A stretch of 64,000 bases of DNA from Halogeometricum pallidum JCM 14848. Lineage in GTDB: Archaea; Halobacteriota; Halobacteria; Halobacteriales; Haloferacaceae. The notes beneath the pieces were generated by a model. It ran no database searches, was not told the origin of the DNA, and was given only the letters and a program-made list of their open reading frames with translations. The stretch lies in assembly GCF_000337095.1 (NCBI RefSeq), contig NZ_AOIV01000038.1, positions 83,076 through 147,075 on the forward strand. The letters are read 5' to 3'. Position 1 is the first letter of the stretch. Each line of letters begins with the position of its first letter. Positions 1 through 64,000 of the stretch are shown one piece after another. The translations under genes and the position numbers were made by a program.

Positions 1-1887
<1,887 letters not shown>

Positions 1888-1950
1888 GAACCGTGCGGCG
1901 CGCGCCCCCTTACGCCGGTAGCTCTGTAACGGATATCGAAAACGATGGGA

Positions 1951-1957
1951 TTTTTTT
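1951..1957 (+). terminator. T-run, probable archaeal terminator after maeB
   Basis: A run of seven T lies 64 bases after the maeB stop in an otherwise GC-rich spacer. Archaeal RNA polymerase stops at such T-runs without needing a hairpin. The next gene is on the opposite strand and converges on this spot. Confidence 0.45.
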
Positions 1958-2101
1958 CGAAGAATGCACAGTTCGAAACGATTCGACCCGCGCGGATTCG
2001 GTCGACGGACGGAGCGTGACGCTCTCGCCCTCCGCGAAGACGATGTCGTGTACGGGGGATACCGACATTGGGGCACGCTTGAGCGTTCCGCCGCGGCGGC
2101 G

Positions 2102-2863
2102 CTACATGAACATCCGGTCCTCGGGATAGTCTCGACTCGAGAGCGGGTGTTCGCCGTCTTCGAGCGTCTGCATCCGCTCTGCGAGTTCTTGGTACTGGCG
2201 CCGGAGTTCCTCCGCACGTTGCCTGAGTTCGGCCTCGTCGATGGCGACGCCGTACAGTTTCTCGACGGCGTCGAGGACGAGGAGCGCGGCGTCCAAGTCG
2301 GGACCCGGCGGGTGCGCCGGCGTCACGAGTGCGCCGACGGGCGGCGCCTCCGCGCCGAGGCCGCGGACCATGAGTTCGCCGAGGAAGCCATCGAAAAACC
2401 CACCGCCCAGCGGCGGGATATCCGTCCCGTCGAGGTGCCTAGCGCGGTACTCCTCGGTGGCGACGTAGAACACCGCGTGCTCCTCGGGGCCGTGCGGGAA
2501 CGGGACGCCGTAGACGACGGTTATCTCCTCGATTTCCCGCTCGTTCGCGAACGCCACGAGGGCGTCGCTGAACGGTTCGCCGACACCCACGGGGAGAAAC
2601 AACTCGCTCACGAGCACGGTCATATCGAAGTCGGGGACGTCGTACAGTCGCATCGGGTATCGCGGCGTGCCATCGGTGAACGGCGTGATATCCGTGAGGC
2701 CGCGCGCGGTGACCTGTCCGACCTGCGTCGACGCCGAGTGCGCGACGAGATAATCCACCGCGCTCAGACCCACCATACCCGGGAACGCTGTCCCGACGAC
2801 TAACCGGGACCCGACGTTCGCGTCGTCTGGCACGCCGAACTCGAACGAGAGTGTTGTTGACAT
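2102..2863 (-). CDS. PAC2 family protein (proteasome assembly chaperone-like)
   Basis: The 253-residue product has the PAC2 fold signature: a glycine-rich N-terminal segment (VVGTAFPGMVGLSAVDYLV near 23) and a central alpha/beta core (VYGVPFPHG). It ends in a charged helix (about residues 205-240) that looks coiled-coil. Archaeal PAC2 proteins are related to eukaryotic proteasome assembly chaperones, but their exact role in haloarchaea is unsettled. I start at the ATG at 2863; a GTG one codon earlier is possible. It is convergent with maeB and co-oriented with the downstream ATP-grasp gene, which starts 40 bases beyond its 5' end on the same strand. Confidence 0.88.
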   Translation of the reverse strand: MSTTLSFEFGVPDDANVGSRLVVGTAFPGMVGLSAVDYLVAHSASTQVGQVTARGLTDITPFTDGTPRYPMRLYDVPDFDMTVLVSELFLPVGVGEPFSDALVAFANEREIEEITVVYGVPFPHGPEEHAVFYVATEEYRARHLDGTDIPPLGGGFFDGFLGELMVRGLGAEAPPVGALVTPAHPPGPDLDAALLVLDAVEKLYGVAIDEAELRQRAEELRRQYQELAERMQTLEDGEHPLSSRDYPEDRMFM

Positions 2864-2905
2864 CACCCAGAGATAGCCCTCGGAGCGACTAAACCGATTC
2901 CGGTC

Positions 2906-4216
2906 TCAGGGTCCGAGATACCCCCACGCCAGGAGGCGGTCGCCGTCGCCCTCGATCCACCGCTCGCCGATGTCGTCGCGGTAGTAGACGTTCGGGATGA
3001 CGATGTCGTCGATGCGGTCGTACGCCTGTTCGCGGGCCTCCTGCATCGTCTCGCCCTTACCGGTCACGACGAGGGGCATACCGCTCTCGCCGGCGACGCG
3101 CCACTGGCCGTCGACCTGCTTCGCGTCTTCGAGGTGGATACCCGCCCTGTTCTCCGTCTCGAACACGACGGCGGCGTTCCGGGAGTTCTCGTCGTACGTT
3201 TTCTCGTCGGTGAAGGGGAAGGGCGGGAGGACGATTCGGACGCCTATCTGGTAGCCGCGGTGGACCTCCAACTCGGGGTCGTTGCCGTGCGCGAGGTCGT
3301 AGAAGAACTGACCGGTCGAGGACTCGAACGACTCCTCTTGGAGCGCGATGGTCGGATAACCGAACCGGGGGGTGAACTCCAACGGGTAGATGCCGCGGTC
3401 GTTGACGATGCAGTTGAGGTCGATGCTGCCGACGTAGCCCTCCTCGGCGAGCCATCCTTCGAGTTTGCCCAGCGTCTCCTCGAACAGGCGGTTCCGACCG
3501 GCCCAGAACATCGAGGTTCCCATCTCGCCCGTCGAGGGGCCGATGTTTCCGGGGAACAGTCGCTTGTGCTCGAAGTTGAAGTTCACGCGGTCGACGAACC
3601 GTTCTCCGTCGAAGAACCCGCAGACGGCGACTTCCACCCCTTCGACCTTCCGCTGGAGTTGGAAGCCCGTCATACGGTGCCCCCACGCCTTCTTGTACGC
3701 TTCGAGCACGTCGACCACGTCGCTGCCGTCGTCCTCGCTGCCGACGTACAGCAGTCGTTTCACGTTCTGGACCTCTCCGAGGGGTTTGATGACGTAGGGC
3801 TCGCGGCGGTCCCGGACGTACGCTATCGCCTCGTCGAAATCGTGGAACACGCGGTGCTCGATGGTCTCGACGCCGTGCGCTTCGAGCACGTCCATCGCGT
3901 AGCCGCGGTCTTCCTCCAGTCGGTCAGTGTTCGGCGTACCGCCGACGACGGCCTTCCCCCGTTCGCGGAGTTCGGCCGCGAGTTGGCCCGTCCCGACGTC
4001 CGACCCGACCCAGACGTCGTCGAAGACGACGACGTCCGCCCAGTCGATTTCGGCACGCCAGTCGTCCGTCTTGGGGACGAAACCGTCGCCTATCTCTCGG
4101 TCGCTCTCGGACTCGATATAGTACTTCACGTCGTGACCCTCGCGGTGGACCTGCCAGGCGAGGTCGGTGATCAGCGCGGCGTCCGCAGAGACGAAGAGGA
4201 AGCGTTTGCCGTCCAT
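2906..4216 (-). CDS. ATP-grasp carboxylate-amine ligase, PurD-like
   Basis: The 436-residue protein has the layout of glycinamide ribonucleotide synthetase (PurD): an N-terminal Rossmann-like part (FLFVSADAALITDLAWQVH), an ATP-grasp core (YVIKPLGEVQN near 145, and EFTPRFGYPT near 276 in the metal/ATP site) and a C-terminal part. Haloarchaea commonly carry this PurD-like paralogue separate from true purD. The N-terminal motif differs from the usual PurD start, so I infer ligation of a carboxylate to an amine or peptide without naming a substrate. A TATA-like box 26 bases upstream of the ATG suggests a leaderless transcript. This is the first gene of a two-gene minus-strand unit with the PAC2 gene. 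Confidence 0.82.
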   Translation of the reverse strand: MDGKRFLFVSADAALITDLAWQVHREGHDVKYYIESESDREIGDGFVPKTDDWRAEIDWADVVVFDDVWVGSDVGTGQLAAELRERGKAVVGGTPNTDRLEEDRGYAMDVLEAHGVETIEHRVFHDFDEAIAYVRDRREPYVIKPLGEVQNVKRLLYVGSEDDGSDVVDVLEAYKKAWGHRMTGFQLQRKVEGVEVAVCGFFDGERFVDRVNFNFEHKRLFPGNIGPSTGEMGTSMFWAGRNRLFEETLGKLEGWLAEEGYVGSIDLNCIVNDRGIYPLEFTPRFGYPTIALQEESFESSTGQFFYDLAHGNDPELEVHRGYQIGVRIVLPPFPFTDEKTYDENSRNAAVVFETENRAGIHLEDAKQVDGQWRVAGESGMPLVVTGKGETMQEAREQAYDRIDDIVIPNVYYRDDIGERWIEGDGDRLLAWGYLGP

Positions 4217-4237
4217 GCGACTCCCCAGGACGGCCAG

Positions 4238-4245
4238 CTATATGG
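4238..4245 (-). promoter_or_regulatory. TATA-like box for the ATP-grasp gene
   Basis: On the minus strand the bases read CCATATAG, centred about 26 bases before the ATG at 4216. This is the expected archaeal TATA spacing for a leaderless mRNA. Confidence 0.5.
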
Positions 4246-4529
4246 TTTGGGGTGGTCCGTCCGGTCAGACGCGAACGCCGGAAGGGGAACACCGTTCCGG
4301 TGCCGAACCGTTCCGCGAGGCGGAGACGCACGGCGTCCTTCGGAAGTCGTCCGACGGCGATTCGACCGCGCGTCGAGCGACGCGCAGAGCGACTAAACTC
4401 AACGCTGGTTTCGTTTCACTCTAACGAGTCCTGACGGCCGGCGTTCCAGTTTCCGTCTTCCGGTCTCGTTCGGACGACTGGTCCCTTCCGTCTCGGAAGC
4501 GCTTTGTGCGTGCCTTCCGAGGTAGACAC

Positions 4530-4925
4530 ATGGCCGACCGATACCGTGCCAACTACGCGCTGCTACCGATTCTCGAACAGTTGGGTCCGGACGGGGACGG
4601 ACTCGACGTCCCGTGGGCCACGTTCGCGGGCGATCGAACCTCGGAGCACGAGTTTACCGTTCCGGTAGACGCGACGACGGATGCCTACGTGGAACTGCAG
4701 GCGTACAAGGTCGGGACGTACGGCCACGAGATACTCCTCAACGGCGAACCGCTTACCGGATTCGACGTGCCGCCGGCGGAGGGGTGGCAGTACTGGATGG
4801 ACGCCGTCTCCGGGGGCGAACTCCGGAAGGGGGAGAACACGCTGCGAATCCGACGAGACGCCTCGGAGGACGACTCGTTCGCGGTCGGGAACGTCGTCGT
4901 CCACTGGAAGGAACCAGTCGGGTGA
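4530..4925 (+). CDS. Small haloarchaeal protein, probably DUF7383-type
   Basis: A 131-residue acidic protein with no signal peptide or membrane segment. Its alternating beta pattern (HEFTVPVDATTDAYVELQAY, then HEILLNGEPLTGFDVPPAEG) and the ending NVVVHWKEP resemble a jelly-roll or beta-sandwich domain. I recall this sequence type as a haloarchaeal domain of unknown function (DUF7383), which needs a profile search to confirm. I chose the ATG at 4530 over an upstream GTG at 4506 because the extra residues are not protein-like. The IS1341-type element begins within 60 bases of its stop, so the insertion did not interrupt the gene. Confidence 0.75.
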   Translation: MADRYRANYALLPILEQLGPDGDGLDVPWATFAGDRTSEHEFTVPVDATTDAYVELQAYKVGTYGHEILLNGEPLTGFDVPPAEGWQYWMDAVSGGELRKGENTLRIRRDASEDDSFAVGNVVVHWKEPVG

Positions 4926-4981
4926 CTGTGCGTCGCTGACGTTCAAACGCGTACTATGTTTACGGAGAATCGAGGAGAAAG

Positions 4982-5001
4982 CCCCGTCCTTTAGGGCGGG
5001 G
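4982..5001 (+). repeat. Left-end subterminal hairpin of the IS element
   Basis: An eight-pair stem (one G:T pair) closes a TTTA loop. IS200/IS605 transposases recognise such imperfect palindromes near the ends. Confidence 0.7.
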
Positions 5002-5090
5002 ATGAATCTGACAACTCCTACACATCCACCACCGATGGCAGACTCGGATATTCCACGCTCGAATCCATACCTTCTTATTTGTTTGATGAC

Positions 5091-5101
5091 ATAGGTTACG
5101 T
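5091..5101 (+). repeat. 11-base direct repeat, copy 1 (just before tnpB)
   Basis: ATAGGTTACGT occurs here, immediately before the probable original tnpB start, and again at 6367-6377 over the tnpB stop. Chance repetition of 11 bases at these two borders is unlikely. Confidence 0.7.
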
Positions 5102-5158
5102 ATTGCGAAACAGGTTGTCACCCGCACCTACATTGCGTCCATCAGGAACCAGCAACAG

Positions 5159-6370
5159 GTGTCTGATGACCTTGATTCGCTCGGGTTTTCAGCCTCGATA
5201 CTTTGGAACGTCGGACGGTGGGTCTGCGACCGCGAGTGGTCAGAAGTCGAGCACATTCCCGGCCACAACGAACTCACCACGTACCTCAAGTCGCACGAAC
5301 GCTATGATGACCTGCATTCTCAGTCAAGTCAGCGAGTCCTTCAAGAACTCGCTGAAGCGTTCAACGGCTGGCACGGCAAACGACGTAACAGAGACACGAG
5401 AGCGAACCCACCGAAGTACCGCAAACACAACGACGAACACCCGCGTTCAACGGTCACGTTCAAAGCCGCTGGCTTCAAACTCGACACCAAGTACGAGCGA
5501 ATCCGACTCAGCAAAGGCTCCAACCTCAAAGAATACTGGTCGGACTTCATCCTCTGCAAATACCAGACCCAACCCGACGTTGACCTCTCAACTGTAGAGA
5601 GCGTCCAACAAGTACGGGCAGTCTGGACTGGTGACGAGTGGGAATTGCACGTTGTCTGCAAGGTCGAAATCGAGGTGTCAGAAGCTCCCGGTGAGAATGC
5701 TGTGGGTGTTGACCTTGGCATCAACAACTTCGTCGCGCTCGCCTACGAAGACGGCCACAGCGAACTGTACCCGTTGAACTGTCTGAAGCAAGACGACTAC
5801 TACTTCAGCAAACGGATTGCTCGCTGTGATGATTCGGACTCCGAGCAGGCCACACGGTTGAACCAGAAGAAGTCGGCTCGCCGTACCCACTACTTCCACA
5901 CCCTCTCGAAACACATCGTCCAGCGGTGTGTTGACGAAGGCGTTGGAACGATTGTGGTGGGCGACCTCTCTGGTATCCGTGAGGACGAGGAGAACGATGA
6001 GTCAAAGAACTGGGGTCGGCACGGCAACCTTGACTTGCACTCATGGGCGTTCGACCGCTTCACTTCGATGCTTGAGTACAAGGCTGAGATGGAAGGCATC
6101 ACGGTCGAACAAGTATCTGAGCGGGACACGTCGAAGTCGTGTTCGTGCTGTGGCCGGAAGCGTGACGCCAACCGTGTTGAACGCGGGTTGTACGTGTGCG
6201 ATGAGTGCGGTACGGTGGCGAACGCGGACGTGAACGGTGCGGAGAACATTCGACAGAAAGTATCTCCGAGTCTCGCCTGTGATGGGGGAGATAGGAGTAA
6301 CGGTTGGTTGGCACAGCCATCGGTGTACCTGTTCGATTCAGAGAGCGGATGCTTCGCACCGCGAGAATAG
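5159..6370 (+). CDS. tnpB: TnpB, RNA-guided nuclease-type protein with variant RuvC-II site
   Basis: TnpB proteins are RNA-guided DNA nucleases, ancestral to Cas12, that help IS200/IS605 elements persist. The 403-residue product has the RuvC-I motif (GVDLGINNFVAL), a C-terminal zinc finger with two CxxC pairs (SCSCCG, VCDECG) and the RuvC-III motif (NADVNGAENI). At RuvC-II, where TnpB normally has a catalytic Glu (ED[LM]), this protein reads IVVGDLSGIRED, so Gly replaces Glu. The frame is open upstream to 5090 and reads AKQVVTRTY just after an ATT codon at 5102, where relatives, as I recall them, begin ATG. The start given here is a GTG that would remove about 19 residues. Activity is therefore uncertain. 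Confidence 0.88.
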   Translation: MSDDLDSLGFSASILWNVGRWVCDREWSEVEHIPGHNELTTYLKSHERYDDLHSQSSQRVLQELAEAFNGWHGKRRNRDTRANPPKYRKHNDEHPRSTVTFKAAGFKLDTKYERIRLSKGSNLKEYWSDFILCKYQTQPDVDLSTVESVQQVRAVWTGDEWELHVVCKVEIEVSEAPGENAVGVDLGINNFVALAYEDGHSELYPLNCLKQDDYYFSKRIARCDDSDSEQATRLNQKKSARRTHYFHTLSKHIVQRCVDEGVGTIVVGDLSGIREDEENDESKNWGRHGNLDLHSWAFDRFTSMLEYKAEMEGITVEQVSERDTSKSCSCCGRKRDANRVERGLYVCDECGTVANADVNGAENIRQKVSPSLACDGGDRSNGWLAQPSVYLFDSESGCFAPRE

Positions 6371-6377
6371 GTTACGT
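6367..6377 (+). repeat. 11-base direct repeat, copy 2 (over the tnpB stop)
   Basis: Identical to 5091-5101 (ATAGGTTACGT). It contains the tnpB stop codon TAG at 6368-6370. Confidence 0.7.
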
Positions 6378-6411
6378 CGTAAACCACAATATCCCAACGG
6401 CGGTCGGGAAT

Positions 6412-6434
6412 CCTCGCCCTTTAGCGCGGGGAGG
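6412..6434 (+). repeat. Right-end hairpin of the IS element
   Basis: CCTC/GAGG outer arms and a GCCC/GCGC inner stem around a TTTA loop. The inner stem carries one C:C mismatch, which suggests a point change that weakens the end. Confidence 0.6.
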
Positions 6435-6561
6435 ATGTCAAAGTAAGCGTACACCGTTCTTGGACGCCGTCGTTGGGACGATAGGCATTCGCCCTCGGTT
6501 TCGGTCCGGAGGGGGGAGTCCCGTCAGTTAGGATAGTAGGAAAAGCCTTCGAGCGGGACGG

Positions 6562-6717
6562 CTACTCGCACACCTCGCCCAACCGTTCTCTCGAAGCCAG
6601 CCACGTTCCGAGCGTCAGGCCGTATATCGCGTACCCGACGTGGAAGACGAGCGCGTGCTCGGGTTCTAACTCCCGCCCGAGCAGACGCCGAAGGGTCGAC
6701 GGTCGTCGGGCGAGGAG
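6562..6717 (-). pseudogene. C-terminal remnant of a small membrane protein
   Basis: The minus strand holds about 51 open codons ending in TAG at 6562. They read as real protein, with a hydrophobic stretch (ALVFHVGYAIYGLTLGTWLA) and a charged end (SRERLGEVCE). There is no ATG, GTG or TTG in frame before the TAA at 6718-6720, so it cannot start on its own. That TAA is also the stop of the next gene, which lies in the same frame, so readthrough would join them. I read it as the tail of a deleted membrane-protein gene. The nearby TnpB element may be connected with the loss. Confidence 0.5.
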
Positions 6718-7128
6718 TTAGCTCTGCCTGCCGGCGTCGTCGGCGTCATCCTGCCCCGGGCCGTCGTACGCGACCGGTTCGGAGTCACCGGTGTCGCCGG
6801 TGGCGACCGTATCTTCGTCCTCGTTCGACGGACGCTCCCGCTTGGCCGCCTCCTCGGCGTCGGCGACGTAGTCGCGGTCGACGACCCGCAGGACCGGTTC
6901 GTCGTCGGGACCGCTCCGGCGGTACTGGAGGAGTCGGTCCTCGGCGTCGAACCGCTCGAAGAAGCGCTCCCACTCGACTGACTCGGCGTCCCCGTCGGTC
7001 GAGAGCACCAGTTCGTCGGACGGACCCGACGCTCGCGCCGGGGCGGCGCCGCCTTCGGCCGCCAGTGATCGAATTCGGTCGTGGTCCGTCGTCCGCTGCC
7101 AAGCGCCGTCGTCGGTGTCGTTCGCCAT
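6718..7128 (-). CDS. Acidic haloarchaeal protein of unknown function
   Basis: A 136-residue, strongly acidic protein. A central segment (WERFFERFDAEDRLLQYRR near residue 52, VLRVVDRDYVADAEEAAKR near 80) looks like a small folded domain. The last 45 residues are a low-complexity Asp/Glu/Gly tail and probably disordered. The start at 7128 (MANDTDDG) fits better than an upstream ATG at 7176, whose extra residues are Arg/Ser-rich and read from spacer. It shares orientation with the following two minus-strand genes. I do not recognise a named family. Confidence 0.65.
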   Translation of the reverse strand: MANDTDDGAWQRTTDHDRIRSLAAEGGAAPARASGPSDELVLSTDGDAESVEWERFFERFDAEDRLLQYRRSGPDDEPVLRVVDRDYVADAEEAAKRERPSNEDEDTVATGDTGDSEPVAYDGPGQDDADDAGRQS

Positions 7129-7215
7129 TGATTTCGAGGTACTGTCGCGGGGAACATAAGCCGGCCGGCAGGTCACGGACGCGGTCGATGGTCGGTCGAC
7201 CGGCGTCCGACCCGC

Positions 7216-7566
7216 TCAGGCGTCGGAGCCGGTTCGCGGCCGCGTCCCGGTGTCGTCCGGGCCCATCTGCCGGCGCCGTTCGAGAGGGGCGACGTTCGCG
7301 ACGGCACCTAGCTCCACCCAGTCGTCGTCGCCGGAGCGGTAGCCGCGGACGGTTATCGGCGTCCACGCGCCGTCGATGACGCGCGTTCGGACCTGGCAGC
7401 GGTCGTACGATTCCCCCCGGTCGGTCGAGAGTTCGAGTCGGAAGCACTCGTCGTTCGACTCGCCGCTCTGCGCCGCCCGCCCTTCGATATCCGCTCCGTT
7501 GTCGAGGGTCAGGCGGACGAACTGCCCCTGTTCGAGTTCTCGGAGCGTCGTTAGCTGTGAGTTCAT
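7216..7566 (-). CDS. Small beta-rich haloarchaeal protein of unknown function
   Basis: A 116-residue protein. The segment LEQGQFVRLTLDNGADIEGR near the N-terminus has the strand-turn-strand pattern of Sm-like or SH3-like barrels. Further strands follow (RVIDGAWTPITVRGY), then a charged C-terminal tail after residue 92 that is probably disordered. There is no signal peptide or membrane span. It lies between two minus-strand genes with spacers of about 90 bases, so co-transcription is possible. The function is unknown. Confidence 0.65.
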   Translation of the reverse strand: MNSQLTTLRELEQGQFVRLTLDNGADIEGRAAQSGESNDECFRLELSTDRGESYDRCQVRTRVIDGAWTPITVRGYRSGDDDWVELGAVANVAPLERRRQMGPDDTGTRPRTGSDA

Positions 7567-7656
7567 GGGGGGAAGGAACGCGACGTGAGAATATGAACGC
7601 AGCGGCTGCGTACGCCGGGACGAGCGGCGCAGGAGCGTCGTTTCGGCGATGGCTCG

Positions 7657-8829
7657 TCAGTCGTCCTGCGCCGCCCGGCCGAGTGTCTCGTGAAGGCCGA
7701 GGACGAACGCGGGGACGACGAGCATGAACAGGTGCTCTTCGAGCGGGATTCCGAACAGTTCGACGCCGGTCCGGAGCTGAATCTCGAAGACGCCGACTTC
7801 GAGCGTGTACCAGTCCCAGAGGTACGCGACGGGGTAGAGGACGGCTATCGTCCGGGCCGCGGACCACAGGGCGCTCCGACCCGCGCGGGCGAGGAGCGTC
7901 AGCGCGGCCGCACCGAACGCGACTTCGGTCGCGAGGTACGTGTACGGCCCGAGAACGCCGATGTCGGGGAGCGGAGCGTCGGTCAGTGGGGCGAACCAGA
8001 CGCCGACGACGAGGACGGCGAGGAAGACGTACGCGCCGCGCACGAGTAACATCGTCGCGAGTTCTGGATCAGCGTTGAGGCTGATCGCGGCGACGACGCC
8101 GAACAGGGCCGCGGCCACGACGGCCGACGGCGGGAACAGGCCGTCCACGGTGAACCAGAGCGTAGCCACGAGGGCGACGCCGACGAGGGAGTGTGCGAAC
8201 CGCCGCGCCCGCCGGCGGCCGAGGACGACGGCCACAGTCCGTTTGTCGATGGAGCGGTCGTACGCGTAGTCCGTCGAGTCGTCGATGACCTTCACGCCGC
8301 AGAGGAGGACGAAGAACACGCCGGCGAACGCGAGCGGTGCCGCCGCAATGGCGAGTGTCTGGACGTAGTAGCCGCCGAACAGGGCGATGGCGATACCGAG
8401 GGGGTACCCCGCCGTCGTCGTCACGGGGTTCGTGTCCAACTGCGGCGCGTGAAGGACGCCGATGACCCACGCGGGAAGCGTGACGAGGGCGGCGAGGGGG
8501 CCGGCGAAGAACCACAGGACCGCGAGACAGACCGCGAATCCGGCGCCGGCGGCGACGAGGGCCATGCGACACCCGCCCGCCGTCAGCGGGTGGTCGTCGT
8601 CCTCGCCGCGGAGGTGAAAGTCGACGTACCCGTCCTTGACGTGCGCCGTGTAGACGCTGAAGAAGATGGCGAGGAGGTGAGCGAGAAGCACGACCGGGTG
8701 CACGTCCGCGGCGAGTATCGCGCCGAACGCGGCGGCGGCGACCGGCGGGAGCATGAACACGGGATGGACCTGCGACCCGAGGGCCCGACCGGCGGCGAGC
8801 GCTCCATGACCGTGTCGAGAGATGCCCAT
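7657..8829 (-). CDS. UbiA-family prenyltransferase fused to a lycopene-cyclase-type domain
   Basis: An integral membrane protein of 390 residues. Residues about 1-265 are UbiA-like with two Asp-rich motifs (KDGYVDF, and DDSTDYAYDRSIDKRT near 182) that bind prenyl diphosphate and Mg2+. Residues about 280-390 match one half of the bacterial and archaeal lycopene cyclase fold (WDWYTLEVGVFEIQ, then GIPLEEHLFMLVVP), including the PLEEHLF signature. UbiA enzymes of haloarchaea include the lycopene elongase of bacterioruberin synthesis, and the cyclase-like domain points the same way, so I infer a role in carotenoid or polar isoprenoid modification. I use the ATG at 8829; a GTG at 8853 would add eight residues. 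A deleted relative lies at 17306-17635. Confidence 0.82.
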   Translation of the reverse strand: MGISRHGHGALAAGRALGSQVHPVFMLPPVAAAAFGAILAADVHPVVLLAHLLAIFFSVYTAHVKDGYVDFHLRGEDDDHPLTAGGCRMALVAAGAGFAVCLAVLWFFAGPLAALVTLPAWVIGVLHAPQLDTNPVTTTAGYPLGIAIALFGGYYVQTLAIAAAPLAFAGVFFVLLCGVKVIDDSTDYAYDRSIDKRTVAVVLGRRRARRFAHSLVGVALVATLWFTVDGLFPPSAVVAAALFGVVAAISLNADPELATMLLVRGAYVFLAVLVVGVWFAPLTDAPLPDIGVLGPYTYLATEVAFGAAALTLLARAGRSALWSAARTIAVLYPVAYLWDWYTLEVGVFEIQLRTGVELFGIPLEEHLFMLVVPAFVLGLHETLGRAAQDD

Positions 8830-9089
8830 ACGCGTGGTATCGGTGCTGGCCACAAGAACCTACGGGCTAGTCGCCGGTGCGAAGTCCGAAGGCGTCGGCG
8901 GATTTCGATACGAATCGACCGGACGGACGCACGGAGAAATATCTCCGTTCGTGAGAGTTCTTACACGCGTACACTTGTAACGTCAATACTGTCATTCGAA
9001 AGTAACACAGGCGGAATCCGGACTGACCCGACTATCGGCTTTCTCTCGAAGCCACACTTTTCACGGGGGTCCCGCGCGGAGGTGTCCCC

Positions 9090-9353
9090 GTGACGAACGA
9101 ACCGAACGTCGAGACGGTCGAAGCGGGAGACGACTACTATCACGTCCGGTTCCGCGACCCGGACGACTTCGACGACATCCGAACCCCCGACTGGGCGCAG
9201 AACGCCGCGGAGTCCGTTTCTGAGGGGGCTGAAGTACGGATGGGGAAACAGGGGGACGACTGGGCGGTTCAGAGCGTCCTCGTCAAAAAGAGCGTCGGCG
9301 AGGAGAAAGCCGTCGAACAGGCTGAGAAGATACTGGACGAGATAGCGTCCTGA
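9090..9353 (+). CDS. Small conserved haloarchaeal protein
   Basis: An 87-residue acidic soluble protein starting at GTG. A beta-rich N-terminal half (YYHVRFRDPDDFDDIRTPDW, then VRMGKQGDDWAVQSVLVKK) precedes a C-terminal helix (EKAVEQAEKILDEIA). Genes of this length and pattern recur in haloarchaeal genomes without assigned function. It has its own spacer on both sides and a T5 run about 20 bases after the stop, so it is probably monocistronic. Confidence 0.72.
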   Translation: MTNEPNVETVEAGDDYYHVRFRDPDDFDDIRTPDWAQNAAESVSEGAEVRMGKQGDDWAVQSVLVKKSVGEEKAVEQAEKILDEIAS

Positions 9354-9373
9354 CGGCCTTCGGGCGACGGGTC

Positions 9374-9378
9374 TTTTT
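9374..9378 (+). terminator. T5 run after the small ORF
   Basis: Five T in a GC-rich spacer 21 bases after the stop at 9353. A weak archaeal terminator candidate. Confidence 0.35.
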
Positions 9379-9413
9379 CTGGGGGACCGCGAGACGAGGG
9401 GCCGATTCCGGAG

Positions 9414-9722
9414 TTACGCCGACTCGGCGCTTCCCCCGTCGTCGCCCTGCCCGCCTCTGTCGGAGTACTTCTTTCGACCGATAGCCTCGTCGCTCACCAT
9501 GCTCATGACGCTCTGTTTCACATCGTCGGCCGAGTCGAACGTCGTCTCCCCCGGCGGGTCGAGCACCTCCCGAAGCGTCTGGGAGCCGTTTTCGAGTTCG
9601 AGTTCTCGGTCACCGTAGCGTTCCAGCAGTTCCTCTTTACTCATCGGATATTCGTCGTCGGCCAGTTCGTCGCCGAGCGGACCGAACTCGACGCCTTGCT
9701 CGCGGCTTTCGTCGGGAGCCAT
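9414..9722 (-). CDS. DUF5789-type haloarchaeal protein
   Basis: A 102-residue acidic protein. The motif ELLERYGDRELELENGSQTL, followed by about 40 residues and then the ending VSDEAIGRKKYSDRGG, matches what I recall of the DUF5789 family, found only in haloarchaea and of unknown role. The start at 9722 (MAPDESREQG) was chosen because the longer frame up to 9863 would overlap the divergent upstream gene's promoter region and reads as spacer. It diverges from the glycosyltransferase-like gene. Confidence 0.78.
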   Translation of the reverse strand: MAPDESREQGVEFGPLGDELADDEYPMSKEELLERYGDRELELENGSQTLREVLDPPGETTFDSADDVKQSVMSMVSDEAIGRKKYSDRGGQGDDGGSAESA

Positions 9723-9865
9723 GCGACGGAATCGGTGGGGGAAGAGATAGAGCTTCTGCCGGCGCGTGCCGACGTTACGGTCGCTTGCGAGGAAATGAGG
9801 CGACGGGACACCGGCCGACGAAGTCATGCGAGAGTGCGTCGTAGCCGTTCGAAGGTGCCCCACTG

Positions 9866-11362
9866 ATGCGAGTCCTCATCGTTCCGGAACTGTACCGACC
9901 GCGCGACGCCAGCGCGAACGCGACGCTGAACGACGCCGTGACGTGGGTCCGAGAATGGTTGCGTCAGGACCCGAACATCCACGTCTACTGGTTGCTCCCG
10001 CACCGGGGAACGGCGAACTACGAACGCGAGGACGTCCTCGCCGACCGCGACCGGGTTACGCTTCTCGAAGCCGACTCCTTCATGGAGGGAACCGACAGCG
10101 AGTACGTCTTCACCGAGAGCGGATACACCGAGGACCAACTGCGCGTGATACGGAAGCGCATCTACGAGGAACTGGGGTACGTCGACGTCGTGGTCGACCA
10201 ACTGCGCCAGGGTCGCGAGGACCTCCTGAAGTGGCTCCTCCTGCTGTCGGGTCACCGGGCGGAGGAACCGAAGCCGTTCGACGTCATCGTGAACGTGCAC
10301 GACCTGATGCTGCCGTTCAAGTACGCGACCGACGGCTACCGCGACAGCTACCACCGGAAACTGGAAGTCGCCCACGCCGTCCTCGCCGACGGCTGTTGGT
10401 TCAAAGCCGGCCTCGACGCGACCGAACTCCCGGTGTTCGGCCGGGAGTTCCTCTTGGAGACGGTCATCGAGGACGCTCTCGACGACGCGGTGATGACCGA
10501 GAGTCCGATCGACTTCAGTCGGTTCGAAGAGCGGTACGCGAAGGAACCGGGTTGGCTCCACATCGCGGGTTCCGGATGGAAGAAGAAGCACCCCGAACTG
10601 CTCATCGAGATAGCCGAGGACCTCCACCGGGAATACGGCATCAAGACCGTCTTCACCAGCATGGACGACATTCCCGAATCGTACACCGACTACCCGTGGG
10701 TGGAGGCGTACCCGAGGGCCTCCTGGGAGGAGTACGAGCGGATGCTCCGGAAGGGTGATATCGCCATCTGCGCGACCGAGTACGACACCCTCGCGCGGAC
10801 GTGGTTCGAGCAGGCGGCGAGCGGTCAGGTGCTCATCGTTCGCGACGAACCGTGGGTCCAGGACTGCGTCCCCGACGACTCGCCGCTCGTCGTCCCGGTC
10901 GAGGAACTCGGGAACCGAGCGCGGTGGGTCGTCGAACACTGGGACGACGCGGTCGCCGCGAACCAGCGACTCATCGACCACGTCCGGGAGGTCCGAAGCC
11001 CGGAACGCGCCGGCCAGAAGACGCTCAGTGACATGGCGTGGCGCGTCGACGAGAAGGTCGACCAGTACGCCGATGTCCACCGAAAGGCGGGGTCGCGGCG
11101 GTCCGCCGTCGGACGGGCCATCGACCGGACCGAACCGGACAGCATCGCGCTCGACGAGTTGAACGAGGCGGGCGCGAAGGTGACGAGAGACGGGGAACCG
11201 CTGTTGAGCCACGAGTGGTGTTCGATCACCGACCTCGTGTTCGCACTGCGCACGCGCGGCTACCACGACACCGGAACCGCCGGGGCGCCGGTGTTCCGTC
11301 GACCCTCCGACCCCGACTCGCCCGGGCGACTATCGGGTCGGTCGCAGCGAGACGTCCGCTGA
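9866..11362 (+). CDS. Glycosyltransferase-like protein (GT-B type) with extra C-terminal domain
   Basis: A 498-residue soluble protein. The N-terminal half has a Rossmann-like start (MRVLIVPELYRP) and a conserved-looking turn (VNVHDLMLP near 150). The second half has the GT-B core pattern of family 4 enzymes: LHIAGSGWKKKHPELLIEIA near 232, and TWFEQAASGQVLIVRDEPW near 312, where the Glu and AxGxPV-like region would hold the nucleotide sugar. After about residue 390 comes an extra ~90-residue region (LDELNEAGAKVTRDGEPLL) resembling a winged helix. The target is unknown; a surface glycan or glycolipid is plausible. A T5 run follows the stop. Confidence 0.68.
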   Translation: MRVLIVPELYRPRDASANATLNDAVTWVREWLRQDPNIHVYWLLPHRGTANYEREDVLADRDRVTLLEADSFMEGTDSEYVFTESGYTEDQLRVIRKRIYEELGYVDVVVDQLRQGREDLLKWLLLLSGHRAEEPKPFDVIVNVHDLMLPFKYATDGYRDSYHRKLEVAHAVLADGCWFKAGLDATELPVFGREFLLETVIEDALDDAVMTESPIDFSRFEERYAKEPGWLHIAGSGWKKKHPELLIEIAEDLHREYGIKTVFTSMDDIPESYTDYPWVEAYPRASWEEYERMLRKGDIAICATEYDTLARTWFEQAASGQVLIVRDEPWVQDCVPDDSPLVVPVEELGNRARWVVEHWDDAVAANQRLIDHVREVRSPERAGQKTLSDMAWRVDEKVDQYADVHRKAGSRRSAVGRAIDRTEPDSIALDELNEAGAKVTRDGEPLLSHEWCSITDLVFALRTRGYHDTGTAGAPVFRRPSDPDSPGRLSGRSQRDVR

Positions 11363-11369
11363 CGACTCC

Positions 11370-11374
11370 TTTTT
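11370..11374 (+). terminator. T5 run after the glycosyltransferase-like gene
   Basis: Five T seven bases after the stop at 11362, then AT-rich spacer. A candidate archaeal terminator. Confidence 0.4.
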
Positions 11375-11788
11375 GGTACCGGGGAAATCCGTTCCGGGCA
11401 ATGATAGAGATGTATTCCGACTATTCGATATCGTTCACCGCATTATTCACCAGTAATAGTTGTTTTTTCGGAAATTTAGGCATCATCTCGAAGACAGGAT
11501 AGAGATACAAGTCCGAATAACGGCACGAGAGAGATAGATATGGACGTTCCGCTTTCGTTCGCGTTGTCCTCCGAGCGAGTGTTACAGGACTACCGCTGTA
11601 ATCTGAATAGGTCCGCGGGCCAAGAAGTACGAGAGACGGCTGAGAGCGAGTTCGAACGGACTTTCGAAACCCGTCCTCGCGCTCGTGTTTGCGGTGACGC
11701 TCGTCCAAGCCAGTCCGACGTAACAGCCGCGGATGCGGAGATGAGACGACTCGGTGGCTTTTTCCACCGTGCAGGAGAGAGGCCGAGT
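11375..11788. other. Spacer without a gene, AT-rich in its first half
   Basis: From 11400 to about 11540 the sequence is much richer in A+T than its surroundings. The frame of the following gene is open through part of it, but the residues there do not look like protein. I see no repeat, tRNA or small gene. Promoter elements for the epimerase gene are expected here but none is clear. Confidence 0.5.
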
Positions 11789-13000
11789 ATGACGCATCCG
11801 ATCCCGTCCCGGTCGCCCGAATGGCTCCGGCGCGACGCCATCGGCGCGCTTCGGTTCCACCGAGAGCGGTCGGTGGACACGCACTTCGGCGGCTACGTCG
11901 CGCAAGTGAGCGACCGCGACGGCGCAATTTACGACTCGCGCACGAAACATCTCGTCCCGACCGCCCGGTTCGTCTTCGCGTTCAGCGTCGGCAAACTGCT
12001 CGACGGACCGGTGTGGTGCGAACCGGCGGCCGAGCACGGCCTCTCGTACCTCCGAAACGTCGCGTACGACGAGGAACGCGGCGGGTATAGCTGGCTGTTC
12101 GAGGGCCGCGAGGCGACGGACGACACGCGGGCGACGTACGGCCACGCCTTCGTTCTCCTCGCGTACGCCACCGCGACGCGCGCCGGCATCGGCGACGTCG
12201 AGGGTCGCATCGAGGAGACGTACGACATCCTCGACGAACACTTCTGGGAGGCGGAGCACGGCGCCTTCGCCAGCAACCGAACCGAGGAGTGGGACCCAGC
12301 CGAACCCAACTACCGCGGGCAGAACGCGAACATGCACGCGACGGAGGCGTTGCTCGCCGCCTACGAGGCGACCGGCGAAGAACGGTACCTCGACAGGGCG
12401 GTCACCGTCGCGGCGACCATCGCACGGGACAAACCGGACGAGGCCGACGGCCTCCTCTGCGAGCACTTCACCTCGGAGTGGGCGGTCGACTGGGAGTACA
12501 ACCGCGAGAAGAAGGCGGACCTGTTCCGCCCGTGGGGCTACCAACCGGGTCACATGCTGGAGTGGGCGAAACTGCTCGTCCGCCTCGACGCCCACCACGA
12601 GGACGAGTGGTACCTCGACCGCGCGGAGCGATTCTTCGACGCCTCGGTCGCCGACGGCTGGGACGACGAACGGGGCGGGTTCTACTACACTATCGACCGC
12701 GACGGGTCGCCCATCGTCGAGGCGAAGTACACGTGGGCGCTCGAAGAGGGCCTCGGCGCGGCCGCCCGACTCGCCGACGCGACGGGCGAGGAGCGCTACT
12801 GGGAGTGGTACGAACGAATCGCGGCGTACCTGCACGAACACGCGACGAACCACTCGCTCGGCATCCGCTACGAACGCCTTACGCCGGACGGCGATATCCA
12901 TCCGAGCATCGACGAGACGCCGAAGGTCAAGAGCGGCTATCACCACGTCAACGCCTGCTACGAGGTACTGGAGTCGATGGGGGCGGTGGACCCGGCGTAG
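11789..13000 (+). CDS. AGE-family sugar epimerase/isomerase
   Basis: A 403-residue soluble (alpha/alpha)6-barrel protein of the N-acylglucosamine 2-epimerase superfamily, which epimerises or isomerises free sugars such as mannose or N-acylglucosamine. Family signatures visible are QNANMHATEALLAAYEATG near residue 174 with its catalytic-type His, an RPWGYQPGHMLEWAKLL segment near 247 with a second His, and GYHHVNACYEVLE at the end. I chose the ATG at 11789; the frame is open back to 11540, but that stretch is unlike protein. It leads a run of four same-strand sugar genes, with the aldo/keto reductase 100 bases downstream. Confidence 0.9.
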   Translation: MTHPIPSRSPEWLRRDAIGALRFHRERSVDTHFGGYVAQVSDRDGAIYDSRTKHLVPTARFVFAFSVGKLLDGPVWCEPAAEHGLSYLRNVAYDEERGGYSWLFEGREATDDTRATYGHAFVLLAYATATRAGIGDVEGRIEETYDILDEHFWEAEHGAFASNRTEEWDPAEPNYRGQNANMHATEALLAAYEATGEERYLDRAVTVAATIARDKPDEADGLLCEHFTSEWAVDWEYNREKKADLFRPWGYQPGHMLEWAKLLVRLDAHHEDEWYLDRAERFFDASVADGWDDERGGFYYTIDRDGSPIVEAKYTWALEEGLGAAARLADATGEERYWEWYERIAAYLHEHATNHSLGIRYERLTPDGDIHPSIDETPKVKSGYHHVNACYEVLESMGAVDPA

Positions 13001-13099
13001 TCCGGCCTTCCGCCGCGCCGACGTTGGAGCGCTTTCCGGGTACCGGGTACCGTGACCGCAATCCCGAACGTTATGCACTCCGAGAGAGTGGCACGCGGT

Positions 13100-14083
13100 A
13101 TGGACTACCGCACACTCGGTTCGACCGGACTCAAGGTGTCGCCGCTCTGTCTCGGGACGTGGCGCTTCGGGATGGAATCCGACGGAGTGACGGAGACGAA
13201 CCGAAGCGACGCGCACGACCTGCTGGACGCCTTCGACGAGGCGGGCGGCAACTTCATCGACACGGCGAACGGCTACGGCGACGGCAAGAGCGAGGAGTGG
13301 ATCGGGGATTGGCTCTCGGACAAGAACCGCGAGGACTACGTCGTCGCCTCGAAGGTGTACTGGTCCCAGCAGAGCCGGTTTCAGGAGAACCTCTCGCGGA
13401 AGAACATCCGCGCGGAGATAGAGGGGACGTTAGAGCGTCTCGGAACGGACTACCTCGACCTCTACTACATCCACCGCTGGGACGACGAGACGCCCATCGA
13501 GACGACGCTCCGGACGCTGACGAACCTCGTCGAGGAGGGGAAGGTCAACGCCCTCGGCGCCTCCTCGATGGCGGCGTGGAAGCTGACGAAGGCGCTGTGG
13601 ACGTCCGATACGGAGGGACTCGAACGCTTCGACGTGACGCAACCGATGTTTCACGCGGCCCACCACGAGGAGGTGGCCGACTACCTCGACGTGTGCGCCG
13701 ACCAGGACCTCGCGGTGTGCCCGTACTCCCCGCTGGCGGGCGGCTTTCTCACCGGCAAGTACGAACGCATCGGCGACGGGTCGAGCGAGGTGAAGTCGCC
13801 GGACGGGTCGCGCGGGCAACTCACCGAGGAGTTCTCCGAGTGGTACGTCTCGGAGGCCGGGTGGCGCGTCCTCGATGCGATTCGGGAGACGGCCGACGAA
13901 CTCGACGCGACGCCCGCACAGGTGGCCCTGCGGTGGCTGATTCAGCAGTCGGAGTTCACCTGCGTCCCCATCGTCGGCGCGCGGACCGTCGACCAACTGT
14001 CGGACAACCTCGGCGCGGTGGAAATCGAACTCTCCGCCGAGCAGTTCGACCGGATATCGAACGCCCGGGACGGAGACGACTGA
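13100..14083 (+). CDS. Aldo/keto reductase
   Basis: A 327-residue NADPH-dependent TIM-barrel oxidoreductase. It starts with the typical MDYRTLGSTGLKVSPLCLG and carries the tetrad pattern: Asp and Tyr in FIDTANGYGDGKSE, Lys in VVASKVYW, His in YYIHRWDD. The C-terminal cofactor region reads CVPIVGARTVDQLSDNLGAV. Members act on sugar aldehydes and ketones. Its place between an AGE epimerase and a sugar isomerase suggests a sugar or sugar-lactone intermediate as substrate. The start at 13100 is preferred to a GTG at 13052, whose added residues are not conserved in type. Confidence 0.9.
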   Translation: MDYRTLGSTGLKVSPLCLGTWRFGMESDGVTETNRSDAHDLLDAFDEAGGNFIDTANGYGDGKSEEWIGDWLSDKNREDYVVASKVYWSQQSRFQENLSRKNIRAEIEGTLERLGTDYLDLYYIHRWDDETPIETTLRTLTNLVEEGKVNALGASSMAAWKLTKALWTSDTEGLERFDVTQPMFHAAHHEEVADYLDVCADQDLAVCPYSPLAGGFLTGKYERIGDGSSEVKSPDGSRGQLTEEFSEWYVSEAGWRVLDAIRETADELDATPAQVALRWLIQQSEFTCVPIVGARTVDQLSDNLGAVEIELSAEQFDRISNARDGDD

Positions 14084-14206
14084 GGACTGCTCCCTCCCAC
14101 AGACTGCCTTCGCGCACGGAACTTCCATCACGGTCATTCGGCGGAGAAGGGGGCAACCCTTGGTCGTTCACGGACACTTATGCCGGTGAGAGGAGAATTC
14201 CGCGCC

Positions 14207-14941
14207 ATGACATCGATTGGGTTCCAACTGTACAGTCTCCACGCGGTCGAGGACTCCCTGCCGACGGTCATCGAACGCGTCGGCGAGACCGGGTTCGAGG
14301 GCGTCGAACTCGCCGGCCTCGACGACGCCGACGCCGACGAGGTGGGCGAGGCGTTGGCGTCGGCCGATCTCGAACTCGCGGCGGCGCACGTCGGCCTCGA
14401 AACGCTGGAGGAAGACCTCGACGAGACGGCGGAGACCTACCGCGAACTCGGCTGCGAGGATATCGTCGTACCGTGGTTGGAACCCGAGGAGTTCGAGTCC
14501 GTCGAGTCGGTGGAGGCAGCCGCCGAACGCCTGAACGCGGTCGCGTCCGACCTCGCGGCGCACGACCTCTCGCTGCACTACCACAACCACGACCAAGAGT
14601 TCGTCGAACTCGACGGCGAACCCGCGCTCTCACACCTGTTGGCGGCGACGGACGACGACGTGGGACTCGAACTGGACCTCGGGTGGGCCGGCGCCGCCGG
14701 CTACGACCCTCTCGCCTACCTCGATGAACACGCCGAACGGGTACGTCTTGTCCACCTGAAGGACTACGACGGCGACGCGGGCGAGGCCGCCGTCGTCGGA
14801 GAGGGCGATTTGGACATCGAGGCCGCCGTCGACAGCGTCCGCGACCACGGGTTCGATTGGCTCGTCTACGAGGCCGAAGAGGGTCCGGACAGCTACGAGA
14901 CCCTGACGCACGCCGCCGACGTCGTCCGGACGTACTGGTGA
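14207..14941 (+). CDS. Sugar phosphate isomerase/epimerase (AP-endonuclease-type TIM barrel)
   Basis: A 244-residue protein starting at MTSIGFQLYSLHAVED, the usual opening of IolE/xylose-isomerase-like TIM barrels. Metal-binding positions are suggested by LSLHYHNHDQEF near 125, LELDLGWAGAAGYD near 155 and VHLKDYDG near 182. Such enzymes interconvert keto sugars, inositol derivatives or hydroxypyruvate. It sits 123 bases after the reductase and 95 bases before a Gfo/Idh/MocA gene, a pairing typical of inositol-like or uncommon sugar breakdown. The start at 14207 is preferred over 14180. Confidence 0.88.
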   Translation: MTSIGFQLYSLHAVEDSLPTVIERVGETGFEGVELAGLDDADADEVGEALASADLELAAAHVGLETLEEDLDETAETYRELGCEDIVVPWLEPEEFESVESVEAAAERLNAVASDLAAHDLSLHYHNHDQEFVELDGEPALSHLLAATDDDVGLELDLGWAGAAGYDPLAYLDEHAERVRLVHLKDYDGDAGEAAVVGEGDLDIEAAVDSVRDHGFDWLVYEAEEGPDSYETLTHAADVVRTYW

Positions 14942-15036
14942 GTGCGGAAGGAGGGCGCGGGGGCGGAGACCCGCCGACGACCGGCTCGTAAGGCGAAACC
15001 GCTATGTCGGTCGTTCCCGCACACCGTAGTAGATAG

Positions 15037-16134
15037 ATGAGCACCTATACTGTCGCTGTCATCGGCACCGGCCCGGACCCGAGCAACCCAACGGTCGAGG
15101 GGTTCGCCATGGGCTACCGGCACACTGAGGCGTACGCGACCGACGACCGGTTCGAGTTGGTCGGCGCCGCCGACATCATCGAGGAGAACGGCAGGGCGTT
15201 CGGGAACCACTTCGACCTCGAGGAGGAGAACGTCTACGTCGACTACGAGGAGATGCTCGCAGATCTCGAACCGGATGTGGTGAGCGTCTGCGTTCCGCCG
15301 GCCATCCACCGTCCCGTCGTCATCACGTGCGCCCGAAGCGGCGTCGTAGACGCAATTCACTGCGAGAAGCCGATGGCCGACACCTGGGAGGACGCCCGGA
15401 CGATGGTGCAGGAGTGCTGGCGCCGCGACGTGCAGTTAACGTTCAACCGTCAGCGTCGCTTCGGCAAGCCGTTCACGGAGGCCAAGCGCCTCATCGAGGA
15501 GGGCGAAATCGGGTCGCTCGAACGGATAGAGATCGGCTGGGGTGACTTCTACGACACTGGCGCGCACTCCGTCGACCTCGCGTGCATGTTCAACGACGAG
15601 TACACGGCCGATTGGGTCCTCGCGGGTCTCGACTACCGCGAGGAGGACGTACGGTTCGGCTCGCATCAGGAGAACCAGATGTGGGCGCAGTGGCGCTACG
15701 AGAACGGCGTCTACGGCGTCGCCTCGACGGGGCCGGGCGCGGACCTCGTCGGCGCAGCGTTCCTCATCCGGGGGAGCGAGGGAGCGATTCGCATCGACGT
15801 CGAGGACGGACCGATGCTCGAACTGGAACGCGGCGGCGAGCGAACGGAGGTGGACGTGGGGTCCGAGACGCTCCACCACAGCGGTCAAGAGGAGAGTCGG
15901 TTCGGGTCGCACTTCCACGACCGCGCGGTCGGCGAAGTCGCCGATGCCCTCGACGAGGAGCGTGAACCGGTTCTGAGCGGCCGGCGCGGGCTCACCACCG
16001 CCGAGATACTGTTCGCCGGCTACGAGTCCGTTCGCACCCGCGGCCGCGTCGACCTCCCCTTCGACTTGGACGACAACCCGCTCGAAGCGCTCGTCGAGTC
16101 GGGCAAACTCACCCCCGAGGTCCCCGACGAGTAG
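15037..16134 (+). CDS. Gfo/Idh/MocA family oxidoreductase
   Basis: A 365-residue NAD(P)-dependent sugar dehydrogenase-type enzyme. The N-terminal Rossmann fold begins YTVAVIGTGPDPSNP, with an unusual loop after the glycine-rich turn, and includes the signature Glu-Lys-Pro in HCEKPMADTW near residue 110. The C-terminal alpha/beta domain contains GWGDFYDTGAHSVDLACMF, with the His and Asp that serve catalysis in this family. Relatives oxidise inositols, glucose derivatives, xylose or acetamido sugars. With the upstream isomerase it probably forms a two-step conversion. No cluster neighbour fixes the substrate. Confidence 0.9.
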   Translation: MSTYTVAVIGTGPDPSNPTVEGFAMGYRHTEAYATDDRFELVGAADIIEENGRAFGNHFDLEEENVYVDYEEMLADLEPDVVSVCVPPAIHRPVVITCARSGVVDAIHCEKPMADTWEDARTMVQECWRRDVQLTFNRQRRFGKPFTEAKRLIEEGEIGSLERIEIGWGDFYDTGAHSVDLACMFNDEYTADWVLAGLDYREEDVRFGSHQENQMWAQWRYENGVYGVASTGPGADLVGAAFLIRGSEGAIRIDVEDGPMLELERGGERTEVDVGSETLHHSGQEESRFGSHFHDRAVGEVADALDEEREPVLSGRRGLTTAEILFAGYESVRTRGRVDLPFDLDDNPLEALVESGKLTPEVPDE

Positions 16135-16551
16135 GCGCGTGGGAAACGCCCCCGTCACCACCTCCGCGCGGGAGTACAGAAGCGACGACAGCGCCGAAGT
16201 GATTCGACAACATCGAACGAAAAGCGTCGAACGACCCGTCGATTCGATTGTTTCTCCGGAACGAGCGCTTCATCGGAGCCCGAAACGCGATTTTGCTCCG
16301 CTAATGCAGTCAGATTACGAGACTATGGGCGTAACGCTTCGGTCGCGTATCCCAAATTCGTTCGATGAGGAGGAACGTACTAACCGGCGACGAGATACCG
16401 TTCGCTCCCGGTACCGACACCGGCAGCGATCCTCCTGTGACGACGGTCGGTCGAGGCATCGAATCGTGGGTGCGAGCGACGCCAGCCGAAGGTTCGAATC
16501 GGGAGGTTGCCCGGCGCAAGCGTTAGTAGCCTCCCGGACGCTGTGGGAGAC
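16135..16551. other. Spacer before the IclR gene, no gene seen
   Basis: About 417 bases of mixed composition with no convincing coding frame, repeat or T-run. It should hold the IclR promoter, but no strong TATA box is visible near 16525. Confidence 0.45.
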
Positions 16552-17319
16552 ATGGCGTCGGAAACCCCCGAAGGCGGCGGAATCAAGTCTGATGAGACGC
16601 TGTTCGACCTCGTAGAACACATCCGAGAGGCGGACGGCGCGGGCGTGACGGAGTTGGCGTCGGCGACGGGTCGCGCGAAGAGCACCGTCCACGGGCATCT
16701 GTCGACGATGCGCGACCGGGGATTCGTCGTAAAGCGCGACGGGGAGTACCATCTCGGGTTGGAGTTTTTCAACTACGGCCACCACGTCCGGGCCCGGCGC
16801 GCGGTGTACGACGCCGCGCTGCCAGTCCTGCGGGACGTCGCCGACGACACGGGAGAGACGGCGTGGCTGATGGCGCACGAGAACGGGCGCGTCATCTACC
16901 TCGACGGGCGCTCGGAAGGGTTGGACATCAACATCAACTCCCTCATCGGCTCTTGGAAGTACATGCACTCGAACTCCGGCGGGAAGGCGATTCTCGCGCA
17001 CCTACCGGAGGAGGAGGTGGACGAGATTCTGGCGCGGCACGGTCTCCCGTCCCAGACGGAGGCGACGGTCACCGACCGGGAGCAGTTGGACGAGGAACTG
17101 GCGGAGGCCCGCGAACGCGGCTACGCGCTCAACTTCGGCGAGGACCTGAGCGGCGTCCACGCCGTCGCCGTCCCCCTCATCTTGGAGGGGTCGGTCGTTG
17201 GGTCGCTCGCCGTCGCGGGACCGGCCCATCGACTCCCGCGCGAGCGCTGCGAGGGGGAACTGGCGGACCGACTCTCCGCCGCCGCCAACGATGTGCAACT
17301 GAGTCTCACCTACCGCTGA
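16552..17319 (+). CDS. IclR family transcriptional regulator
   Basis: A 255-residue regulator with an N-terminal winged helix (FDLVEHIREADGAGVTELAS, followed by an ATGRAKSTVHGHLSTM recognition helix) and a C-terminal IclR effector domain (GKAILAHLPEEEVDEILARH near 143, AVPLILEGSVVGSLAVAGPA near 217). IclR proteins sense small carboxylates or sugar intermediates; XacR for pentose use in Haloferax belongs here. It follows the four sugar genes, which it may control, though the acyl-CoA ligase side is an alternative. I start at the ATG at 16552 rather than 16507. Its end overlaps a decayed UbiA gene on the other strand. Confidence 0.92.
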   Translation: MASETPEGGGIKSDETLFDLVEHIREADGAGVTELASATGRAKSTVHGHLSTMRDRGFVVKRDGEYHLGLEFFNYGHHVRARRAVYDAALPVLRDVADDTGETAWLMAHENGRVIYLDGRSEGLDININSLIGSWKYMHSNSGGKAILAHLPEEEVDEILARHGLPSQTEATVTDREQLDEELAEARERGYALNFGEDLSGVHAVAVPLILEGSVVGSLAVAGPAHRLPRERCEGELADRLSAAANDVQLSLTYR

Positions 17320-17635
17320 CCGTCTCCTCACGGGGCGGCGCCCGAACGCAGAGAACCGCGGCGGCGCGGGCGTTCCCGAGGACGACGGGCACCGTCCGCT
17401 TGCCGACTTGTCGGTCGAACGAGCGGTCCGGTCGGTCCAGCGAGACGTTCGCACCCGTCGGATGGACGATGTACAGCGCCGAGGCGACGCAGACGAGGTG
17501 GAGACAGAGGGCGGCCGGCGAGGCGGAGGGCGCGAGGAGCGCACCGAACAGCGCCGTCCCGACGGCGGGCGCCATGAACGGCGGCTTCACCCGCGTCGCC
17601 AGGGCGCGCAGTCCGGTCGTCGGTGCCGCGTCCAT
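17306..17635 (-). pseudogene. UbiA-family prenyltransferase with internal deletion
   Basis: The 109-residue frame starts like the intact UbiA gene of this window (PPFMAPAVGTALFGALLAP and LYIVH, compared with HPVFMLPPVAAAAFGAILAA and VYTAH at 7657-8829). It then jumps directly to the second Asp-rich motif region (DRSFDRQVGKRTVPVVLGNA, compared with DRSIDKRTVAVVLGRR). Roughly 120 codons of membrane core and the first catalytic motif are missing, and the C-terminal half is gone. The fusion is in frame, so a short product could be made, but it cannot be a working prenyltransferase. It overlaps the last 14 bases of the IclR gene. Confidence 0.75.
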
Positions 17636-17753
17636 ACCGGGACGGCGCCGTCGAGCGGTTAAGTTTCACCCGTTCGCACGCCGGGAGTGCGGTCCGTTCC
17701 CGCTACCATAAGGATTAATAACTATCGATGAGGCCTTCGTACTGACCTACAGC

Positions 17754-19328
17754 ATGAGATTCCTCGACGCTTTCCGGCGGACCGTCCGGTGTCACGGGGG
17801 CGAGACGGCGCTCGTCGACGACGACGGACGGACGTTCACGTACGCGGAACTCGACGACCGGAGCACCCGCCTCGCGAACGCGCTTCGGACGCGACTGGGG
17901 GGCGGACGCTGCGCGGTGCTCGGCGGCAACTCCCCGGCGGCCATCGAAGCGATGGTGACGGGCCACAAGCGCGGCGCCGCGACCGCTCAACTCCCGTTCC
18001 GGGGGGAGGCCGAGGAGTTCGTCCGTATGTGCGAGTCGGTGGACGCGACGGGGTTCGTCTTCGACGACGCAAACAGGGAGACGGCCGAGGAGGTGCTGGC
18101 GCGCCGCGACTTCGAGGCGGCCGTGCACGTCGGCGACGCCGACGTCGACGCGGCGGGTGTCGAGTCCTACGAGACGGTGCTGTCGGACGCGGACCCGACG
18201 CTCGACGAGGCACTGCCGGCCGGCGGGGAGTGCGCTATCTTCTTCACCAGCGGAACGACGAGTCAGCCGAAGGCGGTGCCGTTCGACAGCGAGCAGTTGT
18301 GGTACGGCGCGATTCAGGGCGTGATGGAGCACGGTATCGACCGGACCGACGCCGGCATCGTCGCGACGCCGTGGTATCACATGGTCTCCTCGGACGCCTG
18401 GATCTACCCGCACTTCGTCGCCGGCGCTACCGTGGTCCTCCACTCGGAGTTCGACCCGGCGGGCCTGCTCGAACAGATCGAGGAACGGGAGGCGACGGGT
18501 CTGTTGGCCGTGCCGACGCAGTTGAACGCCGTCGTCGACGCCCAGCAGTCGTTGGAGCGAGACACGAGTTCGCTGGAGTACGTCCGGACCGGCGGGTCGG
18601 TCGTCAGCGAACGCCTCGTCGAGCGGATGAGCGAGCACGTCACCGACCGGGTGTACAACACCTACGGGATGACCGAGGCGGGGCCGAACCTCACGTTCGC
18701 GCTCCCCGAAGACCAGCGCGAACGGCCGGGTACCATCGGAAAAGAAGCGCACACCTACGAGATTCGTGTCGTCGAACCCGCGCCGATAACGGAGCATCCC
18801 GACCCCGGGGCGACGGTCGACGCCGGCGAGGAGGGTGAGATAATCGCCCGCAGTCCGGGGTGTTCGGACGGCTACATCGACAACCCCGAGGCGGAGGCGA
18901 AATCCTATTTCGAGAGCGGGACGCCGGAGGACGGTGCGTCCTCCGGAACGTGGCTCCGGACGCGCGACGTGGCGCGCATCGACGAGGAGGGCTATCTCTA
19001 CATCGTCGACCGGGTGGACAACATGTTCGTCAGCGGCGGCGAGAACGTCTACCCCGTCGAGGTCGAACAGGCCCTCGAAGCCCACTCGACCGTCTCGGAG
19101 GCGTACGTCTTCGGCGTCGACGACGACCACTGGGGCCGCGTCGTCAACGCCGTCGTCGTCACGGAGGGCAACGTCACCGAGGAAGAACTGGACGAGTTCT
19201 GCCGCGAGCGGACCGACCTCGCGAACTACAAACGCCCCCGGCAGTACACGATTCGGACGGAGGACCTCCCGCGGACGAGCACCGGGAAGATAAAGCGCGG
19301 CGCGATAGCCGACCAGACGAGCGAGTAG
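17754..19328 (+). CDS. Acyl-CoA synthetase (AMP-forming, class I adenylate-forming)
   Basis: A 524-residue ligase that activates a carboxylic acid to its CoA thioester through an acyl-AMP. The phosphate-binding loop FFTSGTTSQPKAVPF lies near 162, the adenine motif VYNTYGMTEAGPN near 300, the hinge Asp region GYLYIVDRVDNMFVSGGENV near 415 and the catalytic Lys in RTSTGKIKRG near the end. The acid is not fixed by sequence. A gentisate dioxygenase nearby makes an aromatic acid plausible, as in haloarchaeal routes through benzoyl-type CoA esters, but a medium-chain fatty acid is equally possible. It diverges from the UbiA relic and converges with an SLC13 permease. Confidence 0.9.
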   Translation: MRFLDAFRRTVRCHGGETALVDDDGRTFTYAELDDRSTRLANALRTRLGGGRCAVLGGNSPAAIEAMVTGHKRGAATAQLPFRGEAEEFVRMCESVDATGFVFDDANRETAEEVLARRDFEAAVHVGDADVDAAGVESYETVLSDADPTLDEALPAGGECAIFFTSGTTSQPKAVPFDSEQLWYGAIQGVMEHGIDRTDAGIVATPWYHMVSSDAWIYPHFVAGATVVLHSEFDPAGLLEQIEEREATGLLAVPTQLNAVVDAQQSLERDTSSLEYVRTGGSVVSERLVERMSEHVTDRVYNTYGMTEAGPNLTFALPEDQRERPGTIGKEAHTYEIRVVEPAPITEHPDPGATVDAGEEGEIIARSPGCSDGYIDNPEAEAKSYFESGTPEDGASSGTWLRTRDVARIDEEGYLYIVDRVDNMFVSGGENVYPVEVEQALEAHSTVSEAYVFGVDDDHWGRVVNAVVVTEGNVTEEELDEFCRERTDLANYKRPRQYTIRTEDLPRTSTGKIKRGAIADQTSE

Positions 19329-19370
19329 CACGAGAGTCGAGACGCTCCCTCCGCCTCCGTTCGCCGCCGG

Positions 19371-20825
19371 TCAGAAGAAGAACGCGAAGACGAGAATCTG
19401 GATCGGGAGCAGCACGAACAGCGTGAGGAGCGAACAGATGGTGGCCGTCCGGACCAGTTCGCGGGTTTCCACCGCCCCGAGTCCGATGATGGCGACGAGG
19501 ACGGCCGACTGGTAGGGGAAGAAGTACGACAGGAGGACGACGCTCTCGATCATGGCGACCGGGAGAATCGGGACGCCCGCTCCCTCCGCGAACGAGATGA
19601 AGACCGGCGTGAGAACGCTTGCGACCGCCATTCCCTCCATCACGAACATGAGCGCCAGCGTCGCGACGGCGACGGCCGCGAGGACGACGGGGAGCGACGC
19701 GCCGCCGGGGACCACCGAGAGGATGCGGTCGGCGGCGAAGACGGTGAAGTCGGTCCGCTGGAGTCCCTCCGCGATGGCGAAGACGGCCCCCAAGAAGAAC
19801 ACGACGGAGAAGTCGGCGTCGGCAACGGCGTCGACGTCGACGACGCCGACCCGGGGGAGAAAGACGAGGACGACGACCACGAGGGCGCCGTAGACGGGGT
19901 GGAGTCCGTGTATCGCGTCGGTCGCCCAGATGGCGACGCCGACGGAGAGGAAGGCGACCATCCGCCGCGCATTGCCCGCGTTGACGGCCTCTTCGTCGCC
20001 GTCGACCGCGCCCGCAACCGTATCCGCCGCGTCCACGTCCGCGAGACTCGCTCCGACGGTCACTGTCCCGGAGTCGCGGGGGCGGTAGAGGACGTACGCG
20101 ACGGCGACGACGACGGCCGACCGGGCGAGCGACATCACGGGCGCGAGCCACGTCAGCCACTCGACCCACCCGAGAGAGACGCCGGTCGTCGAGTCGACGA
20201 TGCCCGCGACGATGATGTTCCCGAGCGACCCCGTGAGGACGCCGGCGGCGCCGTAGAACGTCACGAACAGGGGCCCCAAGAACAGTCCGACCCGGGGCCG
20301 TCGCTCGGAGAAACACTCGCCCGCGGACACCAGAATCGGTCCGAGGATGAGAACCCGAACGAGCGCCGAGGGGACCAACACGACGAACGCCAACGCGACG
20401 ACCGAGAACGCCCCGAGCAGATAGCGGTACGCGGTCGTCGGGTCAGACCGGGCGTGCGCGGGCATCCGTCCGAAGACGCGCCGTTCCACGAGGGTCGAGA
20501 GTCCGCTGTGACGGGTCGCCTCGCCGATGAGGATGCCGAGGACGACGAGCCACGTCGCCGCCGACCCGAACCCGACGAGGGCGAGTTCCGTCGAGAACCG
20601 CGCGCCGACGAGACCGATTCCCACCAGTCCGGTGAGCCACGGCGGGACGGGCGTCCCGACCCAGAGGCAGACGCAGAACGCGGTGATGGCGAGCATCGCG
20701 GCCGTGTCCGAGGGAATCGGCGCGTACGCGGCGACGAGACCGGCGAGGCCGACGCCCGCGGGGACCGAGAGCCACGAGGCGTCGGCCGTACGGAGGCGGG
20801 CAGCGAGGGCGGAGATGTCTGCCAT
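19371..20825 (-). CDS. SLC13/DASS family anion permease
   Basis: A 484-residue polytopic membrane protein with about 11-12 hydrophobic segments. Characteristic segments are VLTGSLGNIIVAGIVDSTTG near 210 (an SNT-like substrate and sodium motif region) and FFPYQSAVLVAIIGLGAVET near 445. SLC13 members import di- and tricarboxylates, sulfate or related anions with sodium, which suits a halophile. An acidic loop near 260-285 (DVDAADTVAGAVDGDEEAV) divides the two halves. The start at 20825 (MADISALAAR) is preferred to 20867. It converges on the acyl-CoA ligase and diverges from the MBL-fold gene. Confidence 0.87.
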   Translation of the reverse strand: MADISALAARLRTADASWLSVPAGVGLAGLVAAYAPIPSDTAAMLAITAFCVCLWVGTPVPPWLTGLVGIGLVGARFSTELALVGFGSAATWLVVLGILIGEATRHSGLSTLVERRVFGRMPAHARSDPTTAYRYLLGAFSVVALAFVVLVPSALVRVLILGPILVSAGECFSERRPRVGLFLGPLFVTFYGAAGVLTGSLGNIIVAGIVDSTTGVSLGWVEWLTWLAPVMSLARSAVVVAVAYVLYRPRDSGTVTVGASLADVDAADTVAGAVDGDEEAVNAGNARRMVAFLSVGVAIWATDAIHGLHPVYGALVVVVLVFLPRVGVVDVDAVADADFSVVFFLGAVFAIAEGLQRTDFTVFAADRILSVVPGGASLPVVLAAVAVATLALMFVMEGMAVASVLTPVFISFAEGAGVPILPVAMIESVVLLSYFFPYQSAVLVAIIGLGAVETRELVRTATICSLLTLFVLLPIQILVFAFFF

Positions 20826-20908
20826 TCGCCCGTCGGTTTTCGACCGAGCGATATAACGATTGGTCATCCGTCACAACTCCTTTGGCGCTCGCGAGACGTT
20901 CGTCCGAC

Positions 20909-21532
20909 ATGATCACCGAAGTCGCGGACGGCGCGTACGACCTGACCGTCGCCGAACGGAACGGCGGCCGCTATCGGGTCTTCCTCTTCGACCGGGAGAC
21001 GCCGACGCTCGTGGACGCGGGGTTCGAGGACACCACCGGCACCGTCGCCGAACGGGTCGAGGAGGTCGGCACGGAACCGGAGCGTCTCGTCCTCACGCAC
21101 GGCGACGCCGACCACATGGGCGGATTCGCGTCGTTGGCGGAGCGATACGACGCGGAGACGTGGGTCCCACAGCAGACGCGCTGTGAGGAGTTCCGACCGG
21201 ACGAACGGTACGGGGACGGATCGGAAATCGGACCGTTCACGGCGGTTCACGTCCCCGGTCACACCTCCGACCACCACGCCCTCGTCGACGAGTCGCGGTC
21301 GCTCGCCGTCCTCGGCGACGCGGTGTTCGGCTCCGACGTCCGCGGCATCACGGAGGGGTACTTCGTGCTGCCGCCGGCGGTGTTCACCGAGGACCTCGCG
21401 TCGGCCGAGGAGAACCTCGAACGCCTCGCGGCGTACGACTTCGACGTCGGACTCCTGTTCCACGGGTCGAACGTGACCGAGGACGCGGGCGAAAAGCTGT
21501 CCTCCTTCGTCGACTTCGCGGGAAAGCCCTGA
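20909..21532 (+). CDS. MBL-fold metallo-hydrolase
   Basis: A 207-residue metallo-beta-lactamase-fold hydrolase. The metal motif reads LTHGDADHMGG, so the second His of the usual HxHxDH is Asp, as in some hydrolase subgroups. Further ligand positions are HVPGHTSDHHALV near 110, VLGDAVFGSD near 133 and LLFHGSNVTE near the end. The family includes glyoxalase II-like thioesterases, lactonases and others, so the substrate is open. The start at 20909 follows the spacing of a short leader; the in-frame upstream GTG is within the divergent promoter. The zinc-ribbon gene lies 58 bases downstream. Confidence 0.88.
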   Translation: MITEVADGAYDLTVAERNGGRYRVFLFDRETPTLVDAGFEDTTGTVAERVEEVGTEPERLVLTHGDADHMGGFASLAERYDAETWVPQQTRCEEFRPDERYGDGSEIGPFTAVHVPGHTSDHHALVDESRSLAVLGDAVFGSDVRGITEGYFVLPPAVFTEDLASAEENLERLAAYDFDVGLLFHGSNVTEDAGEKLSSFVDFAGKP

Positions 21533-21590
21533 GACCCGACTCGGACGACGGACAACACGCTTTTGAGGGTGCCATCGCAATCCTACTGCT

Positions 21591-21779
21591 ATGGCCGAGT
21601 TCGAGAACCCGTACGCCGAGGAGAGTCCGTTCGCGCGGGCGCACTTCGACTGCCCGAACTGCGACGGGAAACTGTGGGAGTACGCCATCCAGCGGCAGAT
21701 GGTCTGTGAGGACTGCCGGTCCGTCTTCGCCTCCGAGGAGATATTCGACGCGCAGGCCCGGGCGCCGACCGAGGCGTGA
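21591..21779 (+). CDS. Small zinc-ribbon protein
   Basis: A 62-residue protein with two Cys pairs (DCPNCDGKLW and VCEDCRSVF) that make a single zinc ribbon, flanked by acidic ends. Proteins of this size are common in haloarchaea and may act as protein-protein or nucleic-acid adaptors; no specific role can be claimed. It lies between the MBL-fold gene and gentisate dioxygenase on the same strand, with spacers of about 60 bases on each side. Confidence 0.8.
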   Translation: MAEFENPYAEESPFARAHFDCPNCDGKLWEYAIQRQMVCEDCRSVFASEEIFDAQARAPTEA

Positions 21780-21808
21780 CCGACCGTCGGGTGTCCACAT
21801 CCACCACA

Positions 21809-21816
21809 CTTATATC
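21809..21816 (+). promoter_or_regulatory. TATA-like box for gentisate dioxygenase
   Basis: CTTATATC centred about 26 bases before the ATG at 21839, the spacing of a leaderless haloarchaeal promoter. It suggests the dioxygenase has its own promoter. Confidence 0.55.
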
Positions 21817-21838
21817 TGCCCTGACGTAACGATAGAAC

Positions 21839-22921
21839 ATGGCACAGAAGGAGCCGGAGGAACTCCTCGAACTGAGTTCCGACACCCGAGGTATCCTCGA
21901 ACAGCACGGCCTCCGACCGCTGTGGGAGGTCGAGGACGACTTCGGGAACGTCATCGACGACCCCGAACCGGGCATCTGGCATTGGGCGGAGATTCAGGAG
22001 GCCATCGACGGCATCGAGGCGGACGTGCCCATCGCCGAGTTGCCGCCGGGCTTCCAGCGACGCGTCGCCGTCCCCATCAACAGGAGCCTCGGCAACGCCA
22101 TCTCCAACACCATCTACGTCGGCGTCCAGACGGTGTCGCCGGGCGAGACGGCTCCCGCCCACCGGCACTCGGCGAACGCGCTCCGCTTCACCATCGACGG
22201 CAACGAGGACATGAAGACGGTGGTCGCCGGCGAGGAGTTCCCGATGGAGAACAACGACCTCATCACGACGCCGCAGTGGGAGTGGCACGACCACGTCAAC
22301 GACTCCGACGAGACGGCCGCGTGGTTGGACGTGCTCGACCTCCCCCTGTTCCTCGATTCGATGAACAAACAGCAGGTGTTCGAGAACCACGAACTCGAAC
22401 GCCAACCGGTGACGAAGACGCAGGGCTACTGGGACTCCCAGTACGGCCGCGGCCGCCCCGCCGACGAGAAGTCGGACGGGGAGATTCCGGGGCCGTTCGA
22501 GGGCAAGTGCGAAGCCACGCCGCCGTACCGCTTCGGATGGGACGAGATGGAGGAGACGCTGCGGCAACGAGCGGACAACGACGACCCGGACCGGAACGAC
22601 GGCTACAGCCTCGCGTACGTCAACCCCGCGACGGGGAAGGAGCCGCTGTTCCCGACGATGTCGTTCCGCGCGCAGTTGCTACAGGAGACGACCGACCCCC
22701 ACTTCCACAACGCGACGGAGGTGTACTTCGTCATCGAGGGCGAGGGGGCGACGCACGTCGACAGCGAGGCCCTGGAGTGGGGCCAGTGGGACATCTTCGT
22801 GGTGCCGCCGGACGCGACGCACCACCACGAGCCCGACGACGAAGCCGTTCTGCTCGGGATGACCGACCGCCCGGTGCTGGAGGCGTTCAACTTCTACGCC
22901 GAGGCGGAGCCGTCGTCGTAA
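21839..22921 (+). CDS. Gentisate 1,2-dioxygenase (bicupin)
   Basis: Opens the ring of gentisate (2,5-dihydroxybenzoate) with O2 to give maleylpyruvate, using Fe(II). The 360-residue protein has two cupin domains. The N-terminal one carries the iron ligands (PAHRHSANALRFTIDG near 101 and WEWHDHVND near 143), matching the family's HxH...H pattern. The C-terminal one has HFHNATEVYFVIEGEG near 285 and a TH-HHE cluster near 323. A salicylate 1,2-dioxygenase-like specificity is possible, since the families overlap. Maleylpyruvate isomerase and fumarylpyruvate hydrolase are not in this window. The upstream TATA box supports this start. Confidence 0.88.
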   Translation: MAQKEPEELLELSSDTRGILEQHGLRPLWEVEDDFGNVIDDPEPGIWHWAEIQEAIDGIEADVPIAELPPGFQRRVAVPINRSLGNAISNTIYVGVQTVSPGETAPAHRHSANALRFTIDGNEDMKTVVAGEEFPMENNDLITTPQWEWHDHVNDSDETAAWLDVLDLPLFLDSMNKQQVFENHELERQPVTKTQGYWDSQYGRGRPADEKSDGEIPGPFEGKCEATPPYRFGWDEMEETLRQRADNDDPDRNDGYSLAYVNPATGKEPLFPTMSFRAQLLQETTDPHFHNATEVYFVIEGEGATHVDSEALEWGQWDIFVVPPDATHHHEPDDEAVLLGMTDRPVLEAFNFYAEAEPSS

Positions 22922-23490
22922 TCGGACCGGTCGAACCGCACCGACCGGTCACAGGCCGAACTGGCGCGCGAACCAGCGCTCTGAACGTTCGAAACGAGGT
23001 GTGCTCGCGCAGGACCCCCGGTCGAACAGCTCCGTCAGCGGGGTCGACGCCCGCGCTCCGAGTACGGGGAGAGACGGACTGTAACATCCGTTCTCGGAGG
23101 GACGCGACCCGGAAACGGTCGGGAGTGCCTATCGTCGTTTCCTTCGTATCCGGAGTCAGAGCGGGTAGTTCTACAGAGAGACGAGTCGAAGAGCGGCTGC
23201 CCCCGGCGAAACGACGAATATCGGGTGGCGAGTGGGACTCGTTCGGAGACGAAACCGGTCGCCCTCGTTCAGTCGAGAGAGCGCCGCGCGACCCGACGAC
23301 GCGGAGGGAGGTCACATCGTGTTACCGGGGGTCGTCGGCGTCCGGAAAACCATACCCGTTTGCGGTCCGAACCGACGGTCGTGACGACGACACCGCCGCG
23401 AACGCGTGACCGGCCGCGGAGTCGGGTCGAGTCCGGAGCGACCGCCGGACCGCCCGCAAAGCGGGACTACCGGACGAGAGGAACGGAGAG
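22922..23490. other. 569-base spacer with a possible coding remnant
   Basis: No complete gene is visible. On the minus strand, about 22949-23065 is open and ends in a protein-like tail (RFERSERWFARQFGL then TGA) preceded by STPLTELFDRG, but in-frame start codons are missing. It may be the end of a lost gene. The rest shows no repeat or RNA signature. Confidence 0.4.
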
Positions 23491-24687
23491 ATGAGCGACG
23501 GCTACCGGTTCGAGTTCGACGCGCCCGTCATTCGCTCGCGGCGCGGCGCGGCCGCCGACCTCGCGGCCGAGTTGGAGGAACAGGGTCTCGAACGCGCCCT
23601 CGTCGTCTGCGGGTCGACGGTGGGGGAGACGCCCGCGGTGATGGACCCCGTGACGGAGGGTCTGGGCGACCGACTGGCGGGCGTGTTCGCGGAGACGACG
23701 CCGGAGAAGCGACTCGGAACCGCCTACGACGGACTGGCGGCCGCGCGGGAACGCGACGCCGACGCCGTCGTCGGCCTCGGCGGCGGAAGCAGTCTCGACG
23801 TGGCGAAGATGGTCAGCCTCCTCTCGGCGGTGGAGCGACCGCCCGAGGAGGTGGGCGAAGAACTCGTCGAGTCAGGAACCGTCACCGTCCCGTCGGGCGA
23901 CCTCCTACCCGTGGTTGCGGTGCCGACGACGCTGGCCGGCGCGGAGATGTCGAACGTCGCGGGCGTGACCGCCTCGCCCGAGACGGGGCCGGTCGACGAA
24001 CCCGCGAGCGGCGGCGTCGCGGACCCGAAGCTGACCCCCAGAGCCGTCGTTTACGACCCCGAACTGTTCGCGACGACGCCGAAGAACGTTCTCGCGGCGT
24101 CGGCGATGAACGGCTTCGACAAGGGTATCGAGACGCTGTACGCCTCGAATGCGACTCCCGTGACCGACGCGACGGCGTCGCGCGGACTCGGACTGCTCGA
24201 ACCCGGCCTGCGCCGACTCGGCGAGAGCGACCCGGACCCGGAGACGCTGGCCCCGGTCGTCGAGGGGACGATGCTCGTCCAGTACGGCGTCTCCCGTCCC
24301 GACGGCGTGACGCTCTCTATCATCCACGCGTTCGGGCACGGCCTCACGCGCACGTACGACGTGCAACAGGGCGCCGCGCACGCCGTCGTGGTCCCGCACG
24401 TCCTGCGCTACCTGTTCGAGAAAGTCGACGGCCGCCGCGAACTGCTGGCGGAGTCGCTGGGCGTCGGGCGAGCGGCAGACCCCGCCGCCGCGGTGGTCGA
24501 CGCCGTCGAACGGGTTCGGGACGCGCTATCGCTCCCGTCGGGTCTGCGCGACGTGGACGGCCCGGACCCCTCTGAGTTCGACGCGGTGGCGGAGGATATC
24601 GTGAACGACTCCTTTCTCGCCAACGCCCCGGACGGACTCGACCCGACGGCGGACGAGGTGGCCGCCGTGCTTCGGGACGCCCACTGA
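23491..24687 (+). CDS. Iron-containing (group III) alcohol dehydrogenase family protein
   Basis: A 398-residue NAD(P)-dependent dehydrogenase. The dinucleotide motif VVGLGGGSSLDVAKMV lies near 90 and VVAVPTTLAGAEMSNVAG near 147. The metal ligands are suggested by AMNGFDKGIE (Asp) near 205 and SIIHAFGHGLTRTYDVQQGA near 270 with two His, plus the following His of the same segment. The family includes maleylacetate reductases, 1,3-propanediol and lactaldehyde dehydrogenases. With gentisate dioxygenase upstream, an aromatic-acid role such as maleylacetate reduction is conceivable but not shown. T-runs follow the stop. Confidence 0.87.
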   Translation: MSDGYRFEFDAPVIRSRRGAAADLAAELEEQGLERALVVCGSTVGETPAVMDPVTEGLGDRLAGVFAETTPEKRLGTAYDGLAAARERDADAVVGLGGGSSLDVAKMVSLLSAVERPPEEVGEELVESGTVTVPSGDLLPVVAVPTTLAGAEMSNVAGVTASPETGPVDEPASGGVADPKLTPRAVVYDPELFATTPKNVLAASAMNGFDKGIETLYASNATPVTDATASRGLGLLEPGLRRLGESDPDPETLAPVVEGTMLVQYGVSRPDGVTLSIIHAFGHGLTRTYDVQQGAAHAVVVPHVLRYLFEKVDGRRELLAESLGVGRAADPAAAVVDAVERVRDALSLPSGLRDVDGPDPSEFDAVAEDIVNDSFLANAPDGLDPTADEVAAVLRDAH

Positions 24688-24755
24688 GACGCGGTCGGCG
24701 AAGACCCGCCGCTCTCCTCCCGTATCGGTTTTCACAGCTCGTCTCTCCAAACGAG

Positions 24756-24787
24756 TTTTTCCGTCTTTGCTATTCGGGCGCTTTTTT
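24756..24787 (+). terminator. Two T-runs after the iron-type dehydrogenase
   Basis: T5 at 24756-24760 and T6 at 24782-24787 in a GC-rich spacer between two same-strand genes. A tandem archaeal terminator is likely. Confidence 0.45.
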
Positions 24788-24907
24788 CGGCTACCATCAC
24801 GGTCGATGGTCAAGATAGACGCCGAGAGCGGCTGAGACGCCGGTCGAAGTCGCGTCGCGGTTGCCGCGGAACGTAAGACCAAACCGTCCGCCGGCCGACG
24901 TGGGCGC

Positions 24908-25816
24908 ATGGACGTCGTCTCGAACCTACTCTACCTTCTCGTCCTCCTGCTCGCGGGTATCGGCGGGCGACGCCTCGGACTCCTGACCGAGTCGCGGGCG
25001 GACGTACTCACGCGGTTCGCCTTCTACCTCGCGCTCCCGGCGCTGGTCTTCACCTCCACGTCCACCCAGTCGCTCGGGGACGTGCTCGAACCGCGTCTGA
25101 TCGCCGGGTTCTGGCTGGTGCTCCTCGTCGTCGGCGCGTTCGGGTGGGTCGTCCACCGCCGGACGTCCTCCCCCGCGACCCGGAGCGTCGCCGTCGTCCA
25201 GTCGTACCACTGCAACTTCGGCTTCCTCGGCCTGCCGATAACCGCGGCGGCGTTCGGCGGCGTCGCCACCGCGAAGGCGAGCGTCATCCTCGGCGTCGGC
25301 GGTCTGACGCAGATACCGGCGACCGTCGCGGTTCTCGCCCTCGTCAACGAGGCGGAGGCAGACCTCACCGAAGAACTTCGAGAGTTCCTCGCGAACCCGG
25401 TCATCGGCGCCCTGGTCCTCGGCTTTCTCTGCTCCGCGCTGAACGTCTCCGTTCCGGGTGTCGTCTCGAACGGCCTCGGCGCGCTGTCGCAACTCGCGCT
25501 TCCGGCCGCGTTGCTGGCCGTGGGAGCGTCGCTATCGCTCGACACGGGCGCCGTCGACCTCCCGACGGTAGGGTCGGTCGTCGCCCTGAAGATGCTGCTC
25601 ATGCCCGCGACGGCGCTCCTCGCCTTCTCGGTGCTCTCGGCGGACCTCTCGACTACCCGCGCCGGCGTCCTCATGCTCGCCATGCCGACGGCCATCTCCA
25701 CGTTCATCTACGCCACGGAACTCGGCGGCGACGCGGATCTCGCCTCCGCCAACGTCTTCGCCACCACCGTCGCCTCGGTCGGGACCATCTTCGTCGTCCT
25801 CCAGTTTGTCGGGTGA
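24908..25816 (+). CDS. AEC family transporter (auxin efflux carrier-like)
   Basis: A 302-residue integral membrane protein with about ten hydrophobic segments in two halves. The family signature region SYHCNFGFLGLPITAAAFGG near 101 and the C-terminal LMLAMPTAISTFIYATELGG near 256 match AEC permeases, which move malonate, malate or other organic acids. It starts MDVVSNLLYLLVLLLAGIGG with the first membrane span. Its location after aromatic/organic-acid genes fits an organic acid substrate. No operon partner follows; the next 1.2 kb holds decayed genes. Confidence 0.88.
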   Translation: MDVVSNLLYLLVLLLAGIGGRRLGLLTESRADVLTRFAFYLALPALVFTSTSTQSLGDVLEPRLIAGFWLVLLVVGAFGWVVHRRTSSPATRSVAVVQSYHCNFGFLGLPITAAAFGGVATAKASVILGVGGLTQIPATVAVLALVNEAEADLTEELREFLANPVIGALVLGFLCSALNVSVPGVVSNGLGALSQLALPAALLAVGASLSLDTGAVDLPTVGSVVALKMLLMPATALLAFSVLSADLSTTRAGVLMLAMPTAISTFIYATELGGDADLASANVFATTVASVGTIFVVLQFVG

Positions 25817-26014
25817 GGCCGTGTGCATCCCTCTGGGCGACGGCACGTCCAGAGAGAGTCCCCCAGGCAGCGACGACGGAGCAGGAGAGCCGAAAGGGAC
25901 AGAAAAGACTGCAAAGGAAATGGTATGATCAAATACGTAAAATACATCAAAGCTAGCAAAACCATTTGGTATCAAACATATCAGTTGGATAATTCCGTTT
26001 GATGAGACGAGAAA

Positions 26015-26421
26015 TCAAGCGACCACCAACTGAGCGTTCGCCTCGGCTAACTCGCCGCGTCTGAAGTAGACGTTGTCATCAAATGCGACGCGAACGTGAC
26101 CGCCGAAAGTACCCTCCTCGTCGTGAAAGGGAGTTGGTGTTGACCGAAGCCGAGCGTGCTAAACATCCCCCGGCGTCAGGTTTTCGACGATGTCCAAGAA
26201 GTTCTGTGGAATCACTCGGGTGAGCGTGCCCGGGCCGAAGATAAGGCGTGGCGGAGACGGGCGCCGCGAAGTCGCGGCGTTCGAGGAGGCCGTGCACCTC
26301 GTTGAGACGGCCGTCGTTGAACACCTCCGGTTCGGGCTTGATTCCGCGCGCCGCATCTCGTCGTACAGGTCGGTCACCAATCCGCGAGTGTTCTCGCTGG
26401 TCAGGCGGTCGGGACGGGGGG
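26015..26421 (-). pseudogene. Decayed beta-keto acid cleavage enzyme (BKACE, DUF849), C-terminal part
   Basis: Minus-strand pieces of one protein appear in shifting frames. They run in order ENTRGLVTDLYDEMRR, then VFNDGRLNEVHGLLERRDF, then LIFGPGTLTRVIPQNFLDIV, then [11 protein letters not shown], and last [20 protein letters not shown] with AEANAQLV before the stop at 26015. The last piece is the hallmark C-terminus of BKACE enzymes, which cleave beta-keto acids with acetyl-CoA. At least three frameshifts and one stop break it, and the N-terminal half is missing. It abuts the decayed binding-protein gene, so a deletion or rearrangement joined the two remains. The AT-rich stretch 25900-26010 lies just beyond. 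Confidence 0.75.
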
Positions 26422-26918
26422 TCAGAAGTCGCCGGTGACGATATCGTTCACGCGCCCCGGTCGAACAGCGGTTCGTCGCCGAACGCGTCGGGGTAAAGCC
26501 CCTGTGCGGCCCGTTCAAGTTGAAAGAGGTGGATGGTAGGACCCTGGTAGGTCAGTCCGCCGTAGACGACGCGGCCCTCTTTCACGGCGCGGAGTTGACT
26601 CGCCACGTCGTGGCCCTCCATGTGCGAGACGACGTTCTCCCGGAAGTACTCGTCCGTTATCTCACCCCGGATGCGGACCGCGATAGCGTCGGGGCCGATT
26701 TCGAGGAGCGTCTCGTAATCGATGGTGCCGCCGCCCGCCTGCGCGTCGGTGGTGACGTTCTTCGCCAACGCGTCCCCGACCTGCAGGTCGTTCCAGTGGT
26801 TCGATTGGGTGCCATCGCCGATGTGGTAGGGGTAAACGACTCCGGCGGCATCCCCGCCGGGTTGAAGGCGTACCGCGGTCAGCGACGGAATGGTTCGAAG
26901 CGCGAGAGGTACAGACAT
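26422..26918 (-). pseudogene. Truncated and frameshifted siderophore-type ABC substrate-binding protein
   Basis: About 156 residues of a periplasmic-binding-protein (BtuF/FepB type) C-terminal lobe: VVYPYHIGDGTQSNHW, then GGGTIDYETLLEIGPDAIAV, then AVKEGRVVYGGLTYQGP. The frame ends at 26448 after LFDRGA, but the next frame continues with RVNDIVTGDF to a stop at 26422, the usual family ending, so one base was lost. The signal sequence and N-terminal lobe (about 200 residues) are absent, and residues before VRLQPGG do not match. No permease or ATPase gene is nearby. Iron-siderophore uptake was the likely ancestral role. Confidence 0.78.
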
Positions 26919-27020
26919 ACTACAGAGAGACGGGACCGGAGAGGTAATTATGAGGGTCGTACAGATTTTTTAGCCCGTGAATTCGCCAGAGCTAAATGTA
27001 GCCCCGGCTTGAAATAAAGT

Positions 27021-27851
27021 ATGAACCACCCAGCAGAGCTGCTGACAGACGAGATGAGCGAAGTCTTCGAGTGGGCGTTCGAGACGACGGAGGAGTCGCT
27101 GTATCTCGTCAACCCGACCGCCGAGACGCTCGAACGGGCGGTCGAGTCGCTCAGCATGCTCGCGGGTCTGACACCGACGGTCCGCGTACTGGGCGAGAAG
27201 GCCGTCCTGCGCGAGGTGATGAACGACTTTCTCGTCGCCAGTCGGACGGCCGACCTCGTCGAGTCGGAGACGCTGGAACTCCGCGTCCTCGACGATACGG
27301 ACGGATACAAACCGAACCTGATGGCGTCCGAGTCCGTCGTGACGACGGTGGTGAGCGCGGATTCGCTGCTGGCGGGTCTCCGGACCGACGACGAGGAGTT
27401 CGTCGGCGCGGTGTACGAAGAGTACGAGGCGCTGTTCGAGGAGAGCGACGACTACGCGCTCCGCACGCCGGGACTCAGTCGGGTCGAGACGACCATCGCG
27501 GACCGCCTCGGTCCGGAGTGCAGAACCGACTTCACCGAACTGCTCTCGAACCTCCAGACGGCCCGAGGCGACAGCGACGGTCCGGACGAAGTCGCCATCA
27601 GCCTGCTCGTCGCCGCCCGAAACGGGGAGCTGTTTTACGACGTTTCGCGGTGGGCCGAGGAGATCGGTCTCGCCTCGAAGGCGACGTTCTCGCGGAAGAA
27701 GGGCAAACTCGAAGAGCAGGGCCTCATCGTCACCGAGAAGGTTCCCATCGACGTCGGTCGACCGCGCCTCCGTCTGAAACTCGGCGACGAGCGGCTGAAA
27801 GAGGCCAGCGGGGCGCAGTTGGCGAGCATCGCGCAGAGCGCGGGAAGCTAG
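27021..27851 (+). CDS. tbsP: TbsP-like transcriptional regulator (DUF5821 type)
   Basis: A 276-residue soluble protein. The N-terminal part (SEVFEWAFETTEESLYLVNP, then RVLGEKAVLREVMNDF) resembles the sensor half of this haloarchaeal family. The C-terminal part is a winged helix (ISLLVAARNGELFYDVSRWA near 192, then ATFSRKKGKLEEQGLI). I recall the family as TbsP, a partner of TrmB in central carbon regulation in Haloferax, so the symbol is given from memory of sequence type. A TATA-like CTAAATG lies about 26 bases before the ATG. It precedes the Lrp/TrkA-C regulator by 100 bases. Confidence 0.72.
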   Translation: MNHPAELLTDEMSEVFEWAFETTEESLYLVNPTAETLERAVESLSMLAGLTPTVRVLGEKAVLREVMNDFLVASRTADLVESETLELRVLDDTDGYKPNLMASESVVTTVVSADSLLAGLRTDDEEFVGAVYEEYEALFEESDDYALRTPGLSRVETTIADRLGPECRTDFTELLSNLQTARGDSDGPDEVAISLLVAARNGELFYDVSRWAEEIGLASKATFSRKKGKLEEQGLIVTEKVPIDVGRPRLRLKLGDERLKEASGAQLASIAQSAGS

Positions 27852-27920
27852 CTCCCGCCGTCGAGGACCACTCGAAAATCGCCGTATCGACTGTCCGCCG
27901 ATTGAACCGAATTCTGTGGC

Positions 27921-27928
27921 GTTTATCA
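27921..27928 (+). promoter_or_regulatory. TATA-like box for the Lrp/TrkA-C gene
   Basis: GTTTATCA centred about 26-27 bases before the ATG at 27951, consistent with a leaderless transcript separate from tbsP. Confidence 0.5.
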
Positions 27929-27950
27929 CCGTGGACGACCAGTACACAGT

Positions 27951-28694
27951 ATGGTCGACCGATTGGACGACGTCGACAAGCGGATTCTCTACCACCTCGT
28001 GCGGGACGCTCGGAACACCTCCGCGCCCATGGTGGCCGAGGAGGCGCACGTCTCCGCCGGGACGATTCGGAACCGAATCAACCAACTGGAAGCGGACGGC
28101 GTCATCCGCGGCTACCACGCGCACGTCGACTACGAACGCGCGGAGGGCCGCCTGACGAACCTCGTCGTGGGGACGGCCGGGATAGACGAACGGGAGCGGC
28201 TGGCCAAGCAGATAGCCGACGTACCCGGCGTCGTCAACGTCCGACAACTCATGTGCGGGACCGCCAACATCCACGTCACGACGGTGGGCGAGGACGCCCA
28301 AGAGCTCTCGCGAGTCACCCGGAGCGTAGCGGAGATGGGATTGACGATAGAGGACGAACACCTGTTACAGCACGAGGAGCACCGGCCCTACCACGCGTTC
28401 GGACCCGAGGGGCGGCGGGGGCGGCAGTCCATCGCCGACTTCATGTCGCTGTCCGGCGGCGCCGAGGTAGTGGAGGTGAGCGTCGCATCCGGAGCGAAGG
28501 TGGACGGGACGACGCTCAGCGAGGCGAACGAACGCGGCTACGTCGACCCGGAGGTGCTCGTCGTCTCCGTCGAACGCGACGAGGAGATACTCACGCCGCG
28601 CGGCGACACCGAGATACGAGCCGACGACCTGGTAACGTTGTTCGCGCGCGGCGACCTACCCGAGGAGACCATCGAGGCGTTCGGCGGCGACTGA
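27951..28694 (+). CDS. Lrp/AsnC family regulator fused to a TrkA-C (RCK_C) domain
   Basis: A 247-residue protein. The N-terminal Lrp winged helix (DVDKRILYHLVRDARNTSAP, then SAGTIRNRINQLEADGVI) is followed by an AsnC-type alpha/beta dimer domain (ANIHVTTVGEDAQELSRVTR near 105). From about residue 165 comes an RCK_C domain (VEVSVASGAKVDGTTLSEAN, then ITPRGD-like TPRGDTEIRADDLVTLF). RCK_C domains bind small ligands such as cyclic di-AMP or nucleotides in potassium systems. The adjacent trkA-like gene supports control of potassium uptake. The last 157 bases overlap the convergent trkA frame. Confidence 0.88.
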   Translation: MVDRLDDVDKRILYHLVRDARNTSAPMVAEEAHVSAGTIRNRINQLEADGVIRGYHAHVDYERAEGRLTNLVVGTAGIDERERLAKQIADVPGVVNVRQLMCGTANIHVTTVGEDAQELSRVTRSVAEMGLTIEDEHLLQHEEHRPYHAFGPEGRRGRQSIADFMSLSGGAEVVEVSVASGAKVDGTTLSEANERGYVDPEVLVVSVERDEEILTPRGDTEIRADDLVTLFARGDLPEETIEAFGGD

Positions 28695-29413
28695 GGGGAA
28701 AGACGGGAGCGGACGCCGCCGCCCGCGAACGCCTTCGCGCGGTCCTCGTAGTGGCCGAACAAGTCCGTCACCTCCGGCGTCGCGCCGCGCGCGGAGTAGA
28801 CGGTCAACAGGTCGCCCGGCTGAACCTCCGTCGCCCCCCGCGGCGTGATGGGGTTGGACTCGCCTTCCCGTTCGATGGCGACGACGAGGACGTCCTCGGG
28901 GAGCAGTTCGTCGCCGGCGTCGTCGAGTCGCCGTCCGGCGACGGGCGCGGATTCGGCGACGCGTATCTCGAACACCTCCGCTTCCTCTCCGACCCGCATG
29001 AAATCCACAATGGAGGGTCGCTTGACCGCCCGATAGAGGTACTCGGCGATGAGGCTGGAAGGATTCTCTATGGTGTTCGCCCCGATTCGCTCGAACAGCG
29101 CCCGGTGTTCGGGGTTGTGGACGACGGAGACGATGGACGAAATCTCCAGCTCCTGCCCGAGCAGACAGATCATCACGTTCGTCGCGTCTTCGTCGGTCGT
29201 GGAGATGACGGCGTCCGCCCGATGGGCGCCCGCCTCCGAGAGCGTCTCTTTGACGGTCGCGTCGTCGTTGATGACGAGACAGTCGTACTCGGCGGCGACG
29301 AACTCCGCCTTCTCGGGGGAGGATTCGACGACGACCACCTCGTTGCCCGACCGGGTGGCGATTTCGATGAGGGGCGTTCCGATGTCCCCCGCACCGACGA
29401 CGATGACGTACAT
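28538..29413 (-). CDS. trkA: TrkA-type potassium uptake regulator with readthrough C-terminal extension
   Basis: Cytoplasmic regulatory subunit of Trk potassium transporters. Residues 1-120 form an RCK_N Rossmann domain (MYVIVVGAGDIGTPLIEIAT), and about 135-220 an RCK_C domain (EIRVAESAPVAGRRLDDAGD, then ITPRGATEVQPGDLLTVYSA). Such proteins normally end near residue 220-230. Here no stop occurs after DLFGHYEDRAKAFAGG, and the frame continues about 60 residues, reading antisense into the Lrp/TrkA-C gene as Ser/Arg-rich sequence. The extension is probably a stop-codon loss, not a functional domain. The partner TrkH is not in the window. Confidence 0.85.
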   Translation of the reverse strand: MYVIVVGAGDIGTPLIEIATRSGNEVVVVESSPEKAEFVAAEYDCLVINDDATVKETLSEAGAHRADAVISTTDEDATNVMICLLGQELEISSIVSVVHNPEHRALFERIGANTIENPSSLIAEYLYRAVKRPSIVDFMRVGEEAEVFEIRVAESAPVAGRRLDDAGDELLPEDVLVVAIEREGESNPITPRGATEVQPGDLLTVYSARGATPEVTDLFGHYEDRAKAFAGGGVRSRLSPQSPPNASMVSSGRSPRANNVTRSSARISVSPRGVSISSSRSTETTSTSGST

Positions 29414-29509
29414 GAACGTGTCTTCTTAATCAAGAGTCATATCGCTTTTGGTTGCTCGTAGAGAAATCAACTTGCCGTATTCTGCGTTATCCATAGAAAA
29501 CAAGGGAAA

Positions 29510-29517
29510 TTTAAATA
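29510..29517 (+). promoter_or_regulatory. TATA box for the DUF6788-type gene
   Basis: TTTAAATA centred 27 bases before the ATG at 29541, in an AT-rich stretch. This supports that start over the in-frame ATG at 29517. Confidence 0.6.
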
Positions 29518-29540
29518 TGTGGACCACCCATCAGCAGAGC

Positions 29541-29924
29541 ATGACCGACGATGCGTCCGACGGGACGGAGTACCGCCTCCCCCCGTCGCTTCGAGACCGA
29601 ATCGACGAACTCGGCCTCCAGGAACTCCGGGAAGTCGTCCACTACGCGCAGGACCGAATCCGGACGCGGCACCGGCCCGTCTCCGAACAGATAGAGGCGG
29701 CCCCCGGCGAGGAGGTGCTCTCGGTCGAAGAGGGGCCGGAGTACACGGAGGTTGTCAAACGGGAACCCTGCGGCGAGAACTGCCCCGACTGCCCCCACGG
29801 ACCGTACCTCTACCACGTCTACGAGGAGACGCTACCCGACGGAAGTGACTCGCTTCACTGGGTGTTTCTCGGACACTTGTTCCGGTCCCCGCGGGTCGCC
29901 GAAACGTCCGCCGACTCGGACTGA
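29541..29924 (+). CDS. DUF6788-type small protein
   Basis: A 127-residue acidic protein. An N-terminal helical region (RLPPSLRDRIDELGLQELRE) is followed by a compact Cys motif (PCGENCPDCPHGPYLYHVYE near 81) and an HWVFLGHLF segment. The Cys-Pro-His-Gly-Pro-Tyr arrangement followed by a strand matches what I recall of DUF6788, found near mobile or defence-type regions in many prokaryotes and of unknown role. The three Cys plus His may bind zinc. The start follows from the TATA box 27 bases upstream. Confidence 0.7.
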   Translation: MTDDASDGTEYRLPPSLRDRIDELGLQELREVVHYAQDRIRTRHRPVSEQIEAAPGEEVLSVEEGPEYTEVVKREPCGENCPDCPHGPYLYHVYEETLPDGSDSLHWVFLGHLFRSPRVAETSADSD

Positions 29925-30061
29925 GAGTGCGGAGGGAGACGACGGAGCGAACGCGGACGCGTCGGACCGGTAGAATCGGAGGGTGGCGCACCGGCCGGAA
30001 CTATAATTATTCTGTGACAGTAATAAAAACATACATTTATCAACTGGTCCGCGAAAGCTGT

Positions 30062-30144
30062 GGTGCGGGGGCGCTTCTCCCCCCATCCCACCGCGTTCCC
30101 GCACCGGGGCCGAAAGCGGCGCCGGTTCGAGTCCCCCCGGACTC
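30062..30144 (+). ncRNA. Candidate structured RNA upstream of the DHH gene
   Basis: The spacer 29925-30262 is first AT-rich, with a TATA-like ACATTTATC centred near 30038, and then very GC-rich. From about 26 bases after that box come three hairpins in a row. The first has arms GGTGCGGG (30062-30069) and CCCGCACC (30098-30105), eight perfect pairs. The second is GCCG/CGGC around AAAG (30109-30120). The third is GAGTCC/GGACTC around CCCC (30129-30144). No reading frame fits. It could be a small RNA or the folded 5' leader of the DHH gene. I tested and rejected a tRNA. Confidence 0.4.
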
Positions 30145-30262
30145 ACCTTTCGATTCGACGACCCGAGCGGGGGCTACGGTCGCGGCCCGGCGGATGCGTC
30201 ATCGACCATCGCACCCCCGAAAGCAGATAGACGCTTGTACCTCGACCACCTACGTTCACAGG

Positions 30263-31279
30263 ATGACGAAAGCGCGAGAACTCTTCGAGTTGCTCGCCGG
30301 CGCCGAGGAACTCACCGTCGTCTGCCACAACAACCCGGACCCGGACTGCCTGGCGAGCACGCTCGCACTGGGGCGTATCGCCGCCGAAGCGGGGATAGAC
30401 GAACGCCAGATCCTCTACGGCGGGAGCATCTCACACCAGCAGAACCGCGCGTTCATCAACCTCCTGGATATGGAGCTCGAACTGTTCACGCCCGACTCGC
30501 TGGGCGAACGCGACGCCGGTTCGTTGCTCGCGTTCGTCGACCACTCGTTGCCGGGGGTGAACAACGAACTCCCCGAGGGGACGCCCGTCGATATCGTCAT
30601 CGACCACCACAGCGTCGACGACGTCGAGGGGCGGTTCGTCGACCACCGGGAGGACATCGGCGCGACGGCGACGATACTGGCCGAGTACGTCCGCGAGTTG
30701 GACGTGACCGTCGAGGAGACGCTGGCGACCGGACTGCTGTTCGCCATCCGTCGCGAGACGCTCGGTTTCCTGCGCGGGGCAACGACCGCCGAGTACGACG
30801 CCGCGGGTGCGCTCCACAATCACGCCGACCGAGACCTGCTTCGGACGCTGTCGACGCCCTCGGTGAGCGGTGCGACGATAGACGCCATCTCCGACTCCAT
30901 CGACAACCGCATCGTCCGCGGGTCCGTCCTGCTCTCGCACGTCGGCCGGACGGACGAACGCGACGCCCTGCCGCAGGCGGCGGATTACCTCGCGACGCTC
31001 GAAGGCGTCGAGACGGCCGTCGTCTTCGGCATCGTCGAGGACGCCATCGAACTGAGCGCGCGGACGACCGACTCGCGCATCCACATCGGCAACGCTCTCA
31101 AGGAGGCGTTCGACGACGTCGGGAGCGCCGGCGGCCACCGCGAGATGGGCGGCGGCGAGATTCCGCTCGGCATCTTCGCCGGCTACCGAACCGACGACGA
31201 ACGCTTCGTCGACATCGTCGAGAACGTCGTCATCGACCGACTGGCCGACAGCCTCAAACTCTCGCCTTCGGGCGACTGA
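30263..31279 (+). CDS. DHH/DHHA1 family phosphoesterase
   Basis: A 338-residue cytoplasmic phosphoesterase of the DHH superfamily (NrnA/RecJ-like), which degrades short oligonucleotides, phosphonucleotides or cyclic dinucleotide products. Motif I is CHNNPDPDCLASTLALG near residue 24, further acidic sites are LLAFVDHSLPG near 90, the name-giving IVIDHHSVDD lies near 113, and the DHHA1 glycine-rich motif GSAGGHREMGGGEIP near 290. The start at 30263 (MTKARELFELLAG) is preferred because the upstream open frame runs through the structured spacer. It may process cyclic dinucleotides, relevant to the RCK_C proteins nearby, but that link is my speculation. Confidence 0.88.
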   Translation: MTKARELFELLAGAEELTVVCHNNPDPDCLASTLALGRIAAEAGIDERQILYGGSISHQQNRAFINLLDMELELFTPDSLGERDAGSLLAFVDHSLPGVNNELPEGTPVDIVIDHHSVDDVEGRFVDHREDIGATATILAEYVRELDVTVEETLATGLLFAIRRETLGFLRGATTAEYDAAGALHNHADRDLLRTLSTPSVSGATIDAISDSIDNRIVRGSVLLSHVGRTDERDALPQAADYLATLEGVETAVVFGIVEDAIELSARTTDSRIHIGNALKEAFDDVGSAGGHREMGGGEIPLGIFAGYRTDDERFVDIVENVVIDRLADSLKLSPSGD

Positions 31280-31527
31280 GACGACGAATCCGGAGCGAGA
31301 GCGGAACAGAGCGATATCTCGATTTCTGGAATCGTCGATTCGAGACCGTTCGACAAACGTTCACAGCGTGCTCGCGCACCTCTGCGGGTGGAACGTCGCC
31401 GTGAGCGAGGGCGACCGGTTCGAGCCAGGAAGTATCCACGACATCAGCGGTGAAGCGTTCGGGGGTGGAGCAGTCGAACGTCGCGTGAGCGGCGAAGAAG
31501 GACGTTCGTCGGTCGAAAACGGGAGCG

Positions 31528-32454
31528 CTACGACGCGTCCGTCGCGTCCTCGTCGAACTCCGAGAGCGGTTCGACGGTGCCGCCGTCGCTCCACGGTTCG
31601 GCGTCGGAGAGCGGTACGTCGGTGGACCCGCCGGCGAGGGCGGAGTCGACATCGGTCGACGACAGCGGTTCGACGGAGCCGTCCACGTCGAGGACCGGGT
31701 CGTCGTCGTCGGACGCCGAGTCGACCGGCGTCGCCTCGACGAACGCGTCGTCGAGTCGGTCGGCGTCGCGGTCGGCGCCGTTGACGGTGTGGTCTATCTC
31801 GTCGCGTATCTCGTCGGCGAACTCGGCGGAGTCGTAGACGGAGCGGACCGTCACGCTCAGGTTTCCGCTCGCCCCCGCCCGGACGTGGACGTTTCCGAGG
31901 CCGAACAGCGTGTCGACGACCGACTGCCGCTCTTCGACGGCGCGGACCTTCTCGAGCGGAACCTCGGTTCGCGAGAGGGCGACGAACCGGTACTCCTGCA
32001 GCACCCGTCGGTTCGTGACCACGTACGTCGTGAGCGTGTTCCGCCAGTAGCGGTGGATGCCCGTCGAGAACAGATATAGTCCCATCGCGAGGGCGAGCGT
32101 CGGGTACACCAGCGGGTGGTCGGTGAAGTACAGCAGGTCCAGTCCGGCCGCGAGGAACGGAACCGAGACGAACGTCTGCAACAATGCGCTCCGCTGGGCG
32201 GGGTCGCGGTCGTCCACGACGAACTCGTTCTCCCGCATCGTCGGTTCGTCGGGCGTGCTGGCGAACTGCACGTAGACGCCGAGCACGACGACGAACAGAC
32301 CGAACAGCGCCAGCGTGACGCCGGCTAGCGGCGGCGCAGTCGGCTGGTTCGCCACCAGCGGGTACTGCGACTGGAACTCGTAGACGTAGGTTCCGAGCGC
32401 GAGGAACGGCGCGCCGAACAGCGCGCTCCACGCGGCGGGGAGTCCTCGGGTCAT
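31528..32454 (-). CDS. PH-domain (DUF304/bPH2-type) membrane protein
   Basis: A 308-residue protein. Two hydrophobic pairs (SALFGAPFLALGTYVYEF, and TLALFGLFVVVLGVYVQF) and a second pair near 95-130 (FVSVPFLAAGLDLLYF) give about four membrane spans. A bacterial-type PH domain follows (TYVVTNRRVLQEYRFVALSR, then VRAVEERQSVVDTLFGLGNV), and an acidic low-complexity tail of about 85 residues ends the protein. Its ATG overlaps the stop of the upstream surface-protein gene by four bases (ATGA), which implies translational coupling and joint function at the membrane. The role of DUF304 proteins in archaea is not established. Confidence 0.82.
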   Translation of the reverse strand: MTRGLPAAWSALFGAPFLALGTYVYEFQSQYPLVANQPTAPPLAGVTLALFGLFVVVLGVYVQFASTPDEPTMRENEFVVDDRDPAQRSALLQTFVSVPFLAAGLDLLYFTDHPLVYPTLALAMGLYLFSTGIHRYWRNTLTTYVVTNRRVLQEYRFVALSRTEVPLEKVRAVEERQSVVDTLFGLGNVHVRAGASGNLSVTVRSVYDSAEFADEIRDEIDHTVNGADRDADRLDDAFVEATPVDSASDDDDPVLDVDGSVEPLSSTDVDSALAGGSTDVPLSDAEPWSDGGTVEPLSEFDEDATDAS

Positions 32455-33911
32455 CGTCGCCCCTGCGAGAGTTGGAAGACGATTCCAAGCCCGGAGAGGA
32501 AGATGCCGACCAACGTGAGCGAGGTTTCGCCCAGCGCCGCGCCGCCGCAGGCGGTGAAGAAGCCGCGCCGACAGTCGGCGTCGCCGTCGTCCGACGTGTC
32601 CGCGGCGGGCGTCGCCGTCGGTTCGCTCGGGGTCTCGCTGGCGGTGAACGTCGGGGGCTCCGGCGTCGTCGTCTCGGGTTCGGACGGGACGTGGACCGTC
32701 ATCGGACGGGTCTCGACGGCCTCGCTGCCGACGTACACCCCGTGTTCGACTCGCCGCGAGGAGAGCGGAACCGCCGCGTCGGTCACGTCGTCGTAGGCCA
32801 CGCGGAAGCTGACGGTCCGTCGTTCGCCGATGGGGACGCGGGTCCACTCGGTGGCGACGACGGCGCCGTCGACGCGGTAGCCGAGTTGCCCCTCGAAGTC
32901 GGCGCTGTCGACGTTCCGAACCGTGAGATTGACGCGGTAGTCGTCGCCGGGGCGCACGTCGTCGGGCGCCTCGAAGGACTCGACCGCGAGGGCCGAAGCG
33001 TCCGCGCTGGGTCCGCGGACGACGCGGACGGCGCCGCCGGCGCGCGAGTCGCCGGTGCGGACGCCGTGGTCGTATGTCGTCTCGTTGCCGACGGGGCCGA
33101 CGGCGCGTTCCACGTCGGCGAGCGTCACCTCGAAGGCGACCTGCCGGTCGTCGCCGCCGGAGACGGTGACGGCCCGTTCGGCGACGGGTTCGCCGGCGAA
33201 GGCGTAGACGACGTCTCGGGTGATGGTGACGTCGCCGGGGTTTCGGACCGTCGCGAGGACGATGTACGACTCGTTGTGAGAAACTTCGGTCGGCGCGTCG
33301 AAGCGTTCGACCGAGAAGTCGATATCGGGCGTGACGCGGAGGCGTGCGGCCGCCCCGGCGCCCGACTCGTTCCGGACGCCGTGAACGTACGTGCCCGAAG
33401 TCGTCGCGCCGAGCGCCGACTCGACGTCGGAGAACGGGACGGCGAACCCGACCGTCCGCGACTCACCCGCGCCGAGCGTCACCGTCCGGGAGGCAACGGT
33501 GGTCCCGTCGAGAGAGTACCGAAGCGTCTCGGTGCCGTTCGCCGATGCGCGGTTCGTCACCGTCGCGTTCACCTGGATGCCGTCGCCCGCGCGGAGGTTA
33601 TCGGAGGCGTCGAGGTCGGAGACGACGAACACCGTGGTGTCGGCGGGCGGCGCGGATTCGGTCGGCGTCGACGACGCGTTCGGCGTCTCGGTCGCCGTCG
33701 AATCGGGTGAAGGGGTCGACGTTGACGCCGGTGTCGCCTTCGTCTCGGTGGTTCGATTCGCCTGGACCGTCTCTGTTGCGACAGCCGTCGCCGTGGAGGT
33801 CGAATCGGCGTCGCCGGCCGCACCGCCCGCCGCAACCGTTCCGGCGGAGACGGAACAGAGGACGAGGGCGAACACGAACGCGGTGGAGGACCAATTAGGA
33901 TTCGAATTCAC
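32451..33911 (-). CDS. Exported surface protein with CARDB-like repeats and C-terminal membrane anchor
   Basis: A 486-residue protein. A signal peptide (STAFVFALVLCSVSAGTVAA) is followed by a Thr/Ser/Pro-rich linker, probably glycosylated (residues 35-90). Three similar beta-sandwich repeats of about 105 residues follow. Each opens with a spaced NATVTN, VLATVRN or NLTVRN strand and closes with HGVR or HGVY (YVHGVRNESG, YDHGVRTGDS, EHGVYVGSEA), like CARDB/COG1361 domains. Another Thr/Pro stalk and a C-terminal span (LTLVGIFLSGLGIVFQL) complete it. It probably stands on the cell surface. It is the first gene of a coupled pair with the PH-domain protein. Confidence 0.82.
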   Translation of the reverse strand: MNSNPNWSSTAFVFALVLCSVSAGTVAAGGAAGDADSTSTATAVATETVQANRTTETKATPASTSTPSPDSTATETPNASSTPTESAPPADTTVFVVSDLDASDNLRAGDGIQVNATVTNRASANGTETLRYSLDGTTVASRTVTLGAGESRTVGFAVPFSDVESALGATTSGTYVHGVRNESGAGAAARLRVTPDIDFSVERFDAPTEVSHNESYIVLATVRNPGDVTITRDVVYAFAGEPVAERAVTVSGGDDRQVAFEVTLADVERAVGPVGNETTYDHGVRTGDSRAGGAVRVVRGPSADASALAVESFEAPDDVRPGDDYRVNLTVRNVDSADFEGQLGYRVDGAVVATEWTRVPIGERRTVSFRVAYDDVTDAAVPLSSRRVEHGVYVGSEAVETRPMTVHVPSEPETTTPEPPTFTASETPSEPTATPAADTSDDGDADCRRGFFTACGGAALGETSLTLVGIFLSGLGIVFQLSQGRR

Positions 33912-34282
33912 AGCCGAACTATCAATTACTCACTATATAAATGTTATGTGGAAGAGACAGTTTCCGTATTTGAGGGATGGAGGGGTATCGGTCAGATGAC
34001 CCAACTGACGTTTGAAACGCCCTTATCATAGCATTAAGTGATTCTCGCTTGGCGGCTGCTTCGGTGTATCAGGTTAGTTAGATATACCGAAATTTTTTAA
34101 TTCCTTCTTTAATCTGCAAAAGTCGGCGGGAGCTGCGAACGCAGCACGGCCATGGAAGATACTGCGTCGAAGGAGTCACTCTTCGTCGCACCACAGCCGA
34201 TGCGGCGGCCGGTCCGAAACGCCCCTCCGACGACAGCCACCGCTAGCATGAAGGTGCGCCGGACGGACGGTGCGTACGATAC
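33912..34282. other. AT-rich intergenic region between divergent genes
   Basis: It contains the minus-strand promoter of the surface protein. Bases 34020-34120 are very AT-rich (including a TTTTTT run). No gene or repeat is recognised. The promoter of the plus-strand HTH gene is not clear. Confidence 0.45.
33934..33941 (-). promoter_or_regulatory. TATA box for the surface-protein operon
   Basis: The minus strand reads TTTATATA, centred 27 bases before the ATG at 33911. A strong leaderless promoter pattern. Confidence 0.65.
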
Positions 34283-34921
34283 ATGGCGTCCGGAATACGA
34301 GCGACCGTGAAGTTCACCGACCCGGATGGCTGTCCCATCGCTCGGCGCTCCGAGTCCGCGACGGGGGCCATCGACCAGGCGTCCACGAGCGTTGCGTTGC
34401 CGGGGGCGGTGGGGAGCGTCACCGAGTTTCTGGTCCCGGGGGACGACGACGGCGAGGACGCCGTCTTCTCCTACGGAACGGCGACGGTGTTCCGGACCGT
34501 CCACGAGGGGGACGTGACCTGCCCCTGTGAGTGCCTCGGTCAGTTCGGCTGCCCGGTCCACCGGTACGTCGCCGACGACGGTGACCTGACGCTCGTCTTC
34601 CACGCGGCGGACTTCGGACAGTTACAGGAGGTGATGGGCGAACTCGGCGACCGCTTCGAGGACGTGGACGTCCAGCGTCTCCTCCACCCGCCCCTCGAAG
34701 GGCCGCCCGAGGAACGGGTGTTCGTCAATCGGGGGAAACTCACCGACAGACAGCGCGAGGTGTTGGAGGCGGCGTATCGGATGGGCTACTTCGAGCGGCC
34801 GAAGCGAGCCAACGCCACCGAGATAGCCGCCGAACTCGACATCACCCAGTCGACGTTCACCGAACACCTCGTCACCGCCCAGCGGAAGATCCTGGAGGAC
34901 GTGCTCGAAGGGAGCGCGTAG
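34283..34921 (+). CDS. Bacterio-opsin activator-type HTH regulator
   Basis: A 212-residue protein. The C-terminal 60 residues form the HTH_10 (bat-type) domain typical of haloarchaeal regulators: LTDRQREVLEAAYRMGYFER, then ATEIAAELDITQSTFTEHLV and a final helix. The N-terminal 150 residues are a sensor-like domain with an unusual Cys/His cluster (TCPCECLGQFGCPVHRY near 77) that might bind metal. Related proteins respond to oxygen, light or metabolites; the signal here is unknown. It is followed by a PPOX-type gene on the same strand after 95 bases. Confidence 0.88.
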   Translation: MASGIRATVKFTDPDGCPIARRSESATGAIDQASTSVALPGAVGSVTEFLVPGDDDGEDAVFSYGTATVFRTVHEGDVTCPCECLGQFGCPVHRYVADDGDLTLVFHAADFGQLQEVMGELGDRFEDVDVQRLLHPPLEGPPEERVFVNRGKLTDRQREVLEAAYRMGYFERPKRANATEIAAELDITQSTFTEHLVTAQRKILEDVLEGSA

Positions 34922-34980
34922 GGGACCCGGCGCCGCCGTCCGGTGAAATCGGTCGATTGCCCCGCCCGCGCGGTGGACAT

Positions 34981-34988
34981 ACTTTAAG
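34981..34988 (+). promoter_or_regulatory. TATA-like box for the PPOX-type gene
   Basis: ACTTTAAG, about 32 bases before the ATG at 35017, fits a haloarchaeal promoter with a very short leader. Confidence 0.45.
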
Positions 34989-35016
34989 TCGAGTGGTCAC
35001 CTCGCACCAGTACGCA

Positions 35017-35487
35017 ATGTCACTCGCCCAGGAAACCGAGATGTCGGACTCGGAAGTCGACGAGTTCCTCGGTCGTCACGAGACGGGCGTTCTCTCGCTC
35101 GCCCGGTCCAACGAGCCCTACTCTATCCCCATCTCCTACGGGTACAACGCCGACGCCCGGACGTTCTTCGTTCGACTCGTCTCGACGCCCGAAAGCGAGA
35201 AGCGGCAGTTCCTCTCGTCGTCTCCACAGGCGCGCATCGTCGTGTACGAAGAGAGCGAGTCGAATCCGACGTCGACGTACCGAAGCGTCGTCGGCACCGG
35301 CGCCCTCGAAGAGATATCGCCCTCGGACCTGACCGTCGAACACATCGAACAGTACGGGAACGCGAAACGGCCGTTGTTCGAGATATGGGGACAGTCGAAG
35401 AAGGACCTCAACATCCAACTGTACACGCTCAACCCGGACGAACTGAGCGGACGACGAACGGAGATAGACCGAAACGCGGTCGAGTGA
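35017..35487 (+). CDS. Pyridoxamine 5'-phosphate oxidase family (FMN split-barrel) protein
   Basis: A 156-residue protein with the split-barrel opening typical of haloarchaeal flavin-binding proteins: EVDEFLGRHETGVLSLARSN, then EPYSIPISYGYNADARTFFV and the strand ARIVVYEE. Family members bind FMN or F420 and reduce quinones or other small molecules; some are only ligand binders. True PdxH function is unlikely because the C-terminal substrate region is short. The start at 35017 is supported by the upstream TATA-like box; an earlier ATG at 34957 would lie before it. Confidence 0.85.
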   Translation: MSLAQETEMSDSEVDEFLGRHETGVLSLARSNEPYSIPISYGYNADARTFFVRLVSTPESEKRQFLSSSPQARIVVYEESESNPTSTYRSVVGTGALEEISPSDLTVEHIEQYGNAKRPLFEIWGQSKKDLNIQLYTLNPDELSGRRTEIDRNAVE

Positions 35488-35733
35488 CGAAAGCGGTCAG
35501 AAACCCGGAGCAAAGGCAAGTTCTGAGTATATAGGTGTTTCCTTGCGCCGAACGAGTTGTAGAACACCTGTAGCGAACGGTCAGTCGTCGAGCGGTCACT
35601 ACGAAACGGAGCCTGCGAGCGCGAACTGCTCGGAGTTCTCCTGACAGGGATTCACGCCACACGACGGTGGCTTGACATTCGAACGGAAACGATACAGCGC
35701 CGTGATAACTTGATTCGTCAATCGACGGAGAGT

Positions 35734-35946
35734 TCACTCTCGTCGTCCGACGTACAGCTCCGCCGCTCGTAAAATGCCGATGAGGAGGACGGCACCAATA
35801 CCCAGATTGACTATCTGTGACGCTGCAGGATTGATCACGTTCTCCACTTGCAACCAAGCGAGCGAGAGTGCACCAGCGGCGAAGATGAGCGCTATGGCGA
35901 GATACACTGCCGGGCTGGATCGATCAGTTGAAGTTGAGGCCGGCAT
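35734..35946 (-). CDS. Small two-span membrane protein
   Basis: A 70-residue protein with two hydrophobic helices (VYLAIALIFAAGALSLAWL and IVNLGIGAVLLIGILRAAEL) and short charged ends. I do not recognise a family. It has its own spacers, about 246 bases on the downstream side with no gene, so it is probably expressed alone. Overlapping frames in the same place are not protein-like. Confidence 0.6.
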   Translation of the reverse strand: MPASTSTDRSSPAVYLAIALIFAAGALSLAWLQVENVINPAASQIVNLGIGAVLLIGILRAAELYVGRRE

Positions 35947-36084
35947 CTTTGGAGTACTCTCCGTTCAAGGAGTGTTCATTAATACTCTTCTCTCCCTCTA
36001 CCAACGGCGCTAACTACAGACGCTGTTCTGAGCGGCTGTTTTTGTGATGGGATTCGGAGAAAGGAACGGTAGTACCGACACCTG

Positions 36085-36222
36085 TTAACAAGAAGCGAAG
36101 TGCTGTGAATCGACCGACGCTCCGCAGACGGGGCATCCGTGCGTCAGCGTCGCCTCCCGCATCGGTCCGTTGATCTCGATTCGCTGACCGCACTCCGGAC
36201 AGGTGAAGACGAACTCGCTCAT
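36085..36222 (-). CDS. Very small zinc-ribbon protein (DUF7560-like)
   Basis: A 45-residue protein found on the minus strand with two Cys pairs (FTCPECGQ and HGCPVCGA), spaced for one zinc ribbon. It begins MSEFVFTCPECGQ and ends QHFASC. Proteins of just this size and pattern are frequent in haloarchaea; I recall the label DUF7560, unverified. A TATA-like box lies 25 bases upstream of the ATG. It is next to an ArsR-like regulator and the copper genes, so a metal-related role is possible but unproven. Confidence 0.75.
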   Translation of the reverse strand: MSEFVFTCPECGQRIEINGPMREATLTHGCPVCGASVDSQHFASC

Positions 36223-36242
36223 GGTTGCTGTTTCACACTCAC

Positions 36243-36250
36243 TCATATAG
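36243..36250 (-). promoter_or_regulatory. TATA-like box for the small zinc-ribbon gene
   Basis: The minus strand reads CTATATGA, centred about 25 bases before the ATG at 36222. Confidence 0.5.
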
Positions 36251-36339
36251 ACGGTTTGGCTCCGGGAATCGATGGCTGTCCCGCCCGGATGTCCGAGTGC
36301 GGTCGAATCGAACGTCCGAGAGCGGACGCTTCGAGGGAG

Positions 36340-36753
36340 TCACCGCCCGCCCGCCACCGACGAGTAGGTCGACCGCTCGGCGCGTTCGCGGCGAGTGACC
36401 GAGAGCGAGAAGTCGCCCGCGGCGTCCATCGACACCACGATGTCGTCGACGCGGCGGCGGTACTCGCTGGTGTGCTTGCCGGACCGGCGGAGGCGGAGGC
36501 TCTCTTCGAGGAGTCCGGCCTCGGTGAGCGACTCCAGTTTCCGGTACGTCGTCGACAGGGGGATATCACATTCCTCGGAGAGTTCGCCCGCGGACAGCGC
36601 TTCCTCGCTGGTCGCTCGGAGGATGGCGCGGCAGTCGCCGTCGTCGAGCACGTCGAAGAAGCTCTCGACCTCGGAGGCGTCCGAAACCGTACGGTTCTCG
36701 TCGCTGTGTTCGCGGTGGCGGACTCCCATCGGGGCCATCGTCGACTGACTCAT
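36340..36753 (-). CDS. Winged-helix regulator (ArsR-like)
   Basis: A 137-residue DNA-binding protein. The winged helix spans about residues 28-95: FFDVLDDGDCRAILRATSEE, then ALSAGELSEECDIPLSTTYR, then KLESLTEAGLLEES. The C-terminal part (VDDIVVSMDAAGDFSLSV) may aid dimerisation. No Cys metal-binding pattern of classical ArsR sensors is present apart from two single Cys. A TATATA sequence at 36808-36820 lies about 60 bases upstream. It lies beside the copper gene block and could regulate the small zinc-ribbon gene or itself. Confidence 0.85.
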   Translation of the reverse strand: MSQSTMAPMGVRHREHSDENRTVSDASEVESFFDVLDDGDCRAILRATSEEALSAGELSEECDIPLSTTYRKLESLTEAGLLEESLRLRRSGKHTSEYRRRVDDIVVSMDAAGDFSLSVTRRERAERSTYSSVAGGR

Positions 36754-36807
36754 ACGCTATACGATGCGGGGAACGACAACCAGTCTGCACCGCAGATATC
36801 TGGGGTG

Positions 36808-36820
36808 GTTTATATACTAG
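36808..36820 (-). promoter_or_regulatory. TATA-rich element upstream of the winged-helix gene
   Basis: CTAGTATATAAAC on the minus strand. The predicted start of transcription would be near 36787, leaving a leader of about 34 bases. The near-symmetric core could also drive the other strand, where no gene is seen. Confidence 0.45.
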
Positions 36821-36924
36821 CGGCTCCGAGCGCTGCGAGCGTCGCGTATCGGGCACCGACGTGGGCGGTTCGGACGAGCGGAAAAATGGGGATCGACGCG
36901 AATCGAGTGCGCGTACGCCGCCAA

Positions 36925-37275
36925 TCAGGCCATGCTACGGCACGTCTCGGCGCAGTCGCGGAGGACCTCCGCGCACTGCTGGCAGTGGTCGGCGTCGTGG
37001 CTCTCACACTCGTCGGCGCAGTCCTCGCACGCTTCGGCACACGCCTCGGCGAGGTGGCCGCTGTAGTCGGAGTCGCGGGCCATCAGTCGAGCGTGCAGCG
37101 ACGCGATGTCGGCCACGTCGCGGCAGAGACGGGCGCACTCCTCCATCTCCTCGCTGCCGAGGCACTCGTCGGCGCACCACTCGCAGACCTCGGTGGCCCG
37201 CGTGCAGTTCTCGATACATTCGCGCTGTTCCTCGCTCAGGTGGTCGATTTCGGAGACGGTCTCTGAAAGGGACAT
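36925..37275 (-). CDS. Cys-rich four-helix bundle copper-binding protein (Csp-like)
   Basis: A 116-residue helical protein with 15 Cys arranged in CxxxC and CxxC spacings (ECIENC, CEWCADEC, ECARLC, ACEDCADEC, CQQCAEVLRDCAETC), typical of DUF326/Csp copper storage proteins that hold Cu(I) inside a four-helix bundle. It has no signal peptide, so it acts in the cytoplasm. It lies near a TRASH-domain regulator and a copper ATPase on the same strand, which supports a copper-buffering role. Confidence 0.88.
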   Translation of the reverse strand: MSLSETVSEIDHLSEEQRECIENCTRATEVCEWCADECLGSEEMEECARLCRDVADIASLHARLMARDSDYSGHLAEACAEACEDCADECESHDADHCQQCAEVLRDCAETCRSMA

Positions 37276-37548
37276 TGCACATGTACTATCGGGCGGCTAC
37301 TTTTCTTCCCTTGTGGCTTCGATTGTTAATCCGCTGTTCGCTGTGTGAACCCGGCGCTCACGGGTCATTTGAACGAGATCCGCCGAATCGGGTGTGACAA
37401 CGCCATCCGAGCGGCTATTCGGTCGAACGAACCGCCGGTGTCGGGCCGCGTTCGCTTTCGAACGGAAAACGGACCGAAAGGAATAGGCGAGAAGCGGAGA
37501 TAGCGCATCGATACTGACGTTCGTCGTACAGCGGAAGTCGAAACAGAC

Positions 37549-38148
37549 TCACTCGTCGGTCGACCCGGCGAGCGACTCGTACTGGGCGCTTATCTTCTCC
37601 GCGCACGACGCACAGCAGACGTGGTAGAGGTCCCCCGACTCGACTTCCACCGTCTCGCCCTCGCCGGAGACGGTGTTCCCGCAGACCGAACACTTCACGT
37701 CGAAATCTCTCGCTTCGAGTTGCGGCTGCCAAGAGGAGTCGAGCACCGACTCGACCCGATAGTCTCTGACCTCCAGTCCCTCCAGAGCCGTTCGGAGCAG
37801 CGCCTGTATCTCCGACGGGGAGCGCGTCGTCTTGGCGATAATACGCGATTCGACGGTCCGGAACACGTGTTCGACACCGTCCTCGGACTCCAGTCGGGAC
37901 AGCACCTCCTCCGCGTCCCTCGGGTACGCCTCGACGATGACCAGCGTCTCGTCGGCGCCCGAGAGCAGCGTGCGGTCCAGTTCGAGGGTGAAACGTCGGA
38001 TGATGCCGAGTTCGCGGAGCCGTTCGACGCGGTTGGAGACGGTCGGCGGCGAGCGATTGACCTCCTCTGCGATACCGCGGAACGACCGGCGGGAGTCCTC
38101 CATGAGGAGCCGCAGAATGTCGACGTCCGTCTCGTCCAACTCGGTCAT
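37549..38148 (-). CDS. Lrp/AsnC regulator with C-terminal TRASH metal-sensing domain
   Basis: A 199-residue regulator. The N-terminal Lrp winged helix (ETDVDILRLLMEDSRRSFRG, then NRSPPTVSNRVERLRELGII) is followed by an AsnC-like alpha/beta region. A TRASH domain forms the C-terminus: KCSVCGNTVSGEGETVEVES, then LYHVCCASCAEKI, with Cys pairs that bind copper. Proteins of this type sense copper in archaea and switch on CopA. Its neighbours, the Csp-like protein downstream and copA upstream, are obvious targets. Its gene is separated from copA by 308 bases. Confidence 0.9.
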   Translation of the reverse strand: MTELDETDVDILRLLMEDSRRSFRGIAEEVNRSPPTVSNRVERLRELGIIRRFTLELDRTLLSGADETLVIVEAYPRDAEEVLSRLESEDGVEHVFRTVESRIIAKTTRSPSEIQALLRTALEGLEVRDYRVESVLDSSWQPQLEARDFDVKCSVCGNTVSGEGETVEVESGDLYHVCCASCAEKISAQYESLAGSTDE

Positions 38149-38456
38149 GGACCACGATTCGATTCGTAGCCTGTTTTGGCTTCTGGCAGGTCGGCCGTGC
38201 CCGTTTCAGTTGAACGCTCGAACCGGTCTCTCATCGGCCAACCGGGTACTGTCGTAAGTCCAGTTCGCGGGCCACTCCGCCGAGTTGCCCCGGTTAGAAC
38301 GTGGCGTCCGCGAGCGTTCGTTCCCAGTTCGCTCCCCCCGCGCAGTTGCCACTGCGGAAGAACGCCGGCGTACGAATCTGACGCCGCTATATGCGCGTGA
38401 ACCGTCTCAAAACGAGCCGCGATTGTACGGATTCGCTCGGGGCGGAAGCGGAAAGT
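38149..38456. other. Spacer between copA and the TRASH regulator
   Basis: 308 bases with no convincing gene on either strand. A CopZ-type small HMA chaperone, often present beside copA, is absent here. CTATATG near 38388 is a TATA-like element of unclear orientation. Confidence 0.4.
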
Positions 38457-41147
38457 CTACCGCCGGAGGAACCCGAGCAGTTCGTAGTCGTGGTCGGGCG
38501 TGTACTGGCGGAACAGCAGACTGTTCGTGAGCACCGACACCGAGGAGATCGCCATCGCGCCGGCCGCGAGGACGGGCTGGAGCAGTCCGAGCGAGGCCAG
38601 CGGAATCATCGCCGCGTTGTAACCGAGCGCCCAGAAGAGGTTCTGCTTTATTTTCTGAAGCGTCCCCTCGGAGACGCGGACGGCCTTGACGACGTCGAGG
38701 GGGTCGTCGCGCATCAGCGTCACGTCGGCCGCCTCGATGGCCACGTCGGTTCCGCTTCCGATGGCGCACCCGACGTAGGCGACGGCGAGGGCGGGCGCGT
38801 CGTTGACGCCGTCGCCGACCATCATCGCCCTGCTGCCGTCGCGCTGAATCGCCTCGACGGCGTCGGATTTGTCCGCGGGCAGCACTTCGGCGCGGACGTT
38901 CTCGGGGTCGATGCCGACGGACTCGGCGACGGCGCGGGCCGTGCGCTCGTTGTCGCCGGTGAGCATCATCACCTCGGTGCCGCGTTCGCGAAGGGCCGCG
39001 ACGGCCTCTTTCGCGCTCTCTTTTACCGTGTCCGCGTCGGCGACGACGCCGAGCAGTTCGCCCGCTCGCGACGTTCCGCCGCCCGCACCGCGGTTCTCGC
39101 TCCGCTCCGAACCGCGCTTGCGCCCGACGAGCATCGCCGTCTTCCCCTCTGTTTCCAGTCGCTCCATCGTCTCGGTCGCAGGCGAGGGGTCGATGTCGTT
39201 ATCGCGGAGCAACTTCCGGTTACCGACGAGCACCTCGTCGCCCTCGACGGTGGCGCGGACGCCGTGACCGGGGACGTTCTCGAATCCGGTGGCGTCCGGC
39301 ACGTCGATGCCTCGCTCCTCGGCGCCGTCGACGATGGCGCGAGCGAGGGGGTGTTCGCTGCCGGACTCCGCGGCGGCCGCGAGTCGGAGCAGTTCGTCCT
39401 CGTCGGTCGCCGCGCGTTCGTGCGTCGCCACCGCGCCGCCGTCGGACCTCGCGTCCGACGAGGCTCGCGAACCATCGGTTCGCTCGCCGCCGTCGGCGAG
39501 TGCGGACGCGTCGTCGCCGAACGCCACCACGTCGGTGAGGCTCATCTTGCCCTTCGTGAGGGTACCCGTCTTGTCGAAGACGACCGTATCCACGTCCTTC
39601 GCGCGTTCGAGCACGTCGCCGCCCTTGAACAGCACGCCGTTCTGCGCGCCGATGGTAGTGCCGACCATCGTCGCCGCGGGCGTCGCCAGTCCGAGCGCAC
39701 AGGGGCACGCGATGAGGACGGACGAGGCGAACACGACGACGGCGAACTCGAACGCCGACAGCGCCGCGGGGCCGCCGCCGACGAGTCCCCACAGCGGGAG
39801 CGACCCGACGAATCCGGCGAGCGCCTGCGGGAAGACGTACCAGACGGCGCCCCAGAACAGGGCGTTCAAGATGACCGCGGGGACGAAATACGCCGAGATG
39901 CGGTCCGCGAGGTTCTGAATCTCGGGCTGACGCGACTGCGCCTCCTTGACCGTCTGCACGATCTGTTGGAGGGCGGTGTCCTTCCCCACCTTCGTCGCCT
40001 CCACGACGAGCACGCCGTTCTCGTTGATGGTCGAGCCGACGACTTCGTCGCCCTCGCCCTTCTCGACGGGGACAGACTCGCCGGTGACCATCGACTCGTC
40101 GACGGCGCTCTGTCCGTCGACGACGACGCCGTCGGTCGGAATCTGCTCGCCGGGTCGGACCTTCATGCGGTCGCCGACCGCCACGTCCTCAACGGGGACG
40201 TCGCGTTCGGTGCCGTCGTCGTCGACGACCGTCGCCGTGTCCGCCTCCATCTCCAGCAGCGCCCGGAGGGCCTCTCCCGCCTGCCCCTTCGAGCGGGCTT
40301 CGAGGTAGTTACCGAGCGTGATGAACACGAGGATGAGCGCGGCGGTGTCGAAGTACAGCCCCTCGCTCGCCAGCAGTCCCAGCAGGACGACGGCGGAGTA
40401 GACGTACGCGGTGGAGGAACCCAGCGCGATGAGTACGTCCATGTTCGCCGTGCGGTTCTTCACGAGCGCCTTGTACGAGTTGCGGTAGAACGGCCGCCCG
40501 AGGACGATCTGAACGGGCGTCGCCAGAGCGAACTCCACCCAACCGAACGCGACGCCGAACACCTCGTCCGGGAGCACGTCCCCGCCGAGGAGCAGTTTCT
40601 CGACGAGGAAAAACAGGAGCGGCGCGGAGAGCGCCGCGCCGAACAGCGTCAGCCGGAGCTGTTTTCGGATTTCGGCCTGTCGGGCGGCGTCGCGTTTGTC
40701 TTCTGAAGACTCTCCGTCGTCGCCGTCCTCGCGGACGGGCGAGTAGCCGGACTCCTCGATGGCGTCGTAGAGGTCCGACAGCGTCGCCTCCGCGGGGTTG
40801 TACGTCACCTGCGCCTCGTCGGTGGCGAAGTTCACGTCCGCGGAGACGACGCCCGGCGTCCGTTCGAGCGCTCCCTGCACCGTCTCCGAGCAGTTCGCAC
40901 AGGACATGTCGGTGATGGCCACTGTCGTCGTCTCCGCCACGGGGTCGTAGCCGGCCTCTTCGACGGCCGCGTAGATGTCCCCCAGCGAGACGACGTCGGG
41001 GTCGTACTCGACGGTCCCCTCGTCGGTGGCGAAGTTCACGTTCGCCTCGGTCACCCCGTCGAGTTCCTCGACGGCGCCGGACACCGTCTGCGAACAGTTC
41101 GCACAACTCATCCCTTGCACGTCGATGCGGCTCTTGCGCTGACTCAT
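38457..41147 (-). CDS. copA: Copper-exporting P1B-type ATPase CopA
   Basis: An 896-residue ATPase that pumps Cu(I) out of the cell. Two N-terminal HMA domains ([19 protein letters not shown] and [18 protein letters not shown]) are followed by eight membrane spans and the CPC metal site ([15 protein letters not shown]). The phosphorylation motif is [11 protein letters not shown], the nucleotide part includes [12 protein letters not shown], and the hinge is [18 protein letters not shown] and [16 protein letters not shown]. Two charged low-complexity inserts occur in the soluble loop: one between [10 protein letters not shown] and the HP motif, and one reading [15 protein letters not shown]. The start at 41147 is preferred over 41294, because upstream residues do not match family N-termini. 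Confidence 0.95.
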
Positions 41148-41188
41148 GGTACTAGATACGGGCCCGCTATTCAACCGGGTTTCCCTTT

Positions 41189-41198
41189 CGAAAGTTCG
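41189..41198. promoter_or_regulatory. Palindrome upstream of copA, possible copper-regulator operator
   Basis: CTTTCGAAAG is a 10-base perfect inverted repeat in the copA promoter zone. A similar TTTCGAACGGAAAA stretch lies in the 37276-37548 spacer beside the Csp-like gene. Assignment as an operator is inference only. Confidence 0.25.
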
Positions 41199-41474
41199 GT
41201 TATGTCTGGAGACAAACGTTCGAATCGAAAGCTCCGCGGCGGAGACCACCGGAGTCGCATCTCTGGTTCCCGTGACGCGTCGAAACCAACACACGTTTCA
41301 CGCCGTTCGTCGGCGACGATGGCCGTCGCCGCTCTCGGCCTCTCGAGTGGGGAAGTTCCTTCAGTCAGACACGGCCGGGAACCGGCATCCGAAGCGATAG
41401 TGAAGCCGTCAGAGCAGTCCACTCGTGTCAGTGTCTGGGACCGATCGCGCGTCGGAGTTTCGGCGGAGCCGGTG

Positions 41475-41482
41475 GTTTATGA
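41475..41482 (+). promoter_or_regulatory. TATA-like box for the GH3 gene
   Basis: GTTTATGA centred about 26-27 bases before the ATG at 41505. It supports the short start over the open frame upstream. Confidence 0.55.
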
Positions 41483-41504
41483 AGGCGTAGAATACCTATC
41501 GCAC

Positions 41505-43733
41505 ATGGAAGCGCAGACGCGGTCGTTGCTCGACCAGGTCCCGCCCGAGCGGCGAGCCGAGGTCGAAACGCGAGTCGAGACGCTGCTCTCCGAGCTAACG
41601 CTCGAACAGAAGGTGGGGCAACTGAATCAGCTGAACGCCGACTTCGCGACTGGAACTGCCGTCGACGACATGGACGTCGAGCGGGGGATCCTGGACGGCG
41701 ATATCGGCTCGGTTCTCAACGTTGCTGACCTCGAAGAGGCGCGCCGGTTCCAGAAACTCGCGGTCGAGGAGTCGGACCACGGGGTCCCGCTGGCGCTGGC
41801 GCTGGACGTCATCCACGGGCACCGGACGATCTTCCCGATTCCGCTCGGCGAGGCGGCCTCGTGGAACCCGGAGATGGCAGAGCGATCGGCGCACGTCGCG
41901 GCGACCGAGGCCGCCGCCAGCGGGGTCCAGTGGACGTTCGCGCCGTCGGCCGACGTCAGCCGCGACCCGCGCTGGGGCCGTGTCATGGAGGCGGCGGGCG
42001 AGGACCCGTACCTCGCCGGAGAGTTCTCGAAGGCGCGCATTCGGGGGTTCCAGGGGGATGACCTCACCGCGGACGACACCATTCTCGCGTGCGCGAAGCA
42101 CTTCGTCGGCTACGGCGCCGTCGAGGCCGGTCGCGAGTACAACACGGTCGACCTCTCCGAGACGGCTCTCCGTGAGATTCACCTCCCGCCGTTCGAGGCC
42201 TGTCTGGAGGCGGGCGTCGGCAGCGTGATGAACGGCTTCAACCTCTACGAACGCATCCCGGCCAGCAGTAACGAGACGCTCGTCACGGACCTCCTGCGCG
42301 GCGAACTCGGCTTCGAGGGGCTCGTCGTATCCGACTGGGACTCGTTCGGCGAACTCGTCGAGCACGGCGTCGCCGGGGACCTACGCGACGCGGCGCGAGC
42401 GTGTATCGAGGCCGGTTCCGACGTCGACATGGTCAGCGGTTCCTACGCGACCGAACTGGTCGGGTTGGTCGAGGACGGCGTCGTCGAGGAGTCGCTCGTC
42501 GACCGGGCCGTCCGACGCCTGCTGACCGTCAAAGGTGCCATGGGACTGTTCGAGGACCCCTACCGGTACTTCGACGAGGAGCGTCGCTCCCGGCGAATCC
42601 TCGCCGACGACCACCGCGAGGCCGCTCGAGAGGTCGCCCGCGAGTCCCAAGTCCTGTTGAAGAACGACGACGACCTGTTGCCGCTGGACGACGGCGGAGA
42701 CGTCGCACTCGTCGGCGGACTCGCGGACAGTGCAACGGATATGCTGGGTGCCTGGCACGCCGTCGGCGACCCGGCGGACGTGACGACGCTCAGGACGACG
42801 CTCACGGACCGCGTCGAGAACCTGACGTACGCCGAAGGTTGCGACCGGGACGGCTCGGTCAGCGACGAGCAACTGGAGGCGGCGGTCCGGGCGGTCACGT
42901 CCGCAGACGTCGCCGTCGTCGCTGTCGGCGAGCGCTACGGCCAGAGCGGCGAGGCGGCGAGTCGCGCTCACCTCGACTTGCCCGGCGACCAGCGCGCACT
43001 GCTCGAAGCGCTCGTCGAGACGGGGACGCCCGTGGCCGCCGTCCTGTTCAACGGGCGGCCGTTAGCGATAGACTGGGAGGCCGAGCACGTCCCCGCGATT
43101 CTCGAAGCCTGGTTCCCCGGCGTCGAAGCCGGTCCCGCTATCGCCGACGTACTCCTCGGCGAACACAATCCCTCGGGTCGGCTACCGATGACGTTCCCCG
43201 TCACCGAAGGGCAGATACCCGTCTACTACAACCGTCTGCGAACCGGGCGACCGGCCGAGGACGCCGGCGCGGACCTGACGAAGCCGCCGGAAAATCCCAG
43301 TGAGAAGTACACGTCACGGTATCTCGACGTCCCGAACGAACCGCTGTACGCTTTCGGCCACGGCGAGAGCTACACCACGTTCGCGTACACCGACGTGACC
43401 CTCGATGCAGCGACGATTACGGCCGAAGAGCGACTCGCCGTCGACGTGACCGTCGAGAACGCCGGCGACCGGACCGGGACCGAAGTCGTTCAGGTGTACG
43501 TCAGAGACGTGGTCGGGAGTCGCGCACGGCCGGTCAGGGAGTTGGTCCGCTTCGAGAACGTCGACCTCGACGCCGGCGAATCGGCGACCGTCTCTTTCGA
43601 GTTGACGACGGCCGACCTCGGGTTCTGGACGGCCGACGAAGAGTACGCCGCAGAACCCGGCGAGTTCGAGGTGCAGGTCGGCCACGCGGCCGACGACATC
43701 ACCGCAGTCGAGACGTTCGAACTGGTCGGGTGA
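41505..43733 (+). CDS. bglX: GH3 family beta-glucosidase/beta-xylosidase
   Basis: A 742-residue glycosidase that removes terminal beta-linked glucose or xylose from oligosaccharides. Its (alpha/beta)8 domain starts LTLEQKVGQLNQLNADFATG and contains KHFVGYGAVEAGREYN near 198 and the nucleophile Asp in GLVVSDWDSFGEL near 272. The alpha/beta sandwich domain (LPLDDGGDVALVGGLADSAT) and a C-terminal fibronectin-like domain (FGHGESYTTFAYTDVTLDAA) complete the three-domain GH3 form. No signal peptide is seen, so it acts on imported oligosaccharides. It opens the polysaccharide-use region. Beta-glucosidase and beta-xylosidase are not told apart by sequence here; the symbol is by family. Confidence 0.93.
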   Translation: MEAQTRSLLDQVPPERRAEVETRVETLLSELTLEQKVGQLNQLNADFATGTAVDDMDVERGILDGDIGSVLNVADLEEARRFQKLAVEESDHGVPLALALDVIHGHRTIFPIPLGEAASWNPEMAERSAHVAATEAAASGVQWTFAPSADVSRDPRWGRVMEAAGEDPYLAGEFSKARIRGFQGDDLTADDTILACAKHFVGYGAVEAGREYNTVDLSETALREIHLPPFEACLEAGVGSVMNGFNLYERIPASSNETLVTDLLRGELGFEGLVVSDWDSFGELVEHGVAGDLRDAARACIEAGSDVDMVSGSYATELVGLVEDGVVEESLVDRAVRRLLTVKGAMGLFEDPYRYFDEERRSRRILADDHREAAREVARESQVLLKNDDDLLPLDDGGDVALVGGLADSATDMLGAWHAVGDPADVTTLRTTLTDRVENLTYAEGCDRDGSVSDEQLEAAVRAVTSADVAVVAVGERYGQSGEAASRAHLDLPGDQRALLEALVETGTPVAAVLFNGRPLAIDWEAEHVPAILEAWFPGVEAGPAIADVLLGEHNPSGRLPMTFPVTEGQIPVYYNRLRTGRPAEDAGADLTKPPENPSEKYTSRYLDVPNEPLYAFGHGESYTTFAYTDVTLDAATITAEERLAVDVTVENAGDRTGTEVVQVYVRDVVGSRARPVRELVRFENVDLDAGESATVSFELTTADLGFWTADEEYAAEPGEFEVQVGHAADDITAVETFELVG

Positions 43734-43749
43734 GGCGTCTAAAGGTCGT

Positions 43750-44940
43750 TCACCACTGCCACTCTTCGCGCGGGTCGACGCTGTCCTCCGCGCGGTCGAA
43801 GACGTGTTCGCCGTCGACGAAGACGTGCTGAGCACTCGTATCGAACTGGTAGAACGGGCCGTCCCAGACGACGACGTCGGCGTCCGTCCCCTCCGCTAAG
43901 GTCCCGACGCGGTCCTCGATGCCGAGAATCTCCGCGGGGTTACGCGTGACGACGTCGAGGGCGGCGTTCTCGGGTAGTCCCTCCCGGACTGCGAGGCCGA
44001 CGCAGACGTCGAGATGTCGCTGCGGAAGGACGGGAGCGTCCGTCTGGATGGCGATTTTGACGCCAGCCTCGTGGAGGATGCCGGGCGTCTCGAACGTGAT
44101 GTTCCGGAGTTCGTACTTCGCGCCGGAGTACAGCGACGGACCGCAGACGGCGGGGACGCCGCGTTCGGCGAACTCCTCGGCGACGAGGTGTCCCTCCGTC
44201 GCGTGTTCGATGGAAAGGTCGTCGATGCCGAACTCCTCGGCGATGCGGAAGACGGTCACGATATCGTCGGCGCGGTGTGCGTGGACGCGCAGGGGTAACT
44301 CACCCTCCACGACGCGCGCGAGATTCTCCATCCCGAGGTCGCGGTCGAACGGGTCGTCCTCGTCCTCGGCTTTCGCGCGCTTTTCGACGTAGTCCTCGGC
44401 GTCCATCAGCGCCTGTCTGAGCGTCGCCGCGACGCCCGGTCGGGTGGCGGGTTGGCGGTCCTTCCGTTCGCCGTGGAACCGCTTCGGGTTCTCGCCCATC
44501 GCGGCCTTCATCCCGTCCTCGCGGATGAGCATCCGGTCGGCCACGTCCCCGTAGGTCTTCATCGAGCAGATGACACCGCCGATGACGTTCCCCGACCCCA
44601 TCCGCGCGGAGACGCTGGTGACGCCGTTCTGGAAGGCGTGTTTCAGTTCCTCGTCCCGTGGGTGGAAGCCGTCGAGGGCGTTGACGTGCGGCGTGACGGG
44701 GTCGGTCCCCTCGTTGTAGTCGCCGTCCTCCGGTTCGCCCCACTCGGCCATCCCGGCGTGACTGTGCGCGTCGACGAGTCCAGGAGTGACCGGCGCGCCG
44801 TCGACGTCCACCTCGGCCGCTCCCTCGGGGGCGTCGACCTCGCCGACGGCGGCTATCTTCCCGCCTTCGAGGAGCAAATCGCCCTCGACCGTCCCGCGGT
44901 CGGTGGCCGTGTGGAGCGTCGCGTTGCGAATGACGTGCAT
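43750..44940 (-). CDS. Amidohydrolase family protein
   Basis: A 396-residue metal-dependent hydrolase of the imidazolonepropionase-related group. The metal site starts TPGLVDAHSHAGMAEWGEP near 55 (HxH), a second site is LRVHAHRADDIVTVFRIAEE near 218, LSIEHATEGH follows, and a late Asp is in AIQTDAPVLP. Members hydrolyse C-N bonds in rings, amides or peptides; others are cytosine or N-acetylsugar deacylases. The substrate is not clear from sequence. It converges with the GH3 gene, 16 bases apart, so it is not obviously part of the sugar operon. Confidence 0.88.
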   Translation of the reverse strand: MHVIRNATLHTATDRGTVEGDLLLEGGKIAAVGEVDAPEGAAEVDVDGAPVTPGLVDAHSHAGMAEWGEPEDGDYNEGTDPVTPHVNALDGFHPRDEELKHAFQNGVTSVSARMGSGNVIGGVICSMKTYGDVADRMLIREDGMKAAMGENPKRFHGERKDRQPATRPGVAATLRQALMDAEDYVEKRAKAEDEDDPFDRDLGMENLARVVEGELPLRVHAHRADDIVTVFRIAEEFGIDDLSIEHATEGHLVAEEFAERGVPAVCGPSLYSGAKYELRNITFETPGILHEAGVKIAIQTDAPVLPQRHLDVCVGLAVREGLPENAALDVVTRNPAEILGIEDRVGTLAEGTDADVVVWDGPFYQFDTSAQHVFVDGEHVFDRAEDSVDPREEWQW

Positions 44941-45688
44941 ACGCATCGGTCACGGGAGGAGATACAATGTGTTTCGGTTCGAAACGGGTCCGGGCCAACC
45001 GGTCGACTGCTCCGACGGGAGACGTGACGAATCGAAAGTCAGGCCGCGGGCCTCGTTATTTAGCTTCGTATTGGGTTGTTTCTGCGCTATTTGTGTATAT
45101 ATAAGGAATTTTAGAAATTATATTCGCCTGTAGAGGACTATAGATCTAAGAACTGGGATCTTCTGTGCGAAGGAAATTGTACATATGGAAATTTAGTGAT
45201 TATATTGGACTTAGCTCTTGAATTTAGTCGCGTATTCCGACGTTAAAGAACTCATCTCTCGGCAGTAGTCACCCGACAATATCGGATAGCTGTCTCCCTC
45301 TATCTAACGACCCGTAAGCACCGAGAATCGAATCGACCTTCTATGACACCTCTATCACTGTAATGATATCGAGACTCGAGTGAAAAATTGAGTGGTGAAC
45401 AAAAGGTACCACCAGCGCCGGAGCAGTACGTCCGTCTGGAGCGGACAGATTCGATCAGGAGTGCCAAGCGGCAGTGTGCCGATTCAGCGCGGGTTAGAGT
45501 CCCCCTTCGTGCCCGTTCGGTCGCTCCAGTGGTGTCGCAGGCCGCGTCACCCATCCGGTATCTTCGGAACCCGTGACCGATTTATCGAAGGTCGGGCGCG
45601 TCGAGCGAACCGTGCGACGCTCGGAAGTCACCGCAGAAAAGAGACGAGAATCGCCTTCGACCCGGGACCCAGCCCCTCGCCTGATGGG
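44941..45688. other. Long AT-rich region without a recognisable gene
   Basis: About 750 bases. Between 45060 and 45400 the A+T content is far higher than its surroundings (runs such as TATATATAAGGAATTTTAG). No IS ends, tRNA or ORF with protein-like sequence is visible on either strand. It may be a relic of a transferred piece or a large regulatory spacer. Confidence 0.5.
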
Positions 45689-45696
45689 GATTTATG
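45689..45696 (+). promoter_or_regulatory. TATA-like box for the sulfatase gene
   Basis: GATTTATG centred about 28 bases before the ATG at 45721. It argues against the in-frame ATG at 45694 as start. Confidence 0.55.
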
Positions 45697-45720
45697 TCGT
45701 CCGTCGTCGAAGCGGCGACG

Positions 45721-47157
45721 ATGCCTCTCGCCAGCCCTAACGTCCTGTTCGTGATGACGGACCAACAGCGGTTCGATACGATTCACGCGCTGGGCAACGG
45801 TCGAATCCACACGCCGAACATCGACCGTCTCGTCGCCCGCGGCGTCTCGTTCACGAACGCGTACTCGACGACGCCCATCTGCATCCCCGCGAGGCACACG
45901 ATACGAACGGGATGCGACGCGCTCACGACGGGCTGCTTCGGTAACGACAAGCGCGACGCCGCGCATCTCGAAGACCGCTGCGGTCCCTTCCTCGCGCGAC
46001 GCATGGGCGAACGAGGGTACCGGACGTTCCTGGTCGGGAAGTACCACGCGCACCCGCGCGACATCGACCTCGGGTACGACACCCGTCTCAGCGCTGAGGC
46101 GTACCGCGCCGGCACCGGTCACGAGGTGAAAACGACCGCCCGAGAGGGGGCGATGATTCACCTCCCGCAGCGGAACGCGTTGCCGCGGGAGTCGAACTAC
46201 GAAGCGTGGACGACCGACCGCGCGGTCGAACTCATCGAGGAAGAGGGCGAGAAACCGTTCTTCGGGCTCGTGTCGTACGAACCGCCGCACCCGCCGTTCG
46301 CCCCGTCGCCGCCGTTCGATCGGATGTACGACCCGGACCGCCTCTCGAATCCCGTCGAGGGCGACCTGGCCGTCGACCACATGGACGAAAAGATACCCGC
46401 TCAGAACCACCACTTCTGGACCACCCGTGAGAACGGTATCGACCACACGACCGCTCGCGTCGTCAAAGCGCACTACTACGGGATGGTTTCGGAAGTCGAC
46501 CGGCACATCGGGCGTCTCCTCGACGCGGTGGAGGCGCGGGAAGACGCCGATGACACCGTGATCTGTTTTTTCTCCGATCACGGCGAGATGCTCGGCGACC
46601 ACCGCGGGTGGGAGAAGACATCCTTCTTCGAGTCCTCCTGTCGCGTCCCTTTCCTCGTGAGTTGGCCGGCAGAACTGCCGGGCGGGGAGCGATGCGAAGA
46701 ACTCGTCTCGTTGACCGACCTCTTCGGCATCGCCACGACGGCCGCCGGGAGCCCGGAACTGCGCGACGGCGTCAACGTGCTCGGAATGCTCCGGGGGGAC
46801 GACGACCCCCGAGAGCGCCTGTTCGGCTACCATCGGACCCCACGATTGCCGCCGAACTTCACGGCGATGGTTCGGGAGGGCGACCGGAAGTACGTCTTCA
46901 TGCGGAACGGCGGCCGCGAGCAACTGTTCGACCTCTCAGCGGACCCCAACGAGGTGGACGAGTGCGCGGGCGATCACCCCGAGAAGACCGCGGAACTCCG
47001 GTCGGCGCTCGTGGAGAAACTGACCGCGGAGGGACAGACCGCGTTCGTCGAGAACGGAACGCTACGGCACGCGCCCGCTCAGGAGATAGATATGGGACGG
47101 CTGGTACGTGAGCCGTACCCGGCGTCGCCGGCGGATGCGCTCGACGGGAGCGAGTGA
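45721..47157 (+). CDS. Sulfatase (type I, formylglycine-dependent)
   Basis: A 478-residue arylsulfatase-superfamily enzyme that removes sulfate esters from sugars. The metal site opens NVLFVMTDQQRFDTIHALG. The activation motif is TPICIPARHTIRTG near 55 (Cys-x-Pro-x-Arg), whose Cys must be turned to formylglycine by a maturase not present in the window. VGKYHAHPRDID and CFFSDHGEMLGDHRGWEK complete the site. There is no signal peptide, so action is intracellular on imported oligosaccharides. The next gene (GH115) starts 84 bases later, suggesting a joint role on a sulfated, glucuronate-bearing glycan. Confidence 0.93.
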   Translation: MPLASPNVLFVMTDQQRFDTIHALGNGRIHTPNIDRLVARGVSFTNAYSTTPICIPARHTIRTGCDALTTGCFGNDKRDAAHLEDRCGPFLARRMGERGYRTFLVGKYHAHPRDIDLGYDTRLSAEAYRAGTGHEVKTTAREGAMIHLPQRNALPRESNYEAWTTDRAVELIEEEGEKPFFGLVSYEPPHPPFAPSPPFDRMYDPDRLSNPVEGDLAVDHMDEKIPAQNHHFWTTRENGIDHTTARVVKAHYYGMVSEVDRHIGRLLDAVEAREDADDTVICFFSDHGEMLGDHRGWEKTSFFESSCRVPFLVSWPAELPGGERCEELVSLTDLFGIATTAAGSPELRDGVNVLGMLRGDDDPRERLFGYHRTPRLPPNFTAMVREGDRKYVFMRNGGREQLFDLSADPNEVDECAGDHPEKTAELRSALVEKLTAEGQTAFVENGTLRHAPAQEIDMGRLVREPYPASPADALDGSE

Positions 47158-47240
47158 ACGGGGACGTGAACGAGACGGGAGTGAGGGAGGAGACGGGTCG
47201 AGGCGAGGAGTTTTGTCCCCGGGCCTCCGAGTCGACGGTC

Positions 47241-50117
47241 ATGATAACCCACGACACCGTCCCGGGCGGGATTCCCCTCGTCCACGACGGTGCGACAGCG
47301 GATATCTACGTCGACGGGGACGACGCCGAAGTCGTCCGCGTCGCGTCCGGGGACTTCGCCGAGGACGTGGAGCGAGTGACCGGCGAGCGCCCGGGCCTCA
47401 CTGGTTCGCTCGACGAACTCTCCGGTACCGCCGTCATCGTCGGAACTCTCGGGTCCTCCAAGGGAGTCGACACCTGCGTGGAACGCTGCAGACTCGGCGC
47501 GGACGCCGAACGTCTCTCGAAGGACCGCGAGAGCTTCTTCGTGCGGACGGTGGAGAACCCCCTCCCGACGGTCGACTCGGCCGTCCTCGTCGCCGGCAGC
47601 GACCGTCGCGGGACCGCTTTCGGCGTCTACGAACTGTCGAGGCGAATCGGCGTCTCGCCGTGGTACTGGTGGGCCGACGTGCCGACCGAGCGTCGCGAAA
47701 CGCTCGTCGTCGAACCCGGTACGTACCGTTACGGCCCGCCGTCGGTCGCGTACCGCGGCTTCTTCCTCAACGACGAGGACTTCGGTCTGCGACCGTGGGC
47801 TTCCGAGACGTTCGCGCCCGAAGACGCCGCCGACCGTCCCGGAATCGGGCCGAAGACGTACGCCCGACTGTTCGAGTTGCTCCTCAGACTGAAGGCGAAC
47901 ACCGTCTGGCCCGCCATGCATCCGGGCACGAAGGCGTTCTATCGCTACCCCGAACACGCCGAACTCGCGGATAAGTACGCCATCGCGGTGGGAACCTCCC
48001 ACTGCGAGCCGATGCACCGCAACAACGTCGAGGAATGGGAGGAATCCTTCGGGGAGTGGAACTACGCGACCAACCGAGATCGGATTCGGGCGTACTGGAG
48101 AGAGCGGGTCGAGTCGGTCGCCGCGTTCGAGAACGTCTTCACGCTGGGAATGCGCGGGATTCACGACTCCGGGATGCCAGGCGGCGAGACGGCGGCCGAG
48201 ACCCGCGAACTACTTCAGCGCGTCCTCGACGACCAGCGGCACCTGCTGAACGCCGCCCACGACCGACCGGTCGAGACGGTCCCGCAGGTGTTCTGTCCGT
48301 ACAAGGAGGTGTTGGACCTCTATCGGAGCGGTCTCTCCGTCCCCGACGACGTGTGTCTGCTGTGGCCGGACGACAGCCACGGCTATCTCCGCGAACTTCC
48401 GACCGAGGCGGACAGGGCGCGGTCGGGCGGGTCGGGCGTCTACTACCACCTCTCCTACTGGGGCCGCCCCCACGACTACCTCTGGCTGTCGAGCGTGCCT
48501 CTCGGCGTCGTCTCGACGGAGATGAGACGGGCGTACGAGGCCGGCGCCCGGGAGTGCTGGGTCGTCAACGTCGGCGACCTCAAGCCGGCCGAGACGGAGA
48601 CCGAGTTCTTCCTCGACCTCGCGTGGGACGTGGACCTCGGCGGGCGCGAGTCGCCCTCGGAGTGGCTGGTCGACTGGGCGGCGCGGGAGTTCGGCGACGC
48701 GCACGCCGACGAGGTGGCCGACCTCCTGGGTGAGTACGACCGGCTGTGCCTCGCTCGGAAACCCGAGCACATGGGGTGGTCGACGGTGTACCCGGACACG
48801 CCGACCGGCGACCCGGAGTTCAGTTTCACCGGTGAAGGCGACGAGGCCCGCCGGCGACTCGACGCCTTCGACGAACTGGTCGAACGGGCCGAGGCGGTGT
48901 TCGAGTCCCTCTCGTCGTCGCGTCGGGCGAGTTTCTATCAGTTGGTGCTGTATCAGTTGCGGTGCGCCGCGGCGATGTCCGAGACGTTCCTCCACGCGGC
49001 GCGAAGCCGACTCCACGCCGAGCAAGGACGGGCGAGCGCGAACCGATACGCCGACGCCGCGCTGGACGCCCACGAGCGGATTCGAGCGGAGACGAGGTAC
49101 TACAACGAGGCGCTCCGCGACGGGAAGTGGAACCGGATCCAGTCCGGTTCGCCGCGCGACCTCCCCGTCTTCGACCCGCCGGACGTCGCCCGCCTCGAAC
49201 CGGGAAAGTCGGCCGAACTCGGCGTCGCAATCGAGGGACGGCGTGAACCGCTCGACGCGGGCGACGGGGGAGAAGTGGCCCCGTCGCTGCCGGCGTTCCG
49301 CGCCGGGGTCGACCGGGAGCGCTTCGTTGACGTGTTCAACCGCGGCGCGACCCCTTTCGAGTGGACGGCGACGGCGAACGCGGCGTGGATCGAGGTGAGC
49401 GAACGCGCGGGCACCGTCGAGGACGAACGCCGCCTGCGGGTCGGGGTCGACTGGGACCGCGCGACCGGACCGCAAGCGAGCGGTACCGTGACGGTTTCCG
49501 GGGCAGGCGCCGAGTACTCCGTCCGCGTCGAAGCGGTCGCCGCGACGGCCGGGTCGCCGCGGGAGGGAGACGCGGACTTCCTCGAAGTCGACGGCGCGGT
49601 CGGTATCGAGGCGGAGCGCTACAGTCGAAAGGCGGACGGCGTCCCCGGACGCTGGGTGCCCGGCGACGCCCCCGGCCGCCTCGCCGGGAGGACGGTGCGC
49701 GTCGCGCCGGCGCGCTTCGAGATCCACGACCCGGAGGCGGACGACGCCCCCCGCCTGGAGTACGACCTCGAACTGACGACGACGGGGGTTACGACCGTCG
49801 AGGTGCACTGTCTTCCCACCCAAGCCCTGAGCGGGGACCGGGACCTCCGGTACGCCGTCGCCCTCGGCGACGGCCCCCGTCGGACCGTCTCCGTCGACCC
49901 CGACGGCGGCGAACACGACCCGGAGTGGCAGGAGAACGTCCTGCGCGGCGCCGCACTCGGGACGACGACGCACGCGGTCGAATCGGCGGGCGGCCACACG
50001 CTCCGGATGTGGGCGCTGGACCCCGGTCTCGTCGTCGACAGAATCGCCGTGTACGCTGACGGCGAGCGCGAGACGTATCTCGGGCCCCGCGAGACCGCAG
50101 TCCCGGGGTCCGAGTGA
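47241..50117 (+). CDS. GH115 family alpha-glucuronidase
   Basis: A 958-residue glycosidase that removes (4-O-methyl-)glucuronic acid side chains from xylan-like backbones. The family block is clear: SVAYRGFFLNDEDFGLRPWA near 169, then IGPKTYARLFELLLRLKANT and VWPAMHPGTKAFYRYPEHAE. VCLLWPDDSHGYLRELPTEA lies near 370, and long helical and beta-sandwich C-terminal parts follow, as in the family. There is no signal peptide. A GTG at 47154 overlaps the sulfatase stop and could extend it by 29 residues, but those residues are unlike protein. It is probably co-transcribed with the sulfatase and followed by an esterase gene 69 bases later. Confidence 0.93.
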   Translation: MITHDTVPGGIPLVHDGATADIYVDGDDAEVVRVASGDFAEDVERVTGERPGLTGSLDELSGTAVIVGTLGSSKGVDTCVERCRLGADAERLSKDRESFFVRTVENPLPTVDSAVLVAGSDRRGTAFGVYELSRRIGVSPWYWWADVPTERRETLVVEPGTYRYGPPSVAYRGFFLNDEDFGLRPWASETFAPEDAADRPGIGPKTYARLFELLLRLKANTVWPAMHPGTKAFYRYPEHAELADKYAIAVGTSHCEPMHRNNVEEWEESFGEWNYATNRDRIRAYWRERVESVAAFENVFTLGMRGIHDSGMPGGETAAETRELLQRVLDDQRHLLNAAHDRPVETVPQVFCPYKEVLDLYRSGLSVPDDVCLLWPDDSHGYLRELPTEADRARSGGSGVYYHLSYWGRPHDYLWLSSVPLGVVSTEMRRAYEAGARECWVVNVGDLKPAETETEFFLDLAWDVDLGGRESPSEWLVDWAAREFGDAHADEVADLLGEYDRLCLARKPEHMGWSTVYPDTPTGDPEFSFTGEGDEARRRLDAFDELVERAEAVFESLSSSRRASFYQLVLYQLRCAAAMSETFLHAARSRLHAEQGRASANRYADAALDAHERIRAETRYYNEALRDGKWNRIQSGSPRDLPVFDPPDVARLEPGKSAELGVAIEGRREPLDAGDGGEVAPSLPAFRAGVDRERFVDVFNRGATPFEWTATANAAWIEVSERAGTVEDERRLRVGVDWDRATGPQASGTVTVSGAGAEYSVRVEAVAATAGSPREGDADFLEVDGAVGIEAERYSRKADGVPGRWVPGDAPGRLAGRTVRVAPARFEIHDPEADDAPRLEYDLELTTTGVTTVEVHCLPTQALSGDRDLRYAVALGDGPRRTVSVDPDGGEHDPEWQENVLRGAALGTTTHAVESAGGHTLRMWALDPGLVVDRIAVYADGERETYLGPRETAVPGSE

Positions 50118-50186
50118 GCCTCGGCGGGAGGGCGGGGACGTGGCGTCACCGGAAGAGGTTTCACCTCGCTTTGCGCCAGTAGTGGC

Positions 50187-51179
50187 ATGGAGTACGACGA
50201 TGTCAGCCTCCACAACGTCGGCGAGGTACGCGCCGTCGACGGGGTCGACGGGCAGAGGATACAGCGGGTTCCGGAGTCCGTCCGGCGGTCGCTGAACGAG
50301 AAGGCGCGGGACGTGATGTACCGGCCGGCGGGCGCGGAGATTCGGTTCGTCCCGACCGAGGGGTCGGTCGACGTGACGCTCTCCTCGCCCGACGGCGCCT
50401 GCGACGTCGTCCCGTTCTGGGGGCCGTTCATGGACTCCGAGCACCGACGACTCGGCACGGAACCCGAGACGTTCACGTTCGAGACGCCGGAGCGACCGGC
50501 CCAGTTGGACCCCGAGGCGTTCGCGTTCTCGCCCGCGGTCTGTCGATTGGCGCTGTGGGGCGGGTCGGTCGTCCTCCACGGTATCGACGGCGGGCGGCGG
50601 CCGCCGGAGCCCTCCGAACTCCCGGAGCGGCGCTACCTGGCGTACGGAACCTCGATAACGTTCGGGAGCAACGCCACCGGCGTCAATCTCTCGTACCCGT
50701 GGCGCCTCGCGGAGTCGCTCGACGCCGACGTGGTCAACCTCGGCTGTCCGGGGTCGGCGTTCTGCGAACCGGAACTCGCCGACTACGCCGCGGGCCTCGA
50801 CTACGACGTGGCGACGCTCGCGCTGTCGGTGAACATGCTCGCAGCCGGGTTCTCGACCGAGACGTTCCGCGAACGCGCGCGCTACTTCGTCGAGACGGTC
50901 GCCGAGGGCGCCCCGGATGCCGCCGTCGCAGCCATCACGCTGTTTCCCTTCTCCGCCGACCTCGTCGCCGAACACGGCGAGGACGAGATGGCGTCGACGC
51001 CGGGGGCCTACCGGCGGGCGCTTCGCGAGATTGCGGCCGACGCGCCGGGTAACGTCACGCCGGTGGAGGGGACCGACCTCTTGGGTGCGGAGGGACTGAC
51101 CACGGACCTCGTGCACCCCTCGGACCGGGGGATGGGCCAGATAGCGGACGGGTTGGCGCGTCACTTCGGCGTCGAGTGA
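50187..51179 (+). CDS. SGNH/GDSL-type esterase, possible acetylxylan esterase
   Basis: A 330-residue protein. An N-terminal jelly-roll part (about 1-140, AEIRFVPTEGSVDVTLSSPD) precedes an SGNH hydrolase domain. Block I is RYLAYGTSITFGSNATG with the nucleophile Ser, Block II is VNLGCPGSAFC, and Block V is TTDLVHPSDRGMGQIADGL with the Asp-His pair. This jelly-roll plus SGNH order is typical of carbohydrate deacetylases of the CE2/CE-like kind. Following GH115 and sulfatase, removal of O-acetyl groups from the same glycan is a reasonable inference. No signal peptide is visible. Confidence 0.82.
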   Translation: MEYDDVSLHNVGEVRAVDGVDGQRIQRVPESVRRSLNEKARDVMYRPAGAEIRFVPTEGSVDVTLSSPDGACDVVPFWGPFMDSEHRRLGTEPETFTFETPERPAQLDPEAFAFSPAVCRLALWGGSVVLHGIDGGRRPPEPSELPERRYLAYGTSITFGSNATGVNLSYPWRLAESLDADVVNLGCPGSAFCEPELADYAAGLDYDVATLALSVNMLAAGFSTETFRERARYFVETVAEGAPDAAVAAITLFPFSADLVAEHGEDEMASTPGAYRRALREIAADAPGNVTPVEGTDLLGAEGLTTDLVHPSDRGMGQIADGLARHFGVE

Positions 51180-51205
51180 GGTGAGGCCGTTACCGCGTCG
51201 CCCGC

Positions 51206-52204
51206 TCAGAGGTCCACGTCGACCCGCGACCCGGTACGTGCGGATTCATAGGCCGCTTCGAGCAGTGCCGTCACGCGGAGGGCGTCCTCGGCCGTCGCCG
51301 GGGGTTCCGTTCCGGACTCGACCGCGTCGACGAACGCCTCGAACTTCGTCCGCGCCTCGGCGTCGCTCAGGTCGGGCGTCCGCCGGTCACCGTCCGCGTT
51401 GATGACGGAGAGTTCGCGGGTTCCCCAGTCCTCGCCCTCGAGGTACACCGCTCCCTCCTCGTCCCAGACGTGGATGTGCTCCATCGTTCGGGGGACGACA
51501 CCCGAGTCGCCGAAACTGGCGATGGCGCCGTTGTCGAACCGGACGGTCATCGCGGACTGCTCGTCGACGCGACGCCCGTCGTCGTGGAACGACATCTCGG
51601 CGGTGACGGAGACGGGCGTCAGGCCGGTCATCCAGAGGACCGACTCGACGACGTGCGTGCCGACGCTGAACAGGTGGCCGCCGCCGCCGATATCCGGGTC
51701 CATCCGCCAGTTCGTCCCCGCCTCGTAGTGGTGCCGCCAGTCCTGCGTGAGCGACCCGGTCGCGAACGTCGGGTCGAGGTCCCCCTCCGCCCAGCGGTCG
51801 CGTGCGGCGACGAACCCCGGATCGAGGTGGCGCTGATAGCCGGCCATCAGTACGTGCCCCTCCTCGCGGACCCAGCGGACCACCTCTCGCGCCTCCGCCG
51901 AGTCGAGGACGACCGGTTTCTCACAGAGGACGTGCAAGTCGCGGTCGAACGCCGCGCGGATCTGGTCGAAGTGGAACCCCGGTGGCGTGGCGACGACGAC
52001 GGCGTCGAGGGATTTCTCGGCGTACATCTCCGCCTCGTCGGTGTAGAGCGCCGACTCGTCGAGGTCGAACGCCTCGCCCGCCGCCGCCAGGTTCTCTTCG
52101 TTCACGTCGACGACGGCGCCGATGGCGCCCCGGGGATGTGAGCGAACCTCCTCCGCGAGGTGGCGTCCGATACCGCCCATCCCGATGATACCAGTTCGAA
52201 ACAT
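51206..52204 (-). CDS. Gfo/Idh/MocA family oxidoreductase
   Basis: A 332-residue NAD(P)-dependent enzyme. The Rossmann turn is MFRTGIIGMGGIGRHLAEEV, the Glu-Lys-Pro motif is VLCEKPVVLDS near 93, and the C-terminal domain has DIGGGGHLFSVGTHVVESVL near 170 with the conserved His. Such enzymes oxidise sugars released from oligosaccharides, for example glucuronate or galacturonate derivatives. It converges with the esterase gene and diverges from a second Gfo/Idh gene over a 272-base spacer, so the two may be controlled together. Confidence 0.9.
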   Translation of the reverse strand: MFRTGIIGMGGIGRHLAEEVRSHPRGAIGAVVDVNEENLAAAGEAFDLDESALYTDEAEMYAEKSLDAVVVATPPGFHFDQIRAAFDRDLHVLCEKPVVLDSAEAREVVRWVREEGHVLMAGYQRHLDPGFVAARDRWAEGDLDPTFATGSLTQDWRHHYEAGTNWRMDPDIGGGGHLFSVGTHVVESVLWMTGLTPVSVTAEMSFHDDGRRVDEQSAMTVRFDNGAIASFGDSGVVPRTMEHIHVWDEEGAVYLEGEDWGTRELSVINADGDRRTPDLSDAEARTKFEAFVDAVESGTEPPATAEDALRVTALLEAAYESARTGSRVDVDL

Positions 52205-52476
52205 CTCTTATAGCCGCTCTCGCGCGACGTAATGAGGTTTTCCTTCGGACGACGGTGGGGCGCCTCGGGGAACGCGTAACTCCGACCCGGCAGAGCCTCG
52301 AATAGAGATGAGAGGAACCGACGGAACGGTCTCGCGGTCCTGCGAAAGCCCCTCCCGTGATGGCGGATTGGGCCCGGTCGACGGGGTCCGGGGCGGACGT
52401 CAGAGGTCTCGAATCGACACGCGTCGAGGCGTACGATACAGTACATTGATAACACGTGAACGGATAACGGTAGTTC

Positions 52477-53448
52477 ATGACCGTTGAACTGGCGTTTATC
52501 GGCGCGGGGGGCATCGCCTCCATCCATCTCGACAATCTCGAATCGAACGAGCGAGCGGACGTCGTTGCAGTCTGCGACATCGACGACGAACGGGCGACGG
52601 CCGCCGCCGAGACGCACGGCGCGGCGGCGTTCACCGACCACCGCGAGATGTACGATGAGGCGACGTTCGACGCCGTCGTCGTCGGGATTCCACCGTTCGC
52701 ACACGAGGACCAAGAGCGGCTCGCAGTCGAGCACGGGACCGACCTGTTCGTGGAGAAGCCGCTCGCACTCGACGGCGACACCGTTCGCGAGAACGCCGAG
52801 GCCATCGCCGCGTCCGACCGCTTCGCACAGGTGGGGCACATGGTACGGTACGCCGACTCGGTCCAGCGAGCGAAGGAACTGATCGGCGACCGGACCGTCG
52901 CGCTCGTCGACGGGCACTGGTGGTGCGGCATCCCGGGCGAGGCGGACCACTGGTGGCGGAAGAAAGCCCTCTCGGGAGGACAGATCGTCGAGCAGGCGAC
53001 CCACACCTACGACGTGGTCCGGTACTTCGCCGGGGACGTCGAGTCCGTGTCGGCCGTCGGTGGCAAGGAGGTGTACGACGAGGAACTCGACTTCGAGGAC
53101 TCCACCTCGGCGTCGATGCGGCACGAAACGGGCGCGGTCAGTCACGTCTCGGCCACCTCGACCTCCGCGCGGTTCTCGCACGGTCTCAGTCTGACGGGCG
53201 AGGGCTTCTCGCTCGAACTCGACATCGGCGCCGACAGCCTCGTCGGCACCGTCGACGGCGAGGAGATAGAGTTCGAGGGCGACGGCGACACGTACGGGAC
53301 CGAGATAGAGGCGTTCATCGAGGCGGTCGAGACGCGGGACGAGTCGCTCCTGCGGTCGCCGTACGACGACGCGCGCAAGACGTTCGAGACGACGCTGGCG
53401 GTCGAGCGCGCCCTGGAGACGGGCGAACCGCAGCGGGTGACCGAATGA
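52477..53448 (+). CDS. Gfo/Idh/MocA family oxidoreductase
   Basis: A 323-residue NAD(P)-dependent enzyme beginning MTVELAFIGAGGIASIHLDN, with the Glu-Lys-Pro motif in LFVEKPLALDGDTVRENAEA near 90 and the C-terminal GGQIVEQATHTYDVVRYFAG near 166 carrying the conserved His-Thr-x-Asp. The sequence is only distantly like the divergent neighbour at 51206. Its stop overlaps the start of the next gene by four bases (ATGA), so the two are translationally coupled and probably act in consecutive steps on one sugar. Confidence 0.9.
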   Translation: MTVELAFIGAGGIASIHLDNLESNERADVVAVCDIDDERATAAAETHGAAAFTDHREMYDEATFDAVVVGIPPFAHEDQERLAVEHGTDLFVEKPLALDGDTVRENAEAIAASDRFAQVGHMVRYADSVQRAKELIGDRTVALVDGHWWCGIPGEADHWWRKKALSGGQIVEQATHTYDVVRYFAGDVESVSAVGGKEVYDEELDFEDSTSASMRHETGAVSHVSATSTSARFSHGLSLTGEGFSLELDIGADSLVGTVDGEEIEFEGDGDTYGTEIEAFIEAVETRDESLLRSPYDDARKTFETTLAVERALETGEPQRVTE

Positions 53449-54233
53449 GTTTCACCGTCAGCGCGAACGCGAACATCGTCCTCGGAGTCGACGACCCGGT
53501 CGACGCCGTCGCGGAAGTCGCCGACCTCGGACTCGAAGCGGTCGAGTTCTGGGGCATCGAGGACGTTGACCCCGAAGCCCTCCGCGACCGCTGCGCCGAG
53601 CACGGCGTCGTCGTGTCGGCTTCGACGTGCGTCGGTGTCGCGGCCAACACGCAGGGAAAGGGACCCGGCCTCACCGACCCCTCACGACACGACGAAGGGG
53701 TCGCCGACCTCGAACGCTCGGTCGAACTCGGTGAGGCGGTCGGAGTCGACGCCCTCGTGGTCACGGTCGGCCCCGAGCGGGACGACCTGCCGCCCGGCGC
53801 CGAACACCGGGCCATCGTCAACGTTCTCCGGGACGCCGCACCCGCCGCGGAGGCGGCGGGCATCGACCTCGTCGTCGAACCGCTCAACAACCCGGTCGAC
53901 CACCCCGGGTACTACCTCGACTCCTCCTATGAGGCCTACGAGATAGTCGACGCGGTGGACAGCCCCGCCGTTTCGGTTCTCTTCGACGTCTATCACCAGC
54001 AGATAACCGAAGGCAACGTCATCGAAAACCTCACCGACCACGCCGAGTTCGTCGGCTACGTTCACGTCGCCGACGTACCGGGACGACACGAACCCGGAAC
54101 GGGTGAACTCAACTACGCACGGATCTTCGAGGCACTGGACGAGGCGGGATACGACGGCTACGTCGGCCTCGAGTATTCGCCGTCGACCGACGCCGCGGAG
54201 ACGGTCGAGAGCGTACTCGATCTCGTTCCCTGA
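53445..54233 (+). CDS. Hydroxypyruvate isomerase-like TIM-barrel protein
   Basis: A 262-residue sugar isomerase of the AP-endonuclease 2 superfamily. Metal ligands are expected at IDLVVEPLNNPVDHPGYYLD near 138 (Glu), SVLFDVYHQQITEGNVIENL near 176 (Asp, His), and HVADVPGRHEPGTGELNYAR near 204, with a final Glu in YVGLEYSPSTD. The wording EPLN and HVADVPGRHEPG is typical of hydroxypyruvate isomerase (Hyi) and tagaturonate- or ketose-epimerase-like members. It overlaps the previous gene by four bases, so it is coupled to the Gfo/Idh enzyme. Confidence 0.88.
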   Translation: MSFTVSANANIVLGVDDPVDAVAEVADLGLEAVEFWGIEDVDPEALRDRCAEHGVVVSASTCVGVAANTQGKGPGLTDPSRHDEGVADLERSVELGEAVGVDALVVTVGPERDDLPPGAEHRAIVNVLRDAAPAAEAAGIDLVVEPLNNPVDHPGYYLDSSYEAYEIVDAVDSPAVSVLFDVYHQQITEGNVIENLTDHAEFVGYVHVADVPGRHEPGTGELNYARIFEALDEAGYDGYVGLEYSPSTDAAETVESVLDLVP

Positions 54234-54374
54234 TCCGACCTTTCGGGGAGAGCGGACTTCGAGTACAAAGGGGAGTCAGCGCGCGAGTCCGCCAACCGCC
54301 AGGGAGACTTCATCAGAACGGCCGGCCGACGAAGCATGATTCGGCGCGCGAAGAGTCCGGAGCACATACATAAG

Positions 54375-54383
54375 AATTATATC
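54375..54383 (+). promoter_or_regulatory. TATA-like box for the solute-binding lipoprotein
   Basis: AATTATATC centred about 29 bases before the ATG at 54408. Confidence 0.5.
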
Positions 54384-54407
54384 TGATGTTGCGCAACGTC
54401 CACTCGT

Positions 54408-56228
54408 ATGACCAGTGATAGCAATCGTCTTACACGTCGTCGAATGATCGGAGCGGCGGGTGGAGCGCTCGCCACCGGACTCGCCGGATGTTCCGGCGAG
54501 GGAACGAACGGCGACGCGACGGCAGGCGGCGGTACCGCCGGGGGTTCCGAGGGAGAGAAGACGCTGACGATCATGGACGCCCGCCAGTTGACGCAGATTC
54601 AGTTCAACAGCTTCAACGCGGCCAACTACGCCAACTCGTGGGGCGTCATGACGCACGATATCGTCGCGTCCGGACACTCCGACGGCGCCGTCAGACCGGA
54701 CCTCGCCGAGGAGTTGACGACGGACGGTAAGACGCTGACCATCACGTTCCCCGAGGACCGCACGTGGTGGAGTGGGGACGACGTGACCGCGGAGGACCTG
54801 CTCGTGCAACTGGAGATCACTCGGCTTCAGGACCCCGAAGCCTCGGCGTACGAGAGCCACGAGTTGGTCGACGACTATACGCTCGAACGGAGGTTCAAGA
54901 AGTCGACGACGCCCGAACTGATGCGCGCCAGCATCGCCGGGTTCGTCGTCAACACGCCGCGGTGGATATACAACGACTACCTCGAACGGTACCGAGAGGC
55001 CTCGACAGCGGAAGAGCGAGATGCGGTCACTGAGGACCTCCTCGGGATGACAATCTCGGCGAAGCAACTCGTCGAGGAGGGTCTCGGGAACTCCCTGTAT
55101 CGGCTCGTCCGGTTCAATTCCTCGGAGGGCATCCTCGAGAAGTTCGAGGACCACCCGTACGCCGACCGAACCGACGTCGAACAGACGCGGGTCATTCCGT
55201 GGGACACCGCCGACCCCGAGTCGTTCATCGTGCAAAACGAGGTGGACCTGGCGTTCGGCGACTACATCACGGAGGAGAAACGGCAGCGATACCCCGACAA
55301 CCTCCAGAACCAGTACGAACTGGAGTGGTTCCGGACGCAAAAATTCACGTTCAACTATAAGAACGAACACCTGTCGAAACGGAACGTCCGACGCGCGGTG
55401 GCCTGCGCGGTCGACCTGCCGTCCATCGTCGCCGCCGCCAACCAAGCGGGAATCGTCGGGTCGCCGACGCAGGTGCAGACCGGGTTGCGCTCGTCGATCC
55501 ACGAGCGGTATCTCGGGGAGGGATTCACGGACAAACTCATCCAGTATCCCGTCGAGGGCGACGCGGAGGCGGCGGCGGAGTACATGCGGGCGGCGGGATA
55601 CTCGAAGTCCGGCGGCGAGTGGGTCGACGAGGGCGGTTCGTCGTTCAGCTTCACGATCATCGCCGACTCCAAGAGCGCGCAGACGCAGGCGACGAAGGTG
55701 TTCTCCGACCAACTGAGCGCCTTCGGCATCGGCACCGAGGTGCAGTCCATCGGACTGGACTACTACGCCAAACTCCAGGAGTACGAGTTCGACATCGCGT
55801 GGATATGGCACGTCGCGAGGGCGCTGTGGCATCCCACCGCGTACTACTCGAACAACTTCTACGGCGTCGAGGTCGGCGACCCCTCGAACGGCGGCGACAC
55901 CGGACCGACCGGTATCCCGTTCGAGACGACGATTCCGAACCGGGTCGGCGCCGAGACGGTGTCCGGGAACGGGCAGTCGATTCAGCCGGCGAAGCTGATG
56001 GACGACCTCCCCGTCGCTCAGACGGGAGACGAGATGCAAGAGATGACCCGAACGCTGGTGCAGTGGTTCAACTACGACCTGCCGGCACTCGTCTACGTGC
56101 AGGAGAACAGCGGTTACTGGGGGGACTCGCGCGACTTCACCTTCCAGATGCCCGAGGACAAATCGCTGATGTCGCGCACGAAACCCGGGCGCGTGGCGTG
56201 GCTCCACGGGTGGGTCGGACAGAAGTAA
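54408..56228 (+). CDS. ABC-type solute-binding lipoprotein (family 5)
   Basis: A 606-residue exported protein. The N-terminus has a twin-arginine motif (LTRRRMIGAAGGALATGLAG) followed by a lipobox Cys, so it is Tat-exported and lipid-anchored. A Gly/Thr-rich linker follows, then a family 5 (oligopeptide/nickel/oligosaccharide) binding fold: TVDGKTLTITFPED-type strand LTTDGKTLTITFPEDRTWWS near 105, and SKRNVRRAVACAVDLPSIVA near 323. No permease or ATPase genes follow, so the import complex must be encoded elsewhere. Its place in the polysaccharide region suggests oligosaccharide binding, but peptides are also possible. Confidence 0.87.
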   Translation: MTSDSNRLTRRRMIGAAGGALATGLAGCSGEGTNGDATAGGGTAGGSEGEKTLTIMDARQLTQIQFNSFNAANYANSWGVMTHDIVASGHSDGAVRPDLAEELTTDGKTLTITFPEDRTWWSGDDVTAEDLLVQLEITRLQDPEASAYESHELVDDYTLERRFKKSTTPELMRASIAGFVVNTPRWIYNDYLERYREASTAEERDAVTEDLLGMTISAKQLVEEGLGNSLYRLVRFNSSEGILEKFEDHPYADRTDVEQTRVIPWDTADPESFIVQNEVDLAFGDYITEEKRQRYPDNLQNQYELEWFRTQKFTFNYKNEHLSKRNVRRAVACAVDLPSIVAAANQAGIVGSPTQVQTGLRSSIHERYLGEGFTDKLIQYPVEGDAEAAAEYMRAAGYSKSGGEWVDEGGSSFSFTIIADSKSAQTQATKVFSDQLSAFGIGTEVQSIGLDYYAKLQEYEFDIAWIWHVARALWHPTAYYSNNFYGVEVGDPSNGGDTGPTGIPFETTIPNRVGAETVSGNGQSIQPAKLMDDLPVAQTGDEMQEMTRTLVQWFNYDLPALVYVQENSGYWGDSRDFTFQMPEDKSLMSRTKPGRVAWLHGWVGQK

Positions 56229-56317
56229 CGCGCAGATACGAACCGGCGACGACCGAAAGCCGCCTCAAGCGGCCGTGATAGCCGCGCGCACGCCGTCCCC
56301 CTCGCGTTCCGTCGGTG

Positions 56318-56325
56318 GATTTATG
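56318..56325 (+). promoter_or_regulatory. TATA-like box for uspA
   Basis: GATTTATG about 31 bases before the ATG at 56353. Confidence 0.45.
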
Positions 56326-56352
56326 TCGGCTCGAGGGGTGTGCTACTCGTAT

Positions 56353-56802
56353 ATGAAGCGAGGATTAGTCGTCGTCGAGGAGTCCGAAGAGTACCGCGAA
56401 CTCCTGCACGAGGCCGGCGAGCACGCGTCCGGGGCGGACGCCGACCTCCTCTTTCTGGTGACGCTCACCGACGAGGAGTACGAGGCCGACGTCGAGACGC
56501 TCGAATCCATCAAGTCGGTGGAGGACGTGAGCTACGACGTGTTCGCCACGGCGGAGAAGAGCGTTCGCGACGCGGTGGACGACGTGCTCTCGGAGTACGA
56601 CGTGGAGTACGACATCCGAGTCAGGGTCGTCAGCGACGACAAACGGGCTCAGGCGGTCGTCGACGTGGGAGACGAGGAGGGTTGCGACCACGCGTTCATC
56701 CTCGGCCGACAGCGCTCGCCCACGGGGAAGGCGCTGTTCGGCGACTTCGCGCAGAGAGTTATCCTCAACTTCGACGGGTTCGTGACGATAGCCACCGCTT
56801 GA
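56353..56802 (+). CDS. Universal stress protein (UspA family)
   Basis: A 149-residue UspA-fold protein starting MKRGLVVVEESEEYRELLHE, with the central alpha/beta core and the nucleotide-binding type ending AFILGRQRSPTGKALFGDFA. Gly-Arg-x-x-Ser/Thr spacing near 118-123 (GRQRSPTGK) fits the ATP-binding subgroup. Haloarchaea carry many such genes and roles differ. The ATG at 56353 is preferred over the longer frame from 56275. It is placed between the binding protein and the GH78 gene without clear functional link. Confidence 0.88.
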   Translation: MKRGLVVVEESEEYRELLHEAGEHASGADADLLFLVTLTDEEYEADVETLESIKSVEDVSYDVFATAEKSVRDAVDDVLSEYDVEYDIRVRVVSDDKRAQAVVDVGDEEGCDHAFILGRQRSPTGKALFGDFAQRVILNFDGFVTIATA

Positions 56803-57269
56803 TACGTCCGTCGCGCGTCGATTGGCGCACGGCGTCACCTCCGCTGTCGAAGCCACGCACCGAGGTACCGCGCTTCGGCACTACGCATCCGGCTTCGTCG
56901 GACGCCCCGTCCGATATAGTCGGAATCGCCCGTTCGAGTAGTCGTTTCGTCGGCTGATCGACTTTCGGCGTATGCTTCGTCGCGAGAGCTATTCCAGCAT
57001 TTTTGCGGCGTCAGTCGCCCACTTTGTCGAATCCGGACGGACGGGGGTTCAGCGCTTCGCGACTCGACCGTTACAAAGTTAGTTTCGTAATTGTTACGTC
57101 GGATCGAACGTCGAAGGTCGGGGAGCGCATCCGGCATCATCGGACACATCGGCGAAGTCGTTCAGTCGAAAACGGAGGTGAGCGGAACGAGATAGACGGT
57201 TTCCGGACGCGATATTCGAGTTCGATTGCCGTCCGACGATACCGGAAGCGTGCCGGCGGACGTTGCCCC
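56803..57269. other. Spacer with a possible coding remnant
   Basis: 467 bases. On the minus strand 56835-56935 reads RSRMRSAEARYLGAWLRQRR before a stop, but this is Arg-rich and may be chance. The rest is mixed composition, including an ATTTTT and GTTACAAAGTTAG stretch near 57000-57090. No RNA or IS end is seen. Confidence 0.4.
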
Positions 57270-59990
57270 TCACTCGACGGAGAACCGGAACGTCCCCGCC
57301 GTCACGTCGACCGCGAGTTCGCCGTCAGTGCGGTCGAAATCGACGCCGGCGACGCCGGCGACGTCCGCGTCGGTGCACCCGTCGGCGGTCACGAGGAGTT
57401 CGCCGTCGACGGAGGCGGTCGTTTCAGCGGGAACGGGCAGCGAGACGGTCGCCTCAGCGTTCCACGGAACCGTCAACGAGATCGAGAACGCTCCGTCGGT
57501 GCGTTCCCACGCCACCTCCAGCGGACCGTACTCCGTCGGCACGCGACCGGTCGCCGATCGAAGGCCGTCGGTCGGCGGTCGGATCCGAAACTGCCCGACG
57601 GCCGCGTCGTCGAACTCGACGCCGAGCAGAACGCGCTGGACGTACGCGAGGACGGTCGCGCCCATCGCGTGCGATTCGCTCCGGTTCCGCCGTTCGCGGT
57701 CCGGCAGGTCCCCGTCGCGACAGTGCCACGTCTCCCACGTGAACGTTCCACCCCGCGCGAGGATGTTCGCCCACCCGTCGTCCTCGGCGTTCGTGAGGAG
57801 GTCGACCATCGCCGCGGGCCGGTCGCTCGCCTCGAACGCCTGCAGGAGCCACGGTACCATCATCGGTCCCATACGCATCCCGACGTCGGCGACGTAGTCC
57901 GCCACGCGGCCGACTGCTTTCTCGGGCACGACTCCGAACGCGAGAGCGAGAGCGTTCGCGTGCTGGGAGGCGTGCTCGCTCGTGCCCTCGGCGTCGCAGC
58001 CGTCGACGAACAGGTCTCCGTCGTAGAGGCGGTCGACGACGGCCGATTCCAACTCCTCGCGCCGGCGGCGGAAGTACGCCAGTTCCGGGTCCGGGCGGCC
58101 GAGTTCCGCGCCGATGCGCTCGGCCCGCCGGAGGGTGTTCACGCCGAGCAGGTTGACCGTCGTTCGGGCGGGCCACTCGCGGTCGTAGCCGTAGCGCATC
58201 TCTGCGGGCCAGTCCACGATACCCTCCTCGTACGGTCCCCCCTCGCCGCCGCTCAGGTTCGTCACGAGGCCCGTCTCGGCGTCGACGTGACGGACGACGT
58301 AGTCGGCGACGGCGCGGACGACGGGGTACGCGGTCTCCAGTACGGTTCGGTCGTCCGAGACGAGGTAGTACCGCCACACCCACTCCGGAAACGACTCGGT
58401 GAAATCGGGGATGTCTCGTTTCCCGTCGCCGTTCGGGTACACCGCGTTCAGCCGCCCGCTCTCCGCCCAGTAGCGGTAGTGCGATTGGACGAACTCCTCG
58501 ATGGCCTGCCTGCTCAACCGACGTTCGCCGAAGGCGCGCGTCGTCACCCGGGAGATGTTGAGCGCGTCCATCAGGAACTGCCCCTTCTCCCGCGTGGGCG
58601 TGTCGACGAACTGCTCCTGTGAGCCGTACAGCGCCGAGTGCCGCGCCAGTTCGAACACCTCGTCCACCGTCTCGTCCGAGGACTCGAACGTCGCCGCCTG
58701 CGGGTCGGGAACCTCGTTGTGGCGGGCGACCACTTTCACCTGGTCGAGCGAGAGGTCCTCGCCCGGGTCGTCCACTTGGAGGTATCGGAATCCGAGGTAG
58801 TGGAACGGGCGGAACGTCTGTTCGCCGTCGCGCTGAACGCACGCATAGCGCATATCCGTCCACTGCGTTCCGTCGTCCTCCGAGACCGACCCGTCGGATT
58901 CGCGGCGATAACCGGCCCGCATCTCGACGCGCCGGCCGTCGACGCCCGACTCGAAGCGGACGACGGGGACGCCGGCGTAGACGCGCCCGAAGTCGAACAC
59001 CAACGCGTCGGTGTCGAGACGCTCCACGGAGTCGGGAACGACGGCGTGCCGCTCGATTCGTCGGTTCTGCGCGACCAGTCGCTCCCAGGGGTCGGTCGGG
59101 TGCTCGCCGAGGACTTCGACGGCGTCCCACGAGGCGTCGTCGAACTCCGGTCGACTCCACCCGTCGGGTCGGCGGCGCTGGTCGACGACCTCGACCGGTT
59201 CCGCTATCTCGCCGTTGCGGAGGGGGGCGTCGACCCACGGACCTTCGCGCGCCCGCCACGACCCGTCCGTCACGACGACCCGTCGGCTTCCGTCGGCGAG
59301 TTCGGCGACGAGTCGGAGTATCAGTCCGGGTTCGGCCTCGGGTCGGCCCTGTCCCTCGCCGTTCCACGTGTGCAGGACGCCGAGAGCGTTCCCGCCCGCG
59401 TTCAACGCCTCCGTCACGTCGACGGTCTTGTAGTACTGGTAATCGGGGTACGCGAACGACTGCCCGCGGTCGACCACGCTCCCGTTGACCGAGAGCGCGC
59501 ACTGGTGACTGGCGGAGACGTGGACGCGGGCGCGTTCGACGGCGGCGTCGAGCGCTATCTCCCTGCGGAAGTAGGAGAAGCGTCCTCGCTCGAATTCCCC
59601 GTCTTCGGGCCGTCGAATCCACGACGCCTCCCAGTCGTCCGTACCGAGAGGACCCATCTCCCAGGTCGCCGGGTCGCTCCACTCGCTCGCGGCCCCCGTC
59701 TCGTCCCACACGCGAACCTTCCAGTGGTATCGCTCCTCGGACGTCAGGGGAGCGCCGTCGTACTCGACGGCCGGCCGAGTCGTCGTTCGCTTCCCGGTGT
59801 CCCACACGTCTCCCTCGTCGGCGTCGAGTCGCTCTCTCGTCGACGCGACGAGGACGCGAAACGCCGTCTGTCTCGCTTCCCGCCTGTCCGTCTCGACTCG
59901 CCACCGGAGGCACGGGTTGGTCTCGTCGATACCGAGCGGGTCCGACGCGTACTCGGTCCTCAGACCGGTCGGACTGTCGTCTGCCGTCAT
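57270..59990 (-). CDS. GH78 family alpha-L-rhamnosidase
   Basis: A 906-residue glycosidase that removes terminal alpha-L-rhamnose. It shows the usual order: an N-terminal beta domain (LRTEYASDPLGIDETNPCLR), further beta-sandwich domains (SSYFRREIAL-type FSYFRREIALDAAV near 160), an (alpha/alpha)6 catalytic barrel and a C-terminal beta domain. Catalytic-type acids lie in FVDTPTREKGQFLMDALNIS near 480 and TFTWETWHCRDGDLPDRERR near 755. No signal peptide is seen. It diverges from the GH28 gene over 128 bases, implying shared control. Start at 59990 (MTADDSPTG) chosen over 60086. Confidence 0.94.
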   Translation of the reverse strand: MTADDSPTGLRTEYASDPLGIDETNPCLRWRVETDRREARQTAFRVLVASTRERLDADEGDVWDTGKRTTTRPAVEYDGAPLTSEERYHWKVRVWDETGAASEWSDPATWEMGPLGTDDWEASWIRRPEDGEFERGRFSYFRREIALDAAVERARVHVSASHQCALSVNGSVVDRGQSFAYPDYQYYKTVDVTEALNAGGNALGVLHTWNGEGQGRPEAEPGLILRLVAELADGSRRVVVTDGSWRAREGPWVDAPLRNGEIAEPVEVVDQRRRPDGWSRPEFDDASWDAVEVLGEHPTDPWERLVAQNRRIERHAVVPDSVERLDTDALVFDFGRVYAGVPVVRFESGVDGRRVEMRAGYRRESDGSVSEDDGTQWTDMRYACVQRDGEQTFRPFHYLGFRYLQVDDPGEDLSLDQVKVVARHNEVPDPQAATFESSDETVDEVFELARHSALYGSQEQFVDTPTREKGQFLMDALNISRVTTRAFGERRLSRQAIEEFVQSHYRYWAESGRLNAVYPNGDGKRDIPDFTESFPEWVWRYYLVSDDRTVLETAYPVVRAVADYVVRHVDAETGLVTNLSGGEGGPYEEGIVDWPAEMRYGYDREWPARTTVNLLGVNTLRRAERIGAELGRPDPELAYFRRRREELESAVVDRLYDGDLFVDGCDAEGTSEHASQHANALALAFGVVPEKAVGRVADYVADVGMRMGPMMVPWLLQAFEASDRPAAMVDLLTNAEDDGWANILARGGTFTWETWHCRDGDLPDRERRNRSESHAMGATVLAYVQRVLLGVEFDDAAVGQFRIRPPTDGLRSATGRVPTEYGPLEVAWERTDGAFSISLTVPWNAEATVSLPVPAETTASVDGELLVTADGCTDADVAGVAGVDFDRTDGELAVDVTAGTFRFSVE

Positions 59991-60118
59991 ACGTCGTCGA
60001 TTGGACAGTCCGCGTGATAAACGTACGTCATCCGCGCGGGAAGGGTGGATATCGATCGGACGTTCGGACGGAGAAAAGCACCGCAATAGCTATCCGAAAC
60101 GCTTCCGAGACACGCGCT

Positions 60119-61726
60119 ATGGACGCTCACTCGACCGTCTCGGTTCGGGAGTACGACGACGGCGCCGAGACGGACACGGACGCGTTTCAGCGCGCGATAG
60201 ACGCCTGCGCCGACGGGGGAGGAGGGACGGTCTCGGTCCCCGCCGGGGAGTTCGTCGTCGGGACGATACACCTCAGAAGCCACGTCACGCTCGAACTCGT
60301 CGCCGGGGCGACGGTGTTCGCCGCGTTCGGCGAGGAGGCGTACGACGACGACCGAATCGGACCGGACGGCGAACGGCCGTTCCTCGTCGCCGACGGCGTC
60401 GAGAACGTCGCCATCGAGGGGCGGGGGACGTTCGACGGACGGGGGACCGAGTTCATGCTGATGGACACGCCCATCCGCGGCCACTCCGACGAGAGCGGGA
60501 CGCACCCGCTGGTCTCGAACGGCGCGCACCGCGCGCGGCAGGGCGAGTCGTACCTCGACCGTTCGGCGGGCACCGACGAGTGGCCGGTGGCGAAGCCCGA
60601 CTTCCGCCCCGGCCCGATGTTCCTGTTCGAGGACTGTGAGAACGTCCTCGTCCGAGGAGTCACGCTCCGAGATATGCCGGCTTGGACGGTGAGCGTCCAC
60701 GATACCGACGAGGTAGATATCGTCGGCGTGGACATCGACAACCACCTCAGGATACCGAACTGCGACGGCGTGTCGGTGATGAACTCACGGAACGTGCACG
60801 TCTCCGACTGCACGATACGGGCCTGCGACGACGCCATCACGGTCGGGACGCGCGCGGAAAGCGACCGGCCGACGGAGGGCGTGACCGTGACGAACTGCAC
60901 GCTCACGTCCAGCGCTTGCGCCATCAAGTTCGGCTCCGAGACCGCACGGGACGTGCGGAACTGCACGTTCGAGAACTGCGTCGTCACCGAGTCGAACCGC
61001 GGACTCGGAATCCAGCACCGCGACGGCGGCGCGTTGGAGGACGTGCTGTTCTCGAACATCGTCGTGGAGACGCACCTCCTCCCCGGTCCGTGGTGGGGGA
61101 AGGGAGAGCCCATCTACGTGACCTCAGTCCCGAGAGACGAGTCGACGAGCGTCGGCCCCGTCCGGAACGTCCGCTTCTCGAACATCCTCGCGCGGAGCGA
61201 GAACGGAGCGCTCGTCTACGCCCACGAGAGCGCCGACGTGCGGGGGATGACGTTCGACGGCGTCGACATCAGCGTCCGGGGCGGAGAACACGCCGGCGCC
61301 GTCGGCGGGAACTTCGACCTCCAACCCACGTCGGCCGTCCCGCCGATACAGAAACGGGATATCGCGGGGGTCCACGTCGAGAACGCCCGAGACGTCGACC
61401 TCCGGGACATCTCGGTCGAGTGGGAGGGCGACGTGCCCGACTACTACGAGAACGGCCTCCGGTGCGTCGGCGTCGAGGGCCTGCGCGTCGACGGCTTCGC
61501 GGGGCGACAGGCTCACCGCGAGTCGAAGGCGGCGGCGGTCGACCTGCACGACGCGGCGTCGGTGAGCGTTCGGGACTGCCGCGCACGGGACGGAACCGGG
61601 ACGTTCCTCGCCGCGACGGGCGTCACCGACGCCCGCCTGTTCGCCGGCAACGACCTCGCCGACGCGACGTCCACCGTCGAGGGGGACGCCGATTTCCGGA
61701 CGAGCGGAAACCTCCCGCCGCGCTGA
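60119..61726 (+). CDS. GH28 family polygalacturonase/rhamnogalacturonase-like protein
   Basis: A 535-residue right-handed beta-helix glycosidase. It begins VSVREYDDGAETDTDAFQRA, the usual GH28 opening. The catalytic region reads NCDGVSVMNSRNVHVSDCTI then RACDDAITVG near 235-242. The Asp of N-x-D and the Asp pair are present, while the canonical GHG loop is not obvious (SACAIKFGSETARDVRN), which occurs in some non-polygalacturonase GH28 groups. Long beta-helix coils follow, with ITERATED V-x-N strands. There is no signal peptide. It is divergent from GH78, consistent with joint attack on rhamnogalacturonan-type chains. Confidence 0.87.
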   Translation: MDAHSTVSVREYDDGAETDTDAFQRAIDACADGGGGTVSVPAGEFVVGTIHLRSHVTLELVAGATVFAAFGEEAYDDDRIGPDGERPFLVADGVENVAIEGRGTFDGRGTEFMLMDTPIRGHSDESGTHPLVSNGAHRARQGESYLDRSAGTDEWPVAKPDFRPGPMFLFEDCENVLVRGVTLRDMPAWTVSVHDTDEVDIVGVDIDNHLRIPNCDGVSVMNSRNVHVSDCTIRACDDAITVGTRAESDRPTEGVTVTNCTLTSSACAIKFGSETARDVRNCTFENCVVTESNRGLGIQHRDGGALEDVLFSNIVVETHLLPGPWWGKGEPIYVTSVPRDESTSVGPVRNVRFSNILARSENGALVYAHESADVRGMTFDGVDISVRGGEHAGAVGGNFDLQPTSAVPPIQKRDIAGVHVENARDVDLRDISVEWEGDVPDYYENGLRCVGVEGLRVDGFAGRQAHRESKAAAVDLHDAASVSVRDCRARDGTGTFLAATGVTDARLFAGNDLADATSTVEGDADFRTSGNLPPR

Positions 61727-61752
61727 ATCACCGGGGACGACGTTCGGGAGGA

Positions 61753-61760
61753 AATTATAT
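61753..61760 (+). promoter_or_regulatory. TATA box for the beta-helix gene
   Basis: AATTATAT centred about 28-29 bases before the GTG at 61785. It supports that start and a promoter of its own. Confidence 0.6.
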
Positions 61761-61784
61761 GTTCGATGAATATGATTACGATCT

Positions 61785-63494
61785 GTGACGACGAGACAGC
61801 GCGATACCGAGACAGACAGCGGAAGCGACGACGACGAACTGAGCCTCACGCGACGGACGGCGCTCGCACTGTTCGGGGCGGCCGGAACCGGTGCGGCGGC
61901 GACCGGACGCGCCGATGCGACGGCGGGGACGGAACCGAAGCAGATGGACGACGGGCCGTCCGGTCGGCCGTGGAACCGCGACGTGGACGCCGGCGGTCAC
62001 AGCCTCGACAACCTCGGCTCCATCGACGTCGACCACGTCCACACGCCCGCGCGAGCAGCAGACGTGGTCGTCTGGAAGGACGAAGAGGGCGTCTTCCACG
62101 CCGACGGGCCGGACGACCGGATCGCCAGCGGCGAGGACGTGTTGACCGCCGCGCAGGCCGCAGTCGACGGCCTCACCGACGACCGCGACTGGAAAGAGAC
62201 CGTCTCAATCGTCTCCCCGGGGTCGGTCCCGTACAACGACGGCGAGTTCCGTAGCATCGAACTCCCGAGTCACACGGTGCTGGACGTGGCCGCTCCCCTC
62301 TCCTTCGAGTACGAGTCCGGGGAATACTCGAACGCCATCGCGGTGACTGCCACCGACGCCGAGCACGTCGAGGTGCCGCAGTTGACCGTCGAGGGGGGGC
62401 CGTGGATGGCGCTGCGGTTCCAGCGCTGTTCGAACGTTCGAATCGGCGACGTGACCGTCCTGTACGACGAGGACGCGGACACCAACGACGGCGTCCGAAT
62501 CGACAACGGCTACGACATCGGCACGCCGAAGCGCTGCGAGGACGTTCGCATCGAGTCGGTCTACCTCGAAAACGGCGGTCACCACGCCGTCGAGACGTAC
62601 GGCGTCGACCGGTTGCAGGTGGACCGCGTCCTCGCCACGGATATCGGAGGGTGTGCGGTGTTGCTCAACCAGACGACAGACGCAACGATAAACAGCGTCA
62701 TCGGGCGAAGTCCCGGCGGTCCGGCGGGCTACCCGACGTTCCGCTTAGCGAACTTCTGCAACAACGTCTCCGTGGGGCAGGTCGTCAGCCGCGGCGGAAT
62801 GAAGGGAATCATGCTTCTCACGGCGCGCAACGCCTCCATCGGTGAGGTGAACATCGTCGGCGCGAAGGACTCCGGTATCTTCGCGTCCGCGTCGTTCAAC
62901 GTCAGCATCTCCGGCGGCGTCATCAAGAACTGTGAGGGCGAGGCGATACGGGTGCACGGCTACCCCGAGGGCCAATTCGACTACACGCTCCCCACCGAGG
63001 GCATCACCGTCTCGAACGTCCGGATGCTCGACGACCGTCCCGAGGGGGAGCGAACGCAGACGCACGGGATACGGGAGACGGGGCCGACGGCGTTCGGCAA
63101 CCAGTACGTCGACAACGACGTGCGGAAGGGCGGCACCGTCTCGCCCATCGCCGTCTCCTCGTCGAGTTCGGTCGTCGCCGGCAACGTCGGCGACGGCGAG
63201 GCCAGCGGTACGACGACGCTCTCACCCGGAGCGTCGCCGGCGGCCCGCGTCGAAGGTGTCAGTCCACACAAGGACGCGACCCTGGAACTTCGGGCGAAGG
63301 CGTACGAGGGCCCCGACGCGGCGTTCGCGTGGGAGTCGTACTTCGAGTGGACCGGGGACCAGTGGGATCTCGTGGTCGAGTGGCGGACCGACCCCGGCGC
63401 GGAACTGACGCTCGATTACGTCGTCGACCGACCGCAGGCGAACCTCGACCGTCGGCAGTTCGAGGACGACTGGGAGGATTTCCAGATGGAGTGA
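61785..63494 (+). CDS. Tat-exported right-handed beta-helix protein
   Basis: A 569-residue protein starting at GTG. A twin-arginine signal (ELSLTRRTALALFGAAGTGA near 19-38) is followed by a mature part with repeating beta-helix coils (EHVEVPQLTVEGGPWMALRF, CSNVRIGDVTVLYDEDADTN, then NVSISGGVIKNCEGEAIRVH). Such proteins are polysaccharide lyases, epimerases or hydrolases, and their identity cannot be fixed here. A C-terminal beta-rich tail (YFEWTGDQWDLVVEWRTDPG) may bind the glycan. Its export contrasts with the signal-less enzymes around it, so it is the best candidate in the window for attacking the polymer outside the cell. Confidence 0.82.
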   Translation: MTTRQRDTETDSGSDDDELSLTRRTALALFGAAGTGAAATGRADATAGTEPKQMDDGPSGRPWNRDVDAGGHSLDNLGSIDVDHVHTPARAADVVVWKDEEGVFHADGPDDRIASGEDVLTAAQAAVDGLTDDRDWKETVSIVSPGSVPYNDGEFRSIELPSHTVLDVAAPLSFEYESGEYSNAIAVTATDAEHVEVPQLTVEGGPWMALRFQRCSNVRIGDVTVLYDEDADTNDGVRIDNGYDIGTPKRCEDVRIESVYLENGGHHAVETYGVDRLQVDRVLATDIGGCAVLLNQTTDATINSVIGRSPGGPAGYPTFRLANFCNNVSVGQVVSRGGMKGIMLLTARNASIGEVNIVGAKDSGIFASASFNVSISGGVIKNCEGEAIRVHGYPEGQFDYTLPTEGITVSNVRMLDDRPEGERTQTHGIRETGPTAFGNQYVDNDVRKGGTVSPIAVSSSSSVVAGNVGDGEASGTTTLSPGASPAARVEGVSPHKDATLELRAKAYEGPDAAFAWESYFEWTGDQWDLVVEWRTDPGAELTLDYVVDRPQANLDRRQFEDDWEDFQME

Positions 63495-63521
63495 AGTACC
63501 GCCAACGCGAACGACGGGCCG

Positions 63522-64000
63522 TCAGTCCACTCGTAGACCGGGCCCGTCGTACCGCGGGAGGTCGGAGAAGTTGTCCGGAATCGCCGCGAGGTATATCTCC
63601 GACCCGGCACCTCCGCGGGTGCTGTCGAAGACGACGCTGTCGCCGTCCGGACTGAGCCGCGAGTGCGGGTGGGCGTCGGCGTCGCTCTGCCACCCGTGGG
63701 TAGCCAGCATGCGCGGCGTCTCGTAGGTTCCCGCCTCCTCGTCCCAGCGCCAGAGGAGGTCGTACGGGACGCCGCGGTGGGTCCCGTCGCCGACGACGAG
63801 GTCGCGTGTGTTGCTGTGAAAGTGCGTGTAGACGTCGGGCGCGGGCGCCTCTCGTCGGTCCTCGTTGTCGTACCGCACCTGCCCGAAGAACGCGTCGGGG
63901 TCGTCCCGGTCGCCGCGCCACCCGTGGTAGCCCACGTACTCGCCGTCGGCCAACCAGTACTCGTGACCGACCGCTTCGCCCTCCTCGGTGGGCCGGATTC
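63522..64000 (-). CDS. Oligogalacturonate lyase-like protein (PL22 type), 5' end outside window
   Basis: The visible 159 C-terminal residues read on the minus strand without start, since the gene runs off the window. The motifs HEYWLADGEYVGYHGW, FHSNTRDLVVGDG and HPHSRLSPDGDSVVFDSTRG match the beta-propeller of PL22 oligogalacturonate lyases, which turn unsaturated digalacturonate into keto-uronates inside the cell. The conserved His in HPHSRLSPDG is a metal-ligand-type residue of the family. The in-frame ATG at 63953 is internal. Its presence at the end of the GH78/GH28 block argues for pectin or rhamnogalacturonan use. It converges with the beta-helix gene. Confidence 0.83.
   Translation of the reverse strand, partial: IRPTEEGEAVGHEYWLADGEYVGYHGWRGDRDDPDAFFGQVRYDNEDRREAPAPDVYTHFHSNTRDLVVGDGTHRGVPYDLLWRWDEEAGTYETPRMLATHGWQSDADAHPHSRLSPDGDSVVFDSTRGGAGSEIYLAAIPDNFSDLPRYDGPGLRVD

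What the first reader, a model, noticed from the sequence alone, without database searches (positions are those of the whole stretch)
5159..6370. TnpB RuvC-II glutamate replaced by glycine
RuvC-I Asp, RuvC-III Asp and both zinc-finger Cys pairs are intact, but the usual Glu-Asp-Leu motif reads Gly-Asp-Leu (IVVGDLSGIRED). Either the active site uses another acid (the next residues are acid-rich) or the protein binds DNA without cutting. TnpB groups with moved catalytic residues and nuclease-dead TnpB-like repressors are described in the literature.
Basis: partly seen in the sequence, partly recalled or inferred. Interest (0 to 1): 0.6.

Follow-up and report, generated by a model that had tools for sequence, protein, structure and literature searches.

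The report
TnpB with relocated RuvC-II glutamate
The RNA-guided DNA-cutting protein in this salt-loving archaeon has glycine at the usual catalytic spot, but its whole sub-family carries the missing acid at another known position just before the zinc finger, so it is an ordinary member of a known TnpB variant, not a dead enzyme.

Summary
The glycine is real: VVGDLSG, Gly287 if residue 1 is the ATT at window 5102-5104. It is not a lost active site. The protein belongs to the 'Ealt' TnpBs, described by Yoon et al. 2023 (PMC10711439). In these the RuvC-II glutamate sits six residues before the zinc finger (E-x6-CxxC). Here that is E340 in E-RDTSKS-CSCC, codon 6119-6121. In 43 aligned close sequences, window included, D204, G287, E340 and D376 are invariant. 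Across 222 haloarchaeal TnpBs, 92 have only the canonical Glu, 126 only Ealt, none both and one neither. The AF2 model puts E340 on the loop after the fifth RuvC strand, before the zinc finger; Fanzors carry theirs there. The element is otherwise a standard tnpA-less IS200/IS605 unit: TTAC at the left end, GTCAA at the right end, and the haloarchaeal omega-RNA sot0042 (Rfam RF02656, E=1e-39). Selection is purifying (dN/dS about 0.1). Two cautions apply to this copy: its start codon is ATT where relatives have ATG, and cleavage is untested. A truly nuclease-dead, chromosomally fixed TnpB relative was found in other haloarchaeal genera and is listed in passing.

The parts
4960..4963 (+). TTAC flanking the left end: target site / presumed TAM
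   Evidence: Conserved at the left boundary in the alignment of 54 elements; TTAC in 24 of 27 pattern matches in relatives. TAM role inferred from IS200/IS605 biology.
4964..6441 (+). Whole element, 1478 bp, IS200/IS605-type tnpB-only (IS1341-like) unit; no tnpA between the ends
   Evidence: Sequence conservation begins at TTAC|GGAGAATC and stops abruptly after ..GTCAA|. Only full copy in the genome; other hits are partial at 68-77% or short end fragments. Syntenic loci of two congeners lack it.
4982..5001 (+). Left-end subterminal hairpin CCCCGTCC-TTTA-GGGCGGGG
   Evidence: Read from sequence; related motif recurs at the right end
5102..5104 (+). ATT codon where relatives have ATG (start codon of TnpB); residue 1 in this report's numbering
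   Evidence: (relatives..GGTTACGTATGGCGAAACAG); L052 and L114 (ATA) and L060 (ATT) are also non-ATG
   Evidence: purifying selection
5711..5713 (+). RuvC-I Asp, D204 (DLG motif)
   Evidence: Invariant 43/43
5960..5962 (+). Canonical RuvC-II Glu position, here Gly287
   Evidence: Gly 43/43 in close sequences; aligns with the Glu of AsCas12f (MEDL)
6119..6121 (+). Relocated RuvC-II Glu (Ealt), E340, in E-RDTSKS-CSCC
   Evidence: Matches ExxxxxxCxxC of PMC10711439; 43/43 invariant; mutually exclusive with canonical Glu in 219 scored TnpBs; on the loop after the strand 334-339
6140..6208 (+). Zinc finger C347-x2-C350 ... C366-x2-C369
   Evidence: Invariant columns in A2; PF07282
6227..6229 (+). 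RuvC-III Asp, D376
   Evidence: Invariant 43/43; first helix turn 375-385 in the model
6258..6441 (+). omega-RNA scaffold overlapping the tnpB 3' end (Rfam RF02656 sot0042 covers 6258-6432), ending ..GTCAA
   Evidence: 145 bits, E=1e-39; aligned scaffold ends at GTCAA in relatives
6411..6435 (+). Right-end hairpin TCCTCGCCCTTTAGCGCGGGGAGGA
6442..6461 (+). Presumed guide (AGTAAGCGTACACCGTTCTT...), i.e. the flank just outside the right end
   Evidence: Sequence turns variable here between elements; role inferred from IS200/IS605 TnpB biology; no other site in the genome matches TTAC+guide better than 3 mismatches

Best explanation
This is an omega-RNA-guided TnpB of a tnpA-less IS200/IS605 (IS1341-like) element in a haloarchaeon, belonging to the known Ealt class with a DLG RuvC-I motif. 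Its RuvC site is most likely D204-E340-D376: the RuvC-II glutamate has moved from the end of strand 4 (now Gly287) to the loop between strand 5 and the zinc finger, so a complete metal-binding triad is present. Mechanism: the sot0042-type RNA made from the 3' end of tnpB loads onto the protein, the sequence beyond the right end acts as guide, and DNA next to TTAC that matches the guide (in effect the empty donor site) is cut, favouring retention of the element. Shown here: the motif, its invariance, its mutual exclusivity with the canonical Glu, the element ends, the omega-RNA family match and purifying selection. Inferred: the three-dimensional contact, guide and TAM roles, and cleavage.
For: E340 matches the published Ealt signature exactly. 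In the same genome, copies with canonical Glu have Pro/Ala/Ser at Ealt, and copies with Gly/Ser at the canonical position have Glu at Ealt. Over 222 haloarchaeal TnpBs: 92 canonical only, 126 Ealt only, 0 both, 1 neither, 3 not scorable. Ealt sequences form one large clade plus one small separate group. D204, E340 and D376 are 43/43 invariant while D288 and the acid-rich run vary. In the AF2 model (mean pLDDT 74; blocks 281-290, 331-340, 371-380 at 85, 89, 84) E340 follows strand 334-339 and D376 starts helix 375-385, the placement described for Fanzor, with Glu on the loop between the fifth strand and the TNB domain (PMC11423790). Foldseek top hits are Cas12f, ISDra2 TnpB and mimivirus Fanzor2 (9b0l) at E of about 1e-14 or better. 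dN/dS is 0.09-0.15 against the closest relatives. omega-RNA RF02656, E=1e-39. 316 of 391 genomes of the class hold a match at E<=1e-20, though weak matches may be other TnpB groups.
Against: No cleavage data for this sub-family were found in the held library. This copy has ATT instead of ATG and ends 4 residues early, so it may be poorly translated. The covariation rests on few independent events (parsimony minimum of two changes).
Confidence: 0.92

Rival explanations
1. Nuclease-dead, DNA-binding TnpB (TldR-like): the loss of the RuvC-II Glu makes it an RNA-guided binder or repressor.
For: The canonical Glu is Gly in the whole sub-family; dead TnpB-like repressors exist (TldR, e.g. PMC13418256 listed).
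Against: A complete rearranged triad is invariant. The element still looks mobile: sharp ends, TTAC/GTCAA boundaries, variable insertion sites, absent from the syntenic locus of two congeners. A real dead TnpB in other haloarchaea looks different: it lacks both Glu positions and sits at one fixed chromosomal locus.
Confidence: 0.04
2. A neighbouring acid (D288 of GDL, or E294/D295 of the acid-rich run) replaces the Glu.
For: The positions are acidic in most relatives and follow strand 4.
Against: D288 is Asn in 6 of 43 and E294 is Lys in 4 of 43; paralogs L010/L014 read SWPEDV there; the run 291-312 is predicted disordered. Asp or Glu follows the Glu in most canonical TnpBs too, so it is no compensation.
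Confidence: 0.03
3. This particular copy is in early decay: its ATG has become ATT, so the protein is absent or starts at GTG 5159 without its first strand, whatever its catalytic chemistry.
For: ATT at 5102 against ATG in nearly all relatives; 12 residues not seen in 42 relatives; stop 4 codons early.
Against: The frame is open throughout, dN/dS is low, and catalytic and zinc residues are intact. Three relatives also lack ATG there, so non-ATG starts may be tolerated. This is compatible with the best explanation for the sub-family and concerns only this copy.
Confidence: 0.35

Closest known systems
Ealt TnpBs of the D-phi-G clade (Yoon et al. 2023, PMC10711439)
   Same: RuvC-II Glu six residues before the zinc finger, canonical position not Glu, RuvC-I D-L-G
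   Different: Nothing tested differs. This is a haloarchaeal IS200/IS605-type element; the paper's main text does not mention archaea (word search)
Haloarchaeal IS200/IS605 TnpB with sense overlapping transcript (sotRNA / omega-RNA, Rfam RF02656; PMC12558985)
   Same: omega-RNA family over the 3' end of tnpB, haloarchaeal host
   Different: Single copy here with an ATT start; no transcription data for it
Fanzor / pro-Fanzor (e.g. SpuFz1, PMC10432273; mimivirus Fanzor2, PDB 9b0l)
   Same: Same relocated Glu position by signature and by strand order; fold match
   Different: RuvC-I is DLG, not DPG; prokaryotic IS200/IS605-like element, not IS607 or eukaryotic
ISDra2 TnpB (PDB 8exa, 8h1j)
   Same: Domain order, fold, omega-RNA and right-end guide logic
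   Different: ISDra2 has the canonical RuvC-II Glu
TldR (nuclease-dead TnpB-like repressors)
   Same: Lacks the canonical RuvC-II Glu
   Different: Keeps a full alternative triad and mobile-element ends

Membership tests
TnpB (IS200/IS605 RNA-guided nuclease) | OrfB_IS605 and Cas12f1-like TNB domains in one protein | tested here: met
   PF01385, PF07282, NF040570 above cut-offs
TnpB (IS200/IS605 RNA-guided nuclease) | omega-RNA from the 3' end of tnpB running to the right end | tested here: met
   RF02656 at 6258-6432, E=1e-39; scaffold conserved to GTCAA
TnpB (IS200/IS605 RNA-guided nuclease) | RNA-guided DNA cleavage | not testable with these tools
   Needs a biochemical or plasmid-interference assay
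Ealt TnpB | Glu six residues before the first zinc CxxC (ExxxxxxCxxC) | tested here: met
   E340-RDTSKS-CSCC; 43/43
Ealt TnpB | No Glu at the canonical RuvC-II position | tested here: met
   Gly287; 43/43 Gly
Ealt TnpB | Relocated Glu lies in the RuvC metal site | tested here: inconclusive
   Strand order in the AF2 model fits; no coordinates to measure distances
Fanzor / pro-Fanzor | DPG motif at RuvC-I together with Ealt | tested here: not met
   DLG
TldR / nuclease-dead TnpB | RuvC triad broken with no compensating acid | tested here: not met
   D204, E340 and D376 all present and invariant
TldR / nuclease-dead TnpB | Loss of mobility and fixed genomic context | tested here: not met
   Element ends intact; absent from syntenic loci of two congeners

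The most novel reading that the evidence does not exclude
The large haloarchaeal Ealt sub-family has altered nuclease behaviour (for example nicking or no collateral cleavage) because of the moved Glu, with a distinct role in keeping elements in the genome.
Probability: 0.12. Interest if true: 0.45.

Novelty: new member of a known kind. Interest (0 to 1): 0.15.

Why it matters
It prevents a false 'dead TnpB' call: in haloarchaea a very common TnpB sub-family has Gly at the canonical RuvC-II site and carries the Glu elsewhere. Screens for nuclease-dead TnpBs that check only the canonical Glu would mislabel the whole sub-family. Checking both positions also exposed a conserved haloarchaeal protein that really lacks both (see noticed in passing).

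Tried and rejected
(1) Adjacent acids as replacement: rejected on conservation and predicted disorder. (2) LEYKAE glutamates about 38-42 residues after the Gly: considered early, dropped because canonical paralogs have the same motif. (3) Fanzor-like membership: rejected, DLG not DPG. (4) An exact empty site with joined flanks: only the gene flanks aligned in two congeners, the intergenic junction is diverged, so absence of the element is shown but not the precise junction. (5) Off-site targets of the guide in the genome: none better than 3 mismatches. (6) Direct alignment to the Fanzor2 chain 9b0l: found by search, but its alignment was not printed. (7) Two papers recalled on rearranged TnpB/Fanzor catalytic sites (Altae-Tran 2023; Jiang 2023) are not held, so they are leads from memory only. 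(8) Viral-contig scans gave few relatives, all with the canonical Glu.

Full report
What is there. The window lies in a haloarchaeal-type genome of 4.38 Mb (G000). The ORF at 5159-6370 is TnpB by Pfam and NCBIfam, and it reads VVGDLSGIREDEE where most TnpBs read x-E-D-L. Relatives show that the coding region begins at 5102, where this copy has ATT and nearly all others have ATG. Residue numbers below count that ATT as 1.

Is the Glu missing or moved? The same genome has 23 TNB-domain hits. Copies with the canonical Glu (VEDL, LEQL, LEDL, FENL) have Pro, Ala or Ser seven residues before the first zinc Cys. Copies with Gly or Ser at the canonical position (VGDL, VGEL, ISDL, VSWP, HGDL) have Glu there instead. 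Yoon et al. 2023 define exactly this: canonical E about 50 residues before the zinc finger, and alternative E (Ealt) six residues before it, with the pattern ExxxxxxCxxC; Ealt sequences fall into a D-phi-G clade and a DPG clade that holds the Fanzors (PMC10711439). The window protein has E340-RDTSKS-C347SCC and DLG, so it is a D-phi-G Ealt TnpB.

How general is it? I aligned 222 distinct haloarchaeal-type TnpBs: the own genome, ten genomes of different genera, 80 relatives from named species and a few from other searches. Canonical Glu only: 92. Ealt only: 126. Both: 0. Neither: 1. Not scorable: 3. On a tree of 111 representatives the Ealt sequences form one big clade plus a separate pair, so the anticorrelation rests on at least two changes, not 126 independent ones. 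In 43 ungapped close sequences, window included, D204, G287, E340 and D376 never vary, whereas D288 is Asn in six, E294 is Lys in four and Asp in one, and most of the rest of the acid-rich run varies. 316 of 391 genomes of the class have a match to the window protein at E<=1e-20.

Structure. AlphaFold2 on 38 aligned sequences gives mean pLDDT 74.3 and pTM 0.65. Strand 199-205 carries D204, strand 281-288 carries Gly287, strand 334-339 is followed at once by E340, and helix 375-385 carries D376. Residues 291-312, the acid-rich run, are below pLDDT 50. Xu et al. describe the Fanzor site as Asp on the second strand, Glu on the loop between the fifth strand and the TNB domain, and Asp on the helix (PMC11423790); in SpuFz1, E541 and D606 coordinate magnesium (PMC10432273). 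The order here is the same. Foldseek finds Cas12f, ISDra2 TnpB, ISFba1 TnpB and mimivirus Fanzor2. I had no coordinates, so distances were not measured.

The element. Conservation among elements starts at TTAC|GGAGAATC (4960-4963|4964) and ends at GTCAA| (6441). TTAC precedes the left end in 24 of 27 pattern matches. The right end shows as an abrupt end of conservation after GTCAA. Rfam sot0042 (RF02656) covers 6258-6432 with 145 bits; this is the haloarchaeal sense overlapping transcript now called omega-RNA (PMC12558985). There is no tnpA between the ends. The genome holds one full copy. Two congeners have the flanking genes without the element, so it is a fairly recent insertion or was lost there. 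The guide position (6442 on) has no other good TTAC-flanked match in the genome. Pairwise dN/dS against the closest relatives is 0.09-0.15.

Reading. The protein is a normal Ealt TnpB with a complete, rearranged RuvC triad. Activity is inferred from class and conservation and was not measured. For this copy the ATT start is the real uncertainty: either it initiates at ATT, or at GTG 5159 without its first predicted strand, or it is on its way to decay.

A true dead TnpB, elsewhere. The single sequence with neither Glu (L198) led to orthologs, apparently one per genome at this level, in eight genomes of one haloarchaeal genus (81-88% identical) and two of another (62-68%), while the next TnpBs drop to 54% and keep the canonical Glu. 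All ten have Gly at the canonical site and Pro at Ealt; the two of the second genus also lack the RuvC-I Asp (VLGVSLG, VLGVALG), and one has NDHYN for NDDYN. The flanking genes are the same in all ten: M50 peptidase with CBS domains upstream, then a cupin and a DEAD-box helicase downstream (SRAP further upstream in most). DNA after the stop is not conserved and no Rfam omega-RNA matches there. dN/dS is 0.12-0.25. This looks like a TnpB-derived host protein that lost nuclease activity and possibly its guide RNA. It is outside the window and deserves its own study.

Noticed in passing
L265-L274 and contexts L295-L304 (G147, G176, G024, G162, G172, G274, G383, G373, G326, G123); not in the window: A TnpB-derived protein, conserved in two haloarchaeal genera at one fixed locus (M50 peptidase/CBS - dead TnpB - cupin - DEAD helicase), lacks both the canonical and the alternative RuvC-II Glu; in the second genus the RuvC-I Asp is lost too. 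Purifying selection (dN/dS 0.12-0.25) and no conserved omega-RNA after the stop: a likely domesticated nuclease-dead TnpB.
   Followed up: partly
window 5102-5104: ATT in place of the ATG start found in nearly all relatives; L052 and L114 have ATA and L060 ATT at the same place, so non-ATG starts recur in this family.
   Followed up: partly
window 6368-6370: TAG stop four codons before the usual end of the family: relatives read CAG here and stop at the TAA within ACGTCGTAA.
   Followed up: no
L204 (G031) and L184 (G218): A second, apparently separate Ealt lineage (VVGDLGG / EEYDTSKTC) outside the main haloarchaeal Ealt clade.
   Followed up: no
L010, L014, L210: An Ealt sub-lineage in which the canonical motif is SWPEDV, so even the usual Asp-Leu is gone while E-x6-CxxC stays.
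   Followed up: no
L081, L083-L085, L103 and several genomes (matches from residue 77 with '1 TGA'): Several haloarchaeal copies share a TGA just before the codons for AQRVLQELAEAF, splitting tnpB at the same place; shared decay or a programmed event was not examined.
   Followed up: no
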